Source of the DNA: Halorubrum trapanicum | GTDB taxonomy: Archaea > Halobacteriota > Halobacteria > Halobacteriales > Haloferacaceae | DNA length: 64,000 bases | Direction of reading: 5' to 3' | Assembly (NCBI RefSeq): GCF_017873555.1 | Contig: NZ_JAGGKE010000006.1 | Span: forward strand, 124,001-188,000 | Shown: piece by piece, positions 1-64,000 of the stretch | Layout of the letters: every line of letters begins with the position of its first letter | How positions within the stretch are numbered: the first letter of the stretch is position 1 | Program-made: the position numbers and the translations under genes | Notes under the pieces: generated by a model | Databases searched by the model: none | The model's input: only the letters and a program-made list of their open reading frames with translations | What the model was told of the DNA's origin: nothing

Positions 1-1
1 C

Positions 2-295
2 GACGCCAACGACGTGGAGCTCGTCGCCTACTCGCCGCTCGCCCGCGGCGAGATCCTCGACGACCCGGCGATCGTCGACATCGCGGAGAAACACGGCGTC
101 AGCGCGGCGCAGGTGAGCCTCGCGTGGCTCCGCGAGACGGGCGTCACCGCCATCCCGAAGGCGACCGGGGTCGACCACATCCGCGACAACCTCGCGAGCC
201 TCGGCCTGGAACTCGACGACGAGGACGTCGAGGCGATCGACTCGCTCGGCCGCAGCGACCGCCAGCTCAACCCCGACTTCGGGCCGGACTGGTAG
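2..295 (+). CDS. Aldo/keto reductase, C-terminal part (gene begins before the window)
   Basis: The frame is open from the window edge and gives about 97 residues ending QLNPDFGPDW. It matches the end of the aldo/keto reductase TIM barrel: VAYSPLARGEIL is the strand before the last helices, WLRETGVTAIPKATGVDHIRDN carries the usual NADP(H)-phosphate-binding segment (IPKATxxxHIxxN), and the tail LDDEDVEAIDSL is typical. The family reduces aldehydes and ketones with NADPH in the cytoplasm. The catalytic Tyr, Lys and Asp lie upstream of the window, so the substrate cannot be guessed. The neighbour is a convergent histidine kinase ending 15 bp downstream. Confidence 0.85.
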   Translation, partial: DANDVELVAYSPLARGEILDDPAIVDIAEKHGVSAAQVSLAWLRETGVTAIPKATGVDHIRDNLASLGLELDDEDVEAIDSLGRSDRQLNPDFGPDW

Positions 296-310
296 CGCGA
301 GACCCGCCGC

Positions 311-1774
311 TCACTCGGACGCTCGCGGCAGCGACACCGTGATCCGGTTACCGCGCGCGCCGTCGAGCGAACGGCCCTCGCCGCGCTCGTTGCCGGCCGC
401 GTCTCGGCCGTCGCGCTCGCCGCCCGTTATCCCGGCGTCGACCGCCACGGTCCCGTTCGACAGCTCCACGCTCCAGTAGACGAGCCAGAACCCCAGCCCG
501 CTGCTGTGGTAGACGTGAGTCATGTCGTGGTCGCCGGTGAGCACGTCGGCCTCGACGGCCGGGATCGGCGGGAGGTCGTCCTCGACGACGAGTTCCGCTC
601 CCGCCTCGGTGCGCCGCAGTCGCACCGTCACCGTCGGGTTCTCGCGGTCGGCGTGCTGAAACGGGTTCTCCAGCAGTTCGGTCACCGCCGACCGCAGCTC
701 CGCGCGGCCCGTCACCGCGACCTCGTCGAGCCCGTCGACCTCGATCGAGCCCGCCGGGTACCGCTCCCGCACGCGCTCGACGCACTCCGCGACCACGCTC
801 CGGAGGTCGATCCGATCGGTCTCGCGGTGGTCGGTGATCAGCTCGATGATGTCGCGTTCCTTCTGTGCGGTCTCGAGGAGCCCCTCGCCGACGCGCCGGA
901 TCACCGCGGTGTGTTCCGCCGACTCCGGCACGTCGGTCTCCAGTTCCTCCAGCTCGCCGAGGACGACGTTGAGGTCGTTCCGGAGGTTGTGCCGCAAGAG
1001 GTTGTCCATCACGACGAGCTGTCGCTCGCGCCGCCGCCGGTCCGTGACGTCCTTCGTGAACCCCGTGATCCGGATCACCTCGCCCCCTTCGGTGATCGGC
1101 TCCCCCTGTACCCAGACCCACCGGTTGTAGTTCTCCGCGGCGTTCACCCGGTACTCGATGTCGACGGACGCGCCCCCGGAGAGGGTCTCCATGGCCTCCC
1201 GGACGGCGGGCCGGTCGTCGGGGTGGATCGCGTCGAGGAACGCCCCGGGATCGCCGCGGAGCTCGTCGACCGACGCCCCGTAGATCTCCTCGTAGGCCGG
1301 GTTCACGAAGAGGAGCTCCGACCAGTCGGCGTCGAACATCCAGAGCACGTCGCTGGAGACCGCCGCGATCTCCCGGAGGTTCGAGGCCGCCTCCGCGCGC
1401 TGGCGCTCCGCCCGGACGCGGTCGGTGACGTCGCGGGAGCTGACGACGAACCCGTCGAGCGCGGGGTCGGTGAGGTTCGACATCCGGCTCTCCAGCCAGA
1501 CCCACGACCCGTCGCTGGCCCGGTGGCGGTACTCCGCCGTGACCTCGGTGAACTCCGCGGCGCGAATCGCTCCCTCGAACGTTCGTCGCACCCCCTCTCG
1601 CTCGTCCGGGTGAACGTACTCGAAGGCGCTCGTCCCGACGATATCCGCGGGTTCGTAGCCCAAGATCCGCTCGACGGCCGCGTTGACGTACGTGTACGTC
1701 CCCTCCTCGTCCAGCAGGGCGACCTTGTCCTGTGACTGATCGAGCAGCAGGCCGTGCGGCTCGGACCGACTCAT
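311..1774 (-). CDS. PAS-PAS sensor histidine kinase with a degenerate ATP-binding G1 box
   Basis: A 487-residue soluble kinase with two PAS domains (about residues 10-125 and 130-248, each ending in the DVTDR motif that links PAS to the next module), a dimerisation/phosphoacceptor helix with RHNLRND (His262), and a HATPase domain. The N box is LLENPFQHAD (about 366-375) and the G2 box SSGLGFWL (about 423-430). The G1 box, normally DxGxGIP, reads DDLPPIP, so nucleotide binding may be altered. No transmembrane segment is visible, so it should sense a cytoplasmic signal. No response regulator is adjacent, which is common for haloarchaeal orphan kinases. ATG 1774 opens directly before the first PAS domain. 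Confidence 0.88.
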   Translation of the reverse strand: MSRSEPHGLLLDQSQDKVALLDEEGTYTYVNAAVERILGYEPADIVGTSAFEYVHPDEREGVRRTFEGAIRAAEFTEVTAEYRHRASDGSWVWLESRMSNLTDPALDGFVVSSRDVTDRVRAERQRAEAASNLREIAAVSSDVLWMFDADWSELLFVNPAYEEIYGASVDELRGDPGAFLDAIHPDDRPAVREAMETLSGGASVDIEYRVNAAENYNRWVWVQGEPITEGGEVIRITGFTKDVTDRRRRERQLVVMDNLLRHNLRNDLNVVLGELEELETDVPESAEHTAVIRRVGEGLLETAQKERDIIELITDHRETDRIDLRSVVAECVERVRERYPAGSIEVDGLDEVAVTGRAELRSAVTELLENPFQHADRENPTVTVRLRRTEAGAELVVEDDLPPIPAVEADVLTGDHDMTHVYHSSGLGFWLVYWSVELSNGTVAVDAGITGGERDGRDAAGNERGEGRSLDGARGNRITVSLPRASE

Positions 1775-1852
1775 CTCCTCACTCTCGTTCGCGTACCTCC
1801 ATAACCGTCACGGCGGTCTCCGGGTCCCGAGAGCGCTCCGCCGGACGACGGC

Positions 1853-3703
1853 TCAAACGTGCTCGGCGAGGAAGTCGACGATCTCGCGGTACGCCTCGAT
1901 CCGGTTGTCGAGCTTCGCGAAGCCGTGCCCCTCGTCGTCGAAGATCAGCTTGCGGACCGGAACGCCCTGCTCGCGCGCCTTTTCGACGATCTGTTCGGCT
2001 TCACCTACCGGAACCCGCGGGTCGTTCTCGCCGTGGAGGACGAACAGCGGGGCCTCGATCCGGTCGATGTTGTTGATCGGGGAGACGGCCTCGAGGAACT
2101 CGCGGTCCTCGGCCAGCGAGCCGTACTCGGCCTCGCGCAGCGAGCGCCGCCAGTCGCCGGTGTTCTCTAAGAACGTGACGAAGTTCGCGATGCCGACGAT
2201 GTCGACGCCCGCGGCCCACAGATCCGGGTACTCCGTCAGCGACGCAAGTACCATGAAGCCGCCGTAGGAGCCGCCCATCGCGACGACGCGGTCCGGGTCG
2301 ACCTCGGGGTGGTCGTGGAGCCACCCGACCCCCTCGCGGATGTCTCGCACCGAGTCCATCCGGTTCTCCACGTCGTCGAGCGCGGAGTACGCCTTCCCGT
2401 ACCCCGAGGAGCCGCGGACGTTGGGCTCGAAGACCGCGTACCCGTGGTTCAGCAGGTACTGCGTGACCGAGGCGAAGGAGGGCCGCCGCTGGGACTCCGG
2501 CCCGCCGTGGATGTCGACGACGACGGGGTAGCCCGACTCGGGCGGCTCCGTCTCCGGGACCGAGAAGAACGCGGGAATCTCGCGCCCAGCGCGAGACGAC
2601 GTCTCGCTGGCCGACGAACGTCGTTCGTCGACGTCGAACGTCGGGTAGTGGACCAGCTCGCGCTCGACGAAGGTGTCGGGCGGGACGCCCGCGGTCGAGG
2701 CGCGCGTCCACCGCTCCGTATCGCCCGTGGTCGCGTCGACGACGTAGACGTTCGCGTTGCGCGTGCTCCCCGTCGCCGTCACCGCGAACCGGTCGCCCTC
2801 GGGACCGAAGCTCACGCCGCCGGCGACGCCGTCCGGCAGGTCCGGCTCCGGGAACTCGTCGATCCGGTCCGGCGCGACGAGCTCGCCGGCGGTGAGCTCG
2901 GTGTAGCCGTCGACGTTCCGGGAGTAGACGAGCCGGCGGGAGTCCTCGTCTATCGCGACGCCGTCGACGTTCCACTCGCCGCCGTCCGCGACGACGGTGA
3001 ACTCGTCGGTCTCCAGGTCGAGCCGCTCCAAGCGCAGCGTGTCCGTCTCGCGGTCGGTGACGAGGTAGACCCCCTCGCCGTCGGGACCCCACTCCGGGCC
3101 GGAGTACCGCACGTCGCCCTCGTGGGGCGTGTGGTGGGTCAGGTCTCCGCTCGACAGATCGAGGGTGTACACGTCGTGGTCGAACGAGGAGTGCGCCTCG
3201 TGGACGATCAGCCGGTCGTCGCTCGGCGACCAGCCGGCGACCGAGAGCCAGCCGTCGCCCTCGTACACGAGTTCGGCGTCGTCGCCCGTCTCGTCGCGGC
3301 CCTGGACGTACACGTCGAAGACGGCCTCGTCGCGGCGGTTCGACGCGAACGCGAACCGGTCGCCGGTCGAGTTCCAGCCGCCCCACCGGTGTTTCGCCTC
3401 GGGCATGTCGGTGAGGTCCGTGATCGCGCCCGACTCGTAGTCGAGCCGGTACAGCTGCGCGCGCTCGTTGCCGCCCTCGTCCATGCCGAAGACGGCCTCC
3501 GACCGTTCCGGCGAGGAGTCGACGAAGGAGACGGACTCCTCGAAGAACGTGTGCTGTTCGGGCCACGACTCCGGCTCGCGGACCGACCACACCTGGCCCG
3601 TGCCGGTCGTGTCGAGGAGGAAGGAGAGCCGGCCGTCGGGACCGAGGTCGGCGCCGCCCGCGTTCCGCACGTTGAGGTAGCGCTCGATGTCGTACTGTCG
3701 CAT
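1853..3703 (-). CDS. S9 family (prolyl oligopeptidase-type) serine peptidase
   Basis: A 616-residue protein with an N-terminal beta-propeller of WD40/PD40-like repeats (phrases such as WSPSDDRL, WGPDGEGVYLVTDR, SFGPEGDRFAVT) followed by an alpha/beta hydrolase domain from about residue 375. The nucleophile motif is GGSYGG (Ser479), and Asp561 in HGENDPRVP and His593 in DEGHGF complete the triad. Such enzymes act as acylaminoacyl or oligopeptidases on short peptides. No signal peptide is seen, so it is probably cytoplasmic. The length fits the family. A 78-bp gap separates it from the kinase gene downstream on the same strand. Confidence 0.92.
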   Translation of the reverse strand: MRQYDIERYLNVRNAGGADLGPDGRLSFLLDTTGTGQVWSVREPESWPEQHTFFEESVSFVDSSPERSEAVFGMDEGGNERAQLYRLDYESGAITDLTDMPEAKHRWGGWNSTGDRFAFASNRRDEAVFDVYVQGRDETGDDAELVYEGDGWLSVAGWSPSDDRLIVHEAHSSFDHDVYTLDLSSGDLTHHTPHEGDVRYSGPEWGPDGEGVYLVTDRETDTLRLERLDLETDEFTVVADGGEWNVDGVAIDEDSRRLVYSRNVDGYTELTAGELVAPDRIDEFPEPDLPDGVAGGVSFGPEGDRFAVTATGSTRNANVYVVDATTGDTERWTRASTAGVPPDTFVERELVHYPTFDVDERRSSASETSSRAGREIPAFFSVPETEPPESGYPVVVDIHGGPESQRRPSFASVTQYLLNHGYAVFEPNVRGSSGYGKAYSALDDVENRMDSVRDIREGVGWLHDHPEVDPDRVVAMGGSYGGFMVLASLTEYPDLWAAGVDIVGIANFVTFLENTGDWRRSLREAEYGSLAEDREFLEAVSPINNIDRIEAPLFVLHGENDPRVPVGEAEQIVEKAREQGVPVRKLIFDDEGHGFAKLDNRIEAYREIVDFLAEHV

Positions 3704-3819
3704 GCCACTCGGTTCCGCGCGCCCCGTGAAACCGTTTCGGGTGGCGGACCCCCCGATCTGGACCGACGCTCCGCCCGGATGCCGTGTCTTTTTACCGGCG
3801 CCCCCCGTGCGGTCGGCGT

Positions 3820-4869
3820 ATGCGCGTCGCGTTCGTCTCGCTTTTCGCCCCCGGACACGGGGAGACCCCGGCGCGAACGCGAACGCTCCGAACCGCCCGC
3901 CGACTCGCCGACCGCGGGCACGACGTGGTCTGGCTCTGCGCCCGCTGGTGGGGCGGCGACCACGACGCCTTCGACGACGAGGGGATCGAGTACCGCTCGG
4001 TCACCGCCGAGCCGACGCCGGTCGCGTTCGCCGCGAAGCTCCCGGCCGCGCTCCGGCGCGTCGGACCGGACGTCGTCCACGCGGTCAACAGCCCGCCGAC
4101 GCCCGCGCTCGCCGCCACGGTCGGCGGGACGCTCTCTCGGACCCCGGTCGTCGTCGACTGGTGGCGCGACCACCCGGCCGACGCCCGCCGCTGGTATCGG
4201 CCCCTCGCGCGCCGCGCGGACGCGGTGACGGCCCCCTCCCGGACCACCAAGACGCGCGTCCGCGAGCACGGCGCCGACGGCGACGACGTGCGGGTGCTCC
4301 CCGAGAGCATCGACTTCGACGCCGTCGAGTCCGCGGCCGTCGACGACCGGTTCGACGCGGTGTACGCGCGGCGGCTCGACCGCCACGCCAACGTCGAGAC
4401 GTTCCTCCTCGGACTCGCCGAGCTGCGCGGCCGCGACTGGACCGCGGCGGTGATCGGCGACGGCCCGGAGCGCGGCCGGATCGAGTCGACCGCGAGCGAC
4501 CTCCGGATCGACGACCGGGTCGAGTTCCTCGGCGACCTCCCGACCGAAGAGCGGATTCCGATATTCAAAGGAACGCACGTCGCGGTCGCGACCGCGACGT
4601 GGGAGACGTTCGCGACCGACCTGCTGTGGGCGGTCGCGTGCGGCTGCGTCGCCCTCGTCGAGTACCAGGCGGACTCCAGCGCCCACGAGCTCGTCGAGGG
4701 GCGCGAGCGCGGCCGGCTCGTGACGAGCCCGGCGGAGCTGGCCGACGAGTTCGTCGCGGTCGGCGACCTCGAGCGCCGCGCGGTCGACCGCGAGTTCGCC
4801 TCCTTCGACCACGAGGCGGTGATCGACCGCTACGTCGCGCTGTACGAGGAGCTCGTCGACGGGGAGTGA
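3820..4869 (+). CDS. Glycosyltransferase, GT4-like
   Basis: A 349-residue protein starting MRVAFVSLFAPGHGETPARTRTL, a typical GT-B N-terminal Rossmann strand and loop. The C-terminal half has the sugar-nucleotide-binding fold (VIGDGPERGRIESTA, RVEFLGDLPTEERIPIFKGTHVAVATATWETFATDLLWAVACGC), where the usual E-x7-E motif is loosely kept. An upstream in-frame ATG at 3784 would add 12 Arg-rich residues. The start at 3820 is preferred because it begins the family fold and lies about 30 nt after the AT-rich patch CTTTTTA. It probably transfers a sugar to a lipid or glycan. It stands divergently from the peptidase gene. Confidence 0.82.
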   Translation: MRVAFVSLFAPGHGETPARTRTLRTARRLADRGHDVVWLCARWWGGDHDAFDDEGIEYRSVTAEPTPVAFAAKLPAALRRVGPDVVHAVNSPPTPALAATVGGTLSRTPVVVDWWRDHPADARRWYRPLARRADAVTAPSRTTKTRVREHGADGDDVRVLPESIDFDAVESAAVDDRFDAVYARRLDRHANVETFLLGLAELRGRDWTAAVIGDGPERGRIESTASDLRIDDRVEFLGDLPTEERIPIFKGTHVAVATATWETFATDLLWAVACGCVALVEYQADSSAHELVEGRERGRLVTSPAELADEFVAVGDLERRAVDREFASFDHEAVIDRYVALYEELVDGE

Positions 4870-4916
4870 CGGAGCTACGGGCGAGGGGGAACCGAGAAGA
4901 GCGCGATCGCCGTCCG

Positions 4917-5552
4917 CTACGCCTGTTCCTGTCGGGTGATCGAACCGCCGTACTTCATGAAGACGAACGCCAGTCCCAGCGTGCTCACCATCGCGATGAA
5001 CGTCGCGATCCCCAGCGCGCGGGCGGCGTCAGGGACGAACACCGCGTTCGACTCGCCGCCGCCGACGTCGACGGTGGCGACGTCCTCGCCGACGGCGATG
5101 CCGCCGTGCATCCCGACCGCGGTGTGGGGCACGCAGTGGTAGTGGGTGATGCCGGCGTCCTCGCTCGAGGTCTCGTACTCGTAGGTGTTCCCCTCCTCGC
5201 CGACCGGGTCGCCGCTGTCGAGGCTGGCCGGACCGCCGTCCTCGACCGTCTGGACGTTGTGGTCGCCGCCGTTCCCCGTCCACTCCCAGATGATCGTCGT
5301 CCCCTCGTCGACCCACACCAGCGTCGGATCGAACGCGAGGCCCTGGTCGCCTGCGCCGACCGAGATGGTCACTTCGTCTTGGCCGCGGGCGTCGGTATAG
5401 GAGCCGCCGTTCCCTTCGGCGCTGCTCGGCCAGTCGGGTTCCACTTCCTGTGCAGCCGCCGTCCCCGCCGTCGCCGTCGCCGCGCCGGCGGCGGCCGCCG
5501 CACCGCCGGCCGTCCGCATGAACGCGCGCCGAGAGACGTCGTCCGAACTCAT
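4917..5552 (-). CDS. Halocyanin-like blue copper protein, Tat-exported and C-terminally membrane anchored
   Basis: A 211-residue precursor. The N-terminus SRRAFMRTAGGAAAAAGAATATAGTAAA is a Tat signal. The cupredoxin domain shows the type-1 copper ligands: His in GGDHNVQ, then Cys, His and Met in HYHCVPHTAVGMHG. A hydrophobic stretch near the C-terminus (ALGIATFIAMVSTLGLAFVFMKYG) followed by charged residues should anchor it in the membrane facing outward. Halocyanins carry electrons in the respiratory chain; the partner here is unknown. It is monocistronic, with repeat copy A lying upstream between it and mfnA. Confidence 0.93.
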   Translation of the reverse strand: MSSDDVSRRAFMRTAGGAAAAAGAATATAGTAAAQEVEPDWPSSAEGNGGSYTDARGQDEVTISVGAGDQGLAFDPTLVWVDEGTTIIWEWTGNGGDHNVQTVEDGGPASLDSGDPVGEEGNTYEYETSSEDAGITHYHCVPHTAVGMHGGIAVGEDVATVDVGGGESNAVFVPDAARALGIATFIAMVSTLGLAFVFMKYGGSITRQEQA

Positions 5553-5685
5553 ACAGCCCGGTTCGTGGTCGCCCGTAGTGAATATGTTGATCCGAACGCG
5601 GCGACGACGACGATTCTCGGCCGACCGTGACTCCGGCCGGCTGTGCGGTTGTTTTTAAAACGAACGGAGATACCGCTGTCGACTA

Positions 5686-6035
5686 TTTATAAGCGGTCCG
5701 CGACGCGGCGGTGGCCGGTGCCAAAGTCCCGGCCGCTCGGCGATACGCGGGTCTCGTGGTGAACACCACCAAAGCCCCAGCCGGGAGGTGGGCGCACGCT
5801 CGCTGCGCGCTTCGGTCGCTCACTTCCTTCGCTCCCTCCAGTGCTTGCGTCGCCTGCGCCCACCTCCCGGCTGCCCCTTTGAGTCCCACCCCGCACCGCG
5901 CCGCACCGCACCTCACGCCTCCCCAGCCTCGTCAGTCGCCGTCGCTCCGCTCCGGCGACTGACTTCCCTCGCGGGCGGTTCGCGGCCGCCGGTGGCGGCC
6001 GCTCACCGGCGCGCCACCGCATCGTCTATTTATAA
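5686..6035 (+). repeat. Structured intergenic repeat, copy A
   Basis: About 350 bp bounded on both sides by TTTATAA (5686-5692 and 6029-6035). The order is a degenerate box CCAAAGTCCCGGCCG at 5721, the full box CCAAAGCCCCAGCCG at 5769, a perfect 18-bp inverted repeat (AGCCGGGAGGTGGGCGCA and its complement, the right arm ending at 5872), the box GGCTGCCCCTTTGAG from 5869, a conserved linker containing CTCACGCCTCCCCA, and a second hairpin with the 11-bp arms GTCAGTCGCCG (5931-5941) and CGGCGACTGAC (5953-5963). A third GC-rich hairpin follows near 5979-6000. Copies B and C share this plan. It fills the whole gap between halocyanin and mfnA. No protein-coding role is credible. Confidence 0.85.
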
Positions 6036-6073
6036 GGGAGCGTCGCCGCTGCGGTCGCGTATTTAAATACGAC

Positions 6074-7189
6074 CTACCGCCGAATCCCGTCGAGGTCGTC
6101 GAGGAACGCCCGCAGCGTCGACCGCGTCACGTGCGGCATACACACCACGCGGAGCTCTCCGCTTCCGGTCCGCGACACCTTCCAGCCCGCGTCGCGGAGC
6201 GCCGCGAACTCCGACTCGGGGACGTCGGCCGCGACGAGCGGGAGCTCGGGGTCGACGGCGTCGTATCCGCGGTCCGCAAGTTCGGCGGCGAGCCAGTCGG
6301 CGTTGTCGGCTGCGCGCTCGGCGGCCTCGCGGTAGCCGTCGGGCCACAGCGCGTCCATCGCCGCGACGGCGCCCGCGACGCCCGCACCGCTCCGCGTTCC
6401 GGTCAAGGTCGCCTGCGACCGGGACTCCAGGTACGGCGTGTCGACCGCGAGCGCGTCGAGTGCGGCGTCTTCGCGGGCCAACAGGCCGCCCGCCGGCACC
6501 GGCGCCTGCCCGAACTTGTGGGGGTCGATCGTCAGCGTGTCGACCGGCGCGTCGGCGAACGACCAGTCGCGGTCGGTAAAGGGGAGAATGAACCCGCCCC
6601 ACGCGGCGTCGACGTGAAATTGCGCCTCGACCTCGTCGGCTATCGCCGCCAGCTCCGGGATCGGGTCGACCCGGCCGTACTCTGTGCTGCCGGCGACGCC
6701 GACGACGAGCGCGGTCGCGTCGTCGACCGCGGCCGCGACCGCGTCCGCGTCGGCCCGGTAGTCGTCGTCGAGGGGGACGGTCCGCAGCTCCACCCCGAGC
6801 AGCTCCGCCGCCTTGGTGAACGAGAAGTGCGCGCTCGCCGGTGCGACGACGTTGACCGCGCTCCCGCCGTGCCTGACGCCGCTCCCGGCGCGCCCGTCGT
6901 CGCTCCCGCCGTGGCGGTTCCGGGCCGACCGCACCGCCTGAACGTTCGCTTCGGTACCGCCGGAGGTGACGTACCCCGCGGCGCGCTCCGGATCCGGGTG
7001 GTCCGCGAGCGTCGCGAGCCGCTCGACCGCGCGCGCCTCCAGGTCCGCCACCGCCTCGTAGGTGGCGGGGTCGCCCGGGTTCGTCGCGAGGAACCGCTCG
7101 GCGGCCGCGCGGGCGTCCGGGTGCGGCTCGGTACACATCGAGGAGAGCACCCGGTCGAACGACTGCGGCTCCGGTTCCGGCTGACGCAT
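6074..7189 (-). CDS. mfnA: L-tyrosine/L-aspartate decarboxylase, PLP-dependent (MfnA family)
   Basis: A 371-residue group II PLP decarboxylase. The Schiff-base lysine is in [10 protein letters not shown] (Lys225), with the cofactor Asp in [10 protein letters not shown] and the substrate-side [15 protein letters not shown]. In archaea this family makes tyramine for methanofuran or beta-alanine from aspartate for coenzyme A. A haloarchaeon lacks methanofuran, so aspartate decarboxylation is the likelier role by inference. Residues 92-109 form a Gly/Asp-rich insert containing RHGG twice, probably a surface loop. Start ATG 7189 matches the expected N-terminus. It ends directly at repeat copy A. 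Confidence 0.9.
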
Positions 7190-7266
7190 CTGCCCTCCCC
7201 TTGCCGGGGGCGGCTCTTACCCGTTCCGCTCTCGGCTCCGACGGAGATAATTCCCCTGAGACGGAC

Positions 7267-9645
7267 TCAACGCACCGAGTCGAGCAGGAGCCGCTGTTCG
7301 GTTCGCTTCACCTCGTGTTGGACGTCGCGGACCGCGTCGATGTTCGCGGAGATAGAGGAGATCCCCTTCTCGACGAGGAACTCGACCATCTCGGGCTTCG
7401 AGCCGGCCTGCCCGCAGATGCTGGTGTCGACGCCGAGCTCGCGGCACGTCTCGATCGTGTCGCCGATGAGGCGCAACACGGCCGGGTGGAGCTCGTCGAA
7501 GCGGTCGGCGACGTGCTCGTTGTTGCGGTCGACCGCGAGGGTGTACTGCGTGAGGTCGTTGGTGCCGAAGGAGGCGAAGTCGATCCCCGCCTCGGCGAGC
7601 TCCTCGATCTGGAGCGCGCTGGCGGGCGTCTCGACCATCACGCCCCAGCGGTGCGTCTCGGGGTCGATCCCGGCCTCGCGCATGTGCCCCGCGATCCCCT
7701 CGACGTCGGCCGCGTCGTTGACCAGGGGGAACATCACCTCCAGGTTGTCGTACCCCATCTCGTAGAGGCGCGCGAACGCGGCCAGCTCCTGGCGGAACGG
7801 CTCCGGCTTGTCGAGGCTCCGCCGGATCCCGCGCCAGCCGAGCATCGGATTGGGTTCGACCGGCTCGCCGTCGCCCCCCTCCAGCTCGCGGAACTCGTCC
7901 GTCGGCGCGTCGATGGTGCGTACCCGAACCGGTCGGGGGTAGAACTCGTCGGCGACGCGCCGGACGCCCTCGATGAGCTCCTCCTGATACGCGCCGGCAC
8001 CGTGGTCGGCGATGTACTTCTCGGGGGTCTTCCCGAGCGACAGCACCATGTGCTCGATCCGGAGCAGGCCGACGCCGTCGGCGCCCGTCGCCGCGGCGCG
8101 TTCGGCCGCCTCCGGGATCGAGACGTTCACCTTCACCTCCGTCGCCGTCATCGGCTTGACGGGGGTCTCGGGGCGCGCGGCCTCCACCGGCTCGAACTCC
8201 TCGCCGGACTCGGCCGACTCGTCTTCGCCCGCCCGGATCGTCCCCTTGTCGCCGTCGAGGGTGACGTGCTGGCCGTCTTCGAGCACGCGGGTCCCCTTCC
8301 CGGTCCCGACGACCGCGGGGACACCGAGCTCGCGGGAGATGATCGCCGCGTGGCTCGTCATCCCGCCCTCATCGGTGACGATGCCGGCGGCGCGTTTCAT
8401 CGCGGGTACCATATCCGGCATCGTCATCTCCGTCACCATCACGTCGCCCTCCTGGACCTGATCGAGGTGATCGAGCTTGTGGACGATCCGGACGGCCCCG
8501 GAGACGACGCCCGGACTCGCACCGAGTCCGTCGACGAGGACGTCCGCGTCGTCGTCGCCGTTCGTCGCGCCGTTCGCCCCCGATCTGCCGTTCGGTCCGG
8601 TCCCCGCCGCCGCGCCGTCGCGGTCGGCGGTCGCCGCGTCGGTGCCTGCTCCGCCCGCGGCGACCTCGCTCGCGCCCCCCTCGTCGCCAGCGTCCTCCCG
8701 TATCGTGGTGATCGGGCGCGACTGGAGCATGTATATCTCGCCGTCGTAGATGGCCCACTCGACGTCTTGGGGAGAGCCGTAGTGGTCCTCGACGTGCTCG
8801 CCGAGTTCGACGAGGTCGCCGATCTCGCCGTCCGAGAGGACCCGCGCCGTGCGGCGGCCCTCGTCGACGTCGACTTGGGCCGTCTCGCCGGTCTCCTCGT
8901 CTTTCACCATCTCGACCTTCTTGTCCGCGACGGTGACCTCGTCGACCTCGCCCCGCTTCCGGTCGTACACGTAGTTGTCGGGGGAGACGGTGCCGGAGAC
9001 GACCGCCTCGCCGAGCCCCCACGCGGCCTCGATGGTGACCTGCGGCTCGCCCGTCGAGGGGTGGCTGGTGAACATCACGCCGGACTTGTCGGCGTCGACC
9101 ATCCGCTGGACGACGACCGCGATGTCGACCTCGGAGTGCGGGAACCCCCGCTGCTGCCGGTAGTAGATCGCGCGCTGGGTGAAAAGCGAGGCCCAGCACT
9201 CCTTGACGCGCCGGAGGAGATCGTCCTCGCGGACGTTGAGGAACGTCTCCTGCTGGCCGGCGAAGGAGGAGTCGGGCAGGTCCTCGGCTGTGGCGGACGA
9301 GCGCACCGCGACGAACGCCGCCTCGCCGTCCTCGCCCATCGCCCGGTACTGCGCGAGGATCTCCTCCCGTACCGACTCCGGGAGCGGCGTGTCGAGGATG
9401 AGCTCCTCCGCGCGCTCCTCGGCCTCGCGGAGCGCGGCGGAGTCCTCGGGGTCGACGTCGACCGCCTCGAACAGCTCGTCGTCGATCCCGGCCTCCTCGA
9501 TGAAGGTGCGGTACGTGCCCGCGGTGACGGCGAACCCCGGCGGCACCGGGAGTCCCGCACCAATGAGTTCGCCGAGCGACGCGGCCTTTCCGCCGACGGT
9601 CCCGACGTCGTCGGCGTCGACGTCCTCCAGCAAGAGTACTGCCAT
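7267..9645 (-). CDS. ppsA: Phosphoenolpyruvate synthase
   Basis: A 792-residue enzyme making PEP from pyruvate and ATP, the entry to gluconeogenesis. The order is an N-terminal ATP-grasp domain (GGKAASLGEL, SSATAEDLPDSSFAGQQETFLNV), the phosphohistidine domain (TDEGGMTSHAAI, His432), and a PEP/pyruvate-binding TIM barrel ending ICGQAGSKPEMVEFLVEKGISSISAN with the catalytic Cys. An Ala/Gly/Asp-rich linker (about 318-367) between the first two domains is longer than in bacterial enzymes and looks like a haloarchaeal expansion. The start ATG follows a short leader, and the promoter carries a 22-bp perfect palindrome (9711-9732) next to its TATA box. Confidence 0.96.
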   Translation of the reverse strand: MAVLLLEDVDADDVGTVGGKAASLGELIGAGLPVPPGFAVTAGTYRTFIEEAGIDDELFEAVDVDPEDSAALREAEERAEELILDTPLPESVREEILAQYRAMGEDGEAAFVAVRSSATAEDLPDSSFAGQQETFLNVREDDLLRRVKECWASLFTQRAIYYRQQRGFPHSEVDIAVVVQRMVDADKSGVMFTSHPSTGEPQVTIEAAWGLGEAVVSGTVSPDNYVYDRKRGEVDEVTVADKKVEMVKDEETGETAQVDVDEGRRTARVLSDGEIGDLVELGEHVEDHYGSPQDVEWAIYDGEIYMLQSRPITTIREDAGDEGGASEVAAGGAGTDAATADRDGAAAGTGPNGRSGANGATNGDDDADVLVDGLGASPGVVSGAVRIVHKLDHLDQVQEGDVMVTEMTMPDMVPAMKRAAGIVTDEGGMTSHAAIISRELGVPAVVGTGKGTRVLEDGQHVTLDGDKGTIRAGEDESAESGEEFEPVEAARPETPVKPMTATEVKVNVSIPEAAERAAATGADGVGLLRIEHMVLSLGKTPEKYIADHGAGAYQEELIEGVRRVADEFYPRPVRVRTIDAPTDEFRELEGGDGEPVEPNPMLGWRGIRRSLDKPEPFRQELAAFARLYEMGYDNLEVMFPLVNDAADVEGIAGHMREAGIDPETHRWGVMVETPASALQIEELAEAGIDFASFGTNDLTQYTLAVDRNNEHVADRFDELHPAVLRLIGDTIETCRELGVDTSICGQAGSKPEMVEFLVEKGISSISANIDAVRDVQHEVKRTEQRLLLDSVR

Positions 9646-9703
9646 TCGTGTACTCGGAGGATCCGCGAGGCGACCTATGAAGCTTCCGGCAAACGCAACG
9701 ATG

Positions 9704-9732
9704 AATAAAACACAACTCGGTACCGAGTTGTG
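9704..9732 (-). promoter_or_regulatory. ppsA promoter with a perfect 22-bp palindrome (TrmB-like site)
   Basis: On the ppsA strand the palindrome (9732 down to 9711) has half-site CACAACTCGGT followed by its exact complement. It is immediately followed by TTTTATT (9710-9704), which sits where a TATA box is expected for a start at 9645. The inner part reads ACT-N7-GAGT, which differs only at the outer bases from the TACT-N7/8-GAGTA element known for the sugar regulator TrmB in Halobacterium. Placement upstream of TATA fits activation. The assignment to TrmB is an inference. Confidence 0.6.
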
Positions 9733-10026
9733 ACCGATAGCGTACCGTAGAGGACGCTCCGAACGCGAGTCACCGAACGAGCGTTCAGCACCGTCCGGTC
9801 GCGTGACGCGAGATCGCGGGCGATGAAACGCAACCAGCTATTTCAGCGATACAAGGGCCGAAGAGTCGGGGACAGCGAACCGAACCGCGGTTCGTACCCT
9901 TCCGTACGGGTCGTTTCCGTCTATACTTACCCCTCGTTTCGTAATCCACTACCGTAACACGTTACAACATCTGTAACATCCGGCTCGACGGATCCCGGTG
10001 TGTCACGACCGACCTCGGAGCCGGAC
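9733..10026. other. Gene-free stretch upstream of ppsA with palindromes
   Basis: No convincing open reading frame lies here. Visible structures are a perfect 14-bp palindrome CGAACCGCGGTTCG (9881-9894), an AT-richer run TCTATACTTACC (about 9921-9932), and GTAACACGTTAC (9955-9966), an inverted repeat of GTAAC, followed by another GTAAC at 9976. The GTAAC elements are 50-70 bp past the end of the next gene, so they could mark an unannotated promoter or a small RNA. Nothing identifies it further. Confidence 0.35.
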
Positions 10027-10656
10027 TCAGTCGTCGCGGAGCCGCCGCCGTTCGCCTCGCAGCAGGCGCTCCCAGAGGCCGAACAGTCGGCTGTCGAGAC
10101 CGTACGCCTCGTCGACCCGCCGGACCCACCGGTCGTCGGCGAACAGGTGGCGCTGGAACCGCCGCACGTCGGGCGAGAGCCGGTCGCGCTCGCCGCCGTA
10201 GTACGACAGCGACTCCTCGCGGGTCCGCGCGACGAGGTCGGCGGGCACCTCGATCCCGTCGGCGGCGGCGACGTGGTCGAACCACTCCAGGTGGAGCAGC
10301 GAGTCGGCGAGGAGGAACCGCTCGCGGAAGCCGGAGACCCGCGACAACGCCGGCGCGCCGTCGATCCGGACGTCGGTCGGGCGCGAGAAGCGCGGCGCGG
10401 TCGCGGTCACGGACGCCCGGTCTGTGACCGCGCTGACGACCCGTCGCAGTCGCCAGTCGGCGTACCGGACCGGCGCGATCAGCGCGAGTTCGTACCACGT
10501 CGGCAGCCACTCGCAGTACGGCTCCGAGAAGGCGCCGTCCGCGAGCAGCGTCGCCGCGACCGAGCGCGCCTCGGCGGGCGTCAGTTCGTCGGGCGCCGTC
10601 CGGAGGCGACGGGCGGTTCGGTCGGCATCGAGGGCGTCGACCCCGGTGAACCCCAT
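10027..10656 (-). CDS. Conserved haloarchaeal protein of unknown function
   Basis: From ATG 10656 the product is 209 residues, soluble, and rich in Trp, Tyr and Arg (EPYCEWLPTWYELALIAPVRYADWRLRR, LRGERRRLRDD at the end). I recognise no catalytic motif. The same frame stays open upstream for over 200 nt and reads naturally (TPADFADWYAAGRAYTTSVARG) but has no ATG, GTG or TTG. A GTG at 10856 overlaps the stop codon of the upstream gene as GTGA but lies in another frame. Either translation begins at 10656, or one base has been lost upstream. It would be the last gene of a three-gene operon with the MinD-like ATPase. Confidence 0.6.
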   Translation of the reverse strand: MGFTGVDALDADRTARRLRTAPDELTPAEARSVAATLLADGAFSEPYCEWLPTWYELALIAPVRYADWRLRRVVSAVTDRASVTATAPRFSRPTDVRIDGAPALSRVSGFRERFLLADSLLHLEWFDHVAAADGIEVPADLVARTREESLSYYGGERDRLSPDVRRFQRHLFADDRWVRRVDEAYGLDSRLFGLWERLLRGERRRLRDD

Positions 10657-10852
10657 CCCCCGGGCGACGCTGGTCGTGTACGCGCGGCCGGCGGCGTACC
10701 AGTCCGCGAAGTCGGCGGGCGTCGTCAGCCGCAGGAGGCTGAGGACCGTGATACCGGCCCGAGGGACCGGGGCGAGATAACGGTTCGGTCCGGAGCCGCC
10801 GCTCCACGGATCCGGTCGCGTCGAGCCGAGCCGGACTCGGGGTGAGGCTCGC

Positions 10853-11452
10853 TCACTTGGCGTCGCTCGGTCCGTCGAGCGCGTCGTCGAGTCCCCACTC
10901 CGCGGCGCGGTCGCGGGCCTCCGACCGCGCCTGCTCGCGGATCGCGTCGATCCGGTCGTCGTCGTCGAGAAAGGCCGCGACCGCGTCGTCCTCGTCGTCG
11001 GCGTCTCGCAGGCGTTCCTCGGGTGCCGCCTCGCGCGTCAGCTCCGCGAGGTCGGCGTCGTCGGCCAGTTCCGTCGCGGCCGCGTCGGGCGCGACGCGCA
11101 GCGCGTCCTCCTCGTGGGCCGCCGCCAGCCCGCTCGCGTCGACGGCGTACAGCTCGACGCGGTAGGGACCCGGAACCGCCAGCTCCGCGAGCGCGTCCGG
11201 CCCGCCGCTGTCCGTTACCGTGTTGTACGCCAGCACGGGAACGCCGTCGTCGAACGTGATCACGCCGCGGGCCTCGCCCGACAGCAGTAGCGTCTCCTGG
11301 GGAACGAGCGTCGCGTAGCCGGTGAGTTCGCGGTCGAGGGCGCGCGACAGCGTCGTCCCCACGTCCGAGACCACGCGCGAGCGCAGGAGGGTCCCCCGCG
11401 GGATGGTGAGCGTGGCCGGTTCCGCGGGCGACCCCTCCGGTTCTCCGCTCAT
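10853..11452 (-). CDS. Unknown protein encoded in an operon with a MinD/ParA ATPase
   Basis: A 199-residue acidic protein. Residues 10-110 look like a compact beta-rich domain (LTIPRGTLLRSRVVSDVGTTLSRALDRELTGYATLVPQ, GVITFDDGVPVLAYNTVTDSGG). The C-terminal 90 residues are Asp/Glu/Ala-rich and probably helical or disordered (DADDEDDAVAAFLDDDDRIDAIREQARSEARDRAAEWG). No known enzymatic motif or membrane segment is seen. Its ATG overlaps the stop of the ATPase gene by 4 nt (ATGA), which indicates translational coupling and suggests it is an adaptor or cargo partner of that ATPase. Function unknown. Confidence 0.75.
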   Translation of the reverse strand: MSGEPEGSPAEPATLTIPRGTLLRSRVVSDVGTTLSRALDRELTGYATLVPQETLLLSGEARGVITFDDGVPVLAYNTVTDSGGPDALAELAVPGPYRVELYAVDASGLAAAHEEDALRVAPDAAATELADDADLAELTREAAPEERLRDADDEDDAVAAFLDDDDRIDAIREQARSEARDRAAEWGLDDALDGPSDAK

Positions 11453-12216
11453 GGCGTGTCGGGGACGACCGCGCTGCGGAACCGGTCCGCGACCGCGTCG
11501 CCGTCGCCGTCGCGCACGTCGAGCCGGTCGGCGGCCCGGCGGTAGCGCGCCGCGGCCTCGCTCTCCGGCGCGTGCGCGAGGAGGGGCTTCCCCGCCCGGC
11601 GCGCCGCCCGGACCGCGTCGCTCTCGGGGACGTTCGCGAGGACGGGACCGCCGAAGTGGCGCTCCGCCTGCGCCGCCACGCCGTCGGCCTCGCTCCGGAC
11701 CTTATTGAACAGGACGCCGGCGGTCTCCGTGCCGTACGAGCGCGCGTACTCCTGGACCTTCAGGCCGTCCGAGAGCGCGGGGATCGTCGGCTCGACGACG
11801 ACCACGACGCGGTCGGCGAGGACGACCGGCAGCACGGCGGACTTCGACCCCAGCGCCGCCGGTGAGTCCAGCAGGAGCACGTCGGTGTCGCGCGCCAGCT
11901 CCGCTACCACGTCGCGGAGGCGCTCCGGCTCCGCGGCCTCGAAGCCGGCCAGCGAGGTGCCGCAGGGGACGACCGACAGCCCGAACCGCTCGTAGGTGGC
12001 CTCGCTCACGTCCGTCGCGGTGCCCCCGACGAGCAGGTCGTGGAGGGTGACCGCCGCGTCGTCGAGTCCGGCGTGAAAGAGGAGGTTCGCCATCCCCGTG
12101 TCGGCGTCCACGACCGTCACGTCGTGGTCGGCCGCGAGCGCCATCCCGAGCGCGAGCGTGCTCGTCGTCTTCCCCGTGCCGCCCTTCCCGCTGGCGACCG
12201 CGAACGCCTCGACCAT
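11449..12216 (-). CDS. MinD/ParA-family ATPase
   Basis: A 255-residue deviant Walker ATPase. GKGGTGKTT at residues 10-18 carries the signature lysine, VTVVDADTGMANL is the A' motif, and DVLLLDSPAALG is Walker B. Such proteins position chromosomes, plasmids, archaella or chemosensory arrays by dimer cycling on DNA or membrane. No typical MinD C-terminal amphipathic helix is obvious and no parB partner is adjacent. Haloarchaea encode several MinD paralogues, and which one this is cannot be told. It heads an operon with two unknown genes (ATGA overlap with the next). Confidence 0.88.
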   Translation of the reverse strand: MVEAFAVASGKGGTGKTTSTLALGMALAADHDVTVVDADTGMANLLFHAGLDDAAVTLHDLLVGGTATDVSEATYERFGLSVVPCGTSLAGFEAAEPERLRDVVAELARDTDVLLLDSPAALGSKSAVLPVVLADRVVVVVEPTIPALSDGLKVQEYARSYGTETAGVLFNKVRSEADGVAAQAERHFGGPVLANVPESDAVRAARRAGKPLLAHAPESEAAARYRRAADRLDVRDGDGDAVADRFRSAVVPDTP

Positions 12217-12335
12217 GCGCCGACGTGTCGGGTCGGCGGGCTAAAAGCTGTCCATCGCTGGCGGGCGGGAACCAGTAGTGAACCGATGCGAGAAGCCGCC
12301 GCGGTGCGACGGTCACACCGACGGGACTGCGCCGT

Positions 12336-13748
12336 CTACGCGAACGGGAACACCGACGAGAAGACGAGCGTCGTCACCAGCCCCGACACCGCGATGAGGG
12401 TGGTCAGGACGGTCCAGGTCTTCAGGGTCTCCTCCTGCGTGAGCCCGCCGATCTCCTTGACGAGCCAGAAGCCGGAGTCGTTGTACCACGAGCAGATGTT
12501 TCCGCCCGCCCCGATGACCATGACGAGGTACGCGGGGTGAACGGAGAGCTGGCCGACGAGAGGGGCCATGATCCCCGCCGCGGTCAACATCGCGGCGGTC
12601 GCGGACCCCTGCGCGATGCGGACGACCGCCGCGATGAGCCACGCCGTCACCAGTAGCGGGATCCCGACCTCCTGGAGCGATCCGGCGATGTAATCGCCGA
12701 TCCCGGAGGCGGCCAGCAGCGCGCCGAACGCGCCACCGGCGGCGGTGATCGCGGCGATGTTCCCGCCGCTTTTCAGCGCCTCGGTGAGCTCGTCGCTCCA
12801 CTCGCTTTGCATCAGATCGTCGTGGCGGTAGAAGGAGATCGACGCGACGACCGCGGCGAACATCAGCGCGACGTTCTTGTCGCCGAGGAAGCCGACGATC
12901 GGTTCCAGCGTCGCGAGTACCGGGAACCACTGCTGGAACGTGTCGACCGCGGTGGCCGACCCGATGAGCGCGACCGCGACGATGATCGGCGCGAGCGACT
13001 CGAGGATACCGGGAAGTTCGCTGGTCGGCCGCTCGGCGACCGCTTCGAGTTCTTCCGTCGTCGTCGACATGGTGTCCCGCAGCGGGATGTCGAGGCGCGC
13101 GTTGATCCAGCGGCCGTAGCCGAGACCGGCGATGAGCACCGCCGGGATGGCGGTGATGATGCCGATGAGAATGGTCATCCCGAGGTCGCTACCGACCTCC
13201 GCGGCGACGGCGAGCGGCCCGGGGGTCGGGGGAACGAACACGTGCGCGGCGGCCGCGCCCGTGCCGACCGTGACGATGAACAGCGTGTAGTCGCGGCCGA
13301 CGCGAGCGCGCATCGACCGGGCGAGCGGCGCCATCAGGTAGAACACGCTGTCGAAGAAGACCGGGATCGCCAGCACGGAACTGCTCCCGAGCAGCGCGAT
13401 ATCGGAGTTCGACTCGCCGAGCACGTTCTGGAACCCGCGGACGACGCGCTGTGCGGCCCCGCTTTCGAGCATCGCCTTCCCGATGACCGCCGCCATCAGG
13501 ATCGGGATGCCGATCCCCGCCATGTTGTCACCGAACGCACCGGCGACCTCGGTGGCGGCCATCGTCGACGTGAAGTCGGGAACGAACACGGCGTTGACGA
13601 GCCCCACCGTGAACCCCGCGATGACGAGGCCGATGAACGCCGGGAAGTCGAGCCACACGAGCAGCGCGACCACCACGAGCAACCCCACGACGAACGTCAA
13701 CAGCGGGCTATGCGAGAATTCGACAGCCTGCAACGGTATCGGTCCCAT
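12336..13748 (-). CDS. gntP: GntP-family gluconate/organic acid permease
   Basis: A 470-residue integral membrane protein with about 12 hydrophobic segments (for example TFVVGLLVVVALLVWLDFPAFIGLVIAGFTVGLV). It has GntP landmarks: GFGDNMAGIGIPILMAAVIGKAMLESGAA, LAIPVFFDSVFYLMAPLARSM and VPPTPGPLAVAAEVGSDLG. The family imports gluconate or similar hydroxy acids by proton symport. No sugar kinase or dehydrogenase is adjacent, so the exact substrate is open. Its AT-rich promoter region (about 13780-13830) is shared with the divergent Usp gene. Confidence 0.88.
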   Translation of the reverse strand: MGPIPLQAVEFSHSPLLTFVVGLLVVVALLVWLDFPAFIGLVIAGFTVGLVNAVFVPDFTSTMAATEVAGAFGDNMAGIGIPILMAAVIGKAMLESGAAQRVVRGFQNVLGESNSDIALLGSSSVLAIPVFFDSVFYLMAPLARSMRARVGRDYTLFIVTVGTGAAAAHVFVPPTPGPLAVAAEVGSDLGMTILIGIITAIPAVLIAGLGYGRWINARLDIPLRDTMSTTTEELEAVAERPTSELPGILESLAPIIVAVALIGSATAVDTFQQWFPVLATLEPIVGFLGDKNVALMFAAVVASISFYRHDDLMQSEWSDELTEALKSGGNIAAITAAGGAFGALLAASGIGDYIAGSLQEVGIPLLVTAWLIAAVVRIAQGSATAAMLTAAGIMAPLVGQLSVHPAYLVMVIGAGGNICSWYNDSGFWLVKEIGGLTQEETLKTWTVLTTLIAVSGLVTTLVFSSVFPFA

Positions 13749-13900
13749 ACAACTCGGGACTTGCTTACTCCGGGGTTAAAAAATTATATATGATAAATAA
13801 TTAAAACCAATATCTTTCATGACAGATTAATTTTGATCGAGCGGGCACCGAATTGCCGCCATCCGGTGGCACTAAACCGGCGGGACGGCTCTCACCACCC

Positions 13901-14347
13901 ATGGAACGTGCGCTCGTCGCGATCGAACCGACTGACGGAACGAAGGAGTTCGCGCGGGAGGCCGGGACCCTCGCCGCGGGCGTCGACGCCGAGGTGGTCG
14001 TCGTCCACGTCACGACCGAAGAGGAGTACACCGCCCGCCGACAGGCGATGGCGTCGATGCCGAGCGGGGCGGAGACGTACTCCACGGACGACGCCAGCGA
14101 GGGGGCGGCGAAGTTCGCCCGCGACTTCGCCGCGGACGCCCTCGCCGACGTCGACGTGGCGTACGAGACGGCGGGCTACGTCGGCGAGAAGGGCGCGGTG
14201 TTGCTGGACGCGGCCGAGGAACACGACTGCGATCACGTGTTTCTCGCGGGCCGCGACCGGTCTCCCACGGGCAAGGCGCTGTTCGGGGACCCCACTCAGC
14301 GCGTGCTCCTCGAGTTCGACGGCCCGGTCACCGTCGTGACCGCCTGA
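13901..14347 (+). CDS. Universal stress protein (UspA family)
   Basis: A 148-residue single Usp domain. It begins MERALVAIEPTDGTKEFAREAGTLA and has EVVVVHVTTEEEY after beta-2, ending with HDCDHVFLAGRDRSPTGKALFGDPTQRVLLEFDGPVTVV. The ATP-binding signature G2xG9G(S/T) is only partly kept (AGRDRSPTGKALFGDPTQ), so it may be a non-ATP-binding form. An upstream in-frame ATG at 13853 would add 16 Pro/Gly residues; the start at 13901 matches the family. Usp genes are often found beside transporters in haloarchaea, and here it faces gntP across a common AT-rich promoter region. Confidence 0.85.
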   Translation: MERALVAIEPTDGTKEFAREAGTLAAGVDAEVVVVHVTTEEEYTARRQAMASMPSGAETYSTDDASEGAAKFARDFAADALADVDVAYETAGYVGEKGAVLLDAAEEHDCDHVFLAGRDRSPTGKALFGDPTQRVLLEFDGPVTVVTA

Positions 14348-14362
14348 CCGGAGCGGGGGCGA

Positions 14363-14570
14363 TCACGGCCGATCGCCGACCGATCGGTCGTCTTCTAACT
14401 CCGTGACGCGCTCGCGGATCTCGTCTCGCTCTCGGGTGACCCCGTTGACGGCCGCTTCCGGATCGCCGATACGACTCGTGGGATCGAAGTACGCGTCGCC
14501 GGCGAACAGGCCGACGGCGAGAACCGACGACCCCGCCGATGAGAAAGCCGACGAGGGACGTGACCGTCAT
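14363..14570 (-). pseudogene. Small membrane/coiled-coil protein gene broken by a one-base frameshift
   Basis: From ATG 14570 the frame reads MTVTSLVGFLIGGVVG and then becomes Arg-rich nonsense. Dropping one base at about 14521-14525 restores LAVGLFAGDAYFDPTSRIGDPEAAVNGVTRERDEIRERVTELEDDRSVGDRP and a TGA stop at 14363. The repaired product is about 68 residues: one glycine-rich membrane segment followed by a short charged coiled coil. The span of 208 nt (3n+1) agrees with one extra base. It may be a real pseudogene or a sequencing error. Function unknown. Confidence 0.6.
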
Positions 14571-14723
14571 GAAGAGCGCGTCCGCAGCATCCTCGGCGCT
14601 GACTGGGAGAGCGATCGGCAGACGCCGCTGACGTGCGACTCCCCAAAGGGGTCTCACCAGCCGGTCCGACTCGCCGTCGCTTGGCCCGCTGCTCGCAGAC
14701 GGCTCAACTCACCACCGCCCGCC

Positions 14724-14996
14724 TCACTCGTCGTGGATGAAGACGAGCCGCTTCGACTCCGTGTTGACCAGACAGAGGTCGATCCCGTCCCGGGTCGCGC
14801 CGATCTGCTGCCAGCCGTGGTCGCTGACGAACAGCGTCTGGAAGACGCCGCGGTCGCAGTCGGGGTTCGGGCAGCCGACGCCCGCCGCGTTCTTGTAGAC
14901 GGTCGTCCCGCCGCCCGAACTCTGGCGCACCAGCCCGTCGGTCAGCGACCGGAACTCCTCGGCGGACATCGGACTCTCCGCGTCGTCGTCTCCCAT
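14724..14996 (-). CDS. Small haloarchaeal protein with a CxxxxC metal-type motif
   Basis: A 90-residue protein, MGDDDAESPMSAEEFRSLTDGLVRQSSGGG at the start. It holds VGCPNPDCDRGVFQTLFVSDHGWQQIGATRDGIDLCLVNTESKRLVFIHDE. The CPNPDC pair resembles half of a zinc ribbon; a third Cys (DLC) is the only other possible thiolate ligand. I do not recognise a named function. The gene stands alone between the broken membrane gene and endonuclease V on the same strand, with AT-rich TCTAAAAACC about 20 nt before the ATG as a likely promoter, consistent with a leaderless message. Confidence 0.7.
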   Translation of the reverse strand: MGDDDAESPMSAEEFRSLTDGLVRQSSGGGTTVYKNAAGVGCPNPDCDRGVFQTLFVSDHGWQQIGATRDGIDLCLVNTESKRLVFIHDE

Positions 14997-15116
14997 GCGA
15001 TCGCGTTTACGGCCGATCGTCTAAAAACCGACTGCCCGTGGCAACTGATGACACAGGTACGACGCCGCGCCGCCGACCCGCGTCTCAGTCCGCGACGTGC
15101 TCACCCATCGTCGCGC

Positions 15117-15989
15117 TCAGTCCGCGTCCCGTTTCACCGTATCGGCGTACGCGTCCGCGAGCCGCGTCGGCTCGGGGAGCTTGTAGCCCGCGCAAAGCGC
15201 CGCGACGAGGTCGACGGCGGTCTCCGCCGACAGCCGATGGCCGGGGCTCACGTACAGCGGGTTCACCCGCCTGCTGTTCGGGTACTGGCGCGACTGGAAC
15301 GCGTGGCCGATGACGGTGCCCGCCTCGGCGGTCGTCACCGCGTCGTCGGCGCGGATCGGCGTCCGCCAGCCTTCGGGGCGCTCGTCGGTCACCTCGTCGG
15401 GGTCGCCACAGAGGAGGCTCTTCGCGACGCCGACGCTCGGCACGTCGCGGAGGACGCCGACGTGGGTCGCCAGCCCCGCCTCCCGGAAGTGGATCCGGCC
15501 GGAGCCGTCGCAGATCAGCAGGTCTGGGTCGGCGTCGAGCGCGTCGAGCGCGGCGAGGATCGGTTCCCCCTCCCGGAACGCGAGCAGGCCGGGGATGTAG
15601 GGGATCGACAGCGACGTCGTCGCGCTCGCGTACTCGATCACGCGCCCGCCCCGGAGCGCGACCGCGGCCGAGACGGCCGCGTCGGGCCGGTCCTCCCCGC
15701 GGTCGGTGAGGAACGCCTGGTCGACGCCGACGACGGTCGGGGCGTCCGGATCGGGCGTCGTGTCGGCGCTGCGCTCGTCGTCGCCGGTCCCCAGCCGCGC
15801 CTGCGCCTCGTCGCGCGCCGGCGGGAGTCCGTCGGCGAGCGAGGCGACCTCCTCGACCGCGACGGCGGCCGGGTCGAGACCGTGGTCGTCTTCGAACGTC
15901 GCGGCCGCCGCGATCTCGCGCTGGAGGGCCTCCATCTCTGCGCGCGACAGCGACGGATCCGGTCGGAGATCGGGTCGCGCGAGGTCCAT
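15117..15989 (-). CDS. nfi: Endonuclease V (deoxyinosine-specific DNA/RNA endonuclease)
   Basis: A 290-residue protein. Endonuclease V motifs appear in order: VVGVDQAFL with the first catalytic Asp, SIPYIPGLLAFREGEPILAAL with the catalytic Glu, LLICDGSGRIHFREAGLATHVGVL with the second Asp, and SVGVAKSLL with the conserved Lys. The enzyme cuts one base 3' of deoxyinosine (or inosine in RNA) to start repair of deaminated adenine. The extra N-terminal 60 residues and the loop GDDERSADTTPDPD are haloarchaeal additions. ATG 15989 overlaps the stop of the rhomboid gene (TGATG), so the two are co-translated. Confidence 0.9.
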   Translation of the reverse strand: MDLARPDLRPDPSLSRAEMEALQREIAAAATFEDDHGLDPAAVAVEEVASLADGLPPARDEAQARLGTGDDERSADTTPDPDAPTVVGVDQAFLTDRGEDRPDAAVSAAVALRGGRVIEYASATTSLSIPYIPGLLAFREGEPILAALDALDADPDLLICDGSGRIHFREAGLATHVGVLRDVPSVGVAKSLLCGDPDEVTDERPEGWRTPIRADDAVTTAEAGTVIGHAFQSRQYPNSRRVNPLYVSPGHRLSAETAVDLVAALCAGYKLPEPTRLADAYADTVKRDAD

Positions 15990-16975
15990 CAGAACCGTCC
16001 GCCGGGACCGCCCGGCCCGCCGGGACCGCGCGGGCCGCGCGCGCCGCCCATCGAGACGCCGCCCGCGCCGCCCGTGGAGCGCGCCAGCCCCTCGTTGCGC
16101 TTCCCGAACGCCAGCCCGATGGCGAAGCCGATCAGGTGCGCGAGGTGCGCGATGTTGCCGGCGCTCCCGCCCCCGCCGGCCTGGAGGCTCTGGACGACGA
16201 GGACCGCCGAGACGAGCGCGATCCCCCACGTGAGGTACTTGATCTTCATCGGAATCACGAAGAACAGCAGCACCTGCATGTTCGGCCGCCAGACGGTGAG
16301 GACGCCTAAGATTGCGAAGCCGGCGCCGCTGGCGCCCAGCACGCCGACGGGGGGTGCGCCGGTCGCGATCCCGAACAGGACGTGGCCGAGGCCGGCGATC
16401 ATTCCCGACAGGACGAAGAACGCGACGAACCGCTTCGACCCCACCGCGCGCTCGACGAGGGGACCGAAGAACAGGATGACGATGCTGTTGCCGACGATGT
16501 GGAACAGCACTCCGGGTGCGTGCGAGAACACCGACGTCACCCACGTCCAGACGTTGGCGAGCGCGTCCGGCTGGAGGACGAACAGCTGGTCGTGGAGCGC
16601 CTCCCCTCCGACGAACAGCGCGACCCACTGGGCGACGAACGTGACCCAGATCGCCAGCAGGATGGCGTAGGTCGCGTTGTTTCTGAAGTATCCCATGATC
16701 CCCCCGGTCCCGCTCGCGCGGTCGACCCGACGTTTGAACCGGCCGACGACCCCCGCGGACGCGCCCCCGGCTCGGCCGCCGGTGCCGCCCGTCGACCCGC
16801 CCTCGACGCTCTCGTCGAAGCCGCTGTCGAAGACGCCGCCGGGGTCGTCCCACTCGGCGAGGCCCGGGCAGTCGTGGTTCTCGGGCAGTCGGTGTTCGGC
16901 ACAGAACGTCTGGCCGCACCGCTTACACTGGTACGGGAGGTTCTCGTACTCCCCGCACACGTCGCACGTCGCCAT
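15989..16975 (-). CDS. Rhomboid intramembrane serine protease with N-terminal AN1-type zinc finger
   Basis: A 328-residue protein. Residues 1-37 (CDVCGEYENLPYQCKRCGQTFCAEHRLPENHDC) form an AN1-like zinc finger. A Gly-rich linker precedes six hydrophobic segments (from about 103 to 290). The catalytic Ser216 is in GASGAGF and the catalytic His280 in AHLIGFAIG, with FHIVGN as the rhomboid HxxxN element. The tail is a Gly/Pro-rich run (GGARGPRGPGG). Rhomboids cleave substrate transmembrane helices; in Haloferax a rhomboid mutant changes glycosylation. The gene is coupled to endonuclease V and preceded upstream by repeat copy B. Confidence 0.9.
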   Translation of the reverse strand: MATCDVCGEYENLPYQCKRCGQTFCAEHRLPENHDCPGLAEWDDPGGVFDSGFDESVEGGSTGGTGGRAGGASAGVVGRFKRRVDRASGTGGIMGYFRNNATYAILLAIWVTFVAQWVALFVGGEALHDQLFVLQPDALANVWTWVTSVFSHAPGVLFHIVGNSIVILFFGPLVERAVGSKRFVAFFVLSGMIAGLGHVLFGIATGAPPVGVLGASGAGFAILGVLTVWRPNMQVLLFFVIPMKIKYLTWGIALVSAVLVVQSLQAGGGGSAGNIAHLAHLIGFAIGLAFGKRNEGLARSTGGAGGVSMGGARGPRGPGGPGGPGGRF

Positions 16976-17058
16976 TGGCGTGTGTTACGGGGGCGGTCGT
17001 AAAGCGGTTTGGCTCTATACGTGGTTTCTCGTGCGACGGACGGCGGCCGTGATGATTG

Positions 17059-17501
17059 TTTATAAACGCTATCTGACAGCACAGCGGCGTGCACTTCCAA
17101 AGCCCCAGCCGCTCGGCCGTACGACGATAGATCTCGTAGATCTCCGATCGATACGAACACCGCCAAAGCCCCAGCCGCTCGGCCGTACGACAATAGATCT
17201 CGTAGATCTCCGATCGATACGAACACCGCCAAAGCCCCAGCCGCGAGGACTCGATGGGCTCGCTGCGGTCCTCGTCGCTCACTCCGTTCGCTCCTGCGGT
17301 CCTTGCGTCGCCCGTCTTCGTCCTCGCGGCTGCCCCTTTGAGTCCCGCCCAGCACAGCAACCGCAGCCTCACGCCTCCCCAGCCTCGTCAGTCGCCCTCG
17401 CTTCGCTTCGGGCGACTGACTCCCTCGCGCGTGCGACTCGCGGCCTCCGCTTCGCTCCGGCCGCTCGTCGGCACACGCCACCGCACCGCATCTGTTTATA
17501 A
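17059..17501 (+). repeat. Structured intergenic repeat, copy B, with tandem 66-bp units
   Basis: About 443 bp between TTTATAA boxes at 17059-17065 and 17495-17501; a further TTATAA is at 17529. The box CCAAAGCCCCAGCCG occurs three times, at 17097, 17163 and 17229. The first two head 66-bp tandem units that differ at a single base (ACGACGATAG versus ACGACAATAG). The third begins the hairpin whose arms are AGCCGCGAGGA and TCCTCGCGGCT, followed by GGCTGCCCCTTTGAG near 17329 and the linker CTCACGCCTCCCCA. Hairpin 2 has arms GTCAGTCGCCC (17387-17397) and GGGCGACTGAC (17410-17420). It lies between the rhomboid gene and aroD. Confidence 0.85.
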
Positions 17502-17542
17502 ACGGTCGCCGCAGGTCCGGCTATCTACTTATAAATGATCAG

Positions 17543-18250
17543 TCACTCGTCCGCTCCGCCCTCCCGCAGCCCGTCCACGAGGTCTCTGAGCGTCGCGAGC
17601 GGGTACTGACCGGGCGCGGTCGCGTTCGCGGGGTCGACGGGCGCGTAGCCGATCTTCGAGCCGTAGAGGGGCGTGACCGCTCTGGTGTGCCGTCCCGGCT
17701 CGCCCATACACATCGTCGCGACGCGGTGGCCGGCGGCGGTCGCCTCGTGGGTCGCCTCGATCATCGCGAGCGCGTCGGCCGGCGCGGTCGCGGTCGTCGC
17801 CAGCTTCCCCGCGTCGCCCTCGCTCGCGGCGTCGGCGAGCAGGTCGACGAGCGCGGCCGGCTCCGGGGTGGACTCGAAGTCGTGGACCGACGCGATCACC
17901 TCGACGCCCGCCTCGCGCGCGGCGTCGCGCAGCGCGGTCGCGTGCGACGCCTCGGCCGGGTCCGGGTGCGTCCCGCGCAGCGCGGCGAGTTCGACGTCGA
18001 CCGCGGCGACGGCGTCGCGACCGACCGCGTCCGAGAGTGCGTCGTAGCGGCCGAGTCCCTCCGCCTCGCCGCCCTCCCACGACGCCCGGTTCGTGACGAC
18101 GAGCGGGAGGTCGCCGTCGTAGCTCGCCAGCTGGTCGAGCGGGGAGTCCGCGAGGTCCATCCGGAACTCCACCGCGTCGGCGTGCTTGCGGGCGCGCGGC
18201 TCCTCGGTGAGGTCGGCCGTGCTCGCCGCGAGGACGAACTCCTCGAACAT
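17543..18250 (-). CDS. aroD: 3-dehydroquinate dehydratase, type I
   Basis: A 235-residue TIM-barrel enzyme that dehydrates 3-dehydroquinate in the shikimate pathway. ADAVEFRMDLAD carries the substrate-binding EFRxD motif, VIASVHDFE the catalytic His, and GDAGKLATTA the Schiff-base Lys. MCMGEPGRHTRAVTPLYGSKIGYAPVD is the usual C-terminal part. Length fits the archaeal enzyme. The gene is probably transcribed alone, with repeat copy B directly downstream and tfb upstream on the same strand at an 81-bp distance. Confidence 0.94.
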   Translation of the reverse strand: MFEEFVLAASTADLTEEPRARKHADAVEFRMDLADSPLDQLASYDGDLPLVVTNRASWEGGEAEGLGRYDALSDAVGRDAVAAVDVELAALRGTHPDPAEASHATALRDAAREAGVEVIASVHDFESTPEPAALVDLLADAASEGDAGKLATTATAPADALAMIEATHEATAAGHRVATMCMGEPGRHTRAVTPLYGSKIGYAPVDPANATAPGQYPLATLRDLVDGLREGGADE

Positions 18251-18331
18251 GCCCGGGCGTTCCGCGGCCGGGGACTTAGCTGTGTGCGTCCGGGCGGAAA
18301 CGGAAGCGCGCGGGCGGCAGAAGCGGTCGGC

Positions 18332-19306
18332 TTACGCGACGAGACCGTCCTCGGCCTCGAGCAGCTCGTGGTAGCGGTTCCGGATGGTGACCTCGCTGAT
18401 GTCGGCGACCTCCGAGACCGCGGCCTGCGTCGTCTTCTCGTTGGTGAGGAGCGCGGCAGCGTAGACGGCGGCCGCGGCGAGACCCACCGGCGACTTGCCC
18501 GAGTGGACGCCCTTCTCCTTGGCGTTGCGCAGGAGGCTCTTCGCGCGCATCTCGGACTCCTCGCTCAGTTCGAGGTCGGAGGCGAACCGCGGGACGTACT
18601 GCTCGGGGTCGGCCGGCTTCACTTCCAGCTTCAGCTCGCGGACGACGTACCGGTACGTCCGGGCGATCTCGGCCTTCTCGACGCGGGAGACGTCGGCGAT
18701 CTCGTCGAGGCTGCGCGGGACGCCGGCCATCCGGGCGGCGGCGTACACGCAGGAGGTGGAGACGCCCTCGATGGAGCGGCCGGGGAGGAGGTCCTCGTCG
18801 AGTGCGCGGCGGTAGATGACGGAGGCGGTCTCGCGGACGTTGTCCGGGAGGCCCTGCGCCGACGCCATGCGGTCGATCTCGCCGAGCGCCTGCTTGAGGT
18901 TGCGCTCCTTGGAGTCGCGGGTGCGGAACCGCTCGTTCCACTTGCGGAGCCGCTGCATCTTCTGGCGCTGGCGCGCGCCGAGCGACCGGCCGTACGCGTC
19001 CTTGTCGCGCCAGTCGATGTTCGTCGAGAGCCCCTTGTCGTGCATCGTGTTCGTGGTCGGGGCGCCGACGCGGCTCTTCTCGTCCTTCTCGCGGGAGTCG
19101 AACGCGCGCCACTCCGGCCCGCGGTCGACCGAGTCGGCCTCGACGACCAGCCCGCAGTCGCTGCAGACCGTCTCGCCGTGCTCCTCGTCGTTGATGACGT
19201 GACCCCCGCACTCCGGGCAGCTCAGCGTCTCGTCGGTGTCTTCCGATTCTTCCTCGTTCGTCTCCGTTCGGGAGCGACTCCCCCGTGTGTGTAGTCGTTC
19301 ACTCAT
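18332..19306 (-). CDS. tfb: Transcription initiation factor IIB (TFB)
   Basis: A 324-residue TFB. An N-terminal Ser/Glu-rich extension precedes the zinc ribbon (CPECGGHVINDEEHGETVCSDCG, about residues 29-51), the B-finger/linker with GPEWRAFDSREKDEKSRVGAP, and two cyclin repeats (about 125-215 and 220-315). The second ends with a helix-turn-helix that reads the BRE (TTQAAVSEVADISEVTIRNRYHELL). It recruits RNA polymerase to TBP on promoters. Haloarchaea carry several TFBs and which paralogue this is cannot be told. A TATA-like TTTTAAG at about 19375-19381 suggests a leader of roughly 45 nt. Confidence 0.95.
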   Translation of the reverse strand: MSERLHTRGSRSRTETNEEESEDTDETLSCPECGGHVINDEEHGETVCSDCGLVVEADSVDRGPEWRAFDSREKDEKSRVGAPTTNTMHDKGLSTNIDWRDKDAYGRSLGARQRQKMQRLRKWNERFRTRDSKERNLKQALGEIDRMASAQGLPDNVRETASVIYRRALDEDLLPGRSIEGVSTSCVYAAARMAGVPRSLDEIADVSRVEKAEIARTYRYVVRELKLEVKPADPEQYVPRFASDLELSEESEMRAKSLLRNAKEKGVHSGKSPVGLAAAAVYAAALLTNEKTTQAAVSEVADISEVTIRNRYHELLEAEDGLVA

Positions 19307-19586
19307 AGCTCGGTTGCCCCCGGAAACTGAAACTGCCCGAGAGCGATCTTAGTTTACCGTCGACGGAACACAACTTAAAACGACCGGAACGTGTCGCTCG
19401 AATCCCGACGAAAGGACACGATCTATCACGCGTTTTTGCCGATCTCCGATCGCCCGTGACGCCCGGTCTATCCCGCCCGACCGCACTCGACCGACCGCCC
19501 GGTCGATCCCGCTCGACTCCGTCCGCCCCTCTCCGGCGCTCGCCAAGACCGAAACCGTTGACAGGGCCGCGGCCGGATCGAAGGCC

Positions 19587-20387
19587 ATGTCCGCGCCCCG
19601 CGTCGTCTCGCTCGCCCCGAGCGCGACCGCGACGGTCGCCGCGCTCGACGCGGCAGACCGCCTCGTCGGCGTCACCGCCCACTGCGACCGCCCGGAAGAC
19701 GCGGCCGCCCCGTCCGCGCACGGGACCGATTCACCGACCGTCGTCGGCGGCTGGCTGAACCCCGACCTCGACCGCGTCGCCGCCCTCGAACCCGACGTCG
19801 TCCTCACAAGCGACGCGCTCCAGAGCGACCTCGCCGACGCCTGCCGCGAGCGCGGCCTCGACGTCGCACACCGCGAGCCGTCGACCCTCGACGACGCCGT
19901 CGACGGGTTCGCCGCCCGCGGGAGCGACGTGGGGCGGCCCGAGGCCGGCGAGCGACTCGCGACCGACGCGCGCGACCGACTCGATCGGATCGCCGAGACG
20001 GTCGCCGACCGCCAGCGGCCGACGGTGTACTGCGAGGAGTGGTCCGACCCCCCGATGGCGGCCGGCAACTGGGTTCCCGACGCGGTGCGCGCCGCGGGCG
20101 GCCGCTACCCCTTCGTCGATCCGGGCGAGCGCTCCCGCGAGGTCGACCCCGCGGACGTCGAGCGGGTCGACCTCGATCACGTCGTCGTTCACATCTGCGG
20201 GCACGGCGACCGCGTCGACCCCGAAACCGTCGCCGGACGCGACTGGGAGGTCGACGCCCCCGTGAGCGTGATCGACGACGACCTGCTCAACCAGCCGAGC
20301 CCCGCGCTCCTCGACGGCGTCGAGCGCCTGGCGCGCTTGCTCCATCCCGAGGCGTTTTCGGCCGGCGGCGACGACGCCCGAACATGA
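19587..20387 (+). CDS. Cobalamin/siderophore-binding-fold protein without signal peptide (BtuF-like)
   Basis: A 266-residue protein with the helical-backbone metal-receptor fold. It begins RVVSLAPSATATVAALDAADRLVGVTAHCDRPEDA, has VVGGWLNPDLDRVAALEPDVVLTSDALQSDLADACRERG for the first lobe, a bridging helix, and VYCEEWSDPPMAAGNWVPDAVRAAGG for the second. Unlike importer subunits it has no signal peptide or lipobox, so it should be cytoplasmic. Such soluble forms are common in haloarchaea and may bind corrinoids or another metal cofactor. Its stop overlaps the next ATG (ATGA), linking it to the DUF84 NTPase. Confidence 0.78.
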   Translation: MSAPRVVSLAPSATATVAALDAADRLVGVTAHCDRPEDAAAPSAHGTDSPTVVGGWLNPDLDRVAALEPDVVLTSDALQSDLADACRERGLDVAHREPSTLDDAVDGFAARGSDVGRPEAGERLATDARDRLDRIAETVADRQRPTVYCEEWSDPPMAAGNWVPDAVRAAGGRYPFVDPGERSREVDPADVERVDLDHVVVHICGHGDRVDPETVAGRDWEVDAPVSVIDDDLLNQPSPALLDGVERLARLLHPEAFSAGGDDART

Positions 20388-20971
20388 CGACCCTGCGAGT
20401 CGGCGTCGGCAGCGGGAACCCGGTGAAGCGGCGCGCGGTCGAACTGGCGCTCGGATCGGCGGCGGACGACGACCTCCCCGGCGACCCGACCGGCGTCGCG
20501 GTCGATTCGGTGCCCGTCGACTCCGGCGTGAGCGAGCAGCCGACGGGCCACGCGGAGACGGTCGCGGGCGCGGAGAACCGCGCCGCTGCGGTCCTCGAAG
20601 CGGAACCGAGAGACGGCGACGCCGCGACGGTCGGGCGGGCGGGGTACGACCTCGGCGTCGGCGTCGAGGGGGGCGTCGCCGAGTTCGACGGGACCGACGG
20701 TCGGTACCTGATCATGTGGGCGGCGGTGACGGACGGTGACCGCGTCGGCCGCGCCGCGGGACCGAGCCTCGCGCTCCCGGCGGACGTCGCCGCCCGTATC
20801 GACGACGGGGCGGAACTCGGTCCCGTGATGGACGACCGCCTCGGGACCGACGGCGTCGCGACGCGCGGCGGCGCGGCGGGCGCGCTCACGAACGGCCGCG
20901 TCGACCGCGCCGAGGCGCTCGCGGCCGCCGTGAGCGGTGCGCTCGGGCCGTTCGTCTCGAAGCTGTACTGA
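20384..20971 (+). CDS. DUF84 (YjjX-like) inosine/xanthosine triphosphatase
   Basis: A 195-residue protein starting MTTLRVGVGSGNPVKRRAVELAL, the phosphate-binding start of the DUF84 family. The central YDLGVGVEGGVAEFDGTDGRYLIMWAAVTDGD matches the conserved GVEGG element, and the C-terminal ALTNGRVDRAEALAAAVSGAL matches the usual LTxGxxxR end. The family hydrolyses non-canonical ITP or XTP and so cleans the nucleotide pool. The start codon overlaps the previous stop by 4 nt. The protein is unusually Asp-rich, as expected for a high-salt cytoplasm. Confidence 0.85.
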   Translation: MTTLRVGVGSGNPVKRRAVELALGSAADDDLPGDPTGVAVDSVPVDSGVSEQPTGHAETVAGAENRAAAVLEAEPRDGDAATVGRAGYDLGVGVEGGVAEFDGTDGRYLIMWAAVTDGDRVGRAAGPSLALPADVAARIDDGAELGPVMDDRLGTDGVATRGGAAGALTNGRVDRAEALAAAVSGALGPFVSKLY

Positions 20972-21125
20972 CCCCGCCTCGGGCCGTCGACGCGGTTCGA
21001 AGACCGTACCTAAACGCGACGGTGGGGCGCGGATCTCTCCCTTCGATGTCGGGGAAACCGCAAGACTGCGCCGTGTTAACTCCGTCTACCAACCGCCTTA
21101 TGCGGGGCGCCGACCTGATACGCGT

Positions 21126-21380
21126 ATGAGCACTGCCCAGCCGGACGCGGTCGCGGCCGAATCGACCGGTCTCTCCGCGAAACAGGCGCGCATCCTGCGG
21201 TACCTCCGCGAGAACGCCGCCGACCGGACGTACTTCAAGTCGCGGCTGATCGCCGACGACCTCGACCTCTCGGCGAAGGAGGTCGGCGCGAATATGGGCG
21301 CGGTCGCCGACGCGGCCACCGAGGTCGACGTCGAGAAGTGGGGCTACTCGTCGGGCACGACGTGGATGGTCACGGCCTGA
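21126..21380 (+). CDS. Small winged-helix protein, haloarchaeal conserved
   Basis: An 84-residue protein: MSTAQPDAVAAESTGLSAKQARILRYLRENAADRTYFKSRLIADDLDLSAKEVGANMGAVADAATEVDVEKWGYSSGTTWMVTA. Residues 16-84 are a complete winged helix: LSAKQARILRYLREN is helix 1, FKSRLIADDLDLSAKEVGANMGAV the turn and recognition helix, and the last part the wing. It is probably DNA binding or a protein-interaction module. AT-poor sequence gives no clear promoter, though CCGCCTTATGC lies about 25 nt before the ATG. An earlier in-frame ATG at 20937 lies inside the previous gene and is rejected. Confidence 0.75.
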   Translation: MSTAQPDAVAAESTGLSAKQARILRYLRENAADRTYFKSRLIADDLDLSAKEVGANMGAVADAATEVDVEKWGYSSGTTWMVTA

Positions 21381-21420
21381 ACTCCGACTCAGCGCCTAAA
21401 ATACGCCTCAGAGCGCGGAA

Positions 21421-22032
21421 TTAGGGATCGTACGCCACGAGCGACGCGGCGTCGTCGGCGAGCGCGACCGCCTCGGCGTCGAAGGAGTCCGCGTACCGGA
21501 CGACGAGCGTGAGCAGCCGCTCCGGCTCGGTCAGCGCGTAGCCGTCGGTCCGGTCCAGCAGGCCGGCGCTCTCCAGGTCCGCGGCCGCTGCGCTTATCGT
21601 CGGCCGGGAGACGTCGAGCGCGCTCGCCAAGTCCGCCCCGGTGGCGTCCGGGTCGCGCAACAGCGCGAGGATCATCCCCCGGGGCGTCTCCCGGCGGAGG
21701 TAGCCGAGCGCCCGCTTGTCGGTCTCGTCGAACCGGCCAGCCGGGAAGAACCGCCGGTAGTCGGCGTCTTTCACCGACTCGACCGTTCCCGCCGCTTCGA
21801 GCTTCCGGAGGTGGTACTGCGCCTCGCCGGTCCCGAGCCGGAGGTCGTCGCGGAGCTTCGAGAAGTGCGCGCCGGGGGTCGTCGGCACGTAGCCGCGGAT
21901 CGCCTCCCGCGTCTCGTTTTCGTCGCCGTCGCCGTCGTCGGCGCTCGCGGTCCCGACGAACGGCGCGGCGGCTCCGACCGCGGCGAACCGCCGGAGCGTC
22001 TCGCGCTTTCGGCCGTCGAACCCCTCTGTCAC
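21421..22032 (-). CDS. Double winged-helix regulator with a hydrophobic, Tat-like N-terminus
   Basis: A 203-residue protein. Residues 8-31 (RKRETLRRFAAVGAAAPFVGTASAD) resemble a twin-arginine or short membrane segment. This is followed by two winged-helix domains: GAHFSKLRDDLRLGTGEAQYHLRKLEAAGTVESV (about 54-105) and LGYLRRETPRGMILALLRDPDATGADLASALDVSRPTISAAAADLESAGLL (about 108-165), then a helical tail. Archaeal proteins with this architecture are usually membrane-tethered regulators. Whether this one is exported, tethered or cytoplasmic cannot be settled from sequence. It is transcribed convergently with the small winged-helix gene. Confidence 0.78.
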   Translation of the reverse strand: MTEGFDGRKRETLRRFAAVGAAAPFVGTASADDGDGDENETREAIRGYVPTTPGAHFSKLRDDLRLGTGEAQYHLRKLEAAGTVESVKDADYRRFFPAGRFDETDKRALGYLRRETPRGMILALLRDPDATGADLASALDVSRPTISAAAADLESAGLLDRTDGYALTEPERLLTLVVRYADSFDAEAVALADDAASLVAYDP

Positions 22033-22124
22033 GGCCGTATTAGTCGACGCCTCGACAAAAACACTTCGCTCGGGGACCGGTTCACAGAGGATATTCCGCC
22101 GCCTCGACGGCGTTTCGTACCGCT

Positions 22125-23264
22125 CTACTCCTCTTTCTCGACTTCGGCGTCCGCCGCCTCCTCGTCGTCCATTTCCTGGATGACCTCGTCGGCGGACCTG
22201 ATGCTCGCGCCGGCGTCGCCAGCCTTCACGGCCTCGGCCTCCTTCTCCAGCTCCTCGACGTTCATCTCCGCGGACTCCTCGATCTGGCCGAGGATCTCGT
22301 CGATGTCGTCGAGTCCGAGCATCTTCCGCGTGTCGTCGTCGAACTCCTTCCCGTCGAGTCCCTCCATCTCCTGGACGTCGGAGCCGGAGAGGGCCTTGCC
22401 GTAGCGGCCGACGAGGCTCGTCAGCTCCTGCGGGAGGACGAACGTGGTGGACTCGCCCTTGCCGATCTCTTCGAGGGTCTCCATGCCGCGCTCGATGATG
22501 GCGCGCTCGCCCATCGATTCCGCGGAGCGCGCGCGGAGGACCGTCGAGATGGCGTCACCCTGCGCTTCGAGGATCTGGGACTGCTTTTCACCCTGCGCGC
22601 GGATGATGTTGGACTGCTTGTCACCTTCCGCCTGCTCGACCGCGGAGCGGCGTTCCCCCTGCGCTTCGAGGATCATCGCGCGCCGGCGGCGCTCGGCGGA
22701 GGTCTGCTGCTCCATCGCCTGCTGGACGTCCTTCGAGGGGTTGACCTCGCGGACCTCGACGCTCTCGACGCGGATCCCCCACTCGTCGGTGGGTTCGTCC
22801 AGCTCCTTGCGGATCTTCGCGTTGATCTCCTGGCGCTTGTTCAGCGTGTCGTCGAGTTCCATGTCGCCGAGGACGGCGCGGAGGGTGGTCTGGGCGAGGT
22901 TCGAGACGGCCTTCTTGTAGTCGTCGACCTCCAGGAACGCCTTCTTGGCGTCCATCACCTTGATGTAGACGACCGCGTCCGCGGTCACCGGGGAGTTGTC
23001 GCGGGTGATCGCTTCCTGCCGGGGCACGTCCAGCGTCTGCGTCCGCATGTCGAACGGGTACGTCCGCGAGACGAACGGCGGAATGAGGTTGATACCCGGT
23101 TCGAGCAGCTTGCGGTACTCGCCGAAGACGGTGAGCGTCTTCTTCTCGTAGGCGTCGACGATCTCGAACGACTGCCAGAGCGTGACGACTACGAGCAGGA
23201 GCGCGAGCAGTCCGACGCTCACGAGCCCGAAGCCGAGTCCGGATTGGAGGGTGATCGGATCCAT
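22125..23264 (-). CDS. SPFH/band 7 (stomatin/prohibitin-like) membrane protein
   Basis: A 379-residue protein with one N-terminal membrane helix (LGFGLVSVGLLALLLVVVTLWQSF, about 9-32) and an SPFH domain (YEKKTLTVFGEYRKLLEPGINLIPPFVSRTYPFDMRTQTLDVPRQEAITRDNSPVTADAVVYIKV). A long Gln/Glu-rich coiled coil follows (ERRSAVEQAEGDKQSNIIRAQGEKQSQILEAQGDAISTVLRARSAES), then an acidic tail. Such proteins form oligomeric membrane scaffolds and often modulate proteases or channels. The nfeD/protease partner usual in bacteria is not adjacent. The acidic tail after residue 310 is longer than in bacterial stomatins. Confidence 0.92.
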   Translation of the reverse strand: MDPITLQSGLGFGLVSVGLLALLLVVVTLWQSFEIVDAYEKKTLTVFGEYRKLLEPGINLIPPFVSRTYPFDMRTQTLDVPRQEAITRDNSPVTADAVVYIKVMDAKKAFLEVDDYKKAVSNLAQTTLRAVLGDMELDDTLNKRQEINAKIRKELDEPTDEWGIRVESVEVREVNPSKDVQQAMEQQTSAERRRRAMILEAQGERRSAVEQAEGDKQSNIIRAQGEKQSQILEAQGDAISTVLRARSAESMGERAIIERGMETLEEIGKGESTTFVLPQELTSLVGRYGKALSGSDVQEMEGLDGKEFDDDTRKMLGLDDIDEILGQIEESAEMNVEELEKEAEAVKAGDAGASIRSADEVIQEMDDEEAADAEVEKEE

Positions 23265-23380
23265 GCCCTTCGTTTAGACCATCGTACGCTTAATAGTTCG
23301 CCCGCCGGACCCCGAATCGTCTCGCCGTCCTTCGGTCGGCGCGCCCGATCTGACGCCGCCGCCGGCGGACTCGCCGACCG

Positions 23381-23881
23381 CTACCGGTCCCCGCCGAACC
23401 TCGCCGCGACGTTCTCTAAGGCCGCCCGGAGCTGTCGCTCGTTGAACCGGCGGATCACGGGCGCGCCGACCCTCGTGAGCGCGTTCTCCGGCAGGTCGTA
23501 CGTCGCGGCGTACGTCAGCTCCGTCCCGCCGTCGACGGGCGCGAGCCGGAGGTCGATCGTTCCGGTGAGCGTCCCGCGGAGTTCGAAGACGTGGCGCTCG
23601 GGCGGCTCGTGGACGGTCTGGACGATCTCGCCGTCGATCTCGACTCCCGCCATCCGGTAGACATACGAGAGGCGCTTGCCGCCGTTCCCCAGCGGCTCGA
23701 CGTCTCGCACGTCCGTGAGTCCGGGCGTGATCGCCGCGTGGTTCGCGGGATCGTCGAGGAACCCGAACACGGTCTCGGGATCGGCCGCGACGGCGATGGC
23801 GTCGCTCGCGGCGAACGGGTCGTCGCCCGCCGCGGACGAGTCGTCGGCCGCGTCGCCCCGGTCCGACGCGCCGTCGCTCAT
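23381..23881 (-). CDS. SRPBCC/CoxG-family protein
   Basis: A 166-residue protein. After an Asp/Ser/Ala-rich leader of about 25 residues comes a START/Bet v 1-like domain: DAIAVAADPETVFGFLDDPANHAAITPGLTDVRDVEPLGNGGKRLSYVYRMAGVEIDGEIVQTVHEPPERHVFELRGTLTGTIDLRLAPVDGGTELTYAATYDL. The family binds hydrophobic ligands or helps assemble enzymes such as CO dehydrogenase (CoxG), but no such enzyme is near. It lies just downstream of the bat-like gene on the same strand with a 31-bp gap, so the two may be co-transcribed. Confidence 0.8.
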   Translation of the reverse strand: MSDGASDRGDAADDSSAAGDDPFAASDAIAVAADPETVFGFLDDPANHAAITPGLTDVRDVEPLGNGGKRLSYVYRMAGVEIDGEIVQTVHEPPERHVFELRGTLTGTIDLRLAPVDGGTELTYAATYDLPENALTRVGAPVIRRFNERQLRAALENVAARFGGDR

Positions 23882-23912
23882 GGGTCTCGACGCCCCGTCG
23901 CCGCCTCCGGAG

Positions 23913-25916
23913 TCATCCGCTCGACCGGGGGTCGACGTACGCCTCGACCAGCTTCCGCTCGGCCGCGCGGAGGTGCTGGTGGAACGTCTGCCGGGTGATC
24001 CCCATCCGCTCCGCGATCTCCGAGCCGTCGACCGGCCGCGGCCACTCGAAGTAGCCGTTCAGCTCGGCGGTTTTCAGCGCCGCGCGCTGCCGCTCGGTGA
24101 GCCGCTCGTCGACCGCCGCCGCGAACTCCGCGACGGTGCGGTCGCGGCTCTCGCGCTCGACGCGCGACCGGAGTTCGACGCCGTCGTACTCGTCGCGGAA
24201 CACGTCGAGGATCGACCGGACGTCGCGCTCGGGCGGCGCCTCGATCGTCAGCGTCGCCGCGTCCGCCGTGGCGGTCGCCTCCGTGACGACGCCGCCGTGG
24301 TCGGCCAGCCGCGCGAGCGGCGGCGACTCGGTGACGGTGACGGCGAAGCTGACGCCGTCGTTCGTCTCCGAGACCGGCCGCACCGACTCGACGAGCGGCA
24401 GTTCCGGCAGCTCGCCGAGGTCCACGTTGCCGCCGTCGACTCGGAAGTACAGCTCGCCGGCGTCGTCGTCGAGCCGCGTCGTCCCGAGGTGCTCGACCTC
24501 CTCGCCGACCGCGTCGGCGATCCGCGTGAGCGACGACGCCGGATCGCGGATCTCCACGACGATCTCGCAGACGCGGTCGGTGGTGAGGATCCGCGTCGTC
24601 TCGACCGAGTGGAGACCGTTGGCGATCATCTTGCCGACCGACTCGCACACCTTCCGCTCCCGGCGGTCGAGGACGTTCGCGCCGTTCCCGTAGATACCCA
24701 ACACCCCGTACCGGCGCTTCCCGTACGTGAGCGGGACGACGAGCAGCTGCGTCCCGCCGGCGGACTCCGGCGAGAGCAGGCCGCCGTCGCCCCCCTCTAT
24801 CGACCCGCCCTGAAGCTCCTCCGTCTCGATCGCCTCCCGGACCTCGGCCGGCGTCTCCTCGACGTCGAGCGTCGTTCCCGGCTCGACCCGCACCCCGCTC
24901 GCGGCGCTGATCTCGAAGCGCCCGGTCGCCGAGGAGACCTCCCCGATCCACGCGCCGGCGTACCCCGGCTCGTCGGCGACGACCTCGCAGACGCGCTCCG
25001 GGATGACCTCGGGGTCCCAGTTCTCGACGAGGATCCGGCTGATCTCGCTGAGGAGACCGTTCACCCGACCGAGGAGCCTGTCGAGCGCCCGGCGCTCCGT
25101 CGCGAGCTTCTTCGCCCGCTCCTCGGCGAGCCGCTCCGCCTCCTTCCGCTCGCTGACGTCGTTCTGGAACCCGACGTAGTGGGCCAGATCCCCCTCCTCG
25201 TCGTAGACGGGGGCCACCGTCAGCTCGTTCCAGAAGGGGGTTCCGTCGCGCCGGTAGTTGCGGATCTCGACGGTCACCTGCTCCTCGTTTCCGATCGCCT
25301 CCGCGACCTCCTCGACGGTCTCCGGGTCCGTCCCCGGCCCTTGGAGGAACCGGGGGTTCCGCCCGAGAGCCTCCTCGACCGGGTAGCCGGTGTGTTCCTC
25401 CCACGCGCCGTTGACGTACACGAGCGGGTAGTCCGGGAGGTCCGGGTCGCTGATGCTGATCCCGATCGGCGCGTCCTCGACGGCCCGCCTCACTTCCGGC
25501 GCGGACGGCTCGTGGTCGGAGACGTCCTGTCGCGGCTCCGCGGCGGTCGTCCCCGAGGCGACCGCGGAGACGTCGGCGACGAGCCGCTCGATCGACGCCG
25601 ACCCGTTCTTCCGGAGGAACCGGTCGACGCCGCTCTCGAAAGCCGCCTCCGAAAGGCCCTCCTCGTCCGTCTCGGTGAACATCACGACCGGCACGCCGGC
25701 GTCGGCCTCCTCGATCGCGGTCGCCAACGCGATGCCGTCGTCGCCGGCCAGCGCGTACTCGCTGACGACGCAGTCGTACTCGCCCGTCGTCGCCTTCGCG
25801 ACCGCGGACGCCGCGGTCTCCGTGCGCGTCACGTCGAACCCCGCGGCGTCGAGCGCCGACCGGATCCGATCGCTTCCCTCGTCCGGATGGACGAGCAGAG
25901 TCCGAGCGTTCGCCAT
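23913..25916 (-). CDS. bat: Bat-like regulator: pseudo-receiver, PAS, GAF and HTH_10 domains
   Basis: A 667-residue protein. Residues 1-118 fold as a receiver, but the phospho-acceptor position is Glu53 (VVSEYALAGDDG) while Thr and Lys of the switch are kept (MFTET, FLRKNG). Next come a PAS domain (about 160-270, GISISDPDLPDYPLVYVNGAWEEHTGYP), a coiled linker, a GAF domain (about 300-440), a bacterio-opsin-activator middle domain, and a C-terminal HTH_10 (LTERQRAALKTAELNGYFEWPRP..ITRQTFHQHLRAAERKL). This is the architecture of Bat, which senses oxygen and light and activates bop. Its position 2.6 kb from bop supports that role, but paralogues exist, so the symbol is tentative. Confidence 0.78.
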   Translation of the reverse strand: MANARTLLVHPDEGSDRIRSALDAAGFDVTRTETAASAVAKATTGEYDCVVSEYALAGDDGIALATAIEEADAGVPVVMFTETDEEGLSEAAFESGVDRFLRKNGSASIERLVADVSAVASGTTAAEPRQDVSDHEPSAPEVRRAVEDAPIGISISDPDLPDYPLVYVNGAWEEHTGYPVEEALGRNPRFLQGPGTDPETVEEVAEAIGNEEQVTVEIRNYRRDGTPFWNELTVAPVYDEEGDLAHYVGFQNDVSERKEAERLAEERAKKLATERRALDRLLGRVNGLLSEISRILVENWDPEVIPERVCEVVADEPGYAGAWIGEVSSATGRFEISAASGVRVEPGTTLDVEETPAEVREAIETEELQGGSIEGGDGGLLSPESAGGTQLLVVPLTYGKRRYGVLGIYGNGANVLDRRERKVCESVGKMIANGLHSVETTRILTTDRVCEIVVEIRDPASSLTRIADAVGEEVEHLGTTRLDDDAGELYFRVDGGNVDLGELPELPLVESVRPVSETNDGVSFAVTVTESPPLARLADHGGVVTEATATADAATLTIEAPPERDVRSILDVFRDEYDGVELRSRVERESRDRTVAEFAAAVDERLTERQRAALKTAELNGYFEWPRPVDGSEIAERMGITRQTFHQHLRAAERKLVEAYVDPRSSG

Positions 25917-25927
25917 ACGCTCCCTTT

Positions 25928-25948
25928 CGTATCAATACGAGTTAATGG
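25928..25948 (-). promoter_or_regulatory. Promoter of the bat-like gene with an inverted repeat
   Basis: On the gene strand a TATA-like ATTAACT (25948-25942) lies about 28 nt before the ATG at 25916, so the message should be nearly leaderless. Between them sits CGTAT-TG-ATACG (25939-25928), a perfect inverted repeat with a 2-nt spacer. An operator between TATA and start is the usual place for a repressor or autoregulator. Which protein binds is unknown. Confidence 0.5.
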
Positions 25949-26123
25949 TTGCCAGTATTCCGAGGAGGTAGAGCGGGGTCCCTCGCTCGCCGCGAACGAG
26001 GGGCACCGGACGCCGACGGTGTCCAGTTAGGCATGATTCCTTTGTGATCGCTACGCGTCGCGATCGACGTATGCTGCCGACGATCGTCGCCGGAGAGGCG
26101 TCCCGCGACCGGAGCGACGAACG

Positions 26124-28187
26124 ATGAGCGTGCGCGTCCCGGTCCGGGAGCCGCCCACGTCGGTCCCCGGGGACCGCGTCGGTCTCCCCGAGTCCCTCCT
26201 CGCGGACCTCGGGGTCGGTCTCGGCGACTCGGTCGCCGTCGAGGACGCGCACCGCGTCGTCGCCCCGGTCGTCGCGGTCGACGACGGTGAGCGGGCCGTC
26301 TTCCTCCCGGAGCGACTCCGCCGGACCGCCGGCGTCGAGCCGGGCGAGGTCGCGACCGTGGCGGTCTCGGACCTCCCGGTCGCGTCGTCGGTCACGCTGC
26401 GACTCCGCCAGTCGGTCGATCTGGCGCGGAGCGAGGACGCCATCCGTCGCCGGCTCGACCGACGCGTCGTGGCCGTCGGCGACGAGTTCGATGTCACCCG
26501 CCTCGGCGGCGCCCTCACGCTCCGGTTCGCCGTGCGGGACGTGACCCCCTCGTCGCCCGCCGTCGTCGGCGACGAGACCGAGATCACCGTCGCGGCCGAC
26601 GACGGGAAACCGGCCGTCGTCGCCGAACACCCGGGCGGCGCCGGCGACGAGTTCGTTTCGACGGCGACGTTCGAGCGCCTCCGCGACGCGGTCGCGACCC
26701 GGTTCGACGCCGCCGACACGTTCGAGTCGGCTGGGTACCCGACGCTGGGACTGCTCCTCCACGGGCCGCGCGGGTCGGGGAAGACGACGCTCGTCGAGAC
26801 CGTCGCGGCCGCGACCGGCGCGACGCTCGTCCGCGCCTCAGCGGCCCGGATTCGGGGCGAGCGGGCCGGCGACCGGGCGGACCGGCTCGACCGCGTCGTC
26901 GAGACCGTTCAGGAGAGCGAAGCGACCGTCGTCCTCCTCGACGACCTCGAGGCGCTCGGGACCGACGACGGGGGCGGGTCCGCGCTGGCCGACCGGTTCC
27001 GGGCGACGATCGACGAACTCCGCGCCGGGGACCGAACCGTCGTGATCGGCGCGACGACCGACCCGAGCGGCGTGCCGTCGGCGCTGCGCCGCGGCGGGCG
27101 GTTCGACCGCGAGATCGGGGTCGAACCGCTGACGCCCGCGGAGCGGCGGGACGCGCTCGAAACGCTCTGCGAGGGCGCGCCGCTCGCGATGGACGTCGAC
27201 TTCGAGTCGGTCGCCTCGCGGCTCAACGGCTACGTGTTCGCCGATCTGGCCGTCCTCGCGGACGCGGCGCTGGAGCGGGCGGTCCGGCGCGACGGCCGGA
27301 CCGCGATCCGGATGGCCGACTTCGACGCCGCGCTCGACGACGTCGAGCCGACCGGGCTCCGGGAGGTCACGGTCGAGTTCCCCGCGGTCGGCTGGGACGA
27401 GGTCGGCGGGCTGGAGGAAGCGAAACGCGAGCTGGTGCGCGCGGTGTACTGGCCGCTGGAGTACGCCGACCGCTTCGCGGAGCTGGGGATCGACCCCCCG
27501 TCCGGCGTGCTGCTGTACGGGCCGCCGGGGACCGGGAAGACGCTGCTCGCGCGGGCCGCGGCGAGCCTCAGCGACGCGAACTTCATCCCGGTGAACGGAC
27601 CGGAGCTGCTCGACAAGTACGTCGGCGCGAGCGAGCAGGCGGTCCGCGACCTGTTCGCCACGGCGCGCGAGAACGCGCCGGCGGTGGTCTTCTTCGACGA
27701 GGTCGACGCCGTTTCGCCGAAGCGCCGCGGCGACGACACGGGCGCCGGCGAGCGCGTCGTGTCACAGCTGCTGACCGAACTCGACGGGCTGGAGCCGCTG
27801 ACCGACGTCGTGGTGATCGCGGCGACGAACCGCCCGGACAGCATCGACGAGGCGCTGCTCCGGCCGGGTCGGATCGAGAAGATGGTCGAGACGCCGCTCC
27901 CGGACCGCGACGCGCGCCGCGAGATTCTCGGGATTCACGCGCGGGAGACCCCGGTCGCGTCCGGCGTCGACTTCGACTCGCTCGCCGACCGCACCGGCGG
28001 GTACAGCGGCGGCGACCTCGCGGCGCTGGTCCGGGAGGCCGGGCTGCTCGCGATCGAGGACGCGATCGTCGACGACGGGCCGCCGGTCGAGCCGACGGTC
28101 GGGCGCGACCACTTCGAGCGCGCCCTCGCCGAGACCTCGCCCTCGACCCGTGACGGCCGCGACGACGCCGGTCTTCCGGACGAGTAG
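26124..28187 (+). CDS. CDC48/VCP-like AAA ATPase with a non-canonical first ATPase domain
   Basis: A 687-residue protein. Residues 1-170 form the CDC48 N domain (REPPTSVPGDRVGLPESLLADLGVGLGDSVAVED is the double-psi barrel). D1 (about 210-400) has Walker A GPRGSGKTT and Walker B VVLLDDLEAL, where the catalytic Glu is Asp. D2 (about 415-660) is canonical with GPPGTGKT, FFDEVDA, AATNRPD and the arginine-finger GR. Such unfoldases extract proteins for degradation or remodelling. D1 divergence suggests that D2 does the mechanical work. The gene is divergent from bat and ends 20 bp from the convergent small membrane gene of the bop cluster. Confidence 0.9.
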   Translation: MSVRVPVREPPTSVPGDRVGLPESLLADLGVGLGDSVAVEDAHRVVAPVVAVDDGERAVFLPERLRRTAGVEPGEVATVAVSDLPVASSVTLRLRQSVDLARSEDAIRRRLDRRVVAVGDEFDVTRLGGALTLRFAVRDVTPSSPAVVGDETEITVAADDGKPAVVAEHPGGAGDEFVSTATFERLRDAVATRFDAADTFESAGYPTLGLLLHGPRGSGKTTLVETVAAATGATLVRASAARIRGERAGDRADRLDRVVETVQESEATVVLLDDLEALGTDDGGGSALADRFRATIDELRAGDRTVVIGATTDPSGVPSALRRGGRFDREIGVEPLTPAERRDALETLCEGAPLAMDVDFESVASRLNGYVFADLAVLADAALERAVRRDGRTAIRMADFDAALDDVEPTGLREVTVEFPAVGWDEVGGLEEAKRELVRAVYWPLEYADRFAELGIDPPSGVLLYGPPGTGKTLLARAAASLSDANFIPVNGPELLDKYVGASEQAVRDLFATARENAPAVVFFDEVDAVSPKRRGDDTGAGERVVSQLLTELDGLEPLTDVVVIAATNRPDSIDEALLRPGRIEKMVETPLPDRDARREILGIHARETPVASGVDFDSLADRTGGYSGGDLAALVREAGLLAIEDAIVDDGPPVEPTVGRDHFERALAETSPSTRDGRDDAGLPDE

Positions 28188-28207
28188 GCGACACCCGTCG
28201 CCCGCTC

Positions 28208-28438
28208 TCACCTCTCGTTCGGCTCCTCGTGGAGGTTGAGAACGAAGTAGACGACGCCGCCCATGGCGATCAGTTCGAGCGCCGCCATCGTCCAGAATCG
28301 CACGTTGAGTCCGCCGCTCGGTTCCTGTAGCGTCGGGATCAGGAAGATTCCGACGAGCGCGATCGCGGCGCACGCGCTCAGCCCGACGACGGCCCGCGTG
28401 TTCAGTACTGGCGGCCGTTCGGTGGTGGTTTCGGTCAT
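28208..28438 (-). CDS. Small two-helix membrane protein encoded just downstream of bop
   Basis: A 76-residue protein with two predicted membrane segments: VVGLSACAAIALVGIFLIPTL (about 17-37) and FWTMAALELIAMGGVVYFVLNLH (about 48-70), with charged ends (MTETTTERPPVLNTR, EEPNER). I recognise no named family. It follows bop on the same strand after 64 bp that contain an inverted repeat, so it is either in the bop transcript or separately controlled. By position it could assist bacteriorhodopsin assembly or purple-membrane packing, but this is only context. Confidence 0.7.
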   Translation of the reverse strand: MTETTTERPPVLNTRAVVGLSACAAIALVGIFLIPTLQEPSGGLNVRFWTMAALELIAMGGVVYFVLNLHEEPNER

Positions 28439-28458
28439 GTCGAAAAATGAGGGGTGGA

Positions 28459-28501
28459 ACGGTTTGAACCGTGCTGTTCGCTGCGTCGGGTGGAGTACCC
28501 G
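28459..28501 (-). terminator. Inverted repeats in the bop-downstream spacer, possible terminator
   Basis: ACGGTT-TG-AACCGT (28459-28472) is a perfect inverted repeat, and GGGT-GGAGT-ACCC (28489-28501) a shorter one touching the bop stop codon. Either could fold in the bop transcript and attenuate or end it before the small membrane-protein gene. There is no long T-run, so termination is uncertain, and a protein-binding role is possible. Confidence 0.35.
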
Positions 28502-28502
28502 A

Positions 28503-29279
28503 TCAGTCCGCGGCGGAGGCCTCGGCGCCGGCGGACGGCTCCGGCGCCCCGGTGTCGCCGAGGATGGCGCGGCTGCGGAGCAGGATGAAGCCGAAGCCGA
28601 CCTTGGCCGTCACGTCGAGAACCATGAACAGGAGGGTCTCGATGCCGAGACCGACGACGCCGGCACCCTCAGTGCCGATGATCCACAGGATCGGGTAGGC
28701 CGTCCAGAGGACCAACACCAGCGCGGTCAACGTGTTGAACGTGCTCTGGACGTCGGCCGAGCGCTGCTTCGCCGCGCTGCGGAGGCTCGTGGCGAGGAAG
28801 TACAGCACGACGATCATGCAGATCGTGCTGAACAGCCACCAGGAGTACCGCGCGACCGCCGTGTGCGAGAGCGCGCCGACGAGACCGGTGACGATCATCA
28901 GCGCGTCGACGCCGACGAGCGTCCCGATGGTCACGCGGTCGACCTTCGCGAGCAGCGCGAGGTCGAGCAGCAGCAGCGGCGTGGTGAACAGCCAGTCCGC
29001 GTACCGCGCGTAGTAGATGTCGAGCATCTCGCCGCCGACCTGGACCTCCGTCAGGCCGATGCCGAAGAACATCGACAGGTACGCCGCCGACGCGATCCCC
29101 GGCACGAGGATCGTAATCGCGTAGTACTCACGGGCCTCCTTGTCCGTCACGCCCCAGCCGCGGGCGATGAAGTAGAAGGTCCCGAGGAGCATCAGTAGCG
29201 TTCCGATACCCAACCACAGCGTCTCGGGGCGTCCGTCCCCGAGCAGGTCGTATCCCGCCGTTAGCGCTATCGGATCCAT
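28503..29279 (-). CDS. bop: Bacteriorhodopsin, light-driven proton pump
   Basis: From ATG 29279 the product has 258 residues and seven helices. All proton-pump residues align with Halobacterium bacteriorhodopsin at a +10 offset: Arg92 and Asp95 in [12 protein letters not shown] (Arg82, Asp85), Asp106 (Asp96, the proton donor), Asp125 (Asp115), Glu204 and Glu214 (Glu194, Glu204, proton release), Asp222 and the retinal Lys226 in [10 protein letters not shown] (Asp212, Lys216). The C-terminal tail [14 protein letters not shown] is also shared. An in-frame ATG at 29324 would add [15 protein letters not shown], but the TATA box lies inside that stretch, so 29279 is the leaderless start. Confidence 0.97.
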
Positions 29280-29297
29280 ACCCACATCATGATACAG

Positions 29298-29335
29298 TAT
29301 ATATTCTATTGAGATCGATGCCAACCCAGTCAGGT
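29298..29335 (-). promoter_or_regulatory. bop promoter: TATA box and UAS-like element
   Basis: On the bop strand AATATATA (29305-29298) lies about 23 nt before ATG 29279, giving a leaderless or nearly leaderless message as in Halobacterium bop. Sixteen bp further upstream is ACCTGACTGGGTTGG (29335-29321). This resembles the bop UAS consensus ACCcnactagTTnG that responds to Bat, with one extra base in the centre. Its place, about -42 to -56 from the start, agrees with the known UAS position. Binding by Bat is inferred. Confidence 0.7.
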
Positions 29336-29457
29336 ATCGCCGTCGCCGGACGCTCGCTTACGGAAGCGCCTCGACCGTCGCCGCCGGCGTCGCAGCCTCC
29401 TTCGGGGGAAACGTTGTCGGCCCGAAAGTAATGGGACTGGGGCACCAGGGATCTCAC

Positions 29458-29838
29458 ATGGCCGACGACGACACCGAGGCGGAAGCGGAATCGACCGTCG
29501 AGACCACCGCGGAACGGGAGACGGAGGCGGAGGCGACCGACGACGTCACCATCGACGTGGAGGCGATCGACGCGTACGAGCAGCGCATCGAGGAGCTGTC
29601 GGCCGCGGTCGAGGAGCGCGACGAGACGATCGAGGAGCTCCGGTCGGTCGTCGAGGAGCAGTCGGAACAGATCGACACGCTCGAAAACCAGTTTCTGGAC
29701 CTGTCCGCGCGGGTCGCCGACGGCCGGAACCTCGGCGTCTGCCCCGAGTGTAACGGTCCCACGGAAAAGAAGGAACGGCTCTTCCGGTCGGACACGATCG
29801 AGTGTACGCGCTGCGGCGAAGTGATCCACACGTACTGA
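29458..29838 (+). CDS. Coiled-coil zinc-ribbon protein
   Basis: A 126-residue protein. An acidic Thr/Glu/Ala-rich start is followed by a coiled coil (about residues 34-92: YEQRIEELSAAVEERDETIEELRSVVEEQSEQIDTLENQFLDLSARV), then a zinc ribbon with CPECNG (about 98-103) and CTRCGEVIH near the C-terminus. The earlier in-frame ATG at 29431 adds MGLGHQGSH and is not preferred. The arrangement suggests a dimeric protein that binds nucleic acid or a partner protein. It is divergent from bop and upstream of blh, so it may belong to the retinal-protein locus, but no function can be assigned. Confidence 0.72.
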   Translation: MADDDTEAEAESTVETTAERETEAEATDDVTIDVEAIDAYEQRIEELSAAVEERDETIEELRSVVEEQSEQIDTLENQFLDLSARVADGRNLGVCPECNGPTEKKERLFRSDTIECTRCGEVIHTY

Positions 29839-30018
29839 CCGGGTCGATCCGAGACGCCTCCTCGAAGCGCCCCGTAGTTCCGGACCGCTCGCCGTCCGGA
29901 CCGCCTCCTCGACCGAGCGGCGTTCCCCGGGACACCGCCGCCGCGGCGCGGAACACGACTATAAAAGCCCGAATAATGACGACGAGGCCCTAACCCCCTG
30001 AGGGCCGTACGTACCGGT

Positions 30019-31071
30019 ATGTCGACGTCGACGGCGAGTCCGGTACAGCGGCTACTCGGTGAACCGGAGCGGACGGCCATCGGTGCGTCGCGCGCGGCGT
30101 TGCTCCTGCTCGCGGTCGGTTTCGGGGCGCTGTCCGCGGTCGGCACCGACGTGTCGCTCCGAACGCAGATGATCGCGTACCTCGTCGGGATGGTCGCGCT
30201 GAACCTCCCGCACGGGGGGTACGAACACTTCTCGAACCTCCGCCGGCGGGGACTCCCGTTCGGCGCGCGGTACGTGGGGCTGTACGTCGGCTTCGTCGCG
30301 GCGTTCGTGACCCTGTTCGTCGTCGCGCCGCTGCCCGCGCTGGCGCTCGCGTTCGGGACGGCGGTCGCGAAGGGGGGTCACGGCGACCTGCGCGTGATGG
30401 ACGCCTTGGTCGGCACCGATCACCTGCCGACCCGGCCCCAGCGGGCGCTCGCCGCTCTGGTCCGCGGCGGGGCCGTGATGGTCGTCCCCGCCGTCTTCTG
30501 GACGGACACCTTCTACGGCTTCACCGGCATCATGCTCGGCGTCTTCGACGGGCGGCTGGCTGGTCCCGCCGCCTCGTCGCCGGAGGCGTTCACCACGGCG
30601 CTCGGCGCCGGGTACGGCATCGCAGTACTCGCGCACCTCGGCGGCGGGCTCGCGACCAGCTGGCGCGCGACCGGCGGGATCGGTCGGTCGTGGCTCCTCG
30701 ACGCCGCGGAGACGCTGCTGCTCGTCGCGTACTTCGCGCTCGTGCCCGTGGTCGTCGCGATCGGGCTGTACTTCCCGCTGTGGTACTCGCTGCGCCAGTC
30801 GGCCCGGAGCATGGTCGTCGAGCGCGAGCGCCCCAGCCGGACCGAGGGCGTCTCGCTCGTCGTCGCGTGGGGCGTCCTCGTCGTCGGCGCGCTGGCCACG
30901 GCGACAGTCGCCGTCACCCTGTGGACCGTCGCTCCGAACCCGCTGGCCGGCGGGTCGCTCCTCTCCGGCGCCGTCGCCTTCTACACCATCTTCGTCTGCG
31001 TCATCGCGCTCCCGCACGTCGTGGTCGGGGAGTGGCTCGACTTCGGGCGCGGCATCTGGCACGTTCCCTGA
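30019..31071 (+). CDS. blh: Beta-carotene 15,15'-dioxygenase, Brp/Blh family
   Basis: A 350-residue multi-pass membrane enzyme that cleaves beta-carotene into two retinals, the chromophore for bacteriorhodopsin. The conserved histidines expected to bind iron are visible in LNLPHGGYEHF, KGGHGDLRVMD and CVIALPHVVVGEWLD. About nine hydrophobic segments are present. A TATA box TATAAAA at 29960-29966 predicts a short leader of about 30 nt. Its location 740 bp from bop on the opposite strand is the usual haloarchaeal arrangement and supports joint function. Confidence 0.93.
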   Translation: MSTSTASPVQRLLGEPERTAIGASRAALLLLAVGFGALSAVGTDVSLRTQMIAYLVGMVALNLPHGGYEHFSNLRRRGLPFGARYVGLYVGFVAAFVTLFVVAPLPALALAFGTAVAKGGHGDLRVMDALVGTDHLPTRPQRALAALVRGGAVMVVPAVFWTDTFYGFTGIMLGVFDGRLAGPAASSPEAFTTALGAGYGIAVLAHLGGGLATSWRATGGIGRSWLLDAAETLLLVAYFALVPVVVAIGLYFPLWYSLRQSARSMVVERERPSRTEGVSLVVAWGVLVVGALATATVAVTLWTVAPNPLAGGSLLSGAVAFYTIFVCVIALPHVVVGEWLDFGRGIWHVP

Positions 31072-31176
31072 CGGCGGGCGCGGACGCGACCGCGGCGCGC
31101 CCGCCGCGGAACGGACGGCCCGCTCGCGGTCGACGAGATAACAAGCCCTAAAACCCGTCTCGTCGACCGATACGGT

Positions 31177-31917
31177 ATGGCTCTGCGGTTCGCTCGGCGG
31201 CTCGGGCTCGCGGACGCGGTGACCGTGGCCAACGCCGCCGTCGGCTTCCTCGCCGTCGTCGCCGCGACGGTCGACGTCGCGCTCGCGGCCCGGCTGATCC
31301 TCCTCGCCGCCGTCGCGGACGGACTCGACGGCGTCGTCGCCCGCCACCGCGGCTCGACGCCCGCCGGTCCGTACCTCGACTCGCTGGCGGACGTGGCCTC
31401 CTTCGGAGTCGCGCCCGCCGCACTCGTCGCCGCGGTCGTGGGCGATGGGCGCTCGCTCGCGACCGACCCCGCGCTCGTCGCCGCCGGAATCGGCGCGGGA
31501 GCGCTGTTCGTCGCCGCCGCGGTCGCCCGGCTCGGACTCTACACCGCCGACGAGGACGGGTCTCGCGAGACGGTCGGCGTCCCAACCACGCTGGCGGCGA
31601 CGGTGCTCGCGGCCGCCGTCATCGCCGGCTACACCGCCCCGCTCCTCCTCGTCGCGGCGACGGCGGCGTTCGCGCTGCTCATGGGGTCGACGGTCACGTA
31701 TCCGGACCTCCACGCGCAGGACGCGCTCGTGATGGGCGTCGTCCAGGCGGCGGTGATACTCACCCCCGCCGGCCACATGGCGACGGGCGCGCTCCCCGCG
31801 TGGATCGGCGAGGGGTTCGCGTTCGCGCTGCTGTTCCTCTCGTGCGGCTACCTCCTGCTCGGCCCGCGCTTCTACTGGGGCGACGGGATCCGCGCACCGC
31901 CGGGCCTGCGGCGGTGA
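31177..31917 (+). CDS. pssA: CDP-alcohol phosphatidyltransferase, probably archaetidylserine synthase
   Basis: A 246-residue membrane protein with about seven helices and the family signature spread over DGLDGVVARHRGSTPAGPYLDSLAD, matching DGx2AR-x8-Gx3Dx3D, which binds the two metal ions and CDP-archaeol. N-terminal LGLADAVTVANAAVGFLAVV is the amphipathic plus first membrane helix. Haloarchaeal members make archaetidylserine, a precursor of archaetidylethanolamine needed for lipid anchoring of ArtA-processed surface proteins. The serine preference is taken from family resemblance and not proven. The decarboxylase partner pssD is not in the window. Confidence 0.8.
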   Translation: MALRFARRLGLADAVTVANAAVGFLAVVAATVDVALAARLILLAAVADGLDGVVARHRGSTPAGPYLDSLADVASFGVAPAALVAAVVGDGRSLATDPALVAAGIGAGALFVAAAVARLGLYTADEDGSRETVGVPTTLAATVLAAAVIAGYTAPLLLVAATAAFALLMGSTVTYPDLHAQDALVMGVVQAAVILTPAGHMATGALPAWIGEGFAFALLFLSCGYLLLGPRFYWGDGIRAPPGLRR

Positions 31918-32013
31918 CGCGGGAGAAACGAAGCCCGGACCCGCCGGTAGCGGTCGGTCGAAAAATCGCGGTGAGAATCGATCGACGGTGTCCCGTCGAC
32001 GGCCCGAGGGGCC

Positions 32014-32745
32014 TTACAGCAGGTCGTCGAACTCCTTGTACCGGGTGATGTCGACGCCCTCGTCGGTGACGACGGCGACGTTGATTCCGTTACCGGACGC
32101 GAGGTCGCGCTCGACGGCGGACTGGATCGCCTTCGCGGCGATGTTCTTCGCCTCGTCGATGGTGACGTCGTCGTCGTACTCCTGTTCGAGGACGCCGAGC
32201 GCGTACTGCGACCCGGAGCCGGTGACGGTGTACTCCTCCTCGGTCGTGCCGCCGAGGGCGTCGATGGAGTAGATGTGCGAGCCCTCGTCGTCGACGCCGC
32301 CCAGGATCGGCTGGACGATGTAGAACGCGCCCGAGCGGAGGAGGTTCCCGGTCAGCGTCGACAGCGCCTCCATCGACATGTCCTTGCCGCGGCGGGCCTC
32401 GTAGAGGCTCGTCTCGGCGCGGAGCGTCGAGATGAGGTTCTGCGCCGCCGAGACGGAGCCGGCGATGGTCAAAGCGCCGCGCGGGTGGATCTCCTCGACC
32501 TTCTGGACGTCCTTCGAGGAGACCATGCCGCCGAGGGAGGCGCGCATGTCGGTCGCCATCACGACGCCGTCCTCGGCCTTGATGCCGACGGTCGTGGTCC
32601 CGGTCTTCATCTCGCCGTCGCCCTCCGCCTTCGCGGCGCGGCGCTCGCTGTGTTCGAACTCGCCGAGCTCCGGTCCGAAGACGGGCTGGTCGCGGCCCAG
32701 GTCCGCAGCCGGCCCGTCTGAGAGGTCGCCAGTCGGTGTTCGCAT
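32014..32745 (-). CDS. psmB: 20S proteasome beta subunit
   Basis: A 243-residue precursor. Residues 1-49 are a propeptide ending EMKTG; autocleavage before Thr50 gives the mature TTTVGIKAEDGVVMATDMRAS with the catalytic threonine. The conserved lysine of the active site lies in the GMVSSKDVQKVEEI segment, and GSGSQYALGVLEQEYDDDVTIDEA is the typical later part. It forms the proteolytic rings of the 20S core. ATG 32745 begins MRTPTGDLSDG, the usual haloarchaeal start; an ATG 36 nt earlier is less likely. It stands alone, with a small membrane gene upstream. Confidence 0.96.
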   Translation of the reverse strand: MRTPTGDLSDGPAADLGRDQPVFGPELGEFEHSERRAAKAEGDGEMKTGTTTVGIKAEDGVVMATDMRASLGGMVSSKDVQKVEEIHPRGALTIAGSVSAAQNLISTLRAETSLYEARRGKDMSMEALSTLTGNLLRSGAFYIVQPILGGVDDEGSHIYSIDALGGTTEEEYTVTGSGSQYALGVLEQEYDDDVTIDEAKNIAAKAIQSAVERDLASGNGINVAVVTDEGVDITRYKEFDDLL

Positions 32746-32985
32746 TACACGCTCGTTCGCCCGGCGCGCAGATAAAGGCAACCCTTCGGGGGCCGCCGAC
32801 CGGTTCCGACGGGCCTATCCGTCGCCGGGCCGCGACCCGCCGACTGCGGCGGGGTACGCGGTGTCGAAGGCGGGCAGCGACGGAGGGACCGAGGTCGCGG
32901 CAACGCCGTCGCTCCGGGTCGGTTCGGCGTTCGTCGGCCGCGCAAAACAGCTACGACGGTCGGTCGGTCACTCCTCGTCGGCGGA

Positions 32986-33162
32986 TCACTCCTCGTCGGC
33001 GGTCTCGAACGCCTCGGTGGTGGTCTCGACGAGTCGGCCGACGGGGACGTTGACGCCGAGGTGCCGGCGCGCGAAGACGGCCACCGGGAACAGCGAGATG
33101 CCGACGGCGACGGTCGCTTGGTGCAGCCCGAAGAGGGCCGCCGTTCGGATGCGGTCGAACAT
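32986..33162 (-). CDS. Small single-helix membrane protein
   Basis: A 58-residue protein: MFDRIRTAALFGLHQATVAVGISLFPVAVFARRHLGVNVPVGRLVETTTEAFETADEE. One hydrophobic helix (about 13-30) is followed by Arg/His and an acidic C-terminus. A strong TATA-like ATATTTATATAT (33202-33191 on this strand) lies about 33 nt before the ATG, supporting expression with a very short leader. Just inside the 3' end the TCCTCGTCGGCGGT region contains a short duplicated sequence. No family is recognised. Confidence 0.7.
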   Translation of the reverse strand: MFDRIRTAALFGLHQATVAVGISLFPVAVFARRHLGVNVPVGRLVETTTEAFETADEE

Positions 33163-33202
33163 TGGACTTCTGCCCGAGCCGAACGCGGGGATATATAAAT
33201 AT

Positions 33203-33479
33203 CTTCCGTGGCCGGTGCCGTTTCGAAGCCGTCGCTGTCCTGCGATTCTCTGTCTTAAATTAACGATTCTGAAATATATCTCGCCTCGCTGCGATCGACG
33301 CGTATCCCAAGCCGGTCGGACCGCGTTTATCCACATAACTTATGAGAATCCACGACGGCTCGTGCGCCTCGCATCGATCCCTCCGCGACTCTCCCCTGCC
33401 CTCGGTCGGGCGCACCGAAGCGCACCCGAGACCGCCGCGCTGAGGCGGGCCGACCTCCGCCGCGCCGGACCGAACAGGA
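33203..33479. other. Gene-poor spacer before the uracil-DNA glycosylase-like gene
   Basis: Most of the stretch 33163-33508 is non-coding. It is AT-richer than its surroundings up to about 33350 (TCTTAAATTAACG, GAAATATATC, TTTATCCACATAACTTATG), so there may be further promoters on either strand. A 33-codon frame from ATG 33341 has no recognisable features and is not called. The following gene has its own TATA box at 33480-33484. I see no repeat or RNA gene. Confidence 0.4.
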
Positions 33480-33484
33480 TATAA
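33480..33484 (+). promoter_or_regulatory. TATA box that decides the start of the next gene
   Basis: TATAA at 33480-33484 is centred 27 nt before GTG 33509. This is the spacing expected for a leaderless haloarchaeal transcript, and it argues for GTG 33509 over the in-frame ATG at 33491, which would lie upstream of the transcription start. Confidence 0.6.
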
Positions 33485-33508
33485 CCGACTGTGCACCTAT
33501 CGTGTCGC

Positions 33509-34189
33509 GTGCAGAACGTCACGGACCAGATCCGGAACCCCTTCGGGATGCGTCCCGACTGTCCCTCGTTCGTCCCGGGCTACGGCGACGCCAACGCCGA
33601 CTTCCACGTCGTCGGCGACCGGCCGGGCGTCCACGGCGGGACCGCGGCGGGCGTCCCCTTCACCGGTGAGTCATGGTCGCCCGCGTTCCTGTCGGCGCTC
33701 TCGGGGGCCGGACTGATCGCGGGGGTCGCCGAGGGGGTCGCCCCCGACGGCGTCGCGCGCGACGGCGACCCGACCGCGGTCGATCCGCTCCGAACCGACC
33801 GAACGTTCCTCTCGTACCTCCACATGTGCGCGAGCGAGGAGCCGCCTGACGAGGACGCCTACGACGACATGGAGCGGTTCTTCGACGCGGAGCTCCGCGC
33901 CATCGCGGCCCACGTGCTCCTCCCGGTGGGCGCGCGAGCGACCGAACACGTCCTCGAAACCTACACGGCGCGGGCCTGGAAGACGGAAATCGACATGGAC
34001 GCGCTCCACGGCGAGGAGCTGCTCGGCGCCGGCTGGCTCGTCGTGCCGATCAAAGACCCGGCCGACTGGACCGACGGCGACGCCGACCGGCTCGTCGCCT
34101 CGCTGGAGGAGCTTCGGTCGACCGACTTCCGTCGCGAGAGCGACCTCGGCCGGTTCGTCGCCGGCAGCGACCCGTATCTGGTCCGCTGA
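33509..34189 (+). CDS. Uracil-DNA glycosylase superfamily protein
   Basis: A 226-residue protein (GTG start), VQNVTDQIRNPFGMRPDCPSFVPGYGDANADFHVVGDRPGVHGGTAAGVPFTG. This follows the family-4/5 pattern in which GDxPG positions the uracil pocket and GVPFTG binds the backbone. HVLLPVGARATEHVLE and LVVPIKDPADW mark the later strands. The four-cysteine iron-sulphur site of family 4 is not evident; only Cys-poor segments are seen, so it may be a divergent or inactive member. It would act in base-excision repair of deaminated cytosine. Monocistronic, with its own TATA box. Confidence 0.78.
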   Translation: MQNVTDQIRNPFGMRPDCPSFVPGYGDANADFHVVGDRPGVHGGTAAGVPFTGESWSPAFLSALSGAGLIAGVAEGVAPDGVARDGDPTAVDPLRTDRTFLSYLHMCASEEPPDEDAYDDMERFFDAELRAIAAHVLLPVGARATEHVLETYTARAWKTEIDMDALHGEELLGAGWLVVPIKDPADWTDGDADRLVASLEELRSTDFRRESDLGRFVAGSDPYLVR

Positions 34190-34393
34190 CGCGGTGGCCG
34201 CCCCGTGAGCACCCGGAATCCGCCGGTTTTGCTCGGATAGACGTGAACTTTCCCCGGCAAAGCGCGCCTCCGATGCGGCGATTCAGCAGTAATCGGCCAG
34301 TTCTACGGACGATCGTTTTCTGTCTCGGCTTCAACGGTGTCATATTTGTCGCTACTGCCCGTATTTTATACCTGTCCCGCCGATCCCTGAGTA

Positions 34394-34415
34394 GACGCCC
34401 GGTCGATCGGGCGTC
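34394..34415 (-). terminator. Perfect hairpin downstream of the asparagine-synthase-like gene
   Basis: GACGCCCG and CGGGCGTC (arms 34394-34401 and 34408-34415) enclose a 6-nt loop, 35-56 bp past the stop at 34450 on the minus strand. No strong gene lies in the rest of 34190-34449. It could end or stabilise the asparagine-synthase-like transcript; no T-run follows closely, so the role is uncertain. Confidence 0.35.
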
Positions 34416-34449
34416 GGCCGCAGGACTGGTACTCCACGCGGCGACTTGG

Positions 34450-35685
34450 TCAGTTCCGGCCCTCTCCGGCCGGTTTTTCCTCGCTACACAGCGCCTCGAC
34501 GTACTTCCCGACGTGGTCGTCCATCCGCCGCTTGTAGCCCGCCCGCCGCGCGAGCCGGTCGAGTTCGCGAGAGACGTACGTGCCGTACTGGACCGCCTTC
34601 TTGTCCGCGGTGGAGACCGACTCCGGCACGCGCCCGGCCGCGACGCGCCGGAGCGCGACCTTCCGCTCGTCGCCGTCGACGAGCAGGTCGTCGGGGAGCG
34701 CCAGCGCGGCGGCGACGACTCGGTCGTCGAGCAGCGGCGTCGACGGTTCGACGCCGGCGGCGCGGAGCGCGAGGACGTCCCGCGCTAACTGGTCGGGCAG
34801 CGTGCGGACGGTCTCGGTCCGCGCCCCGCGGACGGTGTCGGCGTCGACGCGGGGGTCCTCGGCGGGGTCGACGACCTTGCTGTAGCCGCCGAACAGCTCG
34901 TCGGCGCCCTGTCCGACCGCGAGGCGGTCGAACCCGTCGGCCGCGGCCGCCTCGGCGGTCAGGTACAGCGGCACCGCGATGGCGACGTCCATCGGGTTCC
35001 GGCGACCGGTCGCGGCCGCGACCGAGCGAACCGCGCGGGTGAGGTCGTCGTGCGTGATCTCGACGACTCGCAGGTCGCGGCCCATCGCGTCCGCCGCGTC
35101 GCGCGCGGCCGCGACGTCGTGGCTCCCCTCGAAGCCGGCGACGTAGCAGGGGGCCTCGGGGACCGCGGCCGCGACCAGCCCGGAGTCGACGCCGCCGGAG
35201 AAGGCGACCGCGAGGTCGCCGCCGCCCTCCTCGCCCCGGCCCGCGGACCGAACCGAGGACGCGAGATCGTCGAGCGCCCCGGTCACGGCGTCGTCGACCG
35301 CCGACAGCGCGACCTCTCGGTCCGCCGTCGGCTCGGAGTCGGGGAGCCGCCAGACGCGTTCGGTCCCGGCCGCCGAGACGACGCTGCCGGCCGGGACCGA
35401 TTTCGGGTCGTCGCACGCGCCGCGGTCGAAGTCCCACGCGCCGGGGTCCGTCGGTCGCCGGTCGGTCTCCGGGTCGAGCGCGTCGCGCTCGACGAACAGC
35501 GGTTGGCGGCCGAGGGCGTCGCGGACGAGGACCGGACTCTCCCGGTCAGGCGGGTCGGTCAGGAAACCGGCGAAGCCACAGCCGCCGGGAAGGGGGTCGC
35601 CGTCGCGAAGCGCGGCGCGGACGCGGTTCGGGGCGGCGCCTCGGAGAGCGGAGTCCACGTCGTCGGGAGGCGTAGCCGGCGACAT
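34450..35685 (-). CDS. Asparagine synthase-like amidotransferase lacking the Cys2 glutaminase nucleophile
   Basis: A 411-residue protein. Residues 1-120 are a shortened class-II amidotransferase-like domain (CGFAGFLTDP, LVRDALGRQPLFVE) without an N-terminal catalytic Cys. The C-terminal domain is a complete synthetase: the PP-loop AFSGGVDSG (about 161), GQGADELFGGY, EPSTPLLDDRVVAAALALP and TADKKAVQYGTYVSREL. It should adenylate a carboxylate and use ammonia or another amine; asparagine as product is not certain. ATG 35685 is preferred, but GTG 35694 overlaps the upstream PHP stop as GTGA and is equally credible. The operon with PHP is clear. Confidence 0.8.
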   Translation of the reverse strand: MSPATPPDDVDSALRGAAPNRVRAALRDGDPLPGGCGFAGFLTDPPDRESPVLVRDALGRQPLFVERDALDPETDRRPTDPGAWDFDRGACDDPKSVPAGSVVSAAGTERVWRLPDSEPTADREVALSAVDDAVTGALDDLASSVRSAGRGEEGGGDLAVAFSGGVDSGLVAAAVPEAPCYVAGFEGSHDVAAARDAADAMGRDLRVVEITHDDLTRAVRSVAAATGRRNPMDVAIAVPLYLTAEAAAADGFDRLAVGQGADELFGGYSKVVDPAEDPRVDADTVRGARTETVRTLPDQLARDVLALRAAGVEPSTPLLDDRVVAAALALPDDLLVDGDERKVALRRVAAGRVPESVSTADKKAVQYGTYVSRELDRLARRAGYKRRMDDHVGKYVEALCSEEKPAGEGRN

Positions 35686-35690
35686 CGCGG

Positions 35691-36398
35691 TCACCGGAGC
35701 GAGTCGAGCGCGCGGAGCGCACGGCGCTTGGCGCCCCCGCCGAACTGCTTGAGCGAGATCCGCCACGGGGTGCGCTTGCCCACGACGCTCGTCCGCCCGT
35801 CGGCGATCCCGTCGAGGATCGCGGCGGCGGAGCGCTCGTCGGCCCCGACCTCCGTCACCGCCTGCCCGACCATCTCGGAGATGTGGGCGTCACTGCCGGC
35901 GGTCATCGGGACGCCGTTGCGCACGGCGAACTTCTCGGCCTGTCGGTTCGAGCGCCCGGTGAACAGCCGGGAGTTGTACACCTCGATGGCGTCGGCGCTC
36001 GCCAGCTGCTCGTCGGTGATGTGCGCGGCGACGCCGTGGCGGGACTTCTGGAAGGGGTGGGGGACGACCGCGATCCCGCCCTGGTCGCGGATCCGGTCGA
36101 GCGTCTCGTCGAACGGGAGCCCGCTCTCGATCTCCTCTTCGATACCGAACGCGAGGACGTGGCCGACCGCCGAGGTCACCTCCATGCCGACGACGCCGAC
36201 CAGCCCGTAGTCGGGGGCCTTCTCGGCCGCCTCGATGCTGGCGTCGATCTCGTCGTGGTCGGTGACGGCGAGCGCGTCGAGCCCGACCGCGGCCGCCTGC
36301 TCCAAGAGGAGCTCGACCGGGTCGCGCCCGTCGTACGACAGCGCTGAGTGCGCGTGTAGCTCGACCGATAGCACGCGCTTCGGTTCGTGCGTGGTCAT
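35691..36398 (-). CDS. PHP-domain metal-dependent phosphoesterase
   Basis: A 235-residue protein with a full PHP active site: ELHAHSALSYDGRDP (two His), ALAVTDHDE (TDHD), GMEVTSAVGHVLAFG (Glu and His), VVPHPFQKSRHG (His) and GSDAHISEMVG (Asp, His). It should bind two or three metals and hydrolyse a phosphate ester, for example a nucleotide or histidinol-phosphate-like substrate. ATG 36398 fits the family start; upstream the frame reads through Arg/Gly-rich CGGTCCGCGC repeats and is rejected. It leads the operon with the asparagine-synthase-like gene. Confidence 0.85.
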   Translation of the reverse strand: MTTHEPKRVLSVELHAHSALSYDGRDPVELLLEQAAAVGLDALAVTDHDEIDASIEAAEKAPDYGLVGVVGMEVTSAVGHVLAFGIEEEIESGLPFDETLDRIRDQGGIAVVPHPFQKSRHGVAAHITDEQLASADAIEVYNSRLFTGRSNRQAEKFAVRNGVPMTAGSDAHISEMVGQAVTEVGADERSAAAILDGIADGRTSVVGKRTPWRISLKQFGGGAKRRALRALDSLR

Positions 36399-36619
36399 AA
36401 AAAGCGCCCCGGTCCGCGCGCCGGTCCGCGCCCCGATCCGATCCGGTCGGCGGTCGGTTACCCACCGCGTCGCTCCGTTCACACCGTGAACGTTCGTAAC
36501 GTCGGAAATCGTTAACTCCCTGTTCGCCCAATCCGACTCATGGTCGCATCTCGGAGACAGCCACACTCGGCGGCGACGGAGGACCGAACTGACGGACGAA
36601 CCCGGCGGGCGGTGAGCGT

Positions 36620-37354
36620 ATGACCGGCTCCGAAGCGGACGTTCTCATCGTCGGCGGCGGCGTGAGCGGGCTCTCGGCCGGGCTGTTCACGGCGAGACAC
36701 GACCGCGAGACGCTGATCGTCGACGCGGGGAGCTCGATCCTCCGGCGGAACGCTCACCTGGAGAACTTCCCCGGGTTCCCGGCCGGCGTCAACCCGCGAC
36801 AGTTGCTGGACCTGTTGGCGGAGCAGGCCGACGACGCCGGCTGTAGCCGCGTTTCGGGGCGAGTGACCCGCGTCGACGCGGTCGACGACGGCTTCCGCGT
36901 CGAAACGGCGGACGGCGACGGGTATCGGGCGGAGTACGTCGTCGTCGCCACGAAAGGCGAGGTGGACTTCCTCGACCCGCTCGACGGCGTCGGGATCGTC
37001 GAGCGCGGAAAGACGTACGTCGACGCCGACGAGCGCGGACGGACGGGCGTGGACGGGCTGTACGCCGCCGGGCGGGTCGCCGGGAAACCTCATCAGGCGA
37101 TCGTCTGCGCGGGCCACGGCGCCGAGGTCGCGGTCACGCTCCTCGAAGACGACGACCGGCCGTTCTACCACGACTGGACGGCGCCCGAGGGGTACTTCAC
37201 CGACCGCGGCAGGGAGGTGCCGCCGGGCTGTGAGGAGATCGGTCCCGCCGAACGCCGCCGTCGCGAGGACCGGTCGCTCGCGGCGACCCGGGACCGGTTC
37301 GCGGACGTTCACCCGGACGACCAGGTGACGCACCCGTCCCTCGGGGAGGACTGA
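36620..37354 (+). CDS. FAD-dependent, thioredoxin-reductase-like oxidoreductase lacking the NADPH domain and CxxC
   Basis: A 244-residue flavoprotein. The FAD dinucleotide fold is clear (ADVLIVGGGVSGLSAGLFTARHDRETLIVDAGSSILRRNAHLENFPGFPAG) and so is the closing FAD motif (TGVDGLYAAGRVAGKPHQAIVCAGHGAEVA). Between them, where thioredoxin reductase has a second Rossmann domain and the redox CxxC, there are only about 50 residues and no CxxC. It therefore cannot be a standard thioredoxin reductase. It precedes the DtxR-type gene by 47 bp in the same direction and may use iron-linked or small-molecule substrates. Confidence 0.8.
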   Translation: MTGSEADVLIVGGGVSGLSAGLFTARHDRETLIVDAGSSILRRNAHLENFPGFPAGVNPRQLLDLLAEQADDAGCSRVSGRVTRVDAVDDGFRVETADGDGYRAEYVVVATKGEVDFLDPLDGVGIVERGKTYVDADERGRTGVDGLYAAGRVAGKPHQAIVCAGHGAEVAVTLLEDDDRPFYHDWTAPEGYFTDRGREVPPGCEEIGPAERRRREDRSLAATRDRFADVHPDDQVTHPSLGED

Positions 37355-37401
37355 CGTTATGCGGTGGTATCGCGTGAAACGGGTGTCAGAATGCCGCTGA
37401 G

Positions 37402-37827
37402 ATGAACCGCACCGGCCGGTACCTGCTCGCCATCCACGCGCTCACGCGCCGCGGCACGTCGCCGATCCGGACGAAGGCGGTCGCCGAGGAACTCGATCGG
37501 TCGCAGGCGGCCGTCACCGAGAAGTTCAAGCGCCTCGACGACGCCGGGTTGGTCGCCTACGAGCCGTACAGGGGCGTCACGCTCACCGAGGCGGGACGGA
37601 GCCGGGCCGTGACGACGCGTCGGGTGTACGCGATCGTCTTGTGGTTCTACCGCAGCGTCCTGAAAATCGACTCGTGCGAGGCCGAGGCGATGAAGGTCGC
37701 CGAAGCGCTCGGACCGAGCGCGGCGAACCGACTCACCGAGGTGGTCCCGTCCGGCGTGTACTCGACCGTCTCGATCGAGGACGTCCCGCTGGCCGTTCCC
37801 CGCGACGAGACGCTCGAAGGGGTGTAG
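37402..37827 (+). CDS. DtxR/MntR-type metalloregulator, short form
   Basis: A 141-residue protein. Residues 1-65 are a winged helix (RYLLAIHALTRRGTSPIRTKAVAEELDRSQAAVTEKFKRLDDAGLVAYEPYRGVTLTEAG) very close to DtxR-family DNA-binding domains. Residues 70-115 correspond to the dimerisation helices (RRVYAIVLWFYRSVLKIDSCEAEAMKVAEALGPSAANRL), but the usual HRLLE and HE-x-C metal ligands are mostly replaced, leaving Cys and Glu. There is no C-terminal SH3-like domain. It sits next to a siderophore importer, so control of iron uptake is plausible; metal sensing may be altered. Confidence 0.82.
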   Translation: MNRTGRYLLAIHALTRRGTSPIRTKAVAEELDRSQAAVTEKFKRLDDAGLVAYEPYRGVTLTEAGRSRAVTTRRVYAIVLWFYRSVLKIDSCEAEAMKVAEALGPSAANRLTEVVPSGVYSTVSIEDVPLAVPRDETLEGV

Positions 37828-37852
37828 GTCGGACCGGCCGTCGGGAGGGCGG

Positions 37853-38773
37853 TCACGTCGCGGACGCGCGCTCCCGCTCTCCCAGCTCGACCGACTCCGA
37901 TCGGACGTTGCGGAACGTTATCCGCGCCCACTCGACCACCCTGGAGTTCTCCGATTTGATCACCGTCGTGTCCCCCTCGGTCTCTCCCCAGGTCATCAGG
38001 AACGCCGTGTCGTCGTCGACGAGGTACACCTCGCAGGGGAACGGCTGGTCGGAGCTGAAAAAGGTCGGCGATTCCGTCGCCGATTCGAGCGCCGTCCACT
38101 GGTCTCTGACGCTGTCGTTCTCCAGACAGACGGTCGTCGCGTCCGCGTCGAAGACGACCTCGTCGTCGGTTCGGGCGCCGTTTCGACTCGCCGCGAGGCC
38201 GTTTTTCATCGAGAGCTGCGTCGCCGTGCTCGCCAGCGCGCGCACCGACCGACTGTCGGCGATCGCGTCCGCGACGGCCCGAGACGCGGCCATCGGGTCG
38301 ACGGCGTCGTCGACGACAACCTCGCTGTCGACGAGGTGTCTCAGCTGGAGTCCCCGCCATCCGATCGGGAGCTGTCCGGTCACGTGGGACTTCTCGTTGC
38401 CGACGTGGACCGTCTCGATCAGCTCGGCCAGCTCCTCGTATATCGCCGCGCCGACGTCCGTTATCGAGAACTCGTCGTTCGCGTAGCTGCGGTCGATCCA
38501 GCTGCGCTCCTCTAAGTCCGAGAGGATCCGACTCAGCGTGACCCGGGAGACGCCGGTCGCGTTCAGTAGCGCGTCCCTCGTGTGCGGTCCTTCGGAGAGT
38601 AACTGGAGGATGTGTATCCGGTGCTCCGACCGAATGAGGAAGACGGCGTCCTCGATCGCACCGGGATACTCCGTGACCCTCCCGTCGATTCTCTCCGGGT
38701 CGGTCTCCTCCTCGGGCAGGTTCATACTCGCGGCGATGCTATAAACCCGCCTGTCCGCTCCCGACTCGTCCAT
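37853..38773 (-). CDS. FilR1-type winged-helix transcription regulator
   Basis: A 306-residue protein. The winged helix is at about 45-110 (FLIRSEHRIHILQLLSEGPHTRDALLNATGVSRVTLSRILSDLEERSWIDRS). A FilR1-like sensor domain covers about 130-290 (LPIGWRGLQLRHLVDSEVVVDDAVDPMAASRAVADAIADSRSVRALASTA, FFSSDQPFPCEVYLVDDDTAFLMTWG). Its promoter carries the same TTAGG-N4-CCTAA box as the siderophore-binding protein gene, between TATA and the start codon. A second in-frame ATG lies at 38725. It probably regulates transport genes nearby, and its own expression looks iron-controlled. Confidence 0.83.
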   Translation of the reverse strand: MDESGADRRVYSIAASMNLPEEETDPERIDGRVTEYPGAIEDAVFLIRSEHRIHILQLLSEGPHTRDALLNATGVSRVTLSRILSDLEERSWIDRSYANDEFSITDVGAAIYEELAELIETVHVGNEKSHVTGQLPIGWRGLQLRHLVDSEVVVDDAVDPMAASRAVADAIADSRSVRALASTATQLSMKNGLAASRNGARTDDEVVFDADATTVCLENDSVRDQWTALESATESPTFFSSDQPFPCEVYLVDDDTAFLMTWGETEGDTTVIKSENSRVVEWARITFRNVRSESVELGERERASAT

Positions 38774-38778
38774 AGATA

Positions 38779-38799
38779 TTAGGCCAGCCTAAAAATATG
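38779..38799 (-). promoter_or_regulatory. Promoter of the FilR1-type gene with an iron-type box
   Basis: On the gene strand a TATA-like CATATTTTT (about 38799-38791) overlaps or precedes TTAGGCTGGCCTAA (38792-38779), and the ATG follows 6 nt later. The half-sites TTAGG and CCTAA with a 4-nt centre match the outer part of DtxR/IdeR-type operators (TTAGGTTAGGCTAACCTAA). Placement between TATA and start fits repression. Confidence 0.65.
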
Positions 38800-38868
38800 A
38801 AAAGTTTGCGGTTCTCCTTCCGATGGTACGAGCGGATAAAACGGGATCCGAACGAACTGGGGGCGGAC

Positions 38869-39735
38869 CTACTCGGGTCGGGTCAGCGACTGCTGCGGGT
38901 GGATCCGGAGCTCCGGCTCGTACTGAACCTCCGCTCGAACCTCGAACACCTCTGCGAGCAGCGATTCGGTGACGACCTCCCCCGGACTTCCGCGGGCGAA
39001 TATCTCCCCGTCTTGGAGGGCCATCAGGTGGTCAGCGTGGCGCGCCGCCTGCGCGATGTCGTGTAAGACGACGATGACGGTGATGTCTCGCTCCCGGTTG
39101 AGGCGGCGGACCGTCTCCATCACCTGTAGCTGGTGGTTCAGATCGAGGAACGTGGTCGGCTCGTCGAGGAGCAGCACGTCCGTGTCCTGTGCGAGGACCA
39201 TCGCCATCCACGCGAGCTGTTTCTGTCCGCCGCTGAGATCGCCGACGGAGCTCTCGCGGAGGTGTTCGACGCCGGCCAGGTCGATGGCGCGCTCGACGGC
39301 GGCCTCGTCCTCGTCGGAGACGCCGTCGAAGAACCCTCGATACGGGTACCGGCCGTGGTACACCAGGTCCTCGACGGAGAGGTCCCCCGGGGATTCGTTC
39401 TCCTGTGAGAGCCGGCCCAGCGTCCGTGCGAACTCCTTCTGATCGTACTCCCGCACGGTCCGCCCATCGACGCGGACGGTTCCCTCTCGCGGGTGTAGGT
39501 GATCCGAGAGGGCCTTCAGGAGGGTGCTCTTCCCGCTTCCGTTCGGCCCGATCAGCGCGGTCACCTCGCCGTTCGGAATTCGAAGCGTCTCACAGGAGAC
39601 CACGACTTCGTCGGACGACGGATACGCGAGCGACAGATCGCTCGCGGAGACGACGATCTCCGCGTCGTCGTCGCGCTCTTCTGCCGCGTGCTCCGCGTGT
39701 TCCGCGTGATTCGCGGTATCGATTTGCTGTGTCAT
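38869..39735 (-). CDS. Siderophore/heme ABC transporter ATP-binding protein (FecE/BtuD type)
   Basis: A 288-residue ATPase with Walker A GPNGSGKST, Q-loop LSQENESP, signature LSGGQKQLAWMAMVLAQD, Walker B VLLLDEPTTFLD and the switch His in VIVVLHDIAQAARHAD. The spacing YHGRYPYRGFF is typical of iron-siderophore and cobalamin ATPases. A hydrophilic N-terminal extension carries His-Ala-Glu repeats (NHAEHAEHAAEE), which could bind metal. ATG 39735 shares one base with the permease stop (TGATG). It energises the permease encoded upstream. Confidence 0.92.
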   Translation of the reverse strand: MTQQIDTANHAEHAEHAAEERDDDAEIVVSASDLSLAYPSSDEVVVSCETLRIPNGEVTALIGPNGSGKSTLLKALSDHLHPREGTVRVDGRTVREYDQKEFARTLGRLSQENESPGDLSVEDLVYHGRYPYRGFFDGVSDEDEAAVERAIDLAGVEHLRESSVGDLSGGQKQLAWMAMVLAQDTDVLLLDEPTTFLDLNHQLQVMETVRRLNRERDITVIVVLHDIAQAARHADHLMALQDGEIFARGSPGEVVTESLLAEVFEVRAEVQYEPELRIHPQQSLTRPE

Positions 39736-40844
39736 CAGATTTCACCGAGGTTCGTCTTCTGTCGCATCAGGTAGAGGAAGTACGGTCCCCCGACGAGTCC
39801 GGTGATGACGCCCACCGGAAGCTGGGTCGGGTTCAGCGCCAATCGCGCGCCGACGTCGGCGCTGACGAGGAGCGCGGGACCGACGAACACGCACCCGATG
39901 AGGAGCGGTTTGTAGTCGCTGCCGACGAGGTTCCGAACCATATGCGGGACGATGAGACCCACGAACCCGACGAGACCGGCGACGGAGATCGCCGCCGAGG
40001 CACAGAGGATTCCGATCGCGGAGGCGCCGAACCGGACTTTCTCGATGGACATCCCCAGCGACTTCGCGGTGTCCTCGCCCAAGAGGAGGACGTTCAGCTG
40101 GCGCGAGATGAGGAGCGCGAGTCCCAACGCGAGCGTCGTGAACGGGAGGGCCAGTCGGACCTGCTCCCAGTCTTTCCCGATCAGCGACCCGGCCATCCAC
40201 GTCCGGGCGGACATGACCGTCGCGAGGTCGTCGATGAAGAAGAACAGGCCGCTCTGGACCGACCCGAACACGGTCCCGACGATGACGCCGGCGAGGACCA
40301 GCCGAACCGGACTGGCGCCGCTCTTCCACGCGATGGCGTAGACGAGGACGAACGCCACCGCCCCGCCGATCGACGCGAGTATCGGGAGGGCGGACGCCAT
40401 CGCCGGGAAGAACATCAGGACGACGATGATGACCAGCCCCGCTCCCTGACTGATCCCGAGGATGTACGGCGACGCCAGCTCGTTCCGCGTGATCGCCTGG
40501 AATATCGCCCCGGAGACGGCGAGGTTGGCGCCCACGAGGACGCCGACCAGAATCCGCGGGAGACGGATGTTCCAGACGACCAGCGTCTGCCGGCCGAACT
40601 CCGCGGGGAGCGACCGGCCGAGCAGGAACGTCTCCCACGCGCGGACGCTGAAGATGACGCTCGGGTCTAAGACCGTGCGCCACGCCTCGCCGAGCGTGAG
40701 CTGGTACGTGCCGAAGCTCACCTGCGCGAGGGTGGAGACGACCAGGACGGCGAGGCTGCCCAGCACCACCGTCACCAGCGACGGTGAGATCCAGTCGTAG
40801 GTGAACCGCTCAGAGACTTGCTTTCGAACTGACACTTCGGACAT
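39735..40844 (-). CDS. Siderophore ABC transporter permease (FecCD family)
   Basis: A 369-residue integral membrane protein with about ten helices. FecCD landmarks are LRLPRILVGVLVGANLAVSGAIFQAITRNELASPYILGISQGAGL, GKDWEQVRLALPF, and LCASAAISVAGLVGFVGLIVPHMVRNLVGSDYKPLL, the conserved GFIGLIVPH coupling region. It forms the channel through which the iron chelate passes after release by the binding protein. It lies 4 bp after the binding-protein gene and overlaps the ATPase gene, so the three form one operon. Confidence 0.93.
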   Translation of the reverse strand: MSEVSVRKQVSERFTYDWISPSLVTVVLGSLAVLVVSTLAQVSFGTYQLTLGEAWRTVLDPSVIFSVRAWETFLLGRSLPAEFGRQTLVVWNIRLPRILVGVLVGANLAVSGAIFQAITRNELASPYILGISQGAGLVIIVVLMFFPAMASALPILASIGGAVAFVLVYAIAWKSGASPVRLVLAGVIVGTVFGSVQSGLFFFIDDLATVMSARTWMAGSLIGKDWEQVRLALPFTTLALGLALLISRQLNVLLLGEDTAKSLGMSIEKVRFGASAIGILCASAAISVAGLVGFVGLIVPHMVRNLVGSDYKPLLIGCVFVGPALLVSADVGARLALNPTQLPVGVITGLVGGPYFLYLMRQKTNLGEI

Positions 40845-40848
40845 CTGG

Positions 40849-42039
40849 TCAGACGTTGCCGAGGATGATGTCGGTGAGCCGGTCCCGGTCGAACAGCTGC
40901 TCGTCCTCGGAGAGCTCGCCGACGGGACCGGGCCACTCGCCGAACTCCTCGGGGTAGATCTGCTTGGCGCCGGCCTCGAGCGAGAACAGCTCGATGATCG
41001 GTCCCATGAACGTCCCGGCGACGCGAACCACGTTCTCGTTCTGGATCGCCGTGAGCTGGCTCCCCTTGTTGTTGTTCTGGAAGCCGCTCAGGATCTGGTT
41101 CCGGAGCCGGTCGTAGGTCCCCCGCGACAGCGACGGTTCGACGATGTAGTCCGGATCCACCTGTAGGAGCGCCTCGTACCCGACCTGGCCGTCGACGCTC
41201 ATGTCCGCGAACGCGTCTTTCACGCCCAGCTGGCGGAGCGTGTGCGTGTCCTTGCGCTTCCCGTTGATGTTCGCGGGGGTGAAGTTCCCGCTGTCCGGCT
41301 GGATACCGTTGATGAGCAGCGTCGCGGTGGGACGCTCCTCCTCCGGCGGGAGCCGCGACTGCACCTCGTCGAGGACCTCGTTGTGGAACTGTTCCCACGC
41401 CGCGAACTGCTCTTGGCGCTGGAAGATCTGGGCGACCTTCTCGAAGGCCTCGTACATGTCGTAGTACGGGTCTTCGCCCATGATCGGCGTGTGGAGCTGC
41501 GAGCCGAGGAACGGGGCCACGTTGTTCGCGATCTCCTGGATGTCCTGGTCGTTCCAGTCCGCCCAGTACTCCATGTGCCGCGGGTCCACGAGGATGACGT
41601 CCGGATCGACCTGGTAGAACGTCTCCTTGGAGTAGTTGCTGCGCCCCTCGACCTGCGTGATCTCGTCGGGGTTCCACTCGACGCCGGGCAACAGGTCGTA
41701 GAACTTGGTGTTCGGCGAGATGAACCCGCCCGTCGCCTTCGGCGCGATGTTGAACGCCATCCCGAAGTCGATCCAGTTCTGCGTCAGGTACGTCTCCGGC
41801 ACCTCCTCGAAGGTGTGGCTGCCGTAGGGCTGGACCGTGACGCTGTACGAATCCGACTCCGACTCCGAATCCGACTCCGACGACGTCTCGCTTTCCGTCT
41901 CGTTTTCCTGCTGTTGCCCGGTCGTGTCGTTCTCGGACGCCGGCTGCGAGTTTCCGGCGTCACTCGAATCGGAAGTACATCCTGCGACACCGCCTGCGAA
42001 CAGGCTGCCGCTGACGGCCAAATACTTTCGTCTCTGCAT
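40849..42039 (-). CDS. Siderophore-binding lipoprotein (Tat/lipobox) of the ABC importer
   Basis: A 396-residue precursor. RRKYLAVSGSLFAGGVAGC is a Tat signal with a lipobox, so Cys21 would be lipid-anchored. A Ser/Glu/Asp-rich linker (residues 22-66) separates it from a two-lobe helical-backbone metal receptor (VEGRSNYSKETFYQVDPDVILVDPRHMEYWADW in lobe one, VGYEALLQVDPDYIVEPSLSRGTYDRLRNQILSGFQ in lobe two). It captures an iron chelate outside the cell and delivers it to the FecCD permease. It is first in the operon and its promoter holds an iron-type box. Confidence 0.92.
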   Translation of the reverse strand: MQRRKYLAVSGSLFAGGVAGCTSDSSDAGNSQPASENDTTGQQQENETESETSSESDSESESDSYSVTVQPYGSHTFEEVPETYLTQNWIDFGMAFNIAPKATGGFISPNTKFYDLLPGVEWNPDEITQVEGRSNYSKETFYQVDPDVILVDPRHMEYWADWNDQDIQEIANNVAPFLGSQLHTPIMGEDPYYDMYEAFEKVAQIFQRQEQFAAWEQFHNEVLDEVQSRLPPEEERPTATLLINGIQPDSGNFTPANINGKRKDTHTLRQLGVKDAFADMSVDGQVGYEALLQVDPDYIVEPSLSRGTYDRLRNQILSGFQNNNKGSQLTAIQNENVVRVAGTFMGPIIELFSLEAGAKQIYPEEFGEWPGPVGELSEDEQLFDRDRLTDIILGNV

Positions 42040-42045
42040 GCGGCT

Positions 42046-42069
42046 TTAGGTTGGCCTAAACCAAAATAG
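42046..42069 (-). promoter_or_regulatory. Promoter of the siderophore operon with an iron-type box
   Basis: Read on the plus strand, TTAGGTTGGCCTAA (42046-42059) extends to TTTAGG-TTGG-CCTAAA. On the gene strand a TATA-like CTATTTTGG precedes it (42069-42061) and ATG 42039 follows about 7 nt after it. Geometry and sequence duplicate the box before the FilR1-type gene, pointing to one shared regulator, most simply a DtxR-family repressor. Confidence 0.7.
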
Positions 42070-42214
42070 TATTTCGGTGGTTGTCGAGTGTTCACGGCGT
42101 GATACAGCCGATCAGGCGCTGTTGATGACCCTCTGTCTCCCGATCGCTCCGCTCACGGCGGTCCCGCCGAAAGCGTTCCGGCGGGGACGACGATCGGCTG
42201 GGGACTCCCCGCGG

Positions 42215-42481
42215 TCAGAACGCGCTCTCGCCGACCGTCTTCCGGTAGGTCGCTCGCCCGGTGTGGGTCGCGTCGTCCCACGACTCCACGTCGACGATGA
42301 TCCGGGTGTCGACCGCGTCCACCGGCGCGCCCTCGATCCGCAGCGTCGAGTCGCCGATTCGGGCGACGTGGTCGCCGTCCCCCTCGCCGGTCACCATCAC
42401 TTCGAGGGCGTTGCCCGCCGCGTAGTCCGGCGTCGACCCCCGGAACGACCAGCCCGCGAGGAACTTGTCGAAGACGCTCAT
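42215..42481 (-). CDS. Small unknown protein coupled to the NhaC antiporter
   Basis: An 88-residue soluble protein: MSVFDKFLAGWSFRGSTPDYAAGNALEVMVTGEGDGDHVARIGDSTLRIEGAPVDAVDTRIIVDVESWDDATHTGRATYRKTVGESAF. It looks like a small all-beta domain, possibly OB-like (HVARIGDSTLRIEGAP, TRIIVDVESWDDATHTGRATY). Its ATG overlaps the antiporter stop by 4 nt (ATGA), which is strong evidence for coupled translation and perhaps a regulatory or accessory role for the antiporter. No named family is recognised. Confidence 0.75.
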   Translation of the reverse strand: MSVFDKFLAGWSFRGSTPDYAAGNALEVMVTGEGDGDHVARIGDSTLRIEGAPVDAVDTRIIVDVESWDDATHTGRATYRKTVGESAF

Positions 42482-44037
42482 GCGCGCGACACCTCCTCGG
42501 AGACGCGGTCGGGAATGTACTCCCGCCCGAAGCCGGTGATCGCGGCGAGGACGAATATCGCCACGAGGAACCAGCCGTGGAAGACGTACGGGACGACCTC
42601 GATCGGGTTGACGACCATCTCGGAGCCGTACTGGGCGCCGAGACCGTCGGGACCGACCATCACCTGGTACCCCACCAGCACGCCGCCCGCCCACGGGAAG
42701 ATGTAGCCGAGCGCGGAGGTGTTCGCGTCGAGGATGTTCGCCCGCCGGTAGCCGTTGATGTTGAACTTCTCGCCGATCCGGGCGACGTACGGGGCGATCG
42801 CGATCTCCGCGGCGGTGTTGATCGTGATCATCCCGTTGATCGTCGCGGTGCCGAGGACCATCGTCAGCTCGGCCCGGCGGACGGTGGTCGCGACGGAGTT
42901 CAACAGGAACTCCAGGATCGCCTCGAAGCCGCCGCCGCGGATCATGATCTGCGCCATCGACACGATCAAAAGCGTCAACACGATGAGCGGGAAGAAGCCG
43001 GTCGCGCCCGTGTAGAGGCTCCCGCCAACGCCCGTGGTCTCGCCGACCGCGACGAACGGGAGCGCGGTGAACGTCCCGGCCTCGCTCACGGTGAACACGA
43101 GGATGTCGCTCACCGACGAGAGTCCGAACAGGAGGTTGAACGCGACGGCGACGACGATCCCCCACGAGATCGCCTCGACGATGTGCCGGCCCGCGACCGC
43201 CGTCGCGATCACGACGCCCATCGAGATCAAGTGGACCAGCCCCGGCGCGGCCGCGTCGAGTTCGGCCGCGCCCTCGAGGCTCGCGCCCGGCAGCACCGAG
43301 CCCATGATCAGATAGGCGACGAACGCGGGAACCGCGGCGAGGATCGCGTACTTGAACCGCGAGGCGACGACGCCGCCGATGTCGGCGTCCTGCGTCACCG
43401 CGCTCACGATGGTCGTGTCGCTGACGGGCGCGAGGTTGTCGCCGAAGACGGCGCCCGAGAGGATCGCGGCGAACAGCAGCACCGGGTTCGCGCCGAGGAG
43501 GACCCCGGCCGGGAAAAAGAGGGTCACGAACGCGATGGTGGCGCCGTACCCCGTCCCGATCCCGGTCGCGAGCAGTCCACAGAGAACGAACGCGGCCGCC
43601 GGGAACGTCGCCCCGCCCACGTTCAACGCGTCGGCGGCGTAGATGAGCCCGTTGACGAACCCGCCGACCTGTAGCGTGTCGGCGAACATCCCGGCCCACA
43701 GCCACGCGACGATCGCCGTGGCGGCGACGCGCTGGGTCATCCCCTCGAAGATGGTGTCCGCGTACGTCTTCCAGTTCCCGCGCACGAAGAACATCCCGAG
43801 GATCGTCCCGATCAGTGCCCCGATCACCAGCCCGTCCGCGCCGCCGACCCCGAGGACCCCGCTCTGGAAGATCGCCCAGCAGATGAAGAAGACGAGCGGG
43901 ACCGTGCTCGCCCACTTGCCGCCGCGGAACTCGATCCGTGGGCCGTCGTCCCGCTCGTCATCGACGCCGAACTCGCTGCCGTCGGGCGGCTCCCCGCCGT
44001 CGGTCGCGGGCGGGGACGCGTCTCTCGTTTCGGTCAT
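42478..44037 (-). CDS. nhaC: NhaC-family Na+/H+ antiporter
   Basis: A 519-residue membrane protein with an acidic 40-residue N-terminus and about 12-13 helices. NhaC-type motifs include GTGYGATIAFVTLFFPAGVLLGANPVLLFAAILSGAVFGDNLAPVSDTTIVSA and the later NTAAEIAIAPYVARIGEKFNINGYRRANILDANTSALGYIFPW. It should export sodium in exchange for protons, essential in a high-salt habitat; an amino-acid or organic-acid exchange role is possible for this superfamily. It is first in an operon with the 88-residue protein. Confidence 0.88.
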   Translation of the reverse strand: MTETRDASPPATDGGEPPDGSEFGVDDERDDGPRIEFRGGKWASTVPLVFFICWAIFQSGVLGVGGADGLVIGALIGTILGMFFVRGNWKTYADTIFEGMTQRVAATAIVAWLWAGMFADTLQVGGFVNGLIYAADALNVGGATFPAAAFVLCGLLATGIGTGYGATIAFVTLFFPAGVLLGANPVLLFAAILSGAVFGDNLAPVSDTTIVSAVTQDADIGGVVASRFKYAILAAVPAFVAYLIMGSVLPGASLEGAAELDAAAPGLVHLISMGVVIATAVAGRHIVEAISWGIVVAVAFNLLFGLSSVSDILVFTVSEAGTFTALPFVAVGETTGVGGSLYTGATGFFPLIVLTLLIVSMAQIMIRGGGFEAILEFLLNSVATTVRRAELTMVLGTATINGMITINTAAEIAIAPYVARIGEKFNINGYRRANILDANTSALGYIFPWAGGVLVGYQVMVGPDGLGAQYGSEMVVNPIEVVPYVFHGWFLVAIFVLAAITGFGREYIPDRVSEEVSRA

Positions 44038-44189
44038 CTGTCGTTCACACGCCTCCGCATACTGACAACCTACCTAAACCTTCGTTTCCGGGGATATTTC
44101 GCCCGGAACAAAAACGGACGGCGCGGAACGACCCCGCAAACGGGGTGGGTGTGCGGACGCGTCCGCCGTTTCGGGCCACAAGAACACGC

Positions 44190-44426
44190 TTAAGAACCCC
44201 GGCGACGACGGCTCATACGGGAACAGCACAGCTGCAGATCCGACGTGCTGGGGGTCTTTTCGCCCTCGGCTTGGGAATGTAGCAGTGCGCCGACGCCTCC
44301 GGCGTCGCGGTCGGGCGGTCCGCTCGCGCGGACCGTCCGCTCGGATCGCTCGGTCCGCGAGCGGTCCGTAGCCGCGCCGCGCGGAGTCGCGGTCACGTTG
44401 CGGTTGTGCCGTTCCAATTTCAGACA
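44190..44426 (+). promoter_or_regulatory. Promoter and structured leader of the rps15 operon
   Basis: A TATA-like CTTAAGA at about 44190 predicts a start near 44220 and a leader of about 200 nt, long for haloarchaea. Three hairpins follow one another: CGACGCC-TCC-GGCGTCG (44291-44307), CGGTCCG-N6-CGGACCG (44316-44335), and an 11-bp stem with one G-U pair (44342-44352 with 44358-44368). Another AT-rich patch just before ATG 44427 (TTCCAATTTC) could allow a second start. The leader could mediate control by a ribosomal protein. The stretch 44038-44190 holds only the nhaC promoter region. Confidence 0.5.
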
Positions 44427-44894
44427 ATGGCACGAATGCACACGCGCCGTCGCGGTTCGTCCGGTTCGGACAAGCCGGCGACGGACGAGACCCCGGAGTG
44501 GAGCGACGTCGACGCCGAGGACATCGAGTCCCGCGTCGTCGAACTGGCGGAGCAGGGCCACGACCCCAGCGTCATCGGCCTCAAGCTGCGCGACGAGGGC
44601 GTCAAGGGCGTCCCGATCCCGGACGTGAAGCTGGCGACCGGGAAGAAAGTCACCGAGATCCTCGAGGAACACGACGCCGACGCCGACATCCCCGAGGACC
44701 TCCGCAACCTCATGTCGCAGGCGATCCGCCTGCGCGAGCACATGGAGGAGAACGGGCAGGACCACCAGAACAAGCGCGCGCTCCAGAACACGGAGTCGAA
44801 GATCCGCCGCCTCGCGAACTACTACCGCGGCGACGAGATCGACGAGGAGTTCACGTACACCTACGAGAACGCCGTCGAGTACCTCGAGGAGTAA
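44427..44894 (+). CDS. rps15: 30S ribosomal protein S15 (archaeal/eukaryotic uS15)
   Basis: A 155-residue protein starting MARMHTRRRGSSGSDKP, the standard archaeal uS15 start. DIESRVVELAEQGHDPSVIGLKLRDEGVKGVPIPDVKLATGKKVTEILEEH is the archaeal N-terminal extension, and LRNLMSQAIRLREHMEENGQDHQNKRALQNTESKIRRLANYYR is the 16S-rRNA-binding helical domain. It binds the central domain of 16S rRNA early in assembly. An in-frame ATG seven codons earlier is rejected. It heads the operon rps15, DHH, pcc1, rps3ae. Confidence 0.97.
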   Translation: MARMHTRRRGSSGSDKPATDETPEWSDVDAEDIESRVVELAEQGHDPSVIGLKLRDEGVKGVPIPDVKLATGKKVTEILEEHDADADIPEDLRNLMSQAIRLREHMEENGQDHQNKRALQNTESKIRRLANYYRGDEIDEEFTYTYENAVEYLEE

Positions 44895-44934
44895 CGCGGC
44901 TTAACGCGGCGACAGATTATACGTCCACCCACCC

Positions 44935-46224
44935 ATGACCGAAGCGACGTCCGCCACGCCCGCCCCCGACGCGCTCGCCGGCGTCCTCGCAGACGCGCCG
45001 TTCGTCCGGCTCGTCGCGACCGACGACGGCGACGCGCTCGCGGCCGCGGGGCTGCTCGCGCGAGCGCTCCGAGCGACGGGCACGCCGTTTCAGGCGCGCG
45101 TCGACCCCGACCCGGTCCCCGACGACGTCGACGACGGCGTCGCGGTGACCGTCGGCGTCGACCGCGGCCCGCACGCGCTCGACGGCGGGGGGCAGCCGGC
45201 CAGCGCGGCGGCCTTCGCGGTCGCCCGCGCGCTCGGCGTCGAACCCGATCCGGTCGTCGCGCTGGCCGGCGTCGTCGCGGCCGGGTCGATCCCCGGCGCC
45301 GACGGCTCCGGCGACGCGCTCGACGCCGCGGAACGGGCCGGCCGTGTCGAGCGGCGGCCCGGCGTCGCGCTTCCGGTCTCCGGTGGAAACGCGGACGGCG
45401 ACGAGACCGACGGCGCGGACGCCGCGCCCTCGCGCGCCGAGGCCCTCGCGGCCTCGACGCTCGCGTCGACGCGGTACTCCGGCGACCCAGAGGCGGCGCG
45501 CGACGCGCTCGCCCCGCTGGGACTGCCGGCCGACCCCGACGCCGACGACCGCCGGCGCTTCGCGTCGCTGGTCGCGGTCGACGCGGTCGACGGCGACGAC
45601 GCCAGCGATCGCGCGGCCTCGGCGGTCGAGCGCGCACTCCGCCCGTACGCGACCGACGGCCCGTTCGAGACGGTCGGCGGCTACGCCGACGTGCTCGACG
45701 CGCTCGCCCGGGAGGCGCCCGGGACGGGCATCTCGCTCGCGCTCGCGAGCGACCCGGACGCGTCGCTCCGGACGGCCGCGCTCGACGCGTGGCGCCGCCA
45801 CGGACTGGCGGCCCACCGCGCGCTCGACGCCGCGACTGTTGGCCGGTACGACGGCTGCGTCGTCGCCCGCGTCGACGCGTCTCCGACGGTCCTGCCGACG
45901 GTCGCCCGGCTCGTCCGGGACTTCCGATCGCCGGAGCCGGTCGCGGTCGCGCTCGACGAGAGCGCGGGGCGGCTCGCGGCCGCCGCGACCGCCGGCGGTG
46001 GGCGCGCAGCGGGCGACGCGGTCGCCGGTGGGGGCCGCGCAGCGGGCGACGCGGCCGCCGACCCGATCGGACTCGGCGACGCCTGCCGGACCGCCGCCGG
46101 CGAGGTCGGCGGCCGTGGCTGGGGGACCCCCCAACGCGGCGGGATCGCCGTCGAACCGGACGCGAGCGATACGGGCGACCCCGACATCACGGCGGCGCTG
46201 GCCGCGCTCCGGGAGGCGATCTGA
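44935..46224 (+). CDS. DHH-type, RecJ-like protein of the rps15 operon
   Basis: A 429-residue protein, Asp/Ala-rich. In haloarchaea this locus carries a RecJ-like DHH-family exonuclease homologue, and segments such as VRLVATDDGDALAAAGLLARALRATGTPFQARV and VAVTVGVDRGP suit a DHH fold with motif residues partly lost: no DHH triad is visible. The middle holds VDAVDGDDASDR and the C-terminus a Gly/Ala repeat (AGGGRAAGDAVAGGGRAAGDAA). It may be a non-catalytic partner for replication or tRNA modification, as archaeal GINS-associated RecJ relatives are. It sits 40 bp after rps15. Confidence 0.7.
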   Translation: MTEATSATPAPDALAGVLADAPFVRLVATDDGDALAAAGLLARALRATGTPFQARVDPDPVPDDVDDGVAVTVGVDRGPHALDGGGQPASAAAFAVARALGVEPDPVVALAGVVAAGSIPGADGSGDALDAAERAGRVERRPGVALPVSGGNADGDETDGADAAPSRAEALAASTLASTRYSGDPEAARDALAPLGLPADPDADDRRRFASLVAVDAVDGDDASDRAASAVERALRPYATDGPFETVGGYADVLDALAREAPGTGISLALASDPDASLRTAALDAWRRHGLAAHRALDAATVGRYDGCVVARVDASPTVLPTVARLVRDFRSPEPVAVALDESAGRLAAAATAGGGRAAGDAVAGGGRAAGDAAADPIGLGDACRTAAGEVGGRGWGTPQRGGIAVEPDASDTGDPDITAALAALREAI

Positions 46225-46225
46225 G

Positions 46226-46594
46226 ATGATCGACGACGCCGCGCCGTCGCCCGCGAACGACGCCGACCGGACCGCGACGGTCCGGACCGAGCACGCCGAC
46301 GCCGCGACGGTCGCGGCCGCGCTCGGGCCGGACGAGACCGACTCGATGCGCACGCGCGTCGACGGCGACGTCGTCGCCTGTACCGTCGCGCGACCGACGA
46401 CCGGGGGACTCCAGTCGACGCTGGACGACCATCTCGTGAACCTGCGCGTCGCCGACAGCGTCATCGAGCGCGGTCGGGCGCACGCCGACCGAGATTCGCC
46501 GCGAACCGACGCCGCGGACGCCGACTCCATCGACACTCTCGACTCCGCAGACGAACCGCAGACGACCGACACCGACACACAATCCGACACATGA
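46226..46594 (+). CDS. pcc1: KEOPS complex subunit Pcc1
   Basis: A 122-residue protein. The Pcc1 fold covers residues 14-82: RTATVRTEHADAATVAAALGPDETDSMRTRVDGDVVACTVARPTTGGLQSTLDDHLVNLRVADSVIE, with the family's beta-alpha-beta start and the LxxTLDDhLxNLxVA helix that makes the dimer and Kae1 contact. KEOPS installs t6A at position 37 of ANN-reading tRNAs. The last 35 residues are Asp/Thr-rich and probably disordered. Its stop overlaps the rps3ae ATG by 4 nt. Confidence 0.88.
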   Translation: MIDDAAPSPANDADRTATVRTEHADAATVAAALGPDETDSMRTRVDGDVVACTVARPTTGGLQSTLDDHLVNLRVADSVIERGRAHADRDSPRTDAADADSIDTLDSADEPQTTDTDTQSDT

Positions 46595-47238
46595 GCGAAC
46601 GATCCGTATCCAAGAGCAGAGAACAGAAGCGCTGGTACAACGTGCTGGCGCCCGAACAGTTCGACCGACAGGAGCTCGGCGAGACCCTCGCCGAGGAGCC
46701 CCAGCAGGTCGTCGGCCGCACGATCACGACGACCCTCGATCAGCTGACGGGCGACTCCAACGCGAACAACACGAAGCTGACCTTCAAGATCACCGACGTG
46801 GGCAGCGACTCGGCGTACACCGAGTTCATCAAGTACGAGCTGACGCGCGATTACCTGCGCTCGCTCGTCCGCCGCGGCGCCTCGAAGGTCGAGGCGTCGA
46901 TCACGGTGCTGACGACGGACGACTACCGCGTCCGCGTCCAGCCCGTCGCCCTGACGACGAAGAAGGCCGATCGCTCGCAGGAGAAGGCGATCCGCCGCGT
47001 GATGATCGACAAGGTCCACGCCGCCGCCGAGGAGCGCACCTTCGAGGCGTTCGTCGACGCGATCGTCGACGGGAACCTCTCGTCGGCCATCTACGGCGAC
47101 GCCAAGGAGATCTACCCGCTGCGCCGCGTCGAGGTCCAGAAGCTGACCCTCGAAGCGCGCCCGTCCGAGGTCGCCGCCGAGGAGGAGACCGCCGTCGACG
47201 TCGACGCCGACGAAGTCGCGGTCGACGCCGACGAGTAA
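46591..47238 (+). CDS. rps3ae: 30S ribosomal protein S3Ae (eS1)
   Basis: A 215-residue protein. It starts MSERSVSKSREQKRWYNVLAPEQFDRQELGETLAEEPQQVVGRTITTTLDQLTGDSNANNTKLTFKITDV, nearly identical to the archaeal eS1 pattern, and continues with RDYLRSLVRRGASKVEASITVLTTDDYRVRVQPVALTTKKADRSQEKAIRRVM. The acidic tail VDVDADEVAVDADE is a haloarchaeal feature. It binds the 30S platform near the mRNA exit. It closes the rps15 operon, with ATGA overlap to pcc1. Confidence 0.97.
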   Translation: MSERSVSKSREQKRWYNVLAPEQFDRQELGETLAEEPQQVVGRTITTTLDQLTGDSNANNTKLTFKITDVGSDSAYTEFIKYELTRDYLRSLVRRGASKVEASITVLTTDDYRVRVQPVALTTKKADRSQEKAIRRVMIDKVHAAAEERTFEAFVDAIVDGNLSSAIYGDAKEIYPLRRVEVQKLTLEARPSEVAAEEETAVDVDADEVAVDADE

Positions 47239-47296
47239 CGACTCGTCCGACCGACGCGACCCGTTTTGCGTTTATCGACCGCGTAGCGGCCGGGCC

Positions 47297-47345
47297 GTCG
47301 AGCCGCATCGCGCGGTCCCGCTGTCGAGCCGCATCGCGCGGTCCC
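47297..47345. repeat. Tandem 26-bp direct repeat downstream of rps3ae
   Basis: A 23-bp sequence starting GTCGAGCCGCATCGCGC occurs at 47297-47319 and again at 47323-47345, a period of 26 bp with only the 3-bp spacer differing. It fills most of the gap between rps3ae and the broken acetyltransferase gene, which converge here. A terminator or simple duplication are both possible. Confidence 0.6.
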
Positions 47346-47349
47346 ACCG

Positions 47350-47822
47350 TCAGACATCCGAGACAGAGAGCGTCATCTGCCGGCGATACGGCTCGAATCC
47401 CCACCTCTCGTAGAACGCTGTCGCTCGCTCGTTATCGACGTCGAGTCGGAGTTCGCCGCAGTCGCGTTCGCGGGCGTCGGCGGCCGCGCGCTCCAGCAGG
47501 TCGGTCCGCGAGTCCGGAGTCGCGGTACGGATCCGCCACGTAGATGTCTCCAATCACGAGCCGGTCGGGGCGGTCGAACACCTCCGGGGCACTCGTCGAC
47601 GCTCGTCGAGGGGAACGCCGCGAGATCGCGGTCCGGGTCGGGAACCCCGACCGGCGCGGGATCCTCGGGGTCGAGGCGTTCGGGGTCGGCGTCGCTGGGG
47701 TCGGCCTCCGGATCGACCGCGACGACCCACGTCCGACAGTCGTCGTTCTCGCGGAGCAGGTCGAGCCGGAACGCGGTCTCCGCCGCGATCAGTTCCTCGT
47801 CGGACCGGTCGGCGAGCGGCAT
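47350..47822 (-). pseudogene. GNAT-family acetyltransferase with two frameshifts
   Basis: The start at 47822 gives MPLADRSDEELIAAETAFRLDLLRENDDCRTWVVAVDPEADPS..AAFPSTSVDECP. An extra base at about 47583-47588 moves the sense into a second frame, VFDRPDRLVIGDIYVADPYRDSGLAD, and another extra base at about 47495-47500 into a third, LLERAAADARERDCGELRLDVDNERATAFYERWGFEPYRRQMTL. Together these make a complete GNAT domain (RDSGLADRLLE is the acetyl-CoA loop, NERATAFYERWGF the end). The span is 3n+2, matching two one-base insertions. It would acetylate an amine with acetyl-CoA if intact. Confidence 0.72.
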
Positions 47823-47909
47823 ACCCTTTCGGGTCGCGTGCGACTCGTCCGCGTCCGTCGATATCCCGGAGACGAAAGCTTGAAACGCCGCTCGCCCGAC
47901 CTCTCGGGT

Positions 47910-48188
47910 ATGGAACTGCGGGTCATCGAGAAGACCGACACGGAGCTCAACATCGAGATCGCGGGCGAGGATCACACGTTCATGAACGTGCTAAAGGGCG
48001 CCCTGCTGGAGTCGGAGGACGTTGCGGCCGCGACCTACGACGTGAACCCCGAGCAGTCGGGCGGCCAGACCGAGCCGGTCCTCACCGTCAAGTCGGAGGA
48101 GGAGGACCCGCTCGACGTGCTCGCGGACGCCGCCGAGTCGATCACCGAGCGCACGGACGCGCTGCGCGACGCGGTCCGCGCGGCCTGA
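47910..48188 (+). CDS. rpoL: DNA-directed RNA polymerase subunit L (Rpo11)
   Basis: A 92-residue protein starting MELRVIEKTDTELNIEIAGEDHTFMNVLKGALLESEDVAAATYDVNPEQSGGQTEPVLTVKSEE, the whole Rpb11/Rpo11 fold. EDHTFMNVLKGALLE is the family hallmark. It pairs with Rpo3 to start polymerase assembly. The long open frame before ATG 47910 is an artefact of high GC. It is transcribed alone, divergent from the broken acetyltransferase gene, with GAAAGCTTGAAA about 30 nt before the ATG as the likely promoter. Confidence 0.95.
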   Translation: MELRVIEKTDTELNIEIAGEDHTFMNVLKGALLESEDVAAATYDVNPEQSGGQTEPVLTVKSEEEDPLDVLADAAESITERTDALRDAVRAA

Positions 48189-48326
48189 GACGGTCCCTCT
48201 TTTCGTCCCGATCGGTCCCCGTCGCTTCTACCCGAGCGGCTACTCCCTGCCGAGCGGCCGCTTCCTCGCCGCGCGCTCGCCTCCGTGAGGGGCATACCTA
48301 AGTGCCGACTCCCGAAACGGAGGGGT

Positions 48327-49373
48327 ATGCCGCCGAGCGTACTCATGCTGGGATGGGGGTTCCCGCCGAACATCACCGGCGGGCTGGACGTCCACGTCGG
48401 GGAACTGTTCACCGGGCTGCGAGACGACCTCGGCGTCGACGTCACGCTGGTGTTGCCCGCGGAGTTCGCCCCCGACGACGAGCCGGGACTCGAACCGGTC
48501 GAGACCGGCGAGGGCGACGTGGCGGCGCGCGTCGGCCAGCTCTCCGACCGGTTCGCCGCGCTCGCGCCCGACCACGACGTGGTCCACACGCACGACTGGT
48601 TCGGGTACGGTCCCGGCCGCGCCGCCGCCCGCGAGTCCGACGCCACCTGGGTCTCCTCGTTCCACTCGCTGGCGAGCGACCGCAACATCGACCCGCCGAG
48701 CCGAGAGGTCGAGACCGAGCGCCGGCTCGCGAACGCGGCCGACACGAACATCGCGGTCAGCGAGATCGTCCGCGAGGACATCCGGGAGCTGTACGACGCC
48801 GACTCGCGGGTCGTGTACAACGGCTTCTCGACGCCGAAGTTCTCCGGGAAGGACGTGCGCGCCGACCTCGGCATCGACGGCGAGATGCTGTTCTTCGTCG
48901 GCCGTCACACCGACCAGAAGGGGATCTCGCACCTCCTGTACGCGACCAAGAAGCTCCGCGGCCGCGACGCGACGCTCGTCGTCGGCGGGTCGGGCCACCA
49001 GACCGAGCAGCTGAAGCGGTTCGTCGAGCTGCTCGGCATCGAGGAGCGCGTCGAGTTCGTCGGCTACGTCCCCGAGGCGGAGCTTGGCGACTACTACGCC
49101 GCCTCGGACGCGTTCGTCTCGCCGTCGTACGCGGAGCCGTTCGGCATCACCATCACCGAGGCGCTGGAGGCGGGGACGCAGGTCGTCGCGACCCGCTCGG
49201 GCGTCGCCGAGGTGCTCCCCGACGACTGCCTCGTGGAGGTCGAGACGGACTCGGAGTCGATCGTCGACGGGATGATCGAGGCGCTCGACCGCGAGGAGCC
49301 GCCGCAGTACGAGCGCCGCGAGTGGGGCGCCGTCGCCGAGGACACGCTCGCCGTGTACGAAGACGTCGCGTAA
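48327..49373 (+). CDS. GT4-family glycosyltransferase, glycogen-synthase-like
   Basis: A 348-residue GT-B enzyme. It begins MPPSVLMLGWGFPPNITGGLDVHVGELFTGL, with the GG loop of starch/glycogen-synthase-type GT4 enzymes, then VVHTHDWFGYGPGRAAARES. The C-terminal half has FFVGRHTDQKGISHLLYATKKL and the E-x7-E motif at EPFGITITEALEAG. ADP- or UDP-glucose as donor fits the family but is not proven. ATG 48327 begins the fold; the earlier in-frame ATG adds basic residues. GGCATACCTAA about 30 nt before the start may be the promoter. Confidence 0.88.
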   Translation: MPPSVLMLGWGFPPNITGGLDVHVGELFTGLRDDLGVDVTLVLPAEFAPDDEPGLEPVETGEGDVAARVGQLSDRFAALAPDHDVVHTHDWFGYGPGRAAARESDATWVSSFHSLASDRNIDPPSREVETERRLANAADTNIAVSEIVREDIRELYDADSRVVYNGFSTPKFSGKDVRADLGIDGEMLFFVGRHTDQKGISHLLYATKKLRGRDATLVVGGSGHQTEQLKRFVELLGIEERVEFVGYVPEAELGDYYAASDAFVSPSYAEPFGITITEALEAGTQVVATRSGVAEVLPDDCLVEVETDSESIVDGMIEALDREEPPQYERREWGAVAEDTLAVYEDVA

Positions 49374-49409
49374 GTTCCCCGGTCCCCGTCCCCCGCGACC
49401 GCAACGCGT

Positions 49410-49733
49410 TCAGTCCTCTCCGCCGCGGTACACGTCGAACTCCGTCACCGGCTCCGGGTGCGTGACCCGGAAGCCGTCGGCGGTCTCCATCACGCCGCGC
49501 GTGCTGCCGGTCGCCCCGCCGTACGGGCTCTCCTCGCCGCCCGCGCCGGCGCCCTGGTACGGCGAGGTGTACGGCGATCCGGACACCGGATCGTCGAACC
49601 CCTCGGGCGGGAGGTAGATCCGCTCGCCGTCGTCCGACCGCACGACGACGGCGACGTCTCGCGTGCCGGTCACGTCGATGACCGTGCGGTCCGCCGTGAT
49701 CCGCGAGTCGACCTCGATGTCGGTGTCGTCCAT
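49410..49733 (-). CDS. Unknown haloarchaeal protein
   Basis: A 107-residue protein: MDDTDIEVDSRITADRTVIDVTGTRDVAVVVRSDDGERIYLPPEGFDDPVSGSPYTSPYQGAGAGGEESPYGGATGSTRGVMETADGFRVTHPEPVTEFDVYRGGED. Residues 1-45 look like a beta-rich domain (ERIYLPPEGFDDP), the middle is Gly/Ser/Tyr-rich, and the end again beta-rich (GFRVTHPEPVTEFDVYR). No motif is recognised. It is convergent with the glycosyltransferase and divergent from rpa1. Confidence 0.65.
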   Translation of the reverse strand: MDDTDIEVDSRITADRTVIDVTGTRDVAVVVRSDDGERIYLPPEGFDDPVSGSPYTSPYQGAGAGGEESPYGGATGSTRGVMETADGFRVTHPEPVTEFDVYRGGED

Positions 49734-49890
49734 GTGGCCTCCTGTGACCGGGAGCGGTTTAGCTGTGCCGGCGGGGCGCGCTGCTGTCCCGGCCGGACCG
49801 CCCCGGCGCACCGACGCCCCGGCAGAACGCGACGCGCCGCGGGAACCCCGTGGTGAATCCTTTTGTGCGGCCGCGCCGAACCTCGCTTCG

Positions 49891-51165
49891 ATGGACGTCA
49901 ACAGCCATGCCGAGGAGCTCGCCTCCGACCTCGGCGTCGACAAAGAGGAGGTCAAAGCCGACCTACAGAACTTACTGGAGTACAGCGTCCCCATCGACGA
50001 GGCGAAACAGAGCGTCCGCCGGAAACACGGCGGCGGTGGCGGCGGCTCCTCCCCCACGCCCGACGCCGTCGACGTCGGCGAGATCACGACGGACAACGAC
50101 GGCGTGACGGTGACGGTCCGCGTGCTCACGCAGGGGACGCGCACGATCCGCTATCAGGGCGACGACCTCACGATCCGCGAGGGCGAGGTCGCCGACGAGA
50201 CGGGCGTCATCTCCTACACCGCCTGGCAGGACTTCGGCTTCGAGCCGGGCGACTCGCTGACGATCGGCAACGCCGGCGTCCGCGAGTGGGAGGGAGAGCC
50301 GGAGCTAAACCTCAACGACTCGACGACCGTCGCCATCGCCGACGAGGCGGTCGCGGTCGACCGCGAGGTCGGCGGCGACCGCAGCCTCGTCGACATCGCG
50401 GCGGGCGATCGCGGGCGCAACGTGGAGGTCCGCGTGCTGGAGGTCGACGAGAAGACCATCTCCGGGCGCGACGGCGAGACGGAGATCCTCGAAGGGGTCG
50501 TCGGCGACGAGACCGCGAAGCTCCCGTTCACCGACTGGCAGCCCCGCTCCGAGATCGAGGCCGGCGCCGACCTCCGGATCGAGGACGTGTACGTGCGGGA
50601 GTTCCGCGGCGTCCCCTCGATCAACCTCACCGAGTTCTCGACGGTGACGCCGCTGCCCGATCCCGTCGAAGTCGCCGAGGACGCCCCCCGGCTCTCGGTC
50701 GCGGACGCCGTCGCCTCCGGCGGGATGTTCGACGTCGAGGTCGTCGGCAACGTCCTCGAGATCCGGGACGGCTCCGGACTCATCGAGCGTTGTCCGGAGT
50801 GCGGCCGCGTCGTCCAGAACGGCCAGTGCCGGAGCCACGGCGACGTCGACGGCGAGGACGACCTCCGCGTGAAGGCCATCCTCGACGACGGCACCGACAC
50901 CGTCACCGTCGTCCTCGACGACGAGCTGACGGCCGAGGTGTACGGCGGCGACCTCGATGACGCCCTCGACGCCGCGAAGGACGCGATGGACAAGGAGGTC
51001 GTCGCCGACGACATCGCCGACTCGCTCGTCGGGCGCGCGTACCGCGTCCGCGGGAACCTCTCGGTGGACGACTACGGCGCCACCCTCGACGCGGACGAGT
51101 TCGAACTCGCGGACGACGACCCGGCCGAGCACGCCCGCGCCGCGCTCGCGGAGGTGGGCGAATGA
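49891..51165 (+). CDS. rpa1: Replication protein A, single-stranded-DNA binding (RPA1)
   Basis: A 424-residue protein. Residues 1-50 are a helical start (AEELASDLGVDKEEVKADLQNLLEYSVPIDEAKQSVRRKHGG), followed by three OB folds (about 65-150, 165-250 and 280-400). The third has a zinc finger with CPECG and CRSH (about 309-325). It coats single-stranded DNA in replication and repair. The order rpa1, rpap1, rpe with 4- and 1-nt overlaps is the operon known from Haloferax volcanii. The start at 49891 is set by the family N-terminus. Confidence 0.93.
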   Translation: MDVNSHAEELASDLGVDKEEVKADLQNLLEYSVPIDEAKQSVRRKHGGGGGGSSPTPDAVDVGEITTDNDGVTVTVRVLTQGTRTIRYQGDDLTIREGEVADETGVISYTAWQDFGFEPGDSLTIGNAGVREWEGEPELNLNDSTTVAIADEAVAVDREVGGDRSLVDIAAGDRGRNVEVRVLEVDEKTISGRDGETEILEGVVGDETAKLPFTDWQPRSEIEAGADLRIEDVYVREFRGVPSINLTEFSTVTPLPDPVEVAEDAPRLSVADAVASGGMFDVEVVGNVLEIRDGSGLIERCPECGRVVQNGQCRSHGDVDGEDDLRVKAILDDGTDTVTVVLDDELTAEVYGGDLDDALDAAKDAMDKEVVADDIADSLVGRAYRVRGNLSVDDYGATLDADEFELADDDPAEHARAALAEVGE

Positions 51166-52811
51166 GCGACGACGGGCCGGGCGCCCGGGAGGTCGCCTAC
51201 CGGCTGTTCGCCGCCGAGTTCGACGACGCCTCGCTGTCGTACTCCGAGAGCGACGAGGAGCGCGCCCCCAACTACGTCGTCACGCCGACCGGCGCGCGGG
51301 TGAACCGCCTGTTCACGGCGGGCGTGCTCACCGAGGTCGAGCGCGTGAACGACGAGACGCGCCGCGGCCGCGTCGTCGACCCCTCCGGCGCGTTCGTCAC
51401 CTACGCCGGCCAGTACCAGCCGGAGGCGCAGACCTTCTTGGAGCGCGCCGACCCGCCCGCGTTCGTCGCGCTCACCGGGAAGGCGCGCACCTTCGAGCCG
51501 GAGGACTCCGACCGCGTGTTCACCTCGGTCCGCCCGGAGAGCCTCAACGAGGTCGACGCCGACACCCGCGACCGCTGGGTCGTCTCCGCCGCGGAGGCCA
51601 CCCTCGACCGCCTCGCGGTGTTCGCGACGGCGCTCGACTCCGACCTGCGGGGCGACGACCTCCGCGCCGGGCTGGAGGCGGGCGGCGCCCCCGCCCCGCT
51701 CGCGGCCGGGATCCCGAAGGCACTCGATCACTACGGCACCACGGCGGCCTACGCCGAGGCGGTCCGCCGGCTCGCGGTCGACGCCCTCGAGATGATCGCG
51801 GGCGACCGCGACGAGGTCCGCGCCCTCGACGTCGCCCCCGACGAGGGGGAGGCGACCGCGATCGGTCCGCTCCCGGACACCGACGTGACGATCGAGGAAC
51901 CGGCCGCCACGACCGGAAGCGACGAGGTCTCGGAGGGGGAGTCCGTCTCCGAGCCGACCGCGGACGCCGAAGCCTCAGTCGACGACTCGGCTGAGCCGGC
52001 GACGGATGAGTCGACCGATACGGGAACCGACAAATCGACCGATACGGGAACCGGTTCTCCCGACGAGTCAGAACCCCTCACCGACGCGGACGATTCGGAC
52101 GAGACGACCGACGTCGCTGACGCCGCCGATACTCCCGATGACGGCGGTCTCGGCGACTTCGACGCGACCGCAGACGACGCGGCCGCGACCACGGAAGACG
52201 ACGCGGACGCGACCGCAGACGACGCGGCCGCGACCACGGAAGACGACGCGGACGCGACCGCAGACGACGCGGATACGACCACGGAAGACGACGCGGATGC
52301 GACCGCGGACCTCGATCCGGACGCGGACGCCGACGACATGTACCAGCTCGACGACGAGGAGCGCGAGGAGATCGAGTCCGAGTTCGGGACCGACTTCTCG
52401 ACCGGGACCGAGGTCGACGAGCCCGGCGAGGCCGACATCGACGTGCCCGACCCCGAGGACCTCGCCGAGGAGTCTGTCGACGATTCCGCGGCGGCGGCGG
52501 ACGCGGTCACCGGCGAGGGCGACGAGACCGAGACCGCCGACGCCTCCGAGTCGGCGGTCGAAACCGACGTGGAATCCGATTCCGACGGGGAGGTCGACGC
52601 CGACGAAGGGGGAGACGTCGACCTCGAATCCGCGGCGGTCGCGGCGATGGCCGACCTCGACGACGGCGACGGGGCGCCCCGCGAGGCGGTCGTCGAACGC
52701 GTCGCGGACGAGCGCGGCGTCGAGCCGGGCGCGGTCGAGGACGCCATCCAGGACGCGCTGATGAGCGGCCAGTGTTACGAGCCGGGAGACGGGCTGCTCA
52801 AGCCGATCTGA
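51162..52811 (+). CDS. rpap1: RPA-associated protein with a long acidic, repeat-rich region
   Basis: A 549-residue protein. Residues 1-215 form the conserved RPAP domain (REVAYRLFAAEFDDASLSYSESDEERAPNYVVTPTGARVNRLFTAGVLTEV, RGRVVDPSGAFVTYAGQYQPEAQTFLERADPPAFVALTGKAR), OB-like, which works with RPA1. Residues about 230-480 are very acidic (Asp, Thr, Ala, Glu) and include three 15-residue repeats. The last 65 residues form a small winged-helix-like domain (AAVAAMADLDDGDGAPREAVVERVADERGVEPGAVEDAIQDALMSG). The middle linker is longer than in other members I know. It overlaps rpa1 (ATGA) and rpe (TGATG). Confidence 0.88.
   Translation: MSDDGPGAREVAYRLFAAEFDDASLSYSESDEERAPNYVVTPTGARVNRLFTAGVLTEVERVNDETRRGRVVDPSGAFVTYAGQYQPEAQTFLERADPPAFVALTGKARTFEPEDSDRVFTSVRPESLNEVDADTRDRWVVSAAEATLDRLAVFATALDSDLRGDDLRAGLEAGGAPAPLAAGIPKALDHYGTTAAYAEAVRRLAVDALEMIAGDRDEVRALDVAPDEGEATAIGPLPDTDVTIEEPAATTGSDEVSEGESVSEPTADAEASVDDSAEPATDESTDTGTDKSTDTGTGSPDESEPLTDADDSDETTDVADAADTPDDGGLGDFDATADDAAATTEDDADATADDAAATTEDDADATADDADTTTEDDADATADLDPDADADDMYQLDDEEREEIESEFGTDFSTGTEVDEPGEADIDVPDPEDLAEESVDDSAAAADAVTGEGDETETADASESAVETDVESDSDGEVDADEGGDVDLESAAVAAMADLDDGDGAPREAVVERVADERGVEPGAVEDAIQDALMSGQCYEPGDGLLKPI
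52164..52310 (+). repeat. 45-bp tandem repeat inside rpap1
   Basis: Three units start at 52164, 52209 and 52254, with a partial fourth to about 52310. Each encodes ATADDAAATTEDDAD or a variant with two changes. The first two are identical at nearly every base and the third differs slightly, which indicates recent duplication. Copy number could vary between strains. Confidence 0.85.
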
Positions 52812-53605
52812 TGGCGCGGGTCGAGCCGGTCGTCGGCGAGCCGGCGGCCGTGGCCGACCTCGACGGGGAACGCGCGCTGCTCGTCGCCGACGTCCACGCC
52901 GGCATCGAGGTTGGCCTGCGCTACGAGCGCGGCGTCGAACTGGACTCCCGCGCCGACGAGCGTCGCGAGCGGCTCTGTGACCTCGTCGTCGAGACCGACG
53001 CCGACCGGCTCGTGGTGCTCGGCGACCTCGCGCACCGGATCGGCGCGCCCGACGGCGACGAACGCGAGGAGCTGGAAACCCTGATCCGCGCCGTCACGGA
53101 CCGAGTTCCGATGACGCTCGTCGAAGGGAACCACGACGCGGGCGTCGCGGCGGCGTTCGCCGCCGACCTCGACGTCATCGGCTCCGAAGGCGGGTTCCTC
53201 GGCGACGAGCCGACGTCCGGCGTCGCGGTCTGTCACGGCCACACGTGGCCCGACCCCGCACTCCTCGACGCCGACGTGGTGTGTACCGGCCACGAACACC
53301 CGCAGGTGCGGCTGGAGGACGCGGTCGGCGGCTCGCGCGTCGAGCGCGCGTGGCTCCGCGGCGAACTCGACCCGGCGGCGTTCGTGGAAGACGCCGGAGA
53401 TGAGCGGGACGGTTCCGACCCGCCCGAAGACGACTCCGACCCGCCCGAACTTGTCGTCTTCCCGGCGTTCAACGAGCGGTCCGGCGGAACGTGGGTGAAC
53501 GTCGAGGGACAGTCGTTCCTCGCGCCGTACCTCCCCGCGGCGCTGCCCGCCGCGGACGCGTACCTGCTCGACGGGACGCGCCTTGGAGATTATCGGCAGG
53601 TCTGA
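52811..53605 (+). CDS. rpe: Metallophosphoesterase of the rpa1 operon
   Basis: A 264-residue calcineurin-like enzyme. All metal motifs are present in order: VADVHAG (D-x-H), VVLGDLAH (GD), LVEGNHD (GNHD), VCHGHTW (GH) and GHEHPQV (GHxH). It is expected to hydrolyse phosphodiesters and acts alongside the RPA proteins, presumably on DNA or nucleotides. An acidic insert (EDAGDERDGSDPPEDDSDPPE) precedes the last strands. ATG 52811 shares one base with the rpap1 stop. Confidence 0.92.
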   Translation: MARVEPVVGEPAAVADLDGERALLVADVHAGIEVGLRYERGVELDSRADERRERLCDLVVETDADRLVVLGDLAHRIGAPDGDEREELETLIRAVTDRVPMTLVEGNHDAGVAAAFAADLDVIGSEGGFLGDEPTSGVAVCHGHTWPDPALLDADVVCTGHEHPQVRLEDAVGGSRVERAWLRGELDPAAFVEDAGDERDGSDPPEDDSDPPELVVFPAFNERSGGTWVNVEGQSFLAPYLPAALPAADAYLLDGTRLGDYRQV

Positions 53606-53625
53606 ACCGCAGAAAACGAGTCCGC

Positions 53626-54099
53626 CTACTCCTCGACCGGCCGGAACCGGAACCCGTCCCACTCCTGGCTCTCCGGTTCGCGGATGCCGGCGCCCGGCTC
53701 CCGAAGCTCGTCGGCGTAGACCGGCTCGACGCGGTCGCCGATGTCGACGTCGAACTGCTCGTCGGCGTCGGCGTCGCCGCTCCCGGTCTCGGCTATCTGG
53801 CCGAGCGCGCGGACCGGCGGTCCGTCGTACCCGTCGCCCATCTCGAACTCGACGATCGCGAGGGTGTTCGGCTCGCGGACGCCCGGGGGCGTCGCGGTCG
53901 ATGTCGTCCAGGTGACGACCCGGCCCTCGCGCTCGCGGAGGTCGACCGTCCCGACGCGCTCGGCGCCGTTCGGACCCACGGTGTGGGGCGGGTACGTGAC
54001 GGTGCCGTCCGCGTACTCCGTCGCCTCGAAGGTCGGTTCGCCGCTGTTCCTCTCGTCGCTTCCGGTCGCGCTGTCGGCGTCGGTCTCGTTGTCGCTCAT
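53626..54099 (-). CDS. DUF35 OB-fold protein partner of the thiolase
   Basis: A 157-residue protein. An Asp/Ser/Thr-rich leader is followed by a DUF35 OB-fold (VGPNGAERVGTVDLREREGRVVTWTTSTATPPGVREPNTLAIVEFEMGDGYDGPPVRALGQIAETG.DIGDRVEPVY). The rubredoxin-like zinc ribbon typical of DUF35 is missing, as no CxxC is present. In archaea these proteins hold acyl-CoA between thiolase and partner enzymes. Its ATG overlaps the thiolase stop by 4 nt. A role in acyl-CoA or isoprenoid chemistry with the thiolase is inferred. Confidence 0.82.
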   Translation of the reverse strand: MSDNETDADSATGSDERNSGEPTFEATEYADGTVTYPPHTVGPNGAERVGTVDLREREGRVVTWTTSTATPPGVREPNTLAIVEFEMGDGYDGPPVRALGQIAETGSGDADADEQFDVDIGDRVEPVYADELREPGAGIREPESQEWDGFRFRPVEE

Positions 54100-55256
54100 T
54101 GGCTTCCCTCCAAAACGGTGGTGGTCACGCAGTTCCCGAACCCGCCGACGTTGCAGGCGAGACCCGTGTCGGCCTCGACCTGTCGCGGCCCGGCGTCGCC
54201 CGTGACCTGCTTGAATATCTCGTACACCTGCGCGACGCCGCTGGCGCCGAGCGGGTGCCCCTTCGATTTGAGACCGCCGGAGGTGTTGATCGGGAGGTCG
54301 CCGTCGCGGTCGGTGACGCCCTCCTCGACCGCCTTCCACCCCTCGCCCTTCTCGAAGAAGCCGAGGTCCTCGCTCTGGAGGAACTCCAAGATCGTGAACA
54401 TGTCGTGGAGTTCGGCCACGTCGACGTCGTCCGGGGAGATTCCGGCCATCTCGTAGGCGATATCCGAGGAGTCGACGACGCCGCCCATCGTCGTCGGGTC
54501 CGCGCGCTCGTGGACGACGTGCGTGTCGGTCGCGCCGCCGATGCCAGAAATCACGGCGTAGCTGCCGTCGGGCGCGTACTCCTCGGCGACGGACTCGGGA
54601 CAGAACACGAGCGCCGCGGACCCGTCGGTGATCGGGCAGAAGTCGTACAGCCGGAGGGGGTCGGCGACGGTCGGCGAGTCGAGGACCGTGTCGAGGTCGA
54701 CCTCCTTCTGAAACTGCGCGTGGGGGTTGTCCACGCCGTTAGCGTGGTTCTTCACCGCGACCTTCCCGAGGCTCTCGCGGGGCGCGTCGTACTCGTCGAG
54801 GTACAGGCGCGCGGTGAGGCCCGCAAAGGAGGGGAGCGTCACGCCCTGTTTGTACTCGACCGGGTGGGTGAGCGACGCGATCACGTCGGTCGCCTCCGCG
54901 GTCGTCCGGTGGGTCATCTTCTCGCCGCCGACGAGCATCGTGAGGTCGCTCGCGCCGGAGGCGACCGACTGCCACGCCGCGTACACCCCGGCGCCGCCCG
55001 ACGAGGAGGTCTGGTCGATCCGCGCGGTGTAGGCCGGCTGCGCCGCGAGGTCGTGGGCGAGCGCGTTCGGGACGCCGGTCTGTCCCTCGAACTCGCCGCT
55101 GGCCATGTTCGAGACGTACAGGTGGTCGAGGTCGTCGCCGTCGACGCCGGCGTCGTCGAGCGCGGCCGCGCCCGCCTCCGCCAGCAGCTCCCGCACCCAG
55201 GCGTCGCGCTGCCCGAACCGGGTCATCGACGCGCCGACGATCGCTACGCGTTCCAT
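54096..55256 (-). CDS. Thiolase-fold protein with Ser in place of the nucleophilic Cys
   Basis: A 386-residue thiolase of the archaeal/SCP2 type. The fold is clear: ERVAIVGASMTRFGQRD at the start, and VDVAELHDMFTILEF, GGLKSKGHPLGASGVAQV and LACNVGGFGNCVTTTV at the end with the catalytic His and a C-terminal Cys. Where the acylated Cys belongs (EAACASGG) the sequence is DQTSSSGG, giving Ser84. It may be a non-canonical or scaffolding thiolase. It is translated together with the DUF35 partner, suggesting a joint acyl-CoA complex. Confidence 0.85.
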   Translation of the reverse strand: MERVAIVGASMTRFGQRDAWVRELLAEAGAAALDDAGVDGDDLDHLYVSNMASGEFEGQTGVPNALAHDLAAQPAYTARIDQTSSSGGAGVYAAWQSVASGASDLTMLVGGEKMTHRTTAEATDVIASLTHPVEYKQGVTLPSFAGLTARLYLDEYDAPRESLGKVAVKNHANGVDNPHAQFQKEVDLDTVLDSPTVADPLRLYDFCPITDGSAALVFCPESVAEEYAPDGSYAVISGIGGATDTHVVHERADPTTMGGVVDSSDIAYEMAGISPDDVDVAELHDMFTILEFLQSEDLGFFEKGEGWKAVEEGVTDRDGDLPINTSGGLKSKGHPLGASGVAQVYEIFKQVTGDAGPRQVEADTGLACNVGGFGNCVTTTVLEGSQ

Positions 55257-55359
55257 ATCGGTGGGTCCACCGCGGTCGCCTAAAACGTACCTCTCTGCGG
55301 TCGGCGACGGGTCGGCAGCGCCCGCCGCCGTCCCGATTACCCGTCGGACGGGGTGACCG

Positions 55360-57654
55360 CTACTCCGCGCGTCGTCCGCCGTGCCCCGGGTAGTCGCGCT
55401 CGAACCGCGACCCGATCTCCTCGCGGTCGAGTCGGATCACGACCGGGCGTCCGTGCGGACAGGCGTACGGGTTCTCGCAGGCGTCGAGCCGGTCGAGGAG
55501 GTCGACGACCCGCCCCTCGGTCAGCGAGGTGTTGCCCGTGACCGAGGGGTAGCAGGCGAGGTCGGCGAGCAGCTCGTCGACGGCGTCGACGACCGGGGCG
55601 TCGCCCGCGGCGGCGTCGTCGACCAGCGCGGACAGGGCGTCGCGCAGGAGGTCGGGGTCGAGCGCGGCGTCGAAGACGGCCGGGACCGCTGTCACCGAGA
55701 CCGCGCGGTCGCCCGCCCGCTCGGCCCGGAAGCCGATCTCGGAGAGGTCGTCGACGAACTCCTCGAACAGCGCCGCCTCGCGGGCGGTCAGCTCGATTCG
55801 GACCGGCTCAGCGAGCGCCTGCGCGTCCGCGCCGTCCGCGAAGACAGCCTTGAGCCGCTCGTAGTTCACCCGCTCGTCGGCCGCGTGCTGGTCGATCAAC
55901 ACGAGGCCGTCCGGCGCCTCCGCGACGACGTACGTCTCGTGAAGCTGGCCGAGTATCCGCAGCGAGGGCAGCGAGTCGAACTCGCGCTCGCTCTCCGTCG
56001 CCTCGCCGTCGAGGGTCCGCTGTCGCGTCGCGGGGTTCGTTCGGGGGGTCGAGCGAGTCGCGTCCGACGGCGTCGTGCCCGATTGCGTCGCGTCCGATCG
56101 CGCCGTATCCGACCGCGCTTCCCGCGTCTCGGGTTCCGCTGCCGCGTCGTCGGTGGGTTCTGTCTCGGTCTCCTCGCCGATGTCTCGACTCTCGCTTCCG
56201 GCGACGCCGTCGTCGGTCGCCGGTCCCGCGTCGCGATCCGCGGAGTCGTCCTGCCAACTCCGGGGAGAGGGTCGAGGTTCGCCGTTCGCACCGTCGGTCG
56301 CGTCGTCGGTCGCACCGCTACCCAGATCGTCGACCGCCCACGCCGCGTCGTCGTCGGGGTCCAGTTCGGTCGGCGTCGCCGACTCTTCGGCGTCGGTCTC
56401 GATCGACATTTCGCCGCTTTCGGGCGCTCCGCCGGGCGTTCGCTCGGAATCGGCCGACTCGGCCGACTCGGTCGCCGTCGTCGGTTCGCGCCCCTCGCGC
56501 GCGGCGCGCTCGTGGTCCGTGTCCGCGCCCCCGACGGCCTCGTCGTCGGGCGTCTCCGGAGTGACGGCGGTCTCGGCGGGCGCCGACTGGCCGCGGGGCG
56601 CCGTCGACCGGATCAGGCCGTGGTCGAGGAGGGCGTCCTCGACGGCGGCCTCGACCGCCGAGCGGACCGCCGACTCCTCGTCGAAGCGCACCTCCAGCTT
56701 CCGGGGGTGGACGTTCACGTCGACGTCGCCGGCCGGGACCTCGACGAAGAGGACCGCGAACGGGTAGCGGTCGGGCGCCAGCTGCCCGCCGTAGGCGTCG
56801 AGGGTCGCCTCGCGGAGCGCGCTCGCGGTGACGTACCGTCCGTTGACGTACGTCGAGAGGTAATCGCGGGTCGAGCGCGCCGTCTCGGGGTGCGAGACCA
56901 GTCCCGTGACCCGCTCGACGGGGGCGTCGTCGTCGGCCCCTCCGTCCGCGTCGCCCTCGTCGGGCGTCCAGTCGACGTCGATCATCGACTCGGCCACCTC
57001 GCGGCCGTAGACGGCGAGGACGGCCGAGCGGAGGTCGCCGTTCCCCTCGGTCGCGAACGTCTCGCGGCCGTCGTGTTCCAGCGAGACCGCGACGTCCGGA
57101 TTCGCCAGCGCGTAGCCGGTCACGACGGTGTTCACGTGGTCGAACTCGGTGGCGGTCCGCTTGAGGAACTTCTCCCGGGCGGGCGTGTTGAAGAAGAGGT
57201 CGTCGACCTCGACGGTCGTCCCCGCCGGACAGCCCGCGGGGCGGACCTCGCCCACCTCGCCGCCCTCGACGGCGATCTCCGCGCCGGCCTCGGCGTCCGG
57301 GGGGCGCGAGCGGACGGTGAGCCGGGAGACGGCGCCGACGGTGTACAGCGCCTCGCCGCGGAAACCGAGGGTCCCGACGCCGCGGTCGAGGTCCTCGATG
57401 TCGCCGATCTTCGAGGTGGCGTGTTCGGCGACGGCCGCCTCCAGCTGGTCTTCGGGGATGCCGACGCCGTCGTCGCGGACGCGGATCCCCTCGGTGCCGC
57501 CGGACTCGACCGAGACGGCGACGCGGCTCGCGCCCGCGTCGAGGCTGTTCTCGACCAACTCCTTCACGACGCTCGCGGGGCGCTCGACGACCTCGCCGGC
57601 CGCGATCCGCTGGACGGTCCGCTCGTCCAACCGCTCGATGTCTGGCGGCTCCAT
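55360..57654 (-). CDS. mutL: DNA mismatch repair protein MutL with endonuclease motif
   Basis: A 764-residue protein. The GHKL ATPase domain is complete (IAAGEVVERPASVVKELVENSLDAGAS, RDDGVGIPEDQL, GTLGFRGEALYTVGAVSRLTV), then the transducer domain (to about 350). An acidic, Thr/Ser-rich linker (about 360-560) leads to the C-terminal domain with the metal-binding DQHAADERVNYE (about 588-599), exactly DQHA-X2-E-X4-E, and CPHGRP near residue 732. It should nick mismatched DNA. The start at 57654 begins MEPPDIERLDERTVQR; no mutS is next to it. Confidence 0.95.
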   Translation of the reverse strand: MEPPDIERLDERTVQRIAAGEVVERPASVVKELVENSLDAGASRVAVSVESGGTEGIRVRDDGVGIPEDQLEAAVAEHATSKIGDIEDLDRGVGTLGFRGEALYTVGAVSRLTVRSRPPDAEAGAEIAVEGGEVGEVRPAGCPAGTTVEVDDLFFNTPAREKFLKRTATEFDHVNTVVTGYALANPDVAVSLEHDGRETFATEGNGDLRSAVLAVYGREVAESMIDVDWTPDEGDADGGADDDAPVERVTGLVSHPETARSTRDYLSTYVNGRYVTASALREATLDAYGGQLAPDRYPFAVLFVEVPAGDVDVNVHPRKLEVRFDEESAVRSAVEAAVEDALLDHGLIRSTAPRGQSAPAETAVTPETPDDEAVGGADTDHERAAREGREPTTATESAESADSERTPGGAPESGEMSIETDAEESATPTELDPDDDAAWAVDDLGSGATDDATDGANGEPRPSPRSWQDDSADRDAGPATDDGVAGSESRDIGEETETEPTDDAAAEPETREARSDTARSDATQSGTTPSDATRSTPRTNPATRQRTLDGEATESEREFDSLPSLRILGQLHETYVVAEAPDGLVLIDQHAADERVNYERLKAVFADGADAQALAEPVRIELTAREAALFEEFVDDLSEIGFRAERAGDRAVSVTAVPAVFDAALDPDLLRDALSALVDDAAAGDAPVVDAVDELLADLACYPSVTGNTSLTEGRVVDLLDRLDACENPYACPHGRPVVIRLDREEIGSRFERDYPGHGGRRAE

Positions 57655-57740
57655 GCTTACCGTCCGTCGGACGAGCGCGCACTTCAAGCCGTTGTCGCCG
57701 GCGGCGACGCGAGGTGGACGGGTTCCCGGAGAAGCCGTCA

Positions 57741-58040
57741 TTTACGAGTAAAACCACGTGGCGCGTGCCTTCGAGCGCCCTCAGGCGCGAGAAGCACGCG
57801 CGAGGGAGTCGGTCGCCCGAGCGAAGCGACGGGCGACCGACGAGGTTGGGGAGGCGTGAGGTGCTGTGCGGATGCGGTCGGGCGGGACTCAAAGGGGCAG
57901 CCGGGAGGACGAAGCACGGCGACGCAAGCACCGGAGCGAAGGAGCGGTAGCGACTGAGCGAGGAGCGCAGCGAGCCGCGCGAGTCCTCGCGGCTGGGGCT
58001 TTGGAAGTGTTCACGGTGGTAGCAACAGTTTTCGTACGAA
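57741..58040 (-). repeat. Structured intergenic repeat, copy C (reversed)
   Basis: About 300 bp, read on the minus strand. The box CCAAAGCCCCAGCCG runs down from 58004, then the hairpin arms AGCCGCGAGGA and TCCTCCCGGCT (one mismatch), GGCTGCCCCTTTGAG (57902-57888), and the linker CTCACGCCTCCCCA. Hairpin 2 has the 12-bp arms GTCGGTCGCCCG and CGGGCGACCGAC (57830-57841 and 57808-57819). Hairpin 3 (GCGCGTGC..GCACGCGC) is near 57755-57805. The flanking TTTATAA boxes of copies A and B are replaced by TTTACGAGTAAAA at 57741. It lies between mutL and the sugar-importer ATPase. Confidence 0.85.
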
Positions 58041-58131
58041 TGGCAGAACCCGCCGTGCCCGTCTCCGATTCAGAGAGAAAGTACGAACGATCGGTTCACA
58101 CACCAGCGCCGAATCCTAAAACCGACCTCGA

Positions 58132-59265
58132 TTACGCGACTGCGGCGGCAATCTCCTCGTCGGTGAGGAACACGTCCTCGCCCGTCTCGGCGTCGAACAG
58201 GTGGAGGTCCGCCTCCGCGAAGGTGACGCCGACCTCGTCGCCCGCCTTGGGCTGGACCTCCGCGGGCGACCGCGCGAGGAAGTCCTCGCCAACGCCGAGG
58301 TGGACATAGTTGTCGGAGCCGATCGGTTCGACAACCTCGACGGTCGCGGCCAGCGTCTCCTCGCCGGTCGGATTCTCGACGATCTCCATGTTCTCGGGAC
58401 GGATTCCCAGCGTGTACGGGCCGCTTTCGAGGTCGTGGCCCGCGACGTACTCGCGGCTGAGCGAGAGCGCCAGCCCCGACTCCTCGTCGCGGATCGTCGC
58501 GGTCGTCCCGTCGGTCTCGACGTCGACGTGGAGGAAGTTCATCGACGGCGAGCCGATGAAGCCGGCGACGAACTCGTTGACCGGGTTCTGGTACACCTCT
58601 GTCGGCTCGCCGACCTGCTGGAGCTCGCCGTCGTTCAGGATGGCGAGGCGGTCGCCCATCGTCATCGCCTCCTCCTGGTCGTGGGTGACGTACATCGCGG
58701 TGACGCCGAACTCCTTCTGTAGCTTCTGGATCTCCGCGCGCATCTCCGTGCGGAGCTTCGCGTCGAGGTTCGAGAGCGGCTCGTCGAAGAGGAACACCTC
58801 CGGCTCGCGCGCGATGGCCCGGCCGAGCGCGACGCGCTGCTTCTGCCCGCCGGAGAGCTCGTCCGGCTTGTCGTCGAGGAGGTCCTCGATGCCCATCATC
58901 TCCGCCATCTCTCGGACCCGCTCGTGGCGCTCCGCCGTCGTCATCTCGGTGCTCATCTTCAGCCCGAACGCCATGTTCTCGCGGACCGTCTTGTGCGGGT
59001 ACAGGGCGTAGTTCTGGAACACCATCGCGACCGGGCGCTCCTTCGCGTGGATGTCGGTCACGTCCTCGTCGTCGAAGCTGACGGTCCCGGAGGTCGGCTC
59101 TTCGAGTCCCGCCACCATCCGGAGGGTGGTCGTCTTCCCGCACCCGGACGGGCCGACCACGGTCACGAACTCCCCGTCGTCGATCTCCAGGTCGAGGTCG
59201 TCGACGGCGACGATGGTCCCCCTGTCGAACTCCTTCCGGAGCGTATCGAGCGTGACGCGTGCCAT
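58132..59265 (-). CDS. Sugar ABC transporter ATP-binding protein (UgpC/MsmK/MalK type)
   Basis: A 377-residue ATPase. Walker A is GPSGCGKTT, signature LSGGQKQRVALGRAIAREP, Walker B VFLFDEPLSNLDAKLR and switch His THDQEEAMTMGDR. Residues 240-377 form the TOBE/OB regulatory domain (FVAGFIGSPSMNFL, TLGIRPENMEIVENPTGEETLAATVEVVEPIGSDNYVHLGV). It powers the permeases encoded divergently to its right. An in-frame ATG 75 nt earlier is possible, but the start at 59265 (MARVTLDTLRKEFDRG) is the family norm. Confidence 0.93.
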   Translation of the reverse strand: MARVTLDTLRKEFDRGTIVAVDDLDLEIDDGEFVTVVGPSGCGKTTTLRMVAGLEEPTSGTVSFDDEDVTDIHAKERPVAMVFQNYALYPHKTVRENMAFGLKMSTEMTTAERHERVREMAEMMGIEDLLDDKPDELSGGQKQRVALGRAIAREPEVFLFDEPLSNLDAKLRTEMRAEIQKLQKEFGVTAMYVTHDQEEAMTMGDRLAILNDGELQQVGEPTEVYQNPVNEFVAGFIGSPSMNFLHVDVETDGTTATIRDEESGLALSLSREYVAGHDLESGPYTLGIRPENMEIVENPTGEETLAATVEVVEPIGSDNYVHLGVGEDFLARSPAEVQPKAGDEVGVTFAEADLHLFDAETGEDVFLTDEEIAAAVA

Positions 59266-59409
59266 TTCCCTGAAGACTGGTCCGCTGGCATATGAGTTCT
59301 TTGCTGTTTTTCTGATATATGGTGAACTATCTCTTCTCAAATATCGCGTTCATCGGCAGCGACCGAAGCGACTGCCGAGCGACTCGATCGGCGGAGAGTT
59401 GATCCGGGT

Positions 59410-59471
59410 CGATCCGTATCAATCCGGATCGATCGGGATGTACCCCAAACACTAAATGTATGAAAATATAA
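59410..59471 (+). promoter_or_regulatory. Shared control region of the sugar importer
   Basis: CGATCCG-N8-CGGATCG (59410-59431) is a perfect inverted repeat about 30 bp upstream of the TATA box AAAATATAA (59463-59471) of the binding-protein gene. That TATA is centred about 26 nt before ATG 59493, giving a leaderless message, and is itself inside ATGAA..TTCAT (59460-59476). The same spacer serves the divergent ATPase gene, so one regulator could control both directions. Confidence 0.5.
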
Positions 59472-59492
59472 TTCATCATTTGTTCTGGCCAC

Positions 59493-60776
59493 ATGAACGA
59501 GAAACGTAGAACGCTGCTCAAGACGATGGGGGGATCGACTGCGCTCGCGGCGCTCGCGGGCTGTATCAGTACCGGTGGCGACGGCGGCGACGGTTCCGAC
59601 AGCGGCAACGGGTCCGATGGCGGCGACGGGTCCGACGGCGGCGGCGGGAACTCCGGCTCCGCGCGGCTGTGGGCCGACCTCACCGACGCCGAGGACGAGG
59701 ACATGGACGCGTACATCTCCGACTTCGAGGAGGAGTCGGGCTACATCATCAACAAGGAGGCGCCCGGCGGCGAGCTCGACCAGCAGCTCGAAACGGCGAT
59801 TCCGGCCGGCGACGGCCCGGATTCGTGGATCTGGGCGCACGACTGGGTCGGCCGGTTCGCGGTCCGTGAGGACCCGCCGTTCCTGTACGACGCGAGCGAC
59901 GACGTCGATGTCTCACTCGACAGCTACACCGAGACCGCACAGCAGGCGGCCCAGTTCGACGGCGGGCTCTACGGCCTGCCGTTCGCGTCCGAGACCGCCG
60001 CGCTGTACTACAACGCGGACATGGTCGAGGAGCCGCCGGAGACGCTGGAGGAGATGGTTTCGGTCATGGAGGAGCACCACGATCCTGAAAACGGCCAGTA
60101 CGGGCTCTCCTTCCCGGGCGTCGACCCGTACCAGGCGAGCGGGTTCATTCAGGCCTACGGCGGCGACCTCTTCGACGAGGAGAACCTGGAGGTCACCGTC
60201 GACAGCGACGCGTGTAAACGGGGGATGGACGCGCTCGAAACCCTCTACGAGTACATGCCCGCCGACCCGGGCTACGAGTCGCAGATCGTCGCGTTCTCGG
60301 ACGGGCTCGCGCCGTTCGCGATCAACGGTCCGTGGGAGCTCGGCAACCTCCAGAGCGAGGTCGACAACCTCGGCGTCACGACGCTGCCGACCGTCGACGG
60401 CAACAACCCGCGCTCGTACTCCGGCGTCCAGCTGTTCTACTTCAGTTCGATGCTGGCCGACGCGGACCAGTCGACGGTCGACGCCGCGACCGGACTCGCC
60501 GAGTGGTACACGACGAACCCGGAGATCATCCGGAGCAACGCCGAGTCGCAGGGGTACATTCCGGTCCTCGGCGAGGTCGTCGAAAGCGGCGACGTCGCGG
60601 ACGAGGTCCAGGCGTTCGCCCAGCAGGTGGAACACGGCGTCCCGATGCCGAGCCACCCCGACATGGACAGCGTCTGGACGCCCGTGACGGACGCGTTGGA
60701 GCGCGTCTTCAACGGCGACCAGGAGAGCGACGCCGCGCTCGACCAGGCCGCCTCCGAGATCCGGGAGGCGCTGTAG
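59493..60776 (+). CDS. Sugar-binding lipoprotein (MalE-like, Tat/lipobox)
   Basis: A 427-residue precursor. KRRTLLKTMGGSTALAALAGC is a Tat signal with a lipobox, followed by a Gly/Ser/Asp-rich linker of about 32 residues. The mature protein has the cluster-1 extracellular solute-binding fold: YISDFEEESGYIINKEAPGGELDQQLETAIPAGDGPDSWIWAHDWVGRFA, GGLYGLPFASETAALYYNADMVEEPPETLEEM and APFAINGPWELGNL. It probably binds a maltose- or trehalose-type sugar. It starts the operon with two permeases 15 bp and -4 bp apart. Confidence 0.93.
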   Translation: MNEKRRTLLKTMGGSTALAALAGCISTGGDGGDGSDSGNGSDGGDGSDGGGGNSGSARLWADLTDAEDEDMDAYISDFEEESGYIINKEAPGGELDQQLETAIPAGDGPDSWIWAHDWVGRFAVREDPPFLYDASDDVDVSLDSYTETAQQAAQFDGGLYGLPFASETAALYYNADMVEEPPETLEEMVSVMEEHHDPENGQYGLSFPGVDPYQASGFIQAYGGDLFDEENLEVTVDSDACKRGMDALETLYEYMPADPGYESQIVAFSDGLAPFAINGPWELGNLQSEVDNLGVTTLPTVDGNNPRSYSGVQLFYFSSMLADADQSTVDAATGLAEWYTTNPEIIRSNAESQGYIPVLGEVVESGDVADEVQAFAQQVEHGVPMPSHPDMDSVWTPVTDALERVFNGDQESDAALDQAASEIREAL

Positions 60777-60791
60777 GCACCCTCCGGAGCG

Positions 60792-61787
60792 ATGGCCTCT
60801 TCGCAACCCGGAACCGGCGTGAGCGGACTGGGTCGCCTGCGCTCGGCGCTGCCCTTCTCCAGTCGCGACTGGGGACTGCTGTTGGTCGCGCCCGGCGTCA
60901 TCCTCTTTTCGAGCTTCATGCTGTACCCCATCTTCTATCTCTTCTACATCTCGCTCACCGACGCGACGTTCGCCGGGTCGGTGATCGGGGGCGGCGCCGA
61001 GCTGATCGGGCTGGAGAACTACGTCCAGCTGATCGGCGACTCGCAGTTCAAGACGTCGATGATCACGACGTGGCTGTTCGTCGCCGTCTCGCTCGTGATC
61101 AAGGTGTTCCTCGCGGTGGGGATCGCCCTCCTCTTGAACCACGCCCGCGTCGCCGGGAAGCGGTACATGCGCGCGGCGGTGATCGTCCCGCTGGGGTTCC
61201 CCGGCATCTTCACGATCACCGTCTGGCGCGGGATGTTCAGCGACGCGCGCTACGGCGTGTTCAACACGATACTGGGCCGATACAACGAGTTCATGTCGTC
61301 GCTGTCGGCGCCCGAGCTGCTCCTGTTCGACGTGCCGATCGGCTTCCTCAGCGGCCGTTGGGAGGCGTTCTTCGCGTACGTCACCACGGAGGTGTGGCTG
61401 GCGTACCCGTTCATGGTTATCATCATCGTGAGCGCCTTACAGGACGTTCCCCGGTCGCTCCACGAGGCGGCGATGGTCGACGGCGCGGGCGCACTCCAGC
61501 GGTTCCGCACCGTGACCGTACCCGCGATCAAGGGACCGGTGCTTTTCGCGTCGATCCTCACGGCCGCGACCTCCTTCCAGCAGTTCCTGATCCCGTGGGT
61601 GTTCAACCAGGGGGGACCGTCGCGACAGAACGAGCTGATCATCGTGTACGGCTACCGCGAGGCGATCACGTTCAATCAGTTCGGCCTGTCGGCCGCGATC
61701 TTGATCGTCGGCATCGCGTTCGTCGGGCTGTTCATGTTCGTCGCCGTGCGCTACGGCGGTCTCGCCGAGGGGGTGGGTGACGAATGA
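60792..61787 (+). CDS. Sugar ABC transporter permease (MalF type)
   Basis: A 331-residue membrane protein with six core helices. The EAA coupling loop is EAAMVDGAGALQRFRTVTVPAIKGPV, near the usual EAA-x3-G-x9-I-x-LP. GLLLVAPGVILFSSFMLYPIFYLFYISLTD is the first helix, and LIIVYGYREAITFNQFGLSAAILIVGIAFVGLFMFVA the last. It forms half of the sugar channel with the MalG-like partner. It overlaps that gene by 4 nt (ATGA), which fits equal expression. Confidence 0.93.
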   Translation: MASSQPGTGVSGLGRLRSALPFSSRDWGLLLVAPGVILFSSFMLYPIFYLFYISLTDATFAGSVIGGGAELIGLENYVQLIGDSQFKTSMITTWLFVAVSLVIKVFLAVGIALLLNHARVAGKRYMRAAVIVPLGFPGIFTITVWRGMFSDARYGVFNTILGRYNEFMSSLSAPELLLFDVPIGFLSGRWEAFFAYVTTEVWLAYPFMVIIIVSALQDVPRSLHEAAMVDGAGALQRFRTVTVPAIKGPVLFASILTAATSFQQFLIPWVFNQGGPSRQNELIIVYGYREAITFNQFGLSAAILIVGIAFVGLFMFVAVRYGGLAEGVGDE

Positions 61788-62872
61788 ATCCCCTCGGCTC
61801 CGCGGCCGCGCTGGTCGCTTCCGCGGCCGCGCTGGTCCGCTCGAAGCTGGTCGCGCTCGCGACCGCGCCGAAGCGGTTCTCCGTGATGATCCGGCGAGCG
61901 GTTTACGACGTTCGCACGGGGAAGCGTACGTCGTGGGACGTGACGAAGAGCGTCCTGATGACCCTGTTCGGACTCGCGATGGTGCTCGTGCTGCTGTTCC
62001 CGCTGTTCTGGATCACGAGCGCGTCGCTCGCGGAGGGGTCGCGGCTGTTCAACACGAGCGGCATCTTCCCGGACCCGTCGACGTACAACCTCGGCGCGTA
62101 CCGGTGGGTGATCTTCGAGTCCGACTTCTTCTTCGTCGACGGCGACTGGGGGTACCCCCAGCTCGTCATCGGCGGCGGCGGCGGACTTCTCCCCTTCAGC
62201 TTCCGGTGGGCCGGCACCGAGACCGGCCCCGGCGCGCTGTTCAACAGCCTCTACATCGTCAGCGTGACGCTCGCGGCCGGCTTCGGAATGATCGTCCCGG
62301 CCGCGTACGCGTTCTCGCGCCGGCAGTTCGTGGGCCGCAAGCGGATCCTCTACGGCTACGTCCTCTTCACCCAGATCGGCGCCGGGCTGTCGATCGCGAC
62401 GCTCGTGGCGCTGTACTCGCTGTTCAGCACCTACGGACTCACGAACAACCTGTTCGTCCTCGGGCTGTTCTACGCCGCGTCGGCGATCCCGTTCAACACG
62501 TGGCTGCTGAAGACGTACATGGACAACATCCCCGTCTCCTACGAGGAGGCGGCGATGGTCGACGGCGCGAGCTTCCTCGACACGATCCGGGAGGTGATCC
62601 TCCCGCTGACGAAGCCGGGACTCGCGGTCGTCCTGATCTTCGTCTGGCTCGCCGGCTGGAACGAGTTCATCATCGCGCAGACGCTGCTCCGCCCCGAGAA
62701 CTATCCCCTCTCGGTGGAGCTGTACAACATCGCGACCGAGGGCCGGTTCTCGACGCCGTGGACGCGGTTCGCGGCGTTCGCGAACCTGTTCGCGCTGCCG
62801 GTCGCGATCGTCTACTTCGCGGCCCAGCGCTCCGTCGAGGACGGCCTCTCGTTCGGCGGGATGGAAGGGTAG
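61784..62872 (+). CDS. Sugar ABC transporter permease (MalG type) with an enlarged outer loop
   Basis: A 362-residue membrane protein. The EAA loop is EEAAMVDGASFLDTIREVILPLTKPGL. It has an amphipathic N-terminal region (LGSAAALVASAAALVRSKLVALATAPKRFSVMIRR, about residues 3-37) longer than MalG. The extracytoplasmic segment between the first and second membrane helices is long (SDFFFVDGDWGYPQLVIGGGGGLLPFSFRWAGTETG) and may touch the binding protein. It completes the importer with the MalF-like permease and the divergently encoded ATPase. Confidence 0.92.
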   Translation: MNPLGSAAALVASAAALVRSKLVALATAPKRFSVMIRRAVYDVRTGKRTSWDVTKSVLMTLFGLAMVLVLLFPLFWITSASLAEGSRLFNTSGIFPDPSTYNLGAYRWVIFESDFFFVDGDWGYPQLVIGGGGGLLPFSFRWAGTETGPGALFNSLYIVSVTLAAGFGMIVPAAYAFSRRQFVGRKRILYGYVLFTQIGAGLSIATLVALYSLFSTYGLTNNLFVLGLFYAASAIPFNTWLLKTYMDNIPVSYEEAAMVDGASFLDTIREVILPLTKPGLAVVLIFVWLAGWNEFIIAQTLLRPENYPLSVELYNIATEGRFSTPWTRFAAFANLFALPVAIVYFAAQRSVEDGLSFGGMEG

Positions 62873-63222
62873 TCGCGTCGTCCGGTCCCTCCGAAATCCA
62901 CTCTTTCGATTCCGACGACTCCTGCCCCGGCGAGAACGGGTACTCAAACTCCGTCCAACTGAACGGGGTAAAACACACAATCGATCACTGTCTCACCAAC
63001 GATGTCATCGACGCGATGCTCGCCGGGGCGGGTGTCGCACAGATCGCCGCGATCCTCACCGGAGGACCGGTGAACGCACCCGCGTTCGTGATCAGCGAAT
63101 GCGCGGCTGTCCTCTTGGCGACCGGCTGGCAGATTGTCGACAACAACGCGGAGGGGGAAAGAGTTCAGATCGTCGTGTTCTTCCCCAACGTCATCGGCGT
63201 TCCCGGTATCGATCCTCAGTGA
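62873..63222 (+). pseudogene. Headless bacteriocin-like protein fragment
   Basis: Directly after the permease stop, a frame reads SFDSDDSCPGENGYSNSVQLNGVKHTIDHC..LTNDVIDAMLAGAGVAQIAAILTGG..PVNAPAFVISECAAVLLATGWQIVDNNAEGERVQIVVFFPNVIGVPGIDPQ. It is natural-looking and AT-richer, but has no ATG, GTG or TTG before ATG 63016 (68 residues). The Gly/Ala-rich hydrophobic core between polar ends resembles haloarchaeal halocin-like and circular-bacteriocin-like peptides, which normally have a Tat or Sec signal. Here the signal region is missing, so the gene seems truncated at its 5' end. The family call is an inference from sequence character. Confidence 0.55.
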
Positions 63223-63284
63223 GGCGACGCGACGTGTCCTGACTGTACCCAAGACTTATGACTCGCAAAGCAAGGGGCTGAATC

Positions 63285-63485
63285 ATGTTGAACAAAGTTG
63301 GAAAATACCTGTATCAGGCGTCCGATCCGGACCCGCGGGCGCTGAAAATCGTCGCGGTCAGTTCGGCGTTCATCCTGTTCCTGTTCGCCTCGGACCCGCT
63401 CCCGGGGAACCGGTACTACGTCGTCGGCCTTCTCCTGACGACTCTGGCCCTCGCGGCCGCGATACTCCTTCTCTTTGCCAAGTAG
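63285..63485 (+). CDS. Small two-helix membrane protein
   Basis: A 66-residue protein: MLNKVGKYLYQASDPDPRALKIVAVSSAFILFLFASDPLPGNRYYVVGLLLTTLALAAAILLLFAK, with membrane helices at about 20-36 and 46-63. Codon use is less GC-biased at its start (TTGAACAAAGTTGGAAAATACC). It lies 62 bp after the truncated bacteriocin-like fragment in the same direction. Small two-helix proteins next to bacteriocin genes are often immunity proteins, so that is one candidate role. A TATA-like CTTATGAC about 30 nt upstream supports its own promoter. Confidence 0.65.
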   Translation: MLNKVGKYLYQASDPDPRALKIVAVSSAFILFLFASDPLPGNRYYVVGLLLTTLALAAAILLLFAK

Positions 63486-63557
63486 TGGCGGTCCGCGTCG
63501 CGACCGCCGTCCCTTCTCTCCCGCATCACCGCTCGCAGTCCTCGGCCTCCGCTCCGA

Positions 63558-64000
63558 TCAGTCCGCGGCGTTCGGGCTCGGAGCCTCGCCGCCGAGCCGG
63601 TCGCGGTCGTGGGCGGCCTCGAAGTCGAGGTCGGGCCCGCGCGCGATGATCCCCGACGGGGTCACGTCCGGGTGCGTGGTGTAGTAGTGCTCTTTGATGT
63701 GGTCCATGTTCACCGTCTCCGCGACGCCCTCGGTCTGGTAGAGGTCGCGCAGGTACGGCCAGAGGTTCTCGTACTGGTGGATGAACTTTCGGTTGCACAT
63801 GAAGTGCGTGTGGTACACCTGATCGAAGCGGATCAGCGTGGTGAACATACAGATGTCCGCCTCGGTGAGCGAGTCGCCGACGAGGTACCGCCGGTCCGCG
63901 AGCCGCTCGTCGTAGCGGTCGAGCGCGTCGAAGAGGTCGTCTATCGCCTCGTCGTAGGCCTTCTGTGAGGTGGCGAAGCCGGCGCGGTAGACGCCGTTGT
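63558..64000 (-). CDS. Glutathionyl-hydroquinone reductase-like (Xi-class GST) protein, C-terminal part
   Basis: The frame is open from 64000 down to TGA/TAG at 63558 and gives about 147 residues: NNGVYRAGFATSQKAYDEAIDDLFDALDRYDERLADRRYLVGDSLTEADICMFTTLIRFDQVYHTHFMCNRKFIHQYENLWPYLRDLYQTEGVAETVNMDHIKEHYYTTHPDVTPSGIIARGPDLDF. This is the all-alpha domain of Xi-class GSTs (VYRAGFATSQ, NRKFIHQYENLWPYLRDLYQ, HYYTTHPDVTPSGIIARGP are hallmarks). The enzyme reduces glutathionyl- or related thiol-hydroquinones. The catalytic Cys is in the N-terminal domain outside the window. Haloarchaea use gamma-glutamylcysteine rather than glutathione, so the natural thiol may differ. Confidence 0.92.
   Translation of the reverse strand, partial: NGVYRAGFATSQKAYDEAIDDLFDALDRYDERLADRRYLVGDSLTEADICMFTTLIRFDQVYHTHFMCNRKFIHQYENLWPYLRDLYQTEGVAETVNMDHIKEHYYTTHPDVTPSGIIARGPDLDFEAAHDRDRLGGEAPSPNAAD

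Follow-up and report, generated by a model that had tools for sequence, protein, structure and literature searches.

A class-wide non-coding repeat of the Halobacteria: invariant G-triplets at the base of a freely variable stem

The Halobacteria carry a non-coding, high-copy interspersed repeat that occurs across the class, in which an invariant base of G-triplets supports a hairpin whose stem is free to vary. The repeat is apparently undescribed; the open-access literature gave nothing relevant on the sequence itself. We present it here from copies A, B and C in a 64-kb stretch of DNA of Halorubrum trapanicum (64,000 nucleotides, hereafter the window), which is included in a 3.08-Mb draft genome (G000), and follow it from there through the genus, the class and beyond.

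Anatomy of the element in the window and the genome

Copy A is intergenic and has a halocyanin-like and an mfnA-like gene as neighbours (gene names here and below come from reading the translations). The element runs on the plus strand, the minus strand being the one proposed to fold, and its first hairpin, P1, occupies positions 5770-5881. Upstream stands a degenerate tandem unit of 48 nt with a decayed left box (5722-5769, plus strand). Read on the minus strand, P1 holds a 3x3 internal loop with its left side at 5775-5777 and its right side at 5874-5876, each CCC on the plus strand and GGG on the minus. Outside the hairpin lie the conserved leader GGGYGGG (5885-5891, CCCACCC on the plus strand), which supplies a third and a fourth G-triplet, and the invariant joiner CGAGGCTGGGGAGGCGTGAGG (5911-5931, CCTCACGCCTCCCCAGCCTCG on the plus strand). 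Two further minus-strand hairpins complete the copy: P2 (5931-5963), whose stem is swapped wholesale among copies with pairing always kept, and P3 (5970-6016), which shows strong covariation in the family and a sharp right end, ACCGC. Copy B, flanked by a rhomboid-like gene and aroD, begins with two near-identical 66-nt tandem units (17098-17229, plus strand); its P1 lies at 17230-17340, with the element on the plus and the G-rich strand on the minus, and the element runs on to about 17486. Copy C has mutL downstream and is inverted, the element lying on the minus strand and the G-rich strand being the plus, with P1 at 57890-58003 and the remainder extending to about 57757.

A preliminary description had placed a repeat hairpin at 5769-5887, and this hairpin is real. 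The exact left box, CAAAGCCCCAGCCG, has 91 matches in the genome and its reversed control 2, the 256-nt element of copy A folds with z-scores of -6.4 and -6.9 on the two strands, and copies A, B and C all carry it. One common anatomy was found in the 67 copies assembled from the genome: at least one upstream unit, mostly of 57 nt and repeating the left box, then P1, GAGTCCCRCCC and the joiner, followed by P2, CTCCCTCGC, P3 and the sharp end ACCGC. Past this end, many copies have a TATA-like sequence at a variable distance. The element is about 300 nt long and keeps no open reading frame, and the variation of its stems and length ignores frame. P1 and P3, on opposite sides of the element, are unrelated hairpins, and there are no terminal inverted repeats.

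Individual copies depart from this plan in several ways. P1 is absent from some that have joiner, P2 and P3 (L214, L266, L267, L277, L278, L303), and some of them have another hairpin instead. The apical part of P1 is inverted in others (L002, L022, L030, L034, L056, L057), as if arm-to-arm recombination had flipped it. Long C and G runs within or after P2 (L030 from 1700, L045, L065, L073) resemble assembly or sequencing error at hard hairpins, and several contigs terminate inside elements. Elsewhere in the window, positions 44217-44288 (plus strand) hold an S15-Halobacteria ribosomal protein leader (RF03143, 68.7 bits).

The tandem units upstream of P1 have lengths that are multiples of three (48, 51, 54, 57, 63, 66, 69 and 72 nt) in 76 of 77 distinct units, and the few arrays of other genera have units of 45, 48, 51 and 54 nt. 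A coding origin was rejected, with neither a stop-free frame nor a three-base substitution pattern in the units. In the 57-nt units a TATA-like box is strongly conserved 31-38 nt before the left box and would place a start at GAACACC; the box is missing from the 48-54-nt units and likewise from the related units of other genera. As the promoter of an RNA gene this left TATA was also rejected, since it is not universal in the units and wobble evidence favours the other strand.

The internal loop and the G-rich strand

Conservation of the loop was assessed in copies found through orthologous position, the joiner or large fetched stretches, and not through the loop itself; in 60 of them the complementary stem above it fixed the position of both arms. 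Among copies located in this way, without using P1, GCCCC is intact on both sides in 51 of 60 (left side 55/60, right side 57/64). The pairs below the loop are CAAA/TTTG in 52 copies and, with compensation, CGAA/TTCG in 5, and above it AGCCG/CGGCT alternates with AGTCG/CGACT, rarer forms being compensated as well. This is the pattern that had been predicted for further genome copies, a constant GCCCC between covarying flanks, and it confirms the pairing of CAAA with TTTG and of AGCCG with CGGCT; random sequence at the GCCCC positions was not seen in the 60-copy set. The helices are kept through compensatory changes, as in a structured RNA, and gene conversion or template switching between the arms is a possible alternative cause of such changes.

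Two points of the preliminary description have to be amended. It held that the GCCCC blocks cannot pair with each other, and this is wrong: they do pair at their ends, where the opening G of either block meets the closing C of its partner. By the pair counts and both minimum-energy folds, G5774 pairs with C5877 and C5778 with G5873, leaving a 3x3 loop of CCC against CCC (5775-5777 and 5874-5876), or GGG against GGG on the minus strand. It also missed two further conserved G/C triplets just outside the right box, CCCRCCC at 5885-5891. Its notion of paired recognition sites in direct orientation fits in part; tandem copies of the left box exist that have no hairpin partner, and the box is therefore a linear sequence as well. 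That the loop is a binding element holds up insofar as a selected recognition feature is well supported, because the loop is invariant in several families of Halobacteria while the stems change completely; as its partner, the G-tracts themselves would look no different in the sequence from a protein or a ligand.

The same description called the loop C-rich, which is true of the plus strand and may nevertheless name the wrong strand. On the plus strand of Halorubrum stems, 63 A.C mismatches stand against 20 G.T mismatches, and each such A.C corresponds to G.U on the minus strand. The alignment of the P3-P2 part, read on the minus strand, has frequent G.U and rare A.C, with G.U far exceeding A.C in P3 and the joiner, and that strand is also rich in purines in the conserved unpaired joiners. 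On account of the wobble bias, the G.U excess and the purine-rich joiners, the element is read here on the minus, G-rich strand. The bias in Halorubrum leans on one P1 position and on related copies that are not independent, it is absent from class-wide stems (G.T 5, A.C 4), and mutational asymmetry could be its source. We infer, with moderate support, that the G-rich sequence is the active one and works as a folded single strand, either RNA or single-stranded DNA.

On this strand the invariant base reads GGGYGGGA(C/A)U-SAAAG-GGG-stem-GGG-CUUUS. Every G of the leader is conserved at 93-100%, against 48-84% at the preceding positions, and the leader is kept in most genomic matches. Since leader and loop triplets are both conserved, the conserved unpaired part of P1 amounts to four G-triplets. 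The string GGGYGGG...GGG(G)...GGG(G) has what defines a G-quadruplex sequence, four runs of three or more G on the same strand, and its order is the one that a three-tetrad quadruplex would need, in which the last, third loop would be the entire stem-loop. Judged from its sequence, the G-rich base is possibly a quadruplex-duplex junction. Quadruplex-duplex hybrid structures are known, and four G-triplets around a stem-loop are what the element has in common with them. Quadruplexes are reported in the DNA and RNA of Haloferax volcanii cells (PMC12873603). A conserved four-tract arrangement with a long hairpin as one loop was not found in the open-access passages of the quadruplex literature.

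Distribution, copy number and spread

Within Halorubrum, the conserved joiner is present in 53 of the 53 genomes searched, with 7 to 176 joiners in each. In named sequence records the right box occurs in Halorubrum and in one uncultured archaeon, and a distribution restricted to the genus was considered. This proved wrong, as the earlier pattern held the genus-specific closing pair TTTG; a related pattern is class-wide. A covariance model, built on the P3-P2-joiner part and searched against a class-wide genome sample, matched 35 of 35 Halorubrum genomes and gave weak matches in 8 genomes of seven other genera, several of which are real relatives because P1 follows. The 5' arm GGGAMTSAAAGGGGC was found in 193 of 292 genomes of Halobacteria, representing 53 of 77 genera, and its control was almost devoid of matches. 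A stricter motif that adds a GGGY leader was matched by 46 of 81 Halobacteria, whereas the 312 genomes searched from the rest of the phylum gave no match. When 37 hairpins of other genera were placed by 12-nt stem complementarity alone, 35 of them had the second GGG and 33 had CTTTC as the closing arm, on 30 different stems. Among the relatives picked up by the covariance model, the base reads GAAAG-GGG-CCGCCG.../...CGGCGG-GGG-CUUUC in G274 and GAAAG-GGG-CGGCAG.../...CTGCCG-GGG-CUUUC in g78; both have the loop unchanged, with the neighbouring helices on its two sides exchanged with compensation.

IMG/VR and phage records contain no true copy of the element, the 31 matches in viral contigs being chance matches that lack leader and hairpin, and a viral origin was rejected. 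A similar stretch occurs in only 8 of 72,556 plasmids. Against Rfam, no match to the element reached the gathering score and matches were at chance level. In several genera (L420, L437, L441 and others) hairpin pairs stand back to back, inverted, with their G-leaders facing across a short gap. One locus (L399, in G101) has a short tandem repeat, CCGCGGTCAGGACACCGAACT, after the P3-P2 part, where P1 would be.

Across the class the number of copies per genome ranges from 0 to about 150 and is patchy inside genera, from 0 to 75 in g17 and from 0 to 61 in g51. Elements are often common to orthologous intergenic sites, with conserved orientation. At the aroD locus (17230-17486 in the window, compared with G030 and others) the constant segments are kept, and the stems of P1, P2 and P3 are entirely different. 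Orthologous copies with wholly different stems point to gene conversion or template switching besides descent. Sites that lack the element are short intergenic regions or contain other sequence, and the difference from occupied sites extends across the entire intergenic region; the empty-site comparisons showed presence or absence and gave no readable insertion boundary or target duplication. A clean recent insertion was found neither between three species nor between G016 and G022. Over the core, no two copies of the window's genome are more than about 91-94% alike. Divergent intergenic regions rarely host copies, making up 4 of 49 sites at which a base-composition method had called the genes on both sides. 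On these data, moderate support can be given to the view that the element amplifies.

Relation to known systems and proposed explanation

Palindrome-associated transposable elements (PATEs) of Haloquadratum walsbyi have palindromes that resemble the IS605 type, no target duplication and strain-specific insertions (PMC3119063), and in a Halorubrum virus-host system a PATE is strongly expressed on the reverse strand (PMC10544981). Compared with PATEs by description, our element is likewise short, non-coding and present in many copies, too short to encode a transposase, has palindromes near termini that are not inverted repeats, and is hit by small hairpin repeats. Many copies have a small insert resembling the SMR-A repeats of Haloquadratum, in P1 apical loops or in joiners and the P2/P3 region, and an insert of this kind also lies in an IS605 hairpin. 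Carriers of this double-hairpin insert have it in the P1 loop (L006, L013, L035, L058, L064, L066, L070, L077), after P2 (L008, L032, L061, L066) or in an IS605 end hairpin (L292). The element differs in its conserved G-tract base, its freely replaceable stem and its tandem units at one end, and also in that its ends match no IS605 element examined: they were found at 0 of 33 Halorubrum Y1 loci, some resemblance being confined to the internal-loop hairpin. We therefore say that the element works like a PATE, and do not call it one, because the likeness to IS605 ends failed and Y1 is unlinked; by look and behaviour, PATEs are the closest known class.

Other classes are more distant. A MITE would have inverted terminal repeats, which the ends are not, and target-site duplication, which was not seen in the comparisons made. 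REP/RAYT systems (PMC3733652) share dispersed, high-copy intergenic palindromes; our element is longer and unlinked to the number of Y1 transposases, and the GTAG or CGTC tag is absent from the hairpin foot in the 60-copy set. The class I intergenic repeats of the Halorubrum virus HF2 (PMC8707807) are similar in their 56-58 bp and TATA box. They are defined by TCTTTAAGTC-type motifs, whereas our units have TTATAAAT and the left box, and the viruses lack the element; with a different sequence, these promoter repeats were rejected as its identity.

The explanation that we prefer, tentatively and with a chance somewhat short of even, is that of a PATE-like non-coding repeat recognised through a G-rich folded base, possibly a quadruplex, and spread by an enzyme. 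P1 would be the near-terminal palindrome of a non-coding, high-copy element, and the part recognised would be its base and not its stem, which could be any sequence that pairs. The four G-triplets would probably assemble into a three-tetrad G-quadruplex that stacks on the stem and is helped by the high potassium content of haloarchaeal cells, and the folded base would serve as the handle for the enzyme that spreads and maintains the element, like the near-terminal palindromes of PATEs. Against this reading count the size of the third quadruplex loop, the copies devoid of P1, the lack of wobble bias in class-wide stems, and the failure to find a clean target site, a recent insertion or an element-specific transposase. 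A bolder version, in which a class-wide repeat is recognised via a hairpin-nested G-quadruplex as a structure-only signal adapted to the potassium-rich cytoplasm, with mobility by a new enzyme or a host RNA/DNA switch, appears possible and rather doubtful.

Three other explanations have to be weighed against the preferred one. A canonical IS605-type PATE, a remnant on whose hairpin a Y1 (HUH) transposase would act in trans when the DNA is single-stranded, would suit a short, non-coding element with hairpins near ends that are not inverted, the more so as IS605 elements of this genome have internal-loop hairpins near their own ends and inserts of one double-hairpin kind are shared by an IS605 hairpin and the apical loops of P1, as SMR-A does in Haloquadratum (PMC3119063) with its palindromes. 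We consider it improbable, given that 11 of 53 Halorubrum genomes with no Y1_Tnp match still carry 11-117 copies, that Y1 number and copy number are uncorrelated (rho 0.002), and that element ends stand at none of the 33 Y1 loci; IS605 as a direct partner was rejected, the Y1 loci neither carrying element ends nor tracking copy number. Quite as improbable is a site that acts as double-stranded DNA, either REP-like or bound by a nucleoid protein, whose C-rich strand would be transcribed from the TATA of the 57-nt units. That box and the tandem left box with no hairpin partner speak for it, but the box is missing from the 48-54-nt units and those of other genera, and covariation on both sides of the loop requires a folded strand.

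Less improbable than the two readings just discussed, though still unlikely, is a structured non-coding RNA that the host would make from the G-rich strand and use in regulation or, within 3' untranslated regions, as the site of a ligand or protein; gene conversion and duplication, in place of transposition, would have multiplied it. This reading would account for the covariation in P3 and P1 with minus-strand G.U wobble, the purine-rich joiners, the persistence of copies at orthologous sites and the scarcity of sites between divergent genes (4/49), and a Halobacterium PATE is reported as a non-coding RNA in a work cited in PMC10544981. However, copy numbers range between 0 and about 150 over the class, there is no fixed gene partner, no promoter stands at a fixed distance on the G-rich strand, and Rfam gives no match.

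Whichever agent recognises the base, the repeat would unite unexplained multicopy hairpins of many haloarchaeal genomes as a single ancient family, whose precise and testable signature can be seen in two thirds of the genomes of Halobacteria that were searched. If its G-triplets form a quadruplex, thousands of copies of a natural quadruplex would be under purifying selection that can be measured, at molar intracellular K+. The spread of PATE-like repeats that have no transposase of their own would become directly testable.

Follow-up and report, generated by a model that had tools for sequence, protein, structure and literature searches.

An upstream element in front of bop

Among archaeal activator sites the bop UAS is a textbook case, defined by mutagenesis in one species. 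In the 64-kb stretch of Halorubrum trapanicum DNA analysed here (the window), an earlier note had recognised a UAS-like 15-mer upstream of bop and had read it as the Halobacterium element with one extra central base. Does the site carry an inserted base, or is its arm spacing the normal one? Our main reading, to which we give a probability of about 0.72, is that the Halorubrum bop UAS is an 18-bp imperfect inverted repeat (left half TACC..ACT, right half ..G..GGYA) just upstream of the TATA region, with normal spacing and no inserted base, and that it is most likely the site of a Bat dimer. The 15-mer, ACCTGACTGGGTTGG, was found as described upstream of bop, in a locus with the following features.

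23913-25916, minus strand: bat, gene of the presumed activator (Pfam: response regulator, PAS, GAF, BAT and HTH_10), with helix ITRQTFHQHLRAAERKL
26124-28187: bac (Cdc48-like AAA)
28503-29279, minus strand: bop, bacteriorhodopsin-type proton pump gene (Pfam PF01036 Bac_rhodopsin, E 2.6e-72)
29297-29304, minus strand: ATATATAC, AT-rich stretch beginning at offset 32 from TACC, taken as the TATA box in the earlier note
29306-29312, minus strand: TCAATAG, likely TATA region, at the offset of the AT-rich box of other opsin promoters; all 18 class A promoters (defined below) have AATAG unchanged
29319-29336, minus strand: bop UAS, 18-bp imperfect inverted repeat with halves TACCTGACT and GGGTTGGCA, identified by profile match and spacing preference; contains the 15-mer at 29321-29335 (minus strand)
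29460-29838, plus strand: zinc-ribbon gene, divergent from and adjoining bop (coiled coil, CPEC..CTRC zinc ribbon)
30019-31071: brp/blh-type gene (BCD family)

The names bac, brp and bap are used as in PMC3184054. The divergent zinc-ribbon gene is conserved in most Halorubrum bop loci, and a divergent zinc-finger gene, HQ1015A, is described upstream of bopI in Haloquadratum (PMC5496347). Two more opsin-like genes are present in the genome of the window, at G000:C11:92768-93442 (36% identity to bop) and G000:C6:115974-116651 (33%).

Searches of the genome (3.08 Mb in 30 contigs) were performed with motif forms of differing stringency. The pattern ACCNNACTNNNTTGG gave a single match, at bop, compared to 0 for the reversed control, which places the bop site beyond chance. 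The longer pattern ACCTNACTNNGNTGGCATC also had its only full match at bop, and with a symmetric profile and a score of at least 12 the bop UAS was the sole match in the window (score 16.9). When up to one mismatch was allowed, ten genome matches including the bop site were obtained compared to nine for the reversed control; with one perfect match and a one-mismatch count close to the control, a wider regulon marked by the bop motif in this genome was rejected. A search with the 14-bp pattern gave five matches, and the looser form ACCNNACTN5GG was found four times in the window compared to 1.72 expected. Looser forms thus arise by chance, but a chance resemblance to the UAS is barely credible for the bop site itself, whose full match is unique in the genome, whose position is fixed and whose letters are almost completely conserved in 18 promoters.

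Conservation among Halorubrum bop promoters

Orthologues of bop with 85-95% identity were found in 26 other genomes of the genus (27 of 52 same-genus genomes, including that of the window). The distance from the T of TACC to the start codon is 57 bp in 26 promoters and 58 bp in the remaining one, L028, in agreement with the earlier note, which had the position relative to the start as conserved. Eighteen of the promoters read TACCTRACTRGGWTGGCATCGRTCTSAATAG and were termed class A. In the other nine, class B (L012, L016, L018, L023 and L025-L029), the left arm is mostly kept and the right arm is rewritten, the right side reading ATGCTGTGT or other letters. Within class A, 12 of 15 site columns are invariant compared to none of 50 columns at -110 to -60, and the conserved block continues to TSAATAG: of the 30 columns between -57 and -28, 25 are invariant. 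When classes A and B are pooled, one of the 15 site columns is invariant. A lack of conservation in related bop promoters had been named beforehand as the finding that would speak against the element; the comparison revealed the opposite, because the position of the UAS is conserved in the relatives. A longer palindrome, GATACC-N10-GGCATC, was also considered and was dropped because the GA on its left side varies within class A.

Arm spacing in haloarchaeal opsin promoters

In total, 78 opsin promoters were compared, the 27 from Halorubrum and 51 others. The 51 were assigned by hand to a long-spacing group (23 promoters), a Halobacterium-type group (nine, of which seven loci have 77-92% identity to Halobacterium bacteriorhodopsin) and a set of 19 in which no recognisable site was found. 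Left out before the counts were duplicates (L030-L032, L144, L146, L147, L152 and L155), L089, in which 91 bases of contig precede the bop match, together with L099, L101 and L112, which by eye were without such a site. The 23 core long-spacing loci were picked by hand once the motif had been seen, and two of them share one 18-mer, leaving 22 distinct sites. The consensus of this group, and an element common to the opsin promoters of many haloarchaea, is an 18-bp inverted repeat with halves TACCNNACT and AGTNNGGTA, of which Halorussus marinus (L081) has a perfect copy. In 31 sites, 166 complementary pairs were counted compared to 87.6 (sd 22.5) by column shuffle, a partly circular test because the core sites had been hand-picked with the symmetric pattern; two pairs near mid-arm are hardly complementary (0.26).

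A uniform search of all 78 promoters found 37 that reach 11 of 14 matches at normal spacing, compared to 0.5% of shuffles, and four each at one base shorter and one base longer (shuffles 0.2% each). An excess at a gap of -3 (28 of 78 with at least 11 matches; shuffles 1.6%) was taken as an artefact because the two half-patterns share ACT. A profile was made from the 22 distinct long-spacing sites of other haloarchaea and contains no class A or Halobacterium-type site. This profile preferred normal spacing, without a gap, in all 18 class A sites, and the window site scored 16.7 at normal spacing, 4.5 at one base short and 7.1 at one base long. Across 193,515 bp from 13 class A neighbourhoods, the profile gave exactly one normal-spacing match per neighbourhood, at bop, and none at brp; no short-spacing site was found in these neighbourhoods, and one-base-long matches numbered 3 compared to 1.6 in shuffles. 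In the Halobacterium-type group, the profile preferred a site one base short in seven of nine promoters, L139 and L141 being near ties, and the normal (long) spacing in L142 and L143. The nine Halobacterium-type rows form one supported clade in a bop tree, nested among long-spacing rows, and the short-spacing label requires three changes on this tree. The root of the tree is unsure, as its outgroup, two very long rows, did not come together.

The consensus of the Halobacterium bop UAS is said to have been given by Baliga and DasSarma in 1999 as ACCcnactagTTnG. By hand count, the window site agrees with this consensus at 9 of 12 named positions when ungapped, and at 10 of 12 with one indel when gapped as in the earlier note; ACC, act, g, T and G are kept. 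The last position of the 14-mer published for Halobacterium is reportedly the first G of the right arm, which invites the gapped alignment. From that alignment it was proposed that a 14-bp UAS of the Halobacterium type had acquired one base in its centre, which could have altered its affinity for Bat or gone with a divergent Bat. The one added match and the differing Bat recognition helices of Halorubrum and Halobacterium speak for such a gain. We nevertheless consider it quite improbable: the long spacing is present in all 18 class A and 23 other haloarchaeal promoters, the short form is confined to the nested Halobacterium-type clade, and the loci of that clade contain both spacings. The identical spacing in class A also led us to reject an insertion peculiar to the genome of the window.

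Any indel was probably a loss in the Halobacterium lineage, since the short fit is seen in seven of nine Halobacterium-type promoters, all in one nested clade. The 14-bp Halobacterium UAS may thus be a version that is one base short. Most simply, the long spacing would be the older one, and the Halobacterium lineage would either have lost a central base or have moved its GG by substitution; under either, the window site would be without an insertion. Judged from these alignments, it is a normal, strongly conserved bop UAS, and the peculiarity attributed to it is an effect of alignment.

Several opsin promoters depart from this pattern. L067 has a tandem pair of 18-bp sites (6884-6901 and 6925-6942) in front of a single opsin gene, and bat is directly upstream. 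The 18-bp site is absent upstream of bop in the Haloquadratum-type promoters L153 and L053, and L153 has a different inverted repeat, TACCATC-N7-GATGGGTA, near bop. The site is also missing upstream of bop in L049, L080 and L088, which are related to the Halorubrum bop group and have in common the blocks CTATCGGAGTATCTTTA and GCATGTTTGGGGGTATGG or a close variant. L089 (G227:C1) encodes a bacteriorhodopsin that equals the H. salinarum query at every position from residue 3 onward; its first codons are different and the contig begins a short way upstream, which would look like an insertion element at the start of bop.

The probable TATA region

Downstream of the 15-mer, the gap is 8 bp to TCAATAG and 16 bp to ATATATAC. 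The earlier note had placed the 15-mer 16 bp upstream of the bop TATA; the distance to ATATATAC is as given, but the TATA region is probably TCAATAG, about 8 bp closer to the site. This assignment is by offset homology with other opsin promoters. Counted from the T of TACC, their AT-rich box occupies offsets 24-27 in the long-spacing group and 24-26 in the Halobacterium-type group. In class A, TSAATAG is found at offsets 24-30, its first base being 33 bases upstream of the start codon. ATATATAC would then probably be an AT-rich stretch downstream of the real TATA. In Halobacterium the bop mRNA is leaderless, and for a message of this kind TCAATAG would be the better candidate. The Halobacterium UAS is said to extend from -52 to -39 and the TATA box from -30 to -25, about 8 bp apart.

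Bat proteins and arm spacing

bat is linked to bop in all 14 class A genomes examined besides that of the window. Halorubrum Bats have the helix of the window protein, one reading TYHQHLR, and the Bats linked to the long-spacing promoters L066, L067, L085 and L154 read RSTFHQHLR or RSTYHQHLR. The Halobacterium-type helix is STYHQHLQAAK, compared to HLRAAE, HLRAAQ or HLRTAQ in other Bats; Bats of this type have IVPSTYHQHLQAAK or IVASTYHQHLQAAK, with the single variants HLQSAK and HLQTAK. The earlier suggestion that the altered site goes with a divergent Bat stands in part: the spacing at bop is associated with Bat lineage, an association that rests on about one evolutionary event. It does not extend to L142 and L143, which combine a Halobacterium-type helix with long spacing, or to the nine Halobacterium-type loci as a whole (167,442 bp), in which 12 short and 8 long matches were found compared to 0.6 and 1.0 in shuffles. 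Besides those at bop, some of these matches are located between bop and brp and others between bat and bac, including the following.

L140:15837-15853 and L151:15727-15743: short-spacing inverted repeats in Halobacterium-type loci, located between bat and bac or between bop and brp, candidate Bat sites for adjoining genes
L140:10663-10679 and L151:10578-10594: further repeats of the same kind

Class B bears on the same question. In G140, G155, G113 and G142, bop and bat share a contig at a distance of 49-110 kb from each other, and the class B loci L044 and L045 have a linked bat (65-66%). The unlinked class B Bats (n=7, L169 and L171 being left out of the helix count) are 72-74% identical overall, and the five whose recognition helix was read have it unchanged. 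The nine class B promoters have lost the right arm despite this unchanged helix where it was read. The Bat helix alone therefore explains neither the spacing nor the right arm, and the spacing is not fixed by Bat alone, because Halobacterium-type loci hold both spacings and class B keeps the same helix.

Discussion

Bat is described as the activator of bop in Halobacterium (PMC2253796, PMC3184054). In Halorubrum, a Bat dimer would most likely contact both arms of the repeat through its HTH_10 domain. Acting under low oxygen or light, Bat on the UAS would help TBP/TFB to load at a weak TATA (TCAATAG), and the promoter would yield a leaderless bop mRNA. We infer both Bat binding and activation by the site, as well as the positions of the TATA region and the transcription start, from the promoter comparison. 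Alternatively, Bat could act elsewhere and the conserved block could be read mainly by another factor, be it a Brz-like zinc-finger regulator, the product of the divergent zinc-ribbon gene or a dedicated TFB. The continuation of the block to TSAATAG is what a TFB contact might leave, the right arm differs in class B with the Bat helix unchanged, and Brz is described as acting on bop in Halobacterium (PMC2253796). We regard a different reader of the block as unlikely, given the linkage of bat in every class A locus examined and a search of four Halorubrum genomes that gave no Brz homologue at E <= 0.01; homologues were found in G234 and G077.

The Bat-dimer site proposed here resembles the Halobacterium bop UAS in its gene, its placement before the TATA region, its left arm ACC-N2-ACT and a right arm ending in TTGG, and bat is in the bop neighbourhood in both. 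It differs in a best-fit arm spacing one base longer, in the middle letters and those after GG, and in the recognition helix of Bat. UAS sites are also described at brp and crtB1 in Halobacterium NRC-1 (PMC1447603), elements of the same kind at co-regulated genes, in contrast to the class A Halorubrum neighbourhoods with a profile site at bop only. The denitrification motif of Haloferax mediterranei, CGAAYATDKTYG, is likewise a roughly symmetric haloarchaeal promoter motif, but it has a different sequence and different genes (PMC11218638). Bacterioopsin-activator family regulators are discussed for that regulon, and the introduction of the same paper calls the regulator that binds CGAAYATDKTYG undisclosed.

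The comparison points to a wider symmetric operator with two spacings, for sites that were partly chosen by eye. No paper on a symmetric bop operator was found by title or abstract, and we do not claim that the motif is unpublished. Tentatively, and with somewhat more doubt than belief, the 18-bp repeat may be an ancestral symmetric Bat operator common to haloarchaeal opsin promoters. The Halobacterium UAS would then be a 17-bp derivative that arose with a changed Bat helix and spread to other Bat targets there, and the linked regulon would have shrunk to bop alone in class A Halorubrum. The spacing result also carries a caution, that alignment to a published 14-mer can produce a false insertion. 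Seen as a variant of a broader, apparently symmetric element, the bop UAS would offer a concrete operator model with bases to mutate, and such an element may make the targets of Bat predictable across haloarchaea.
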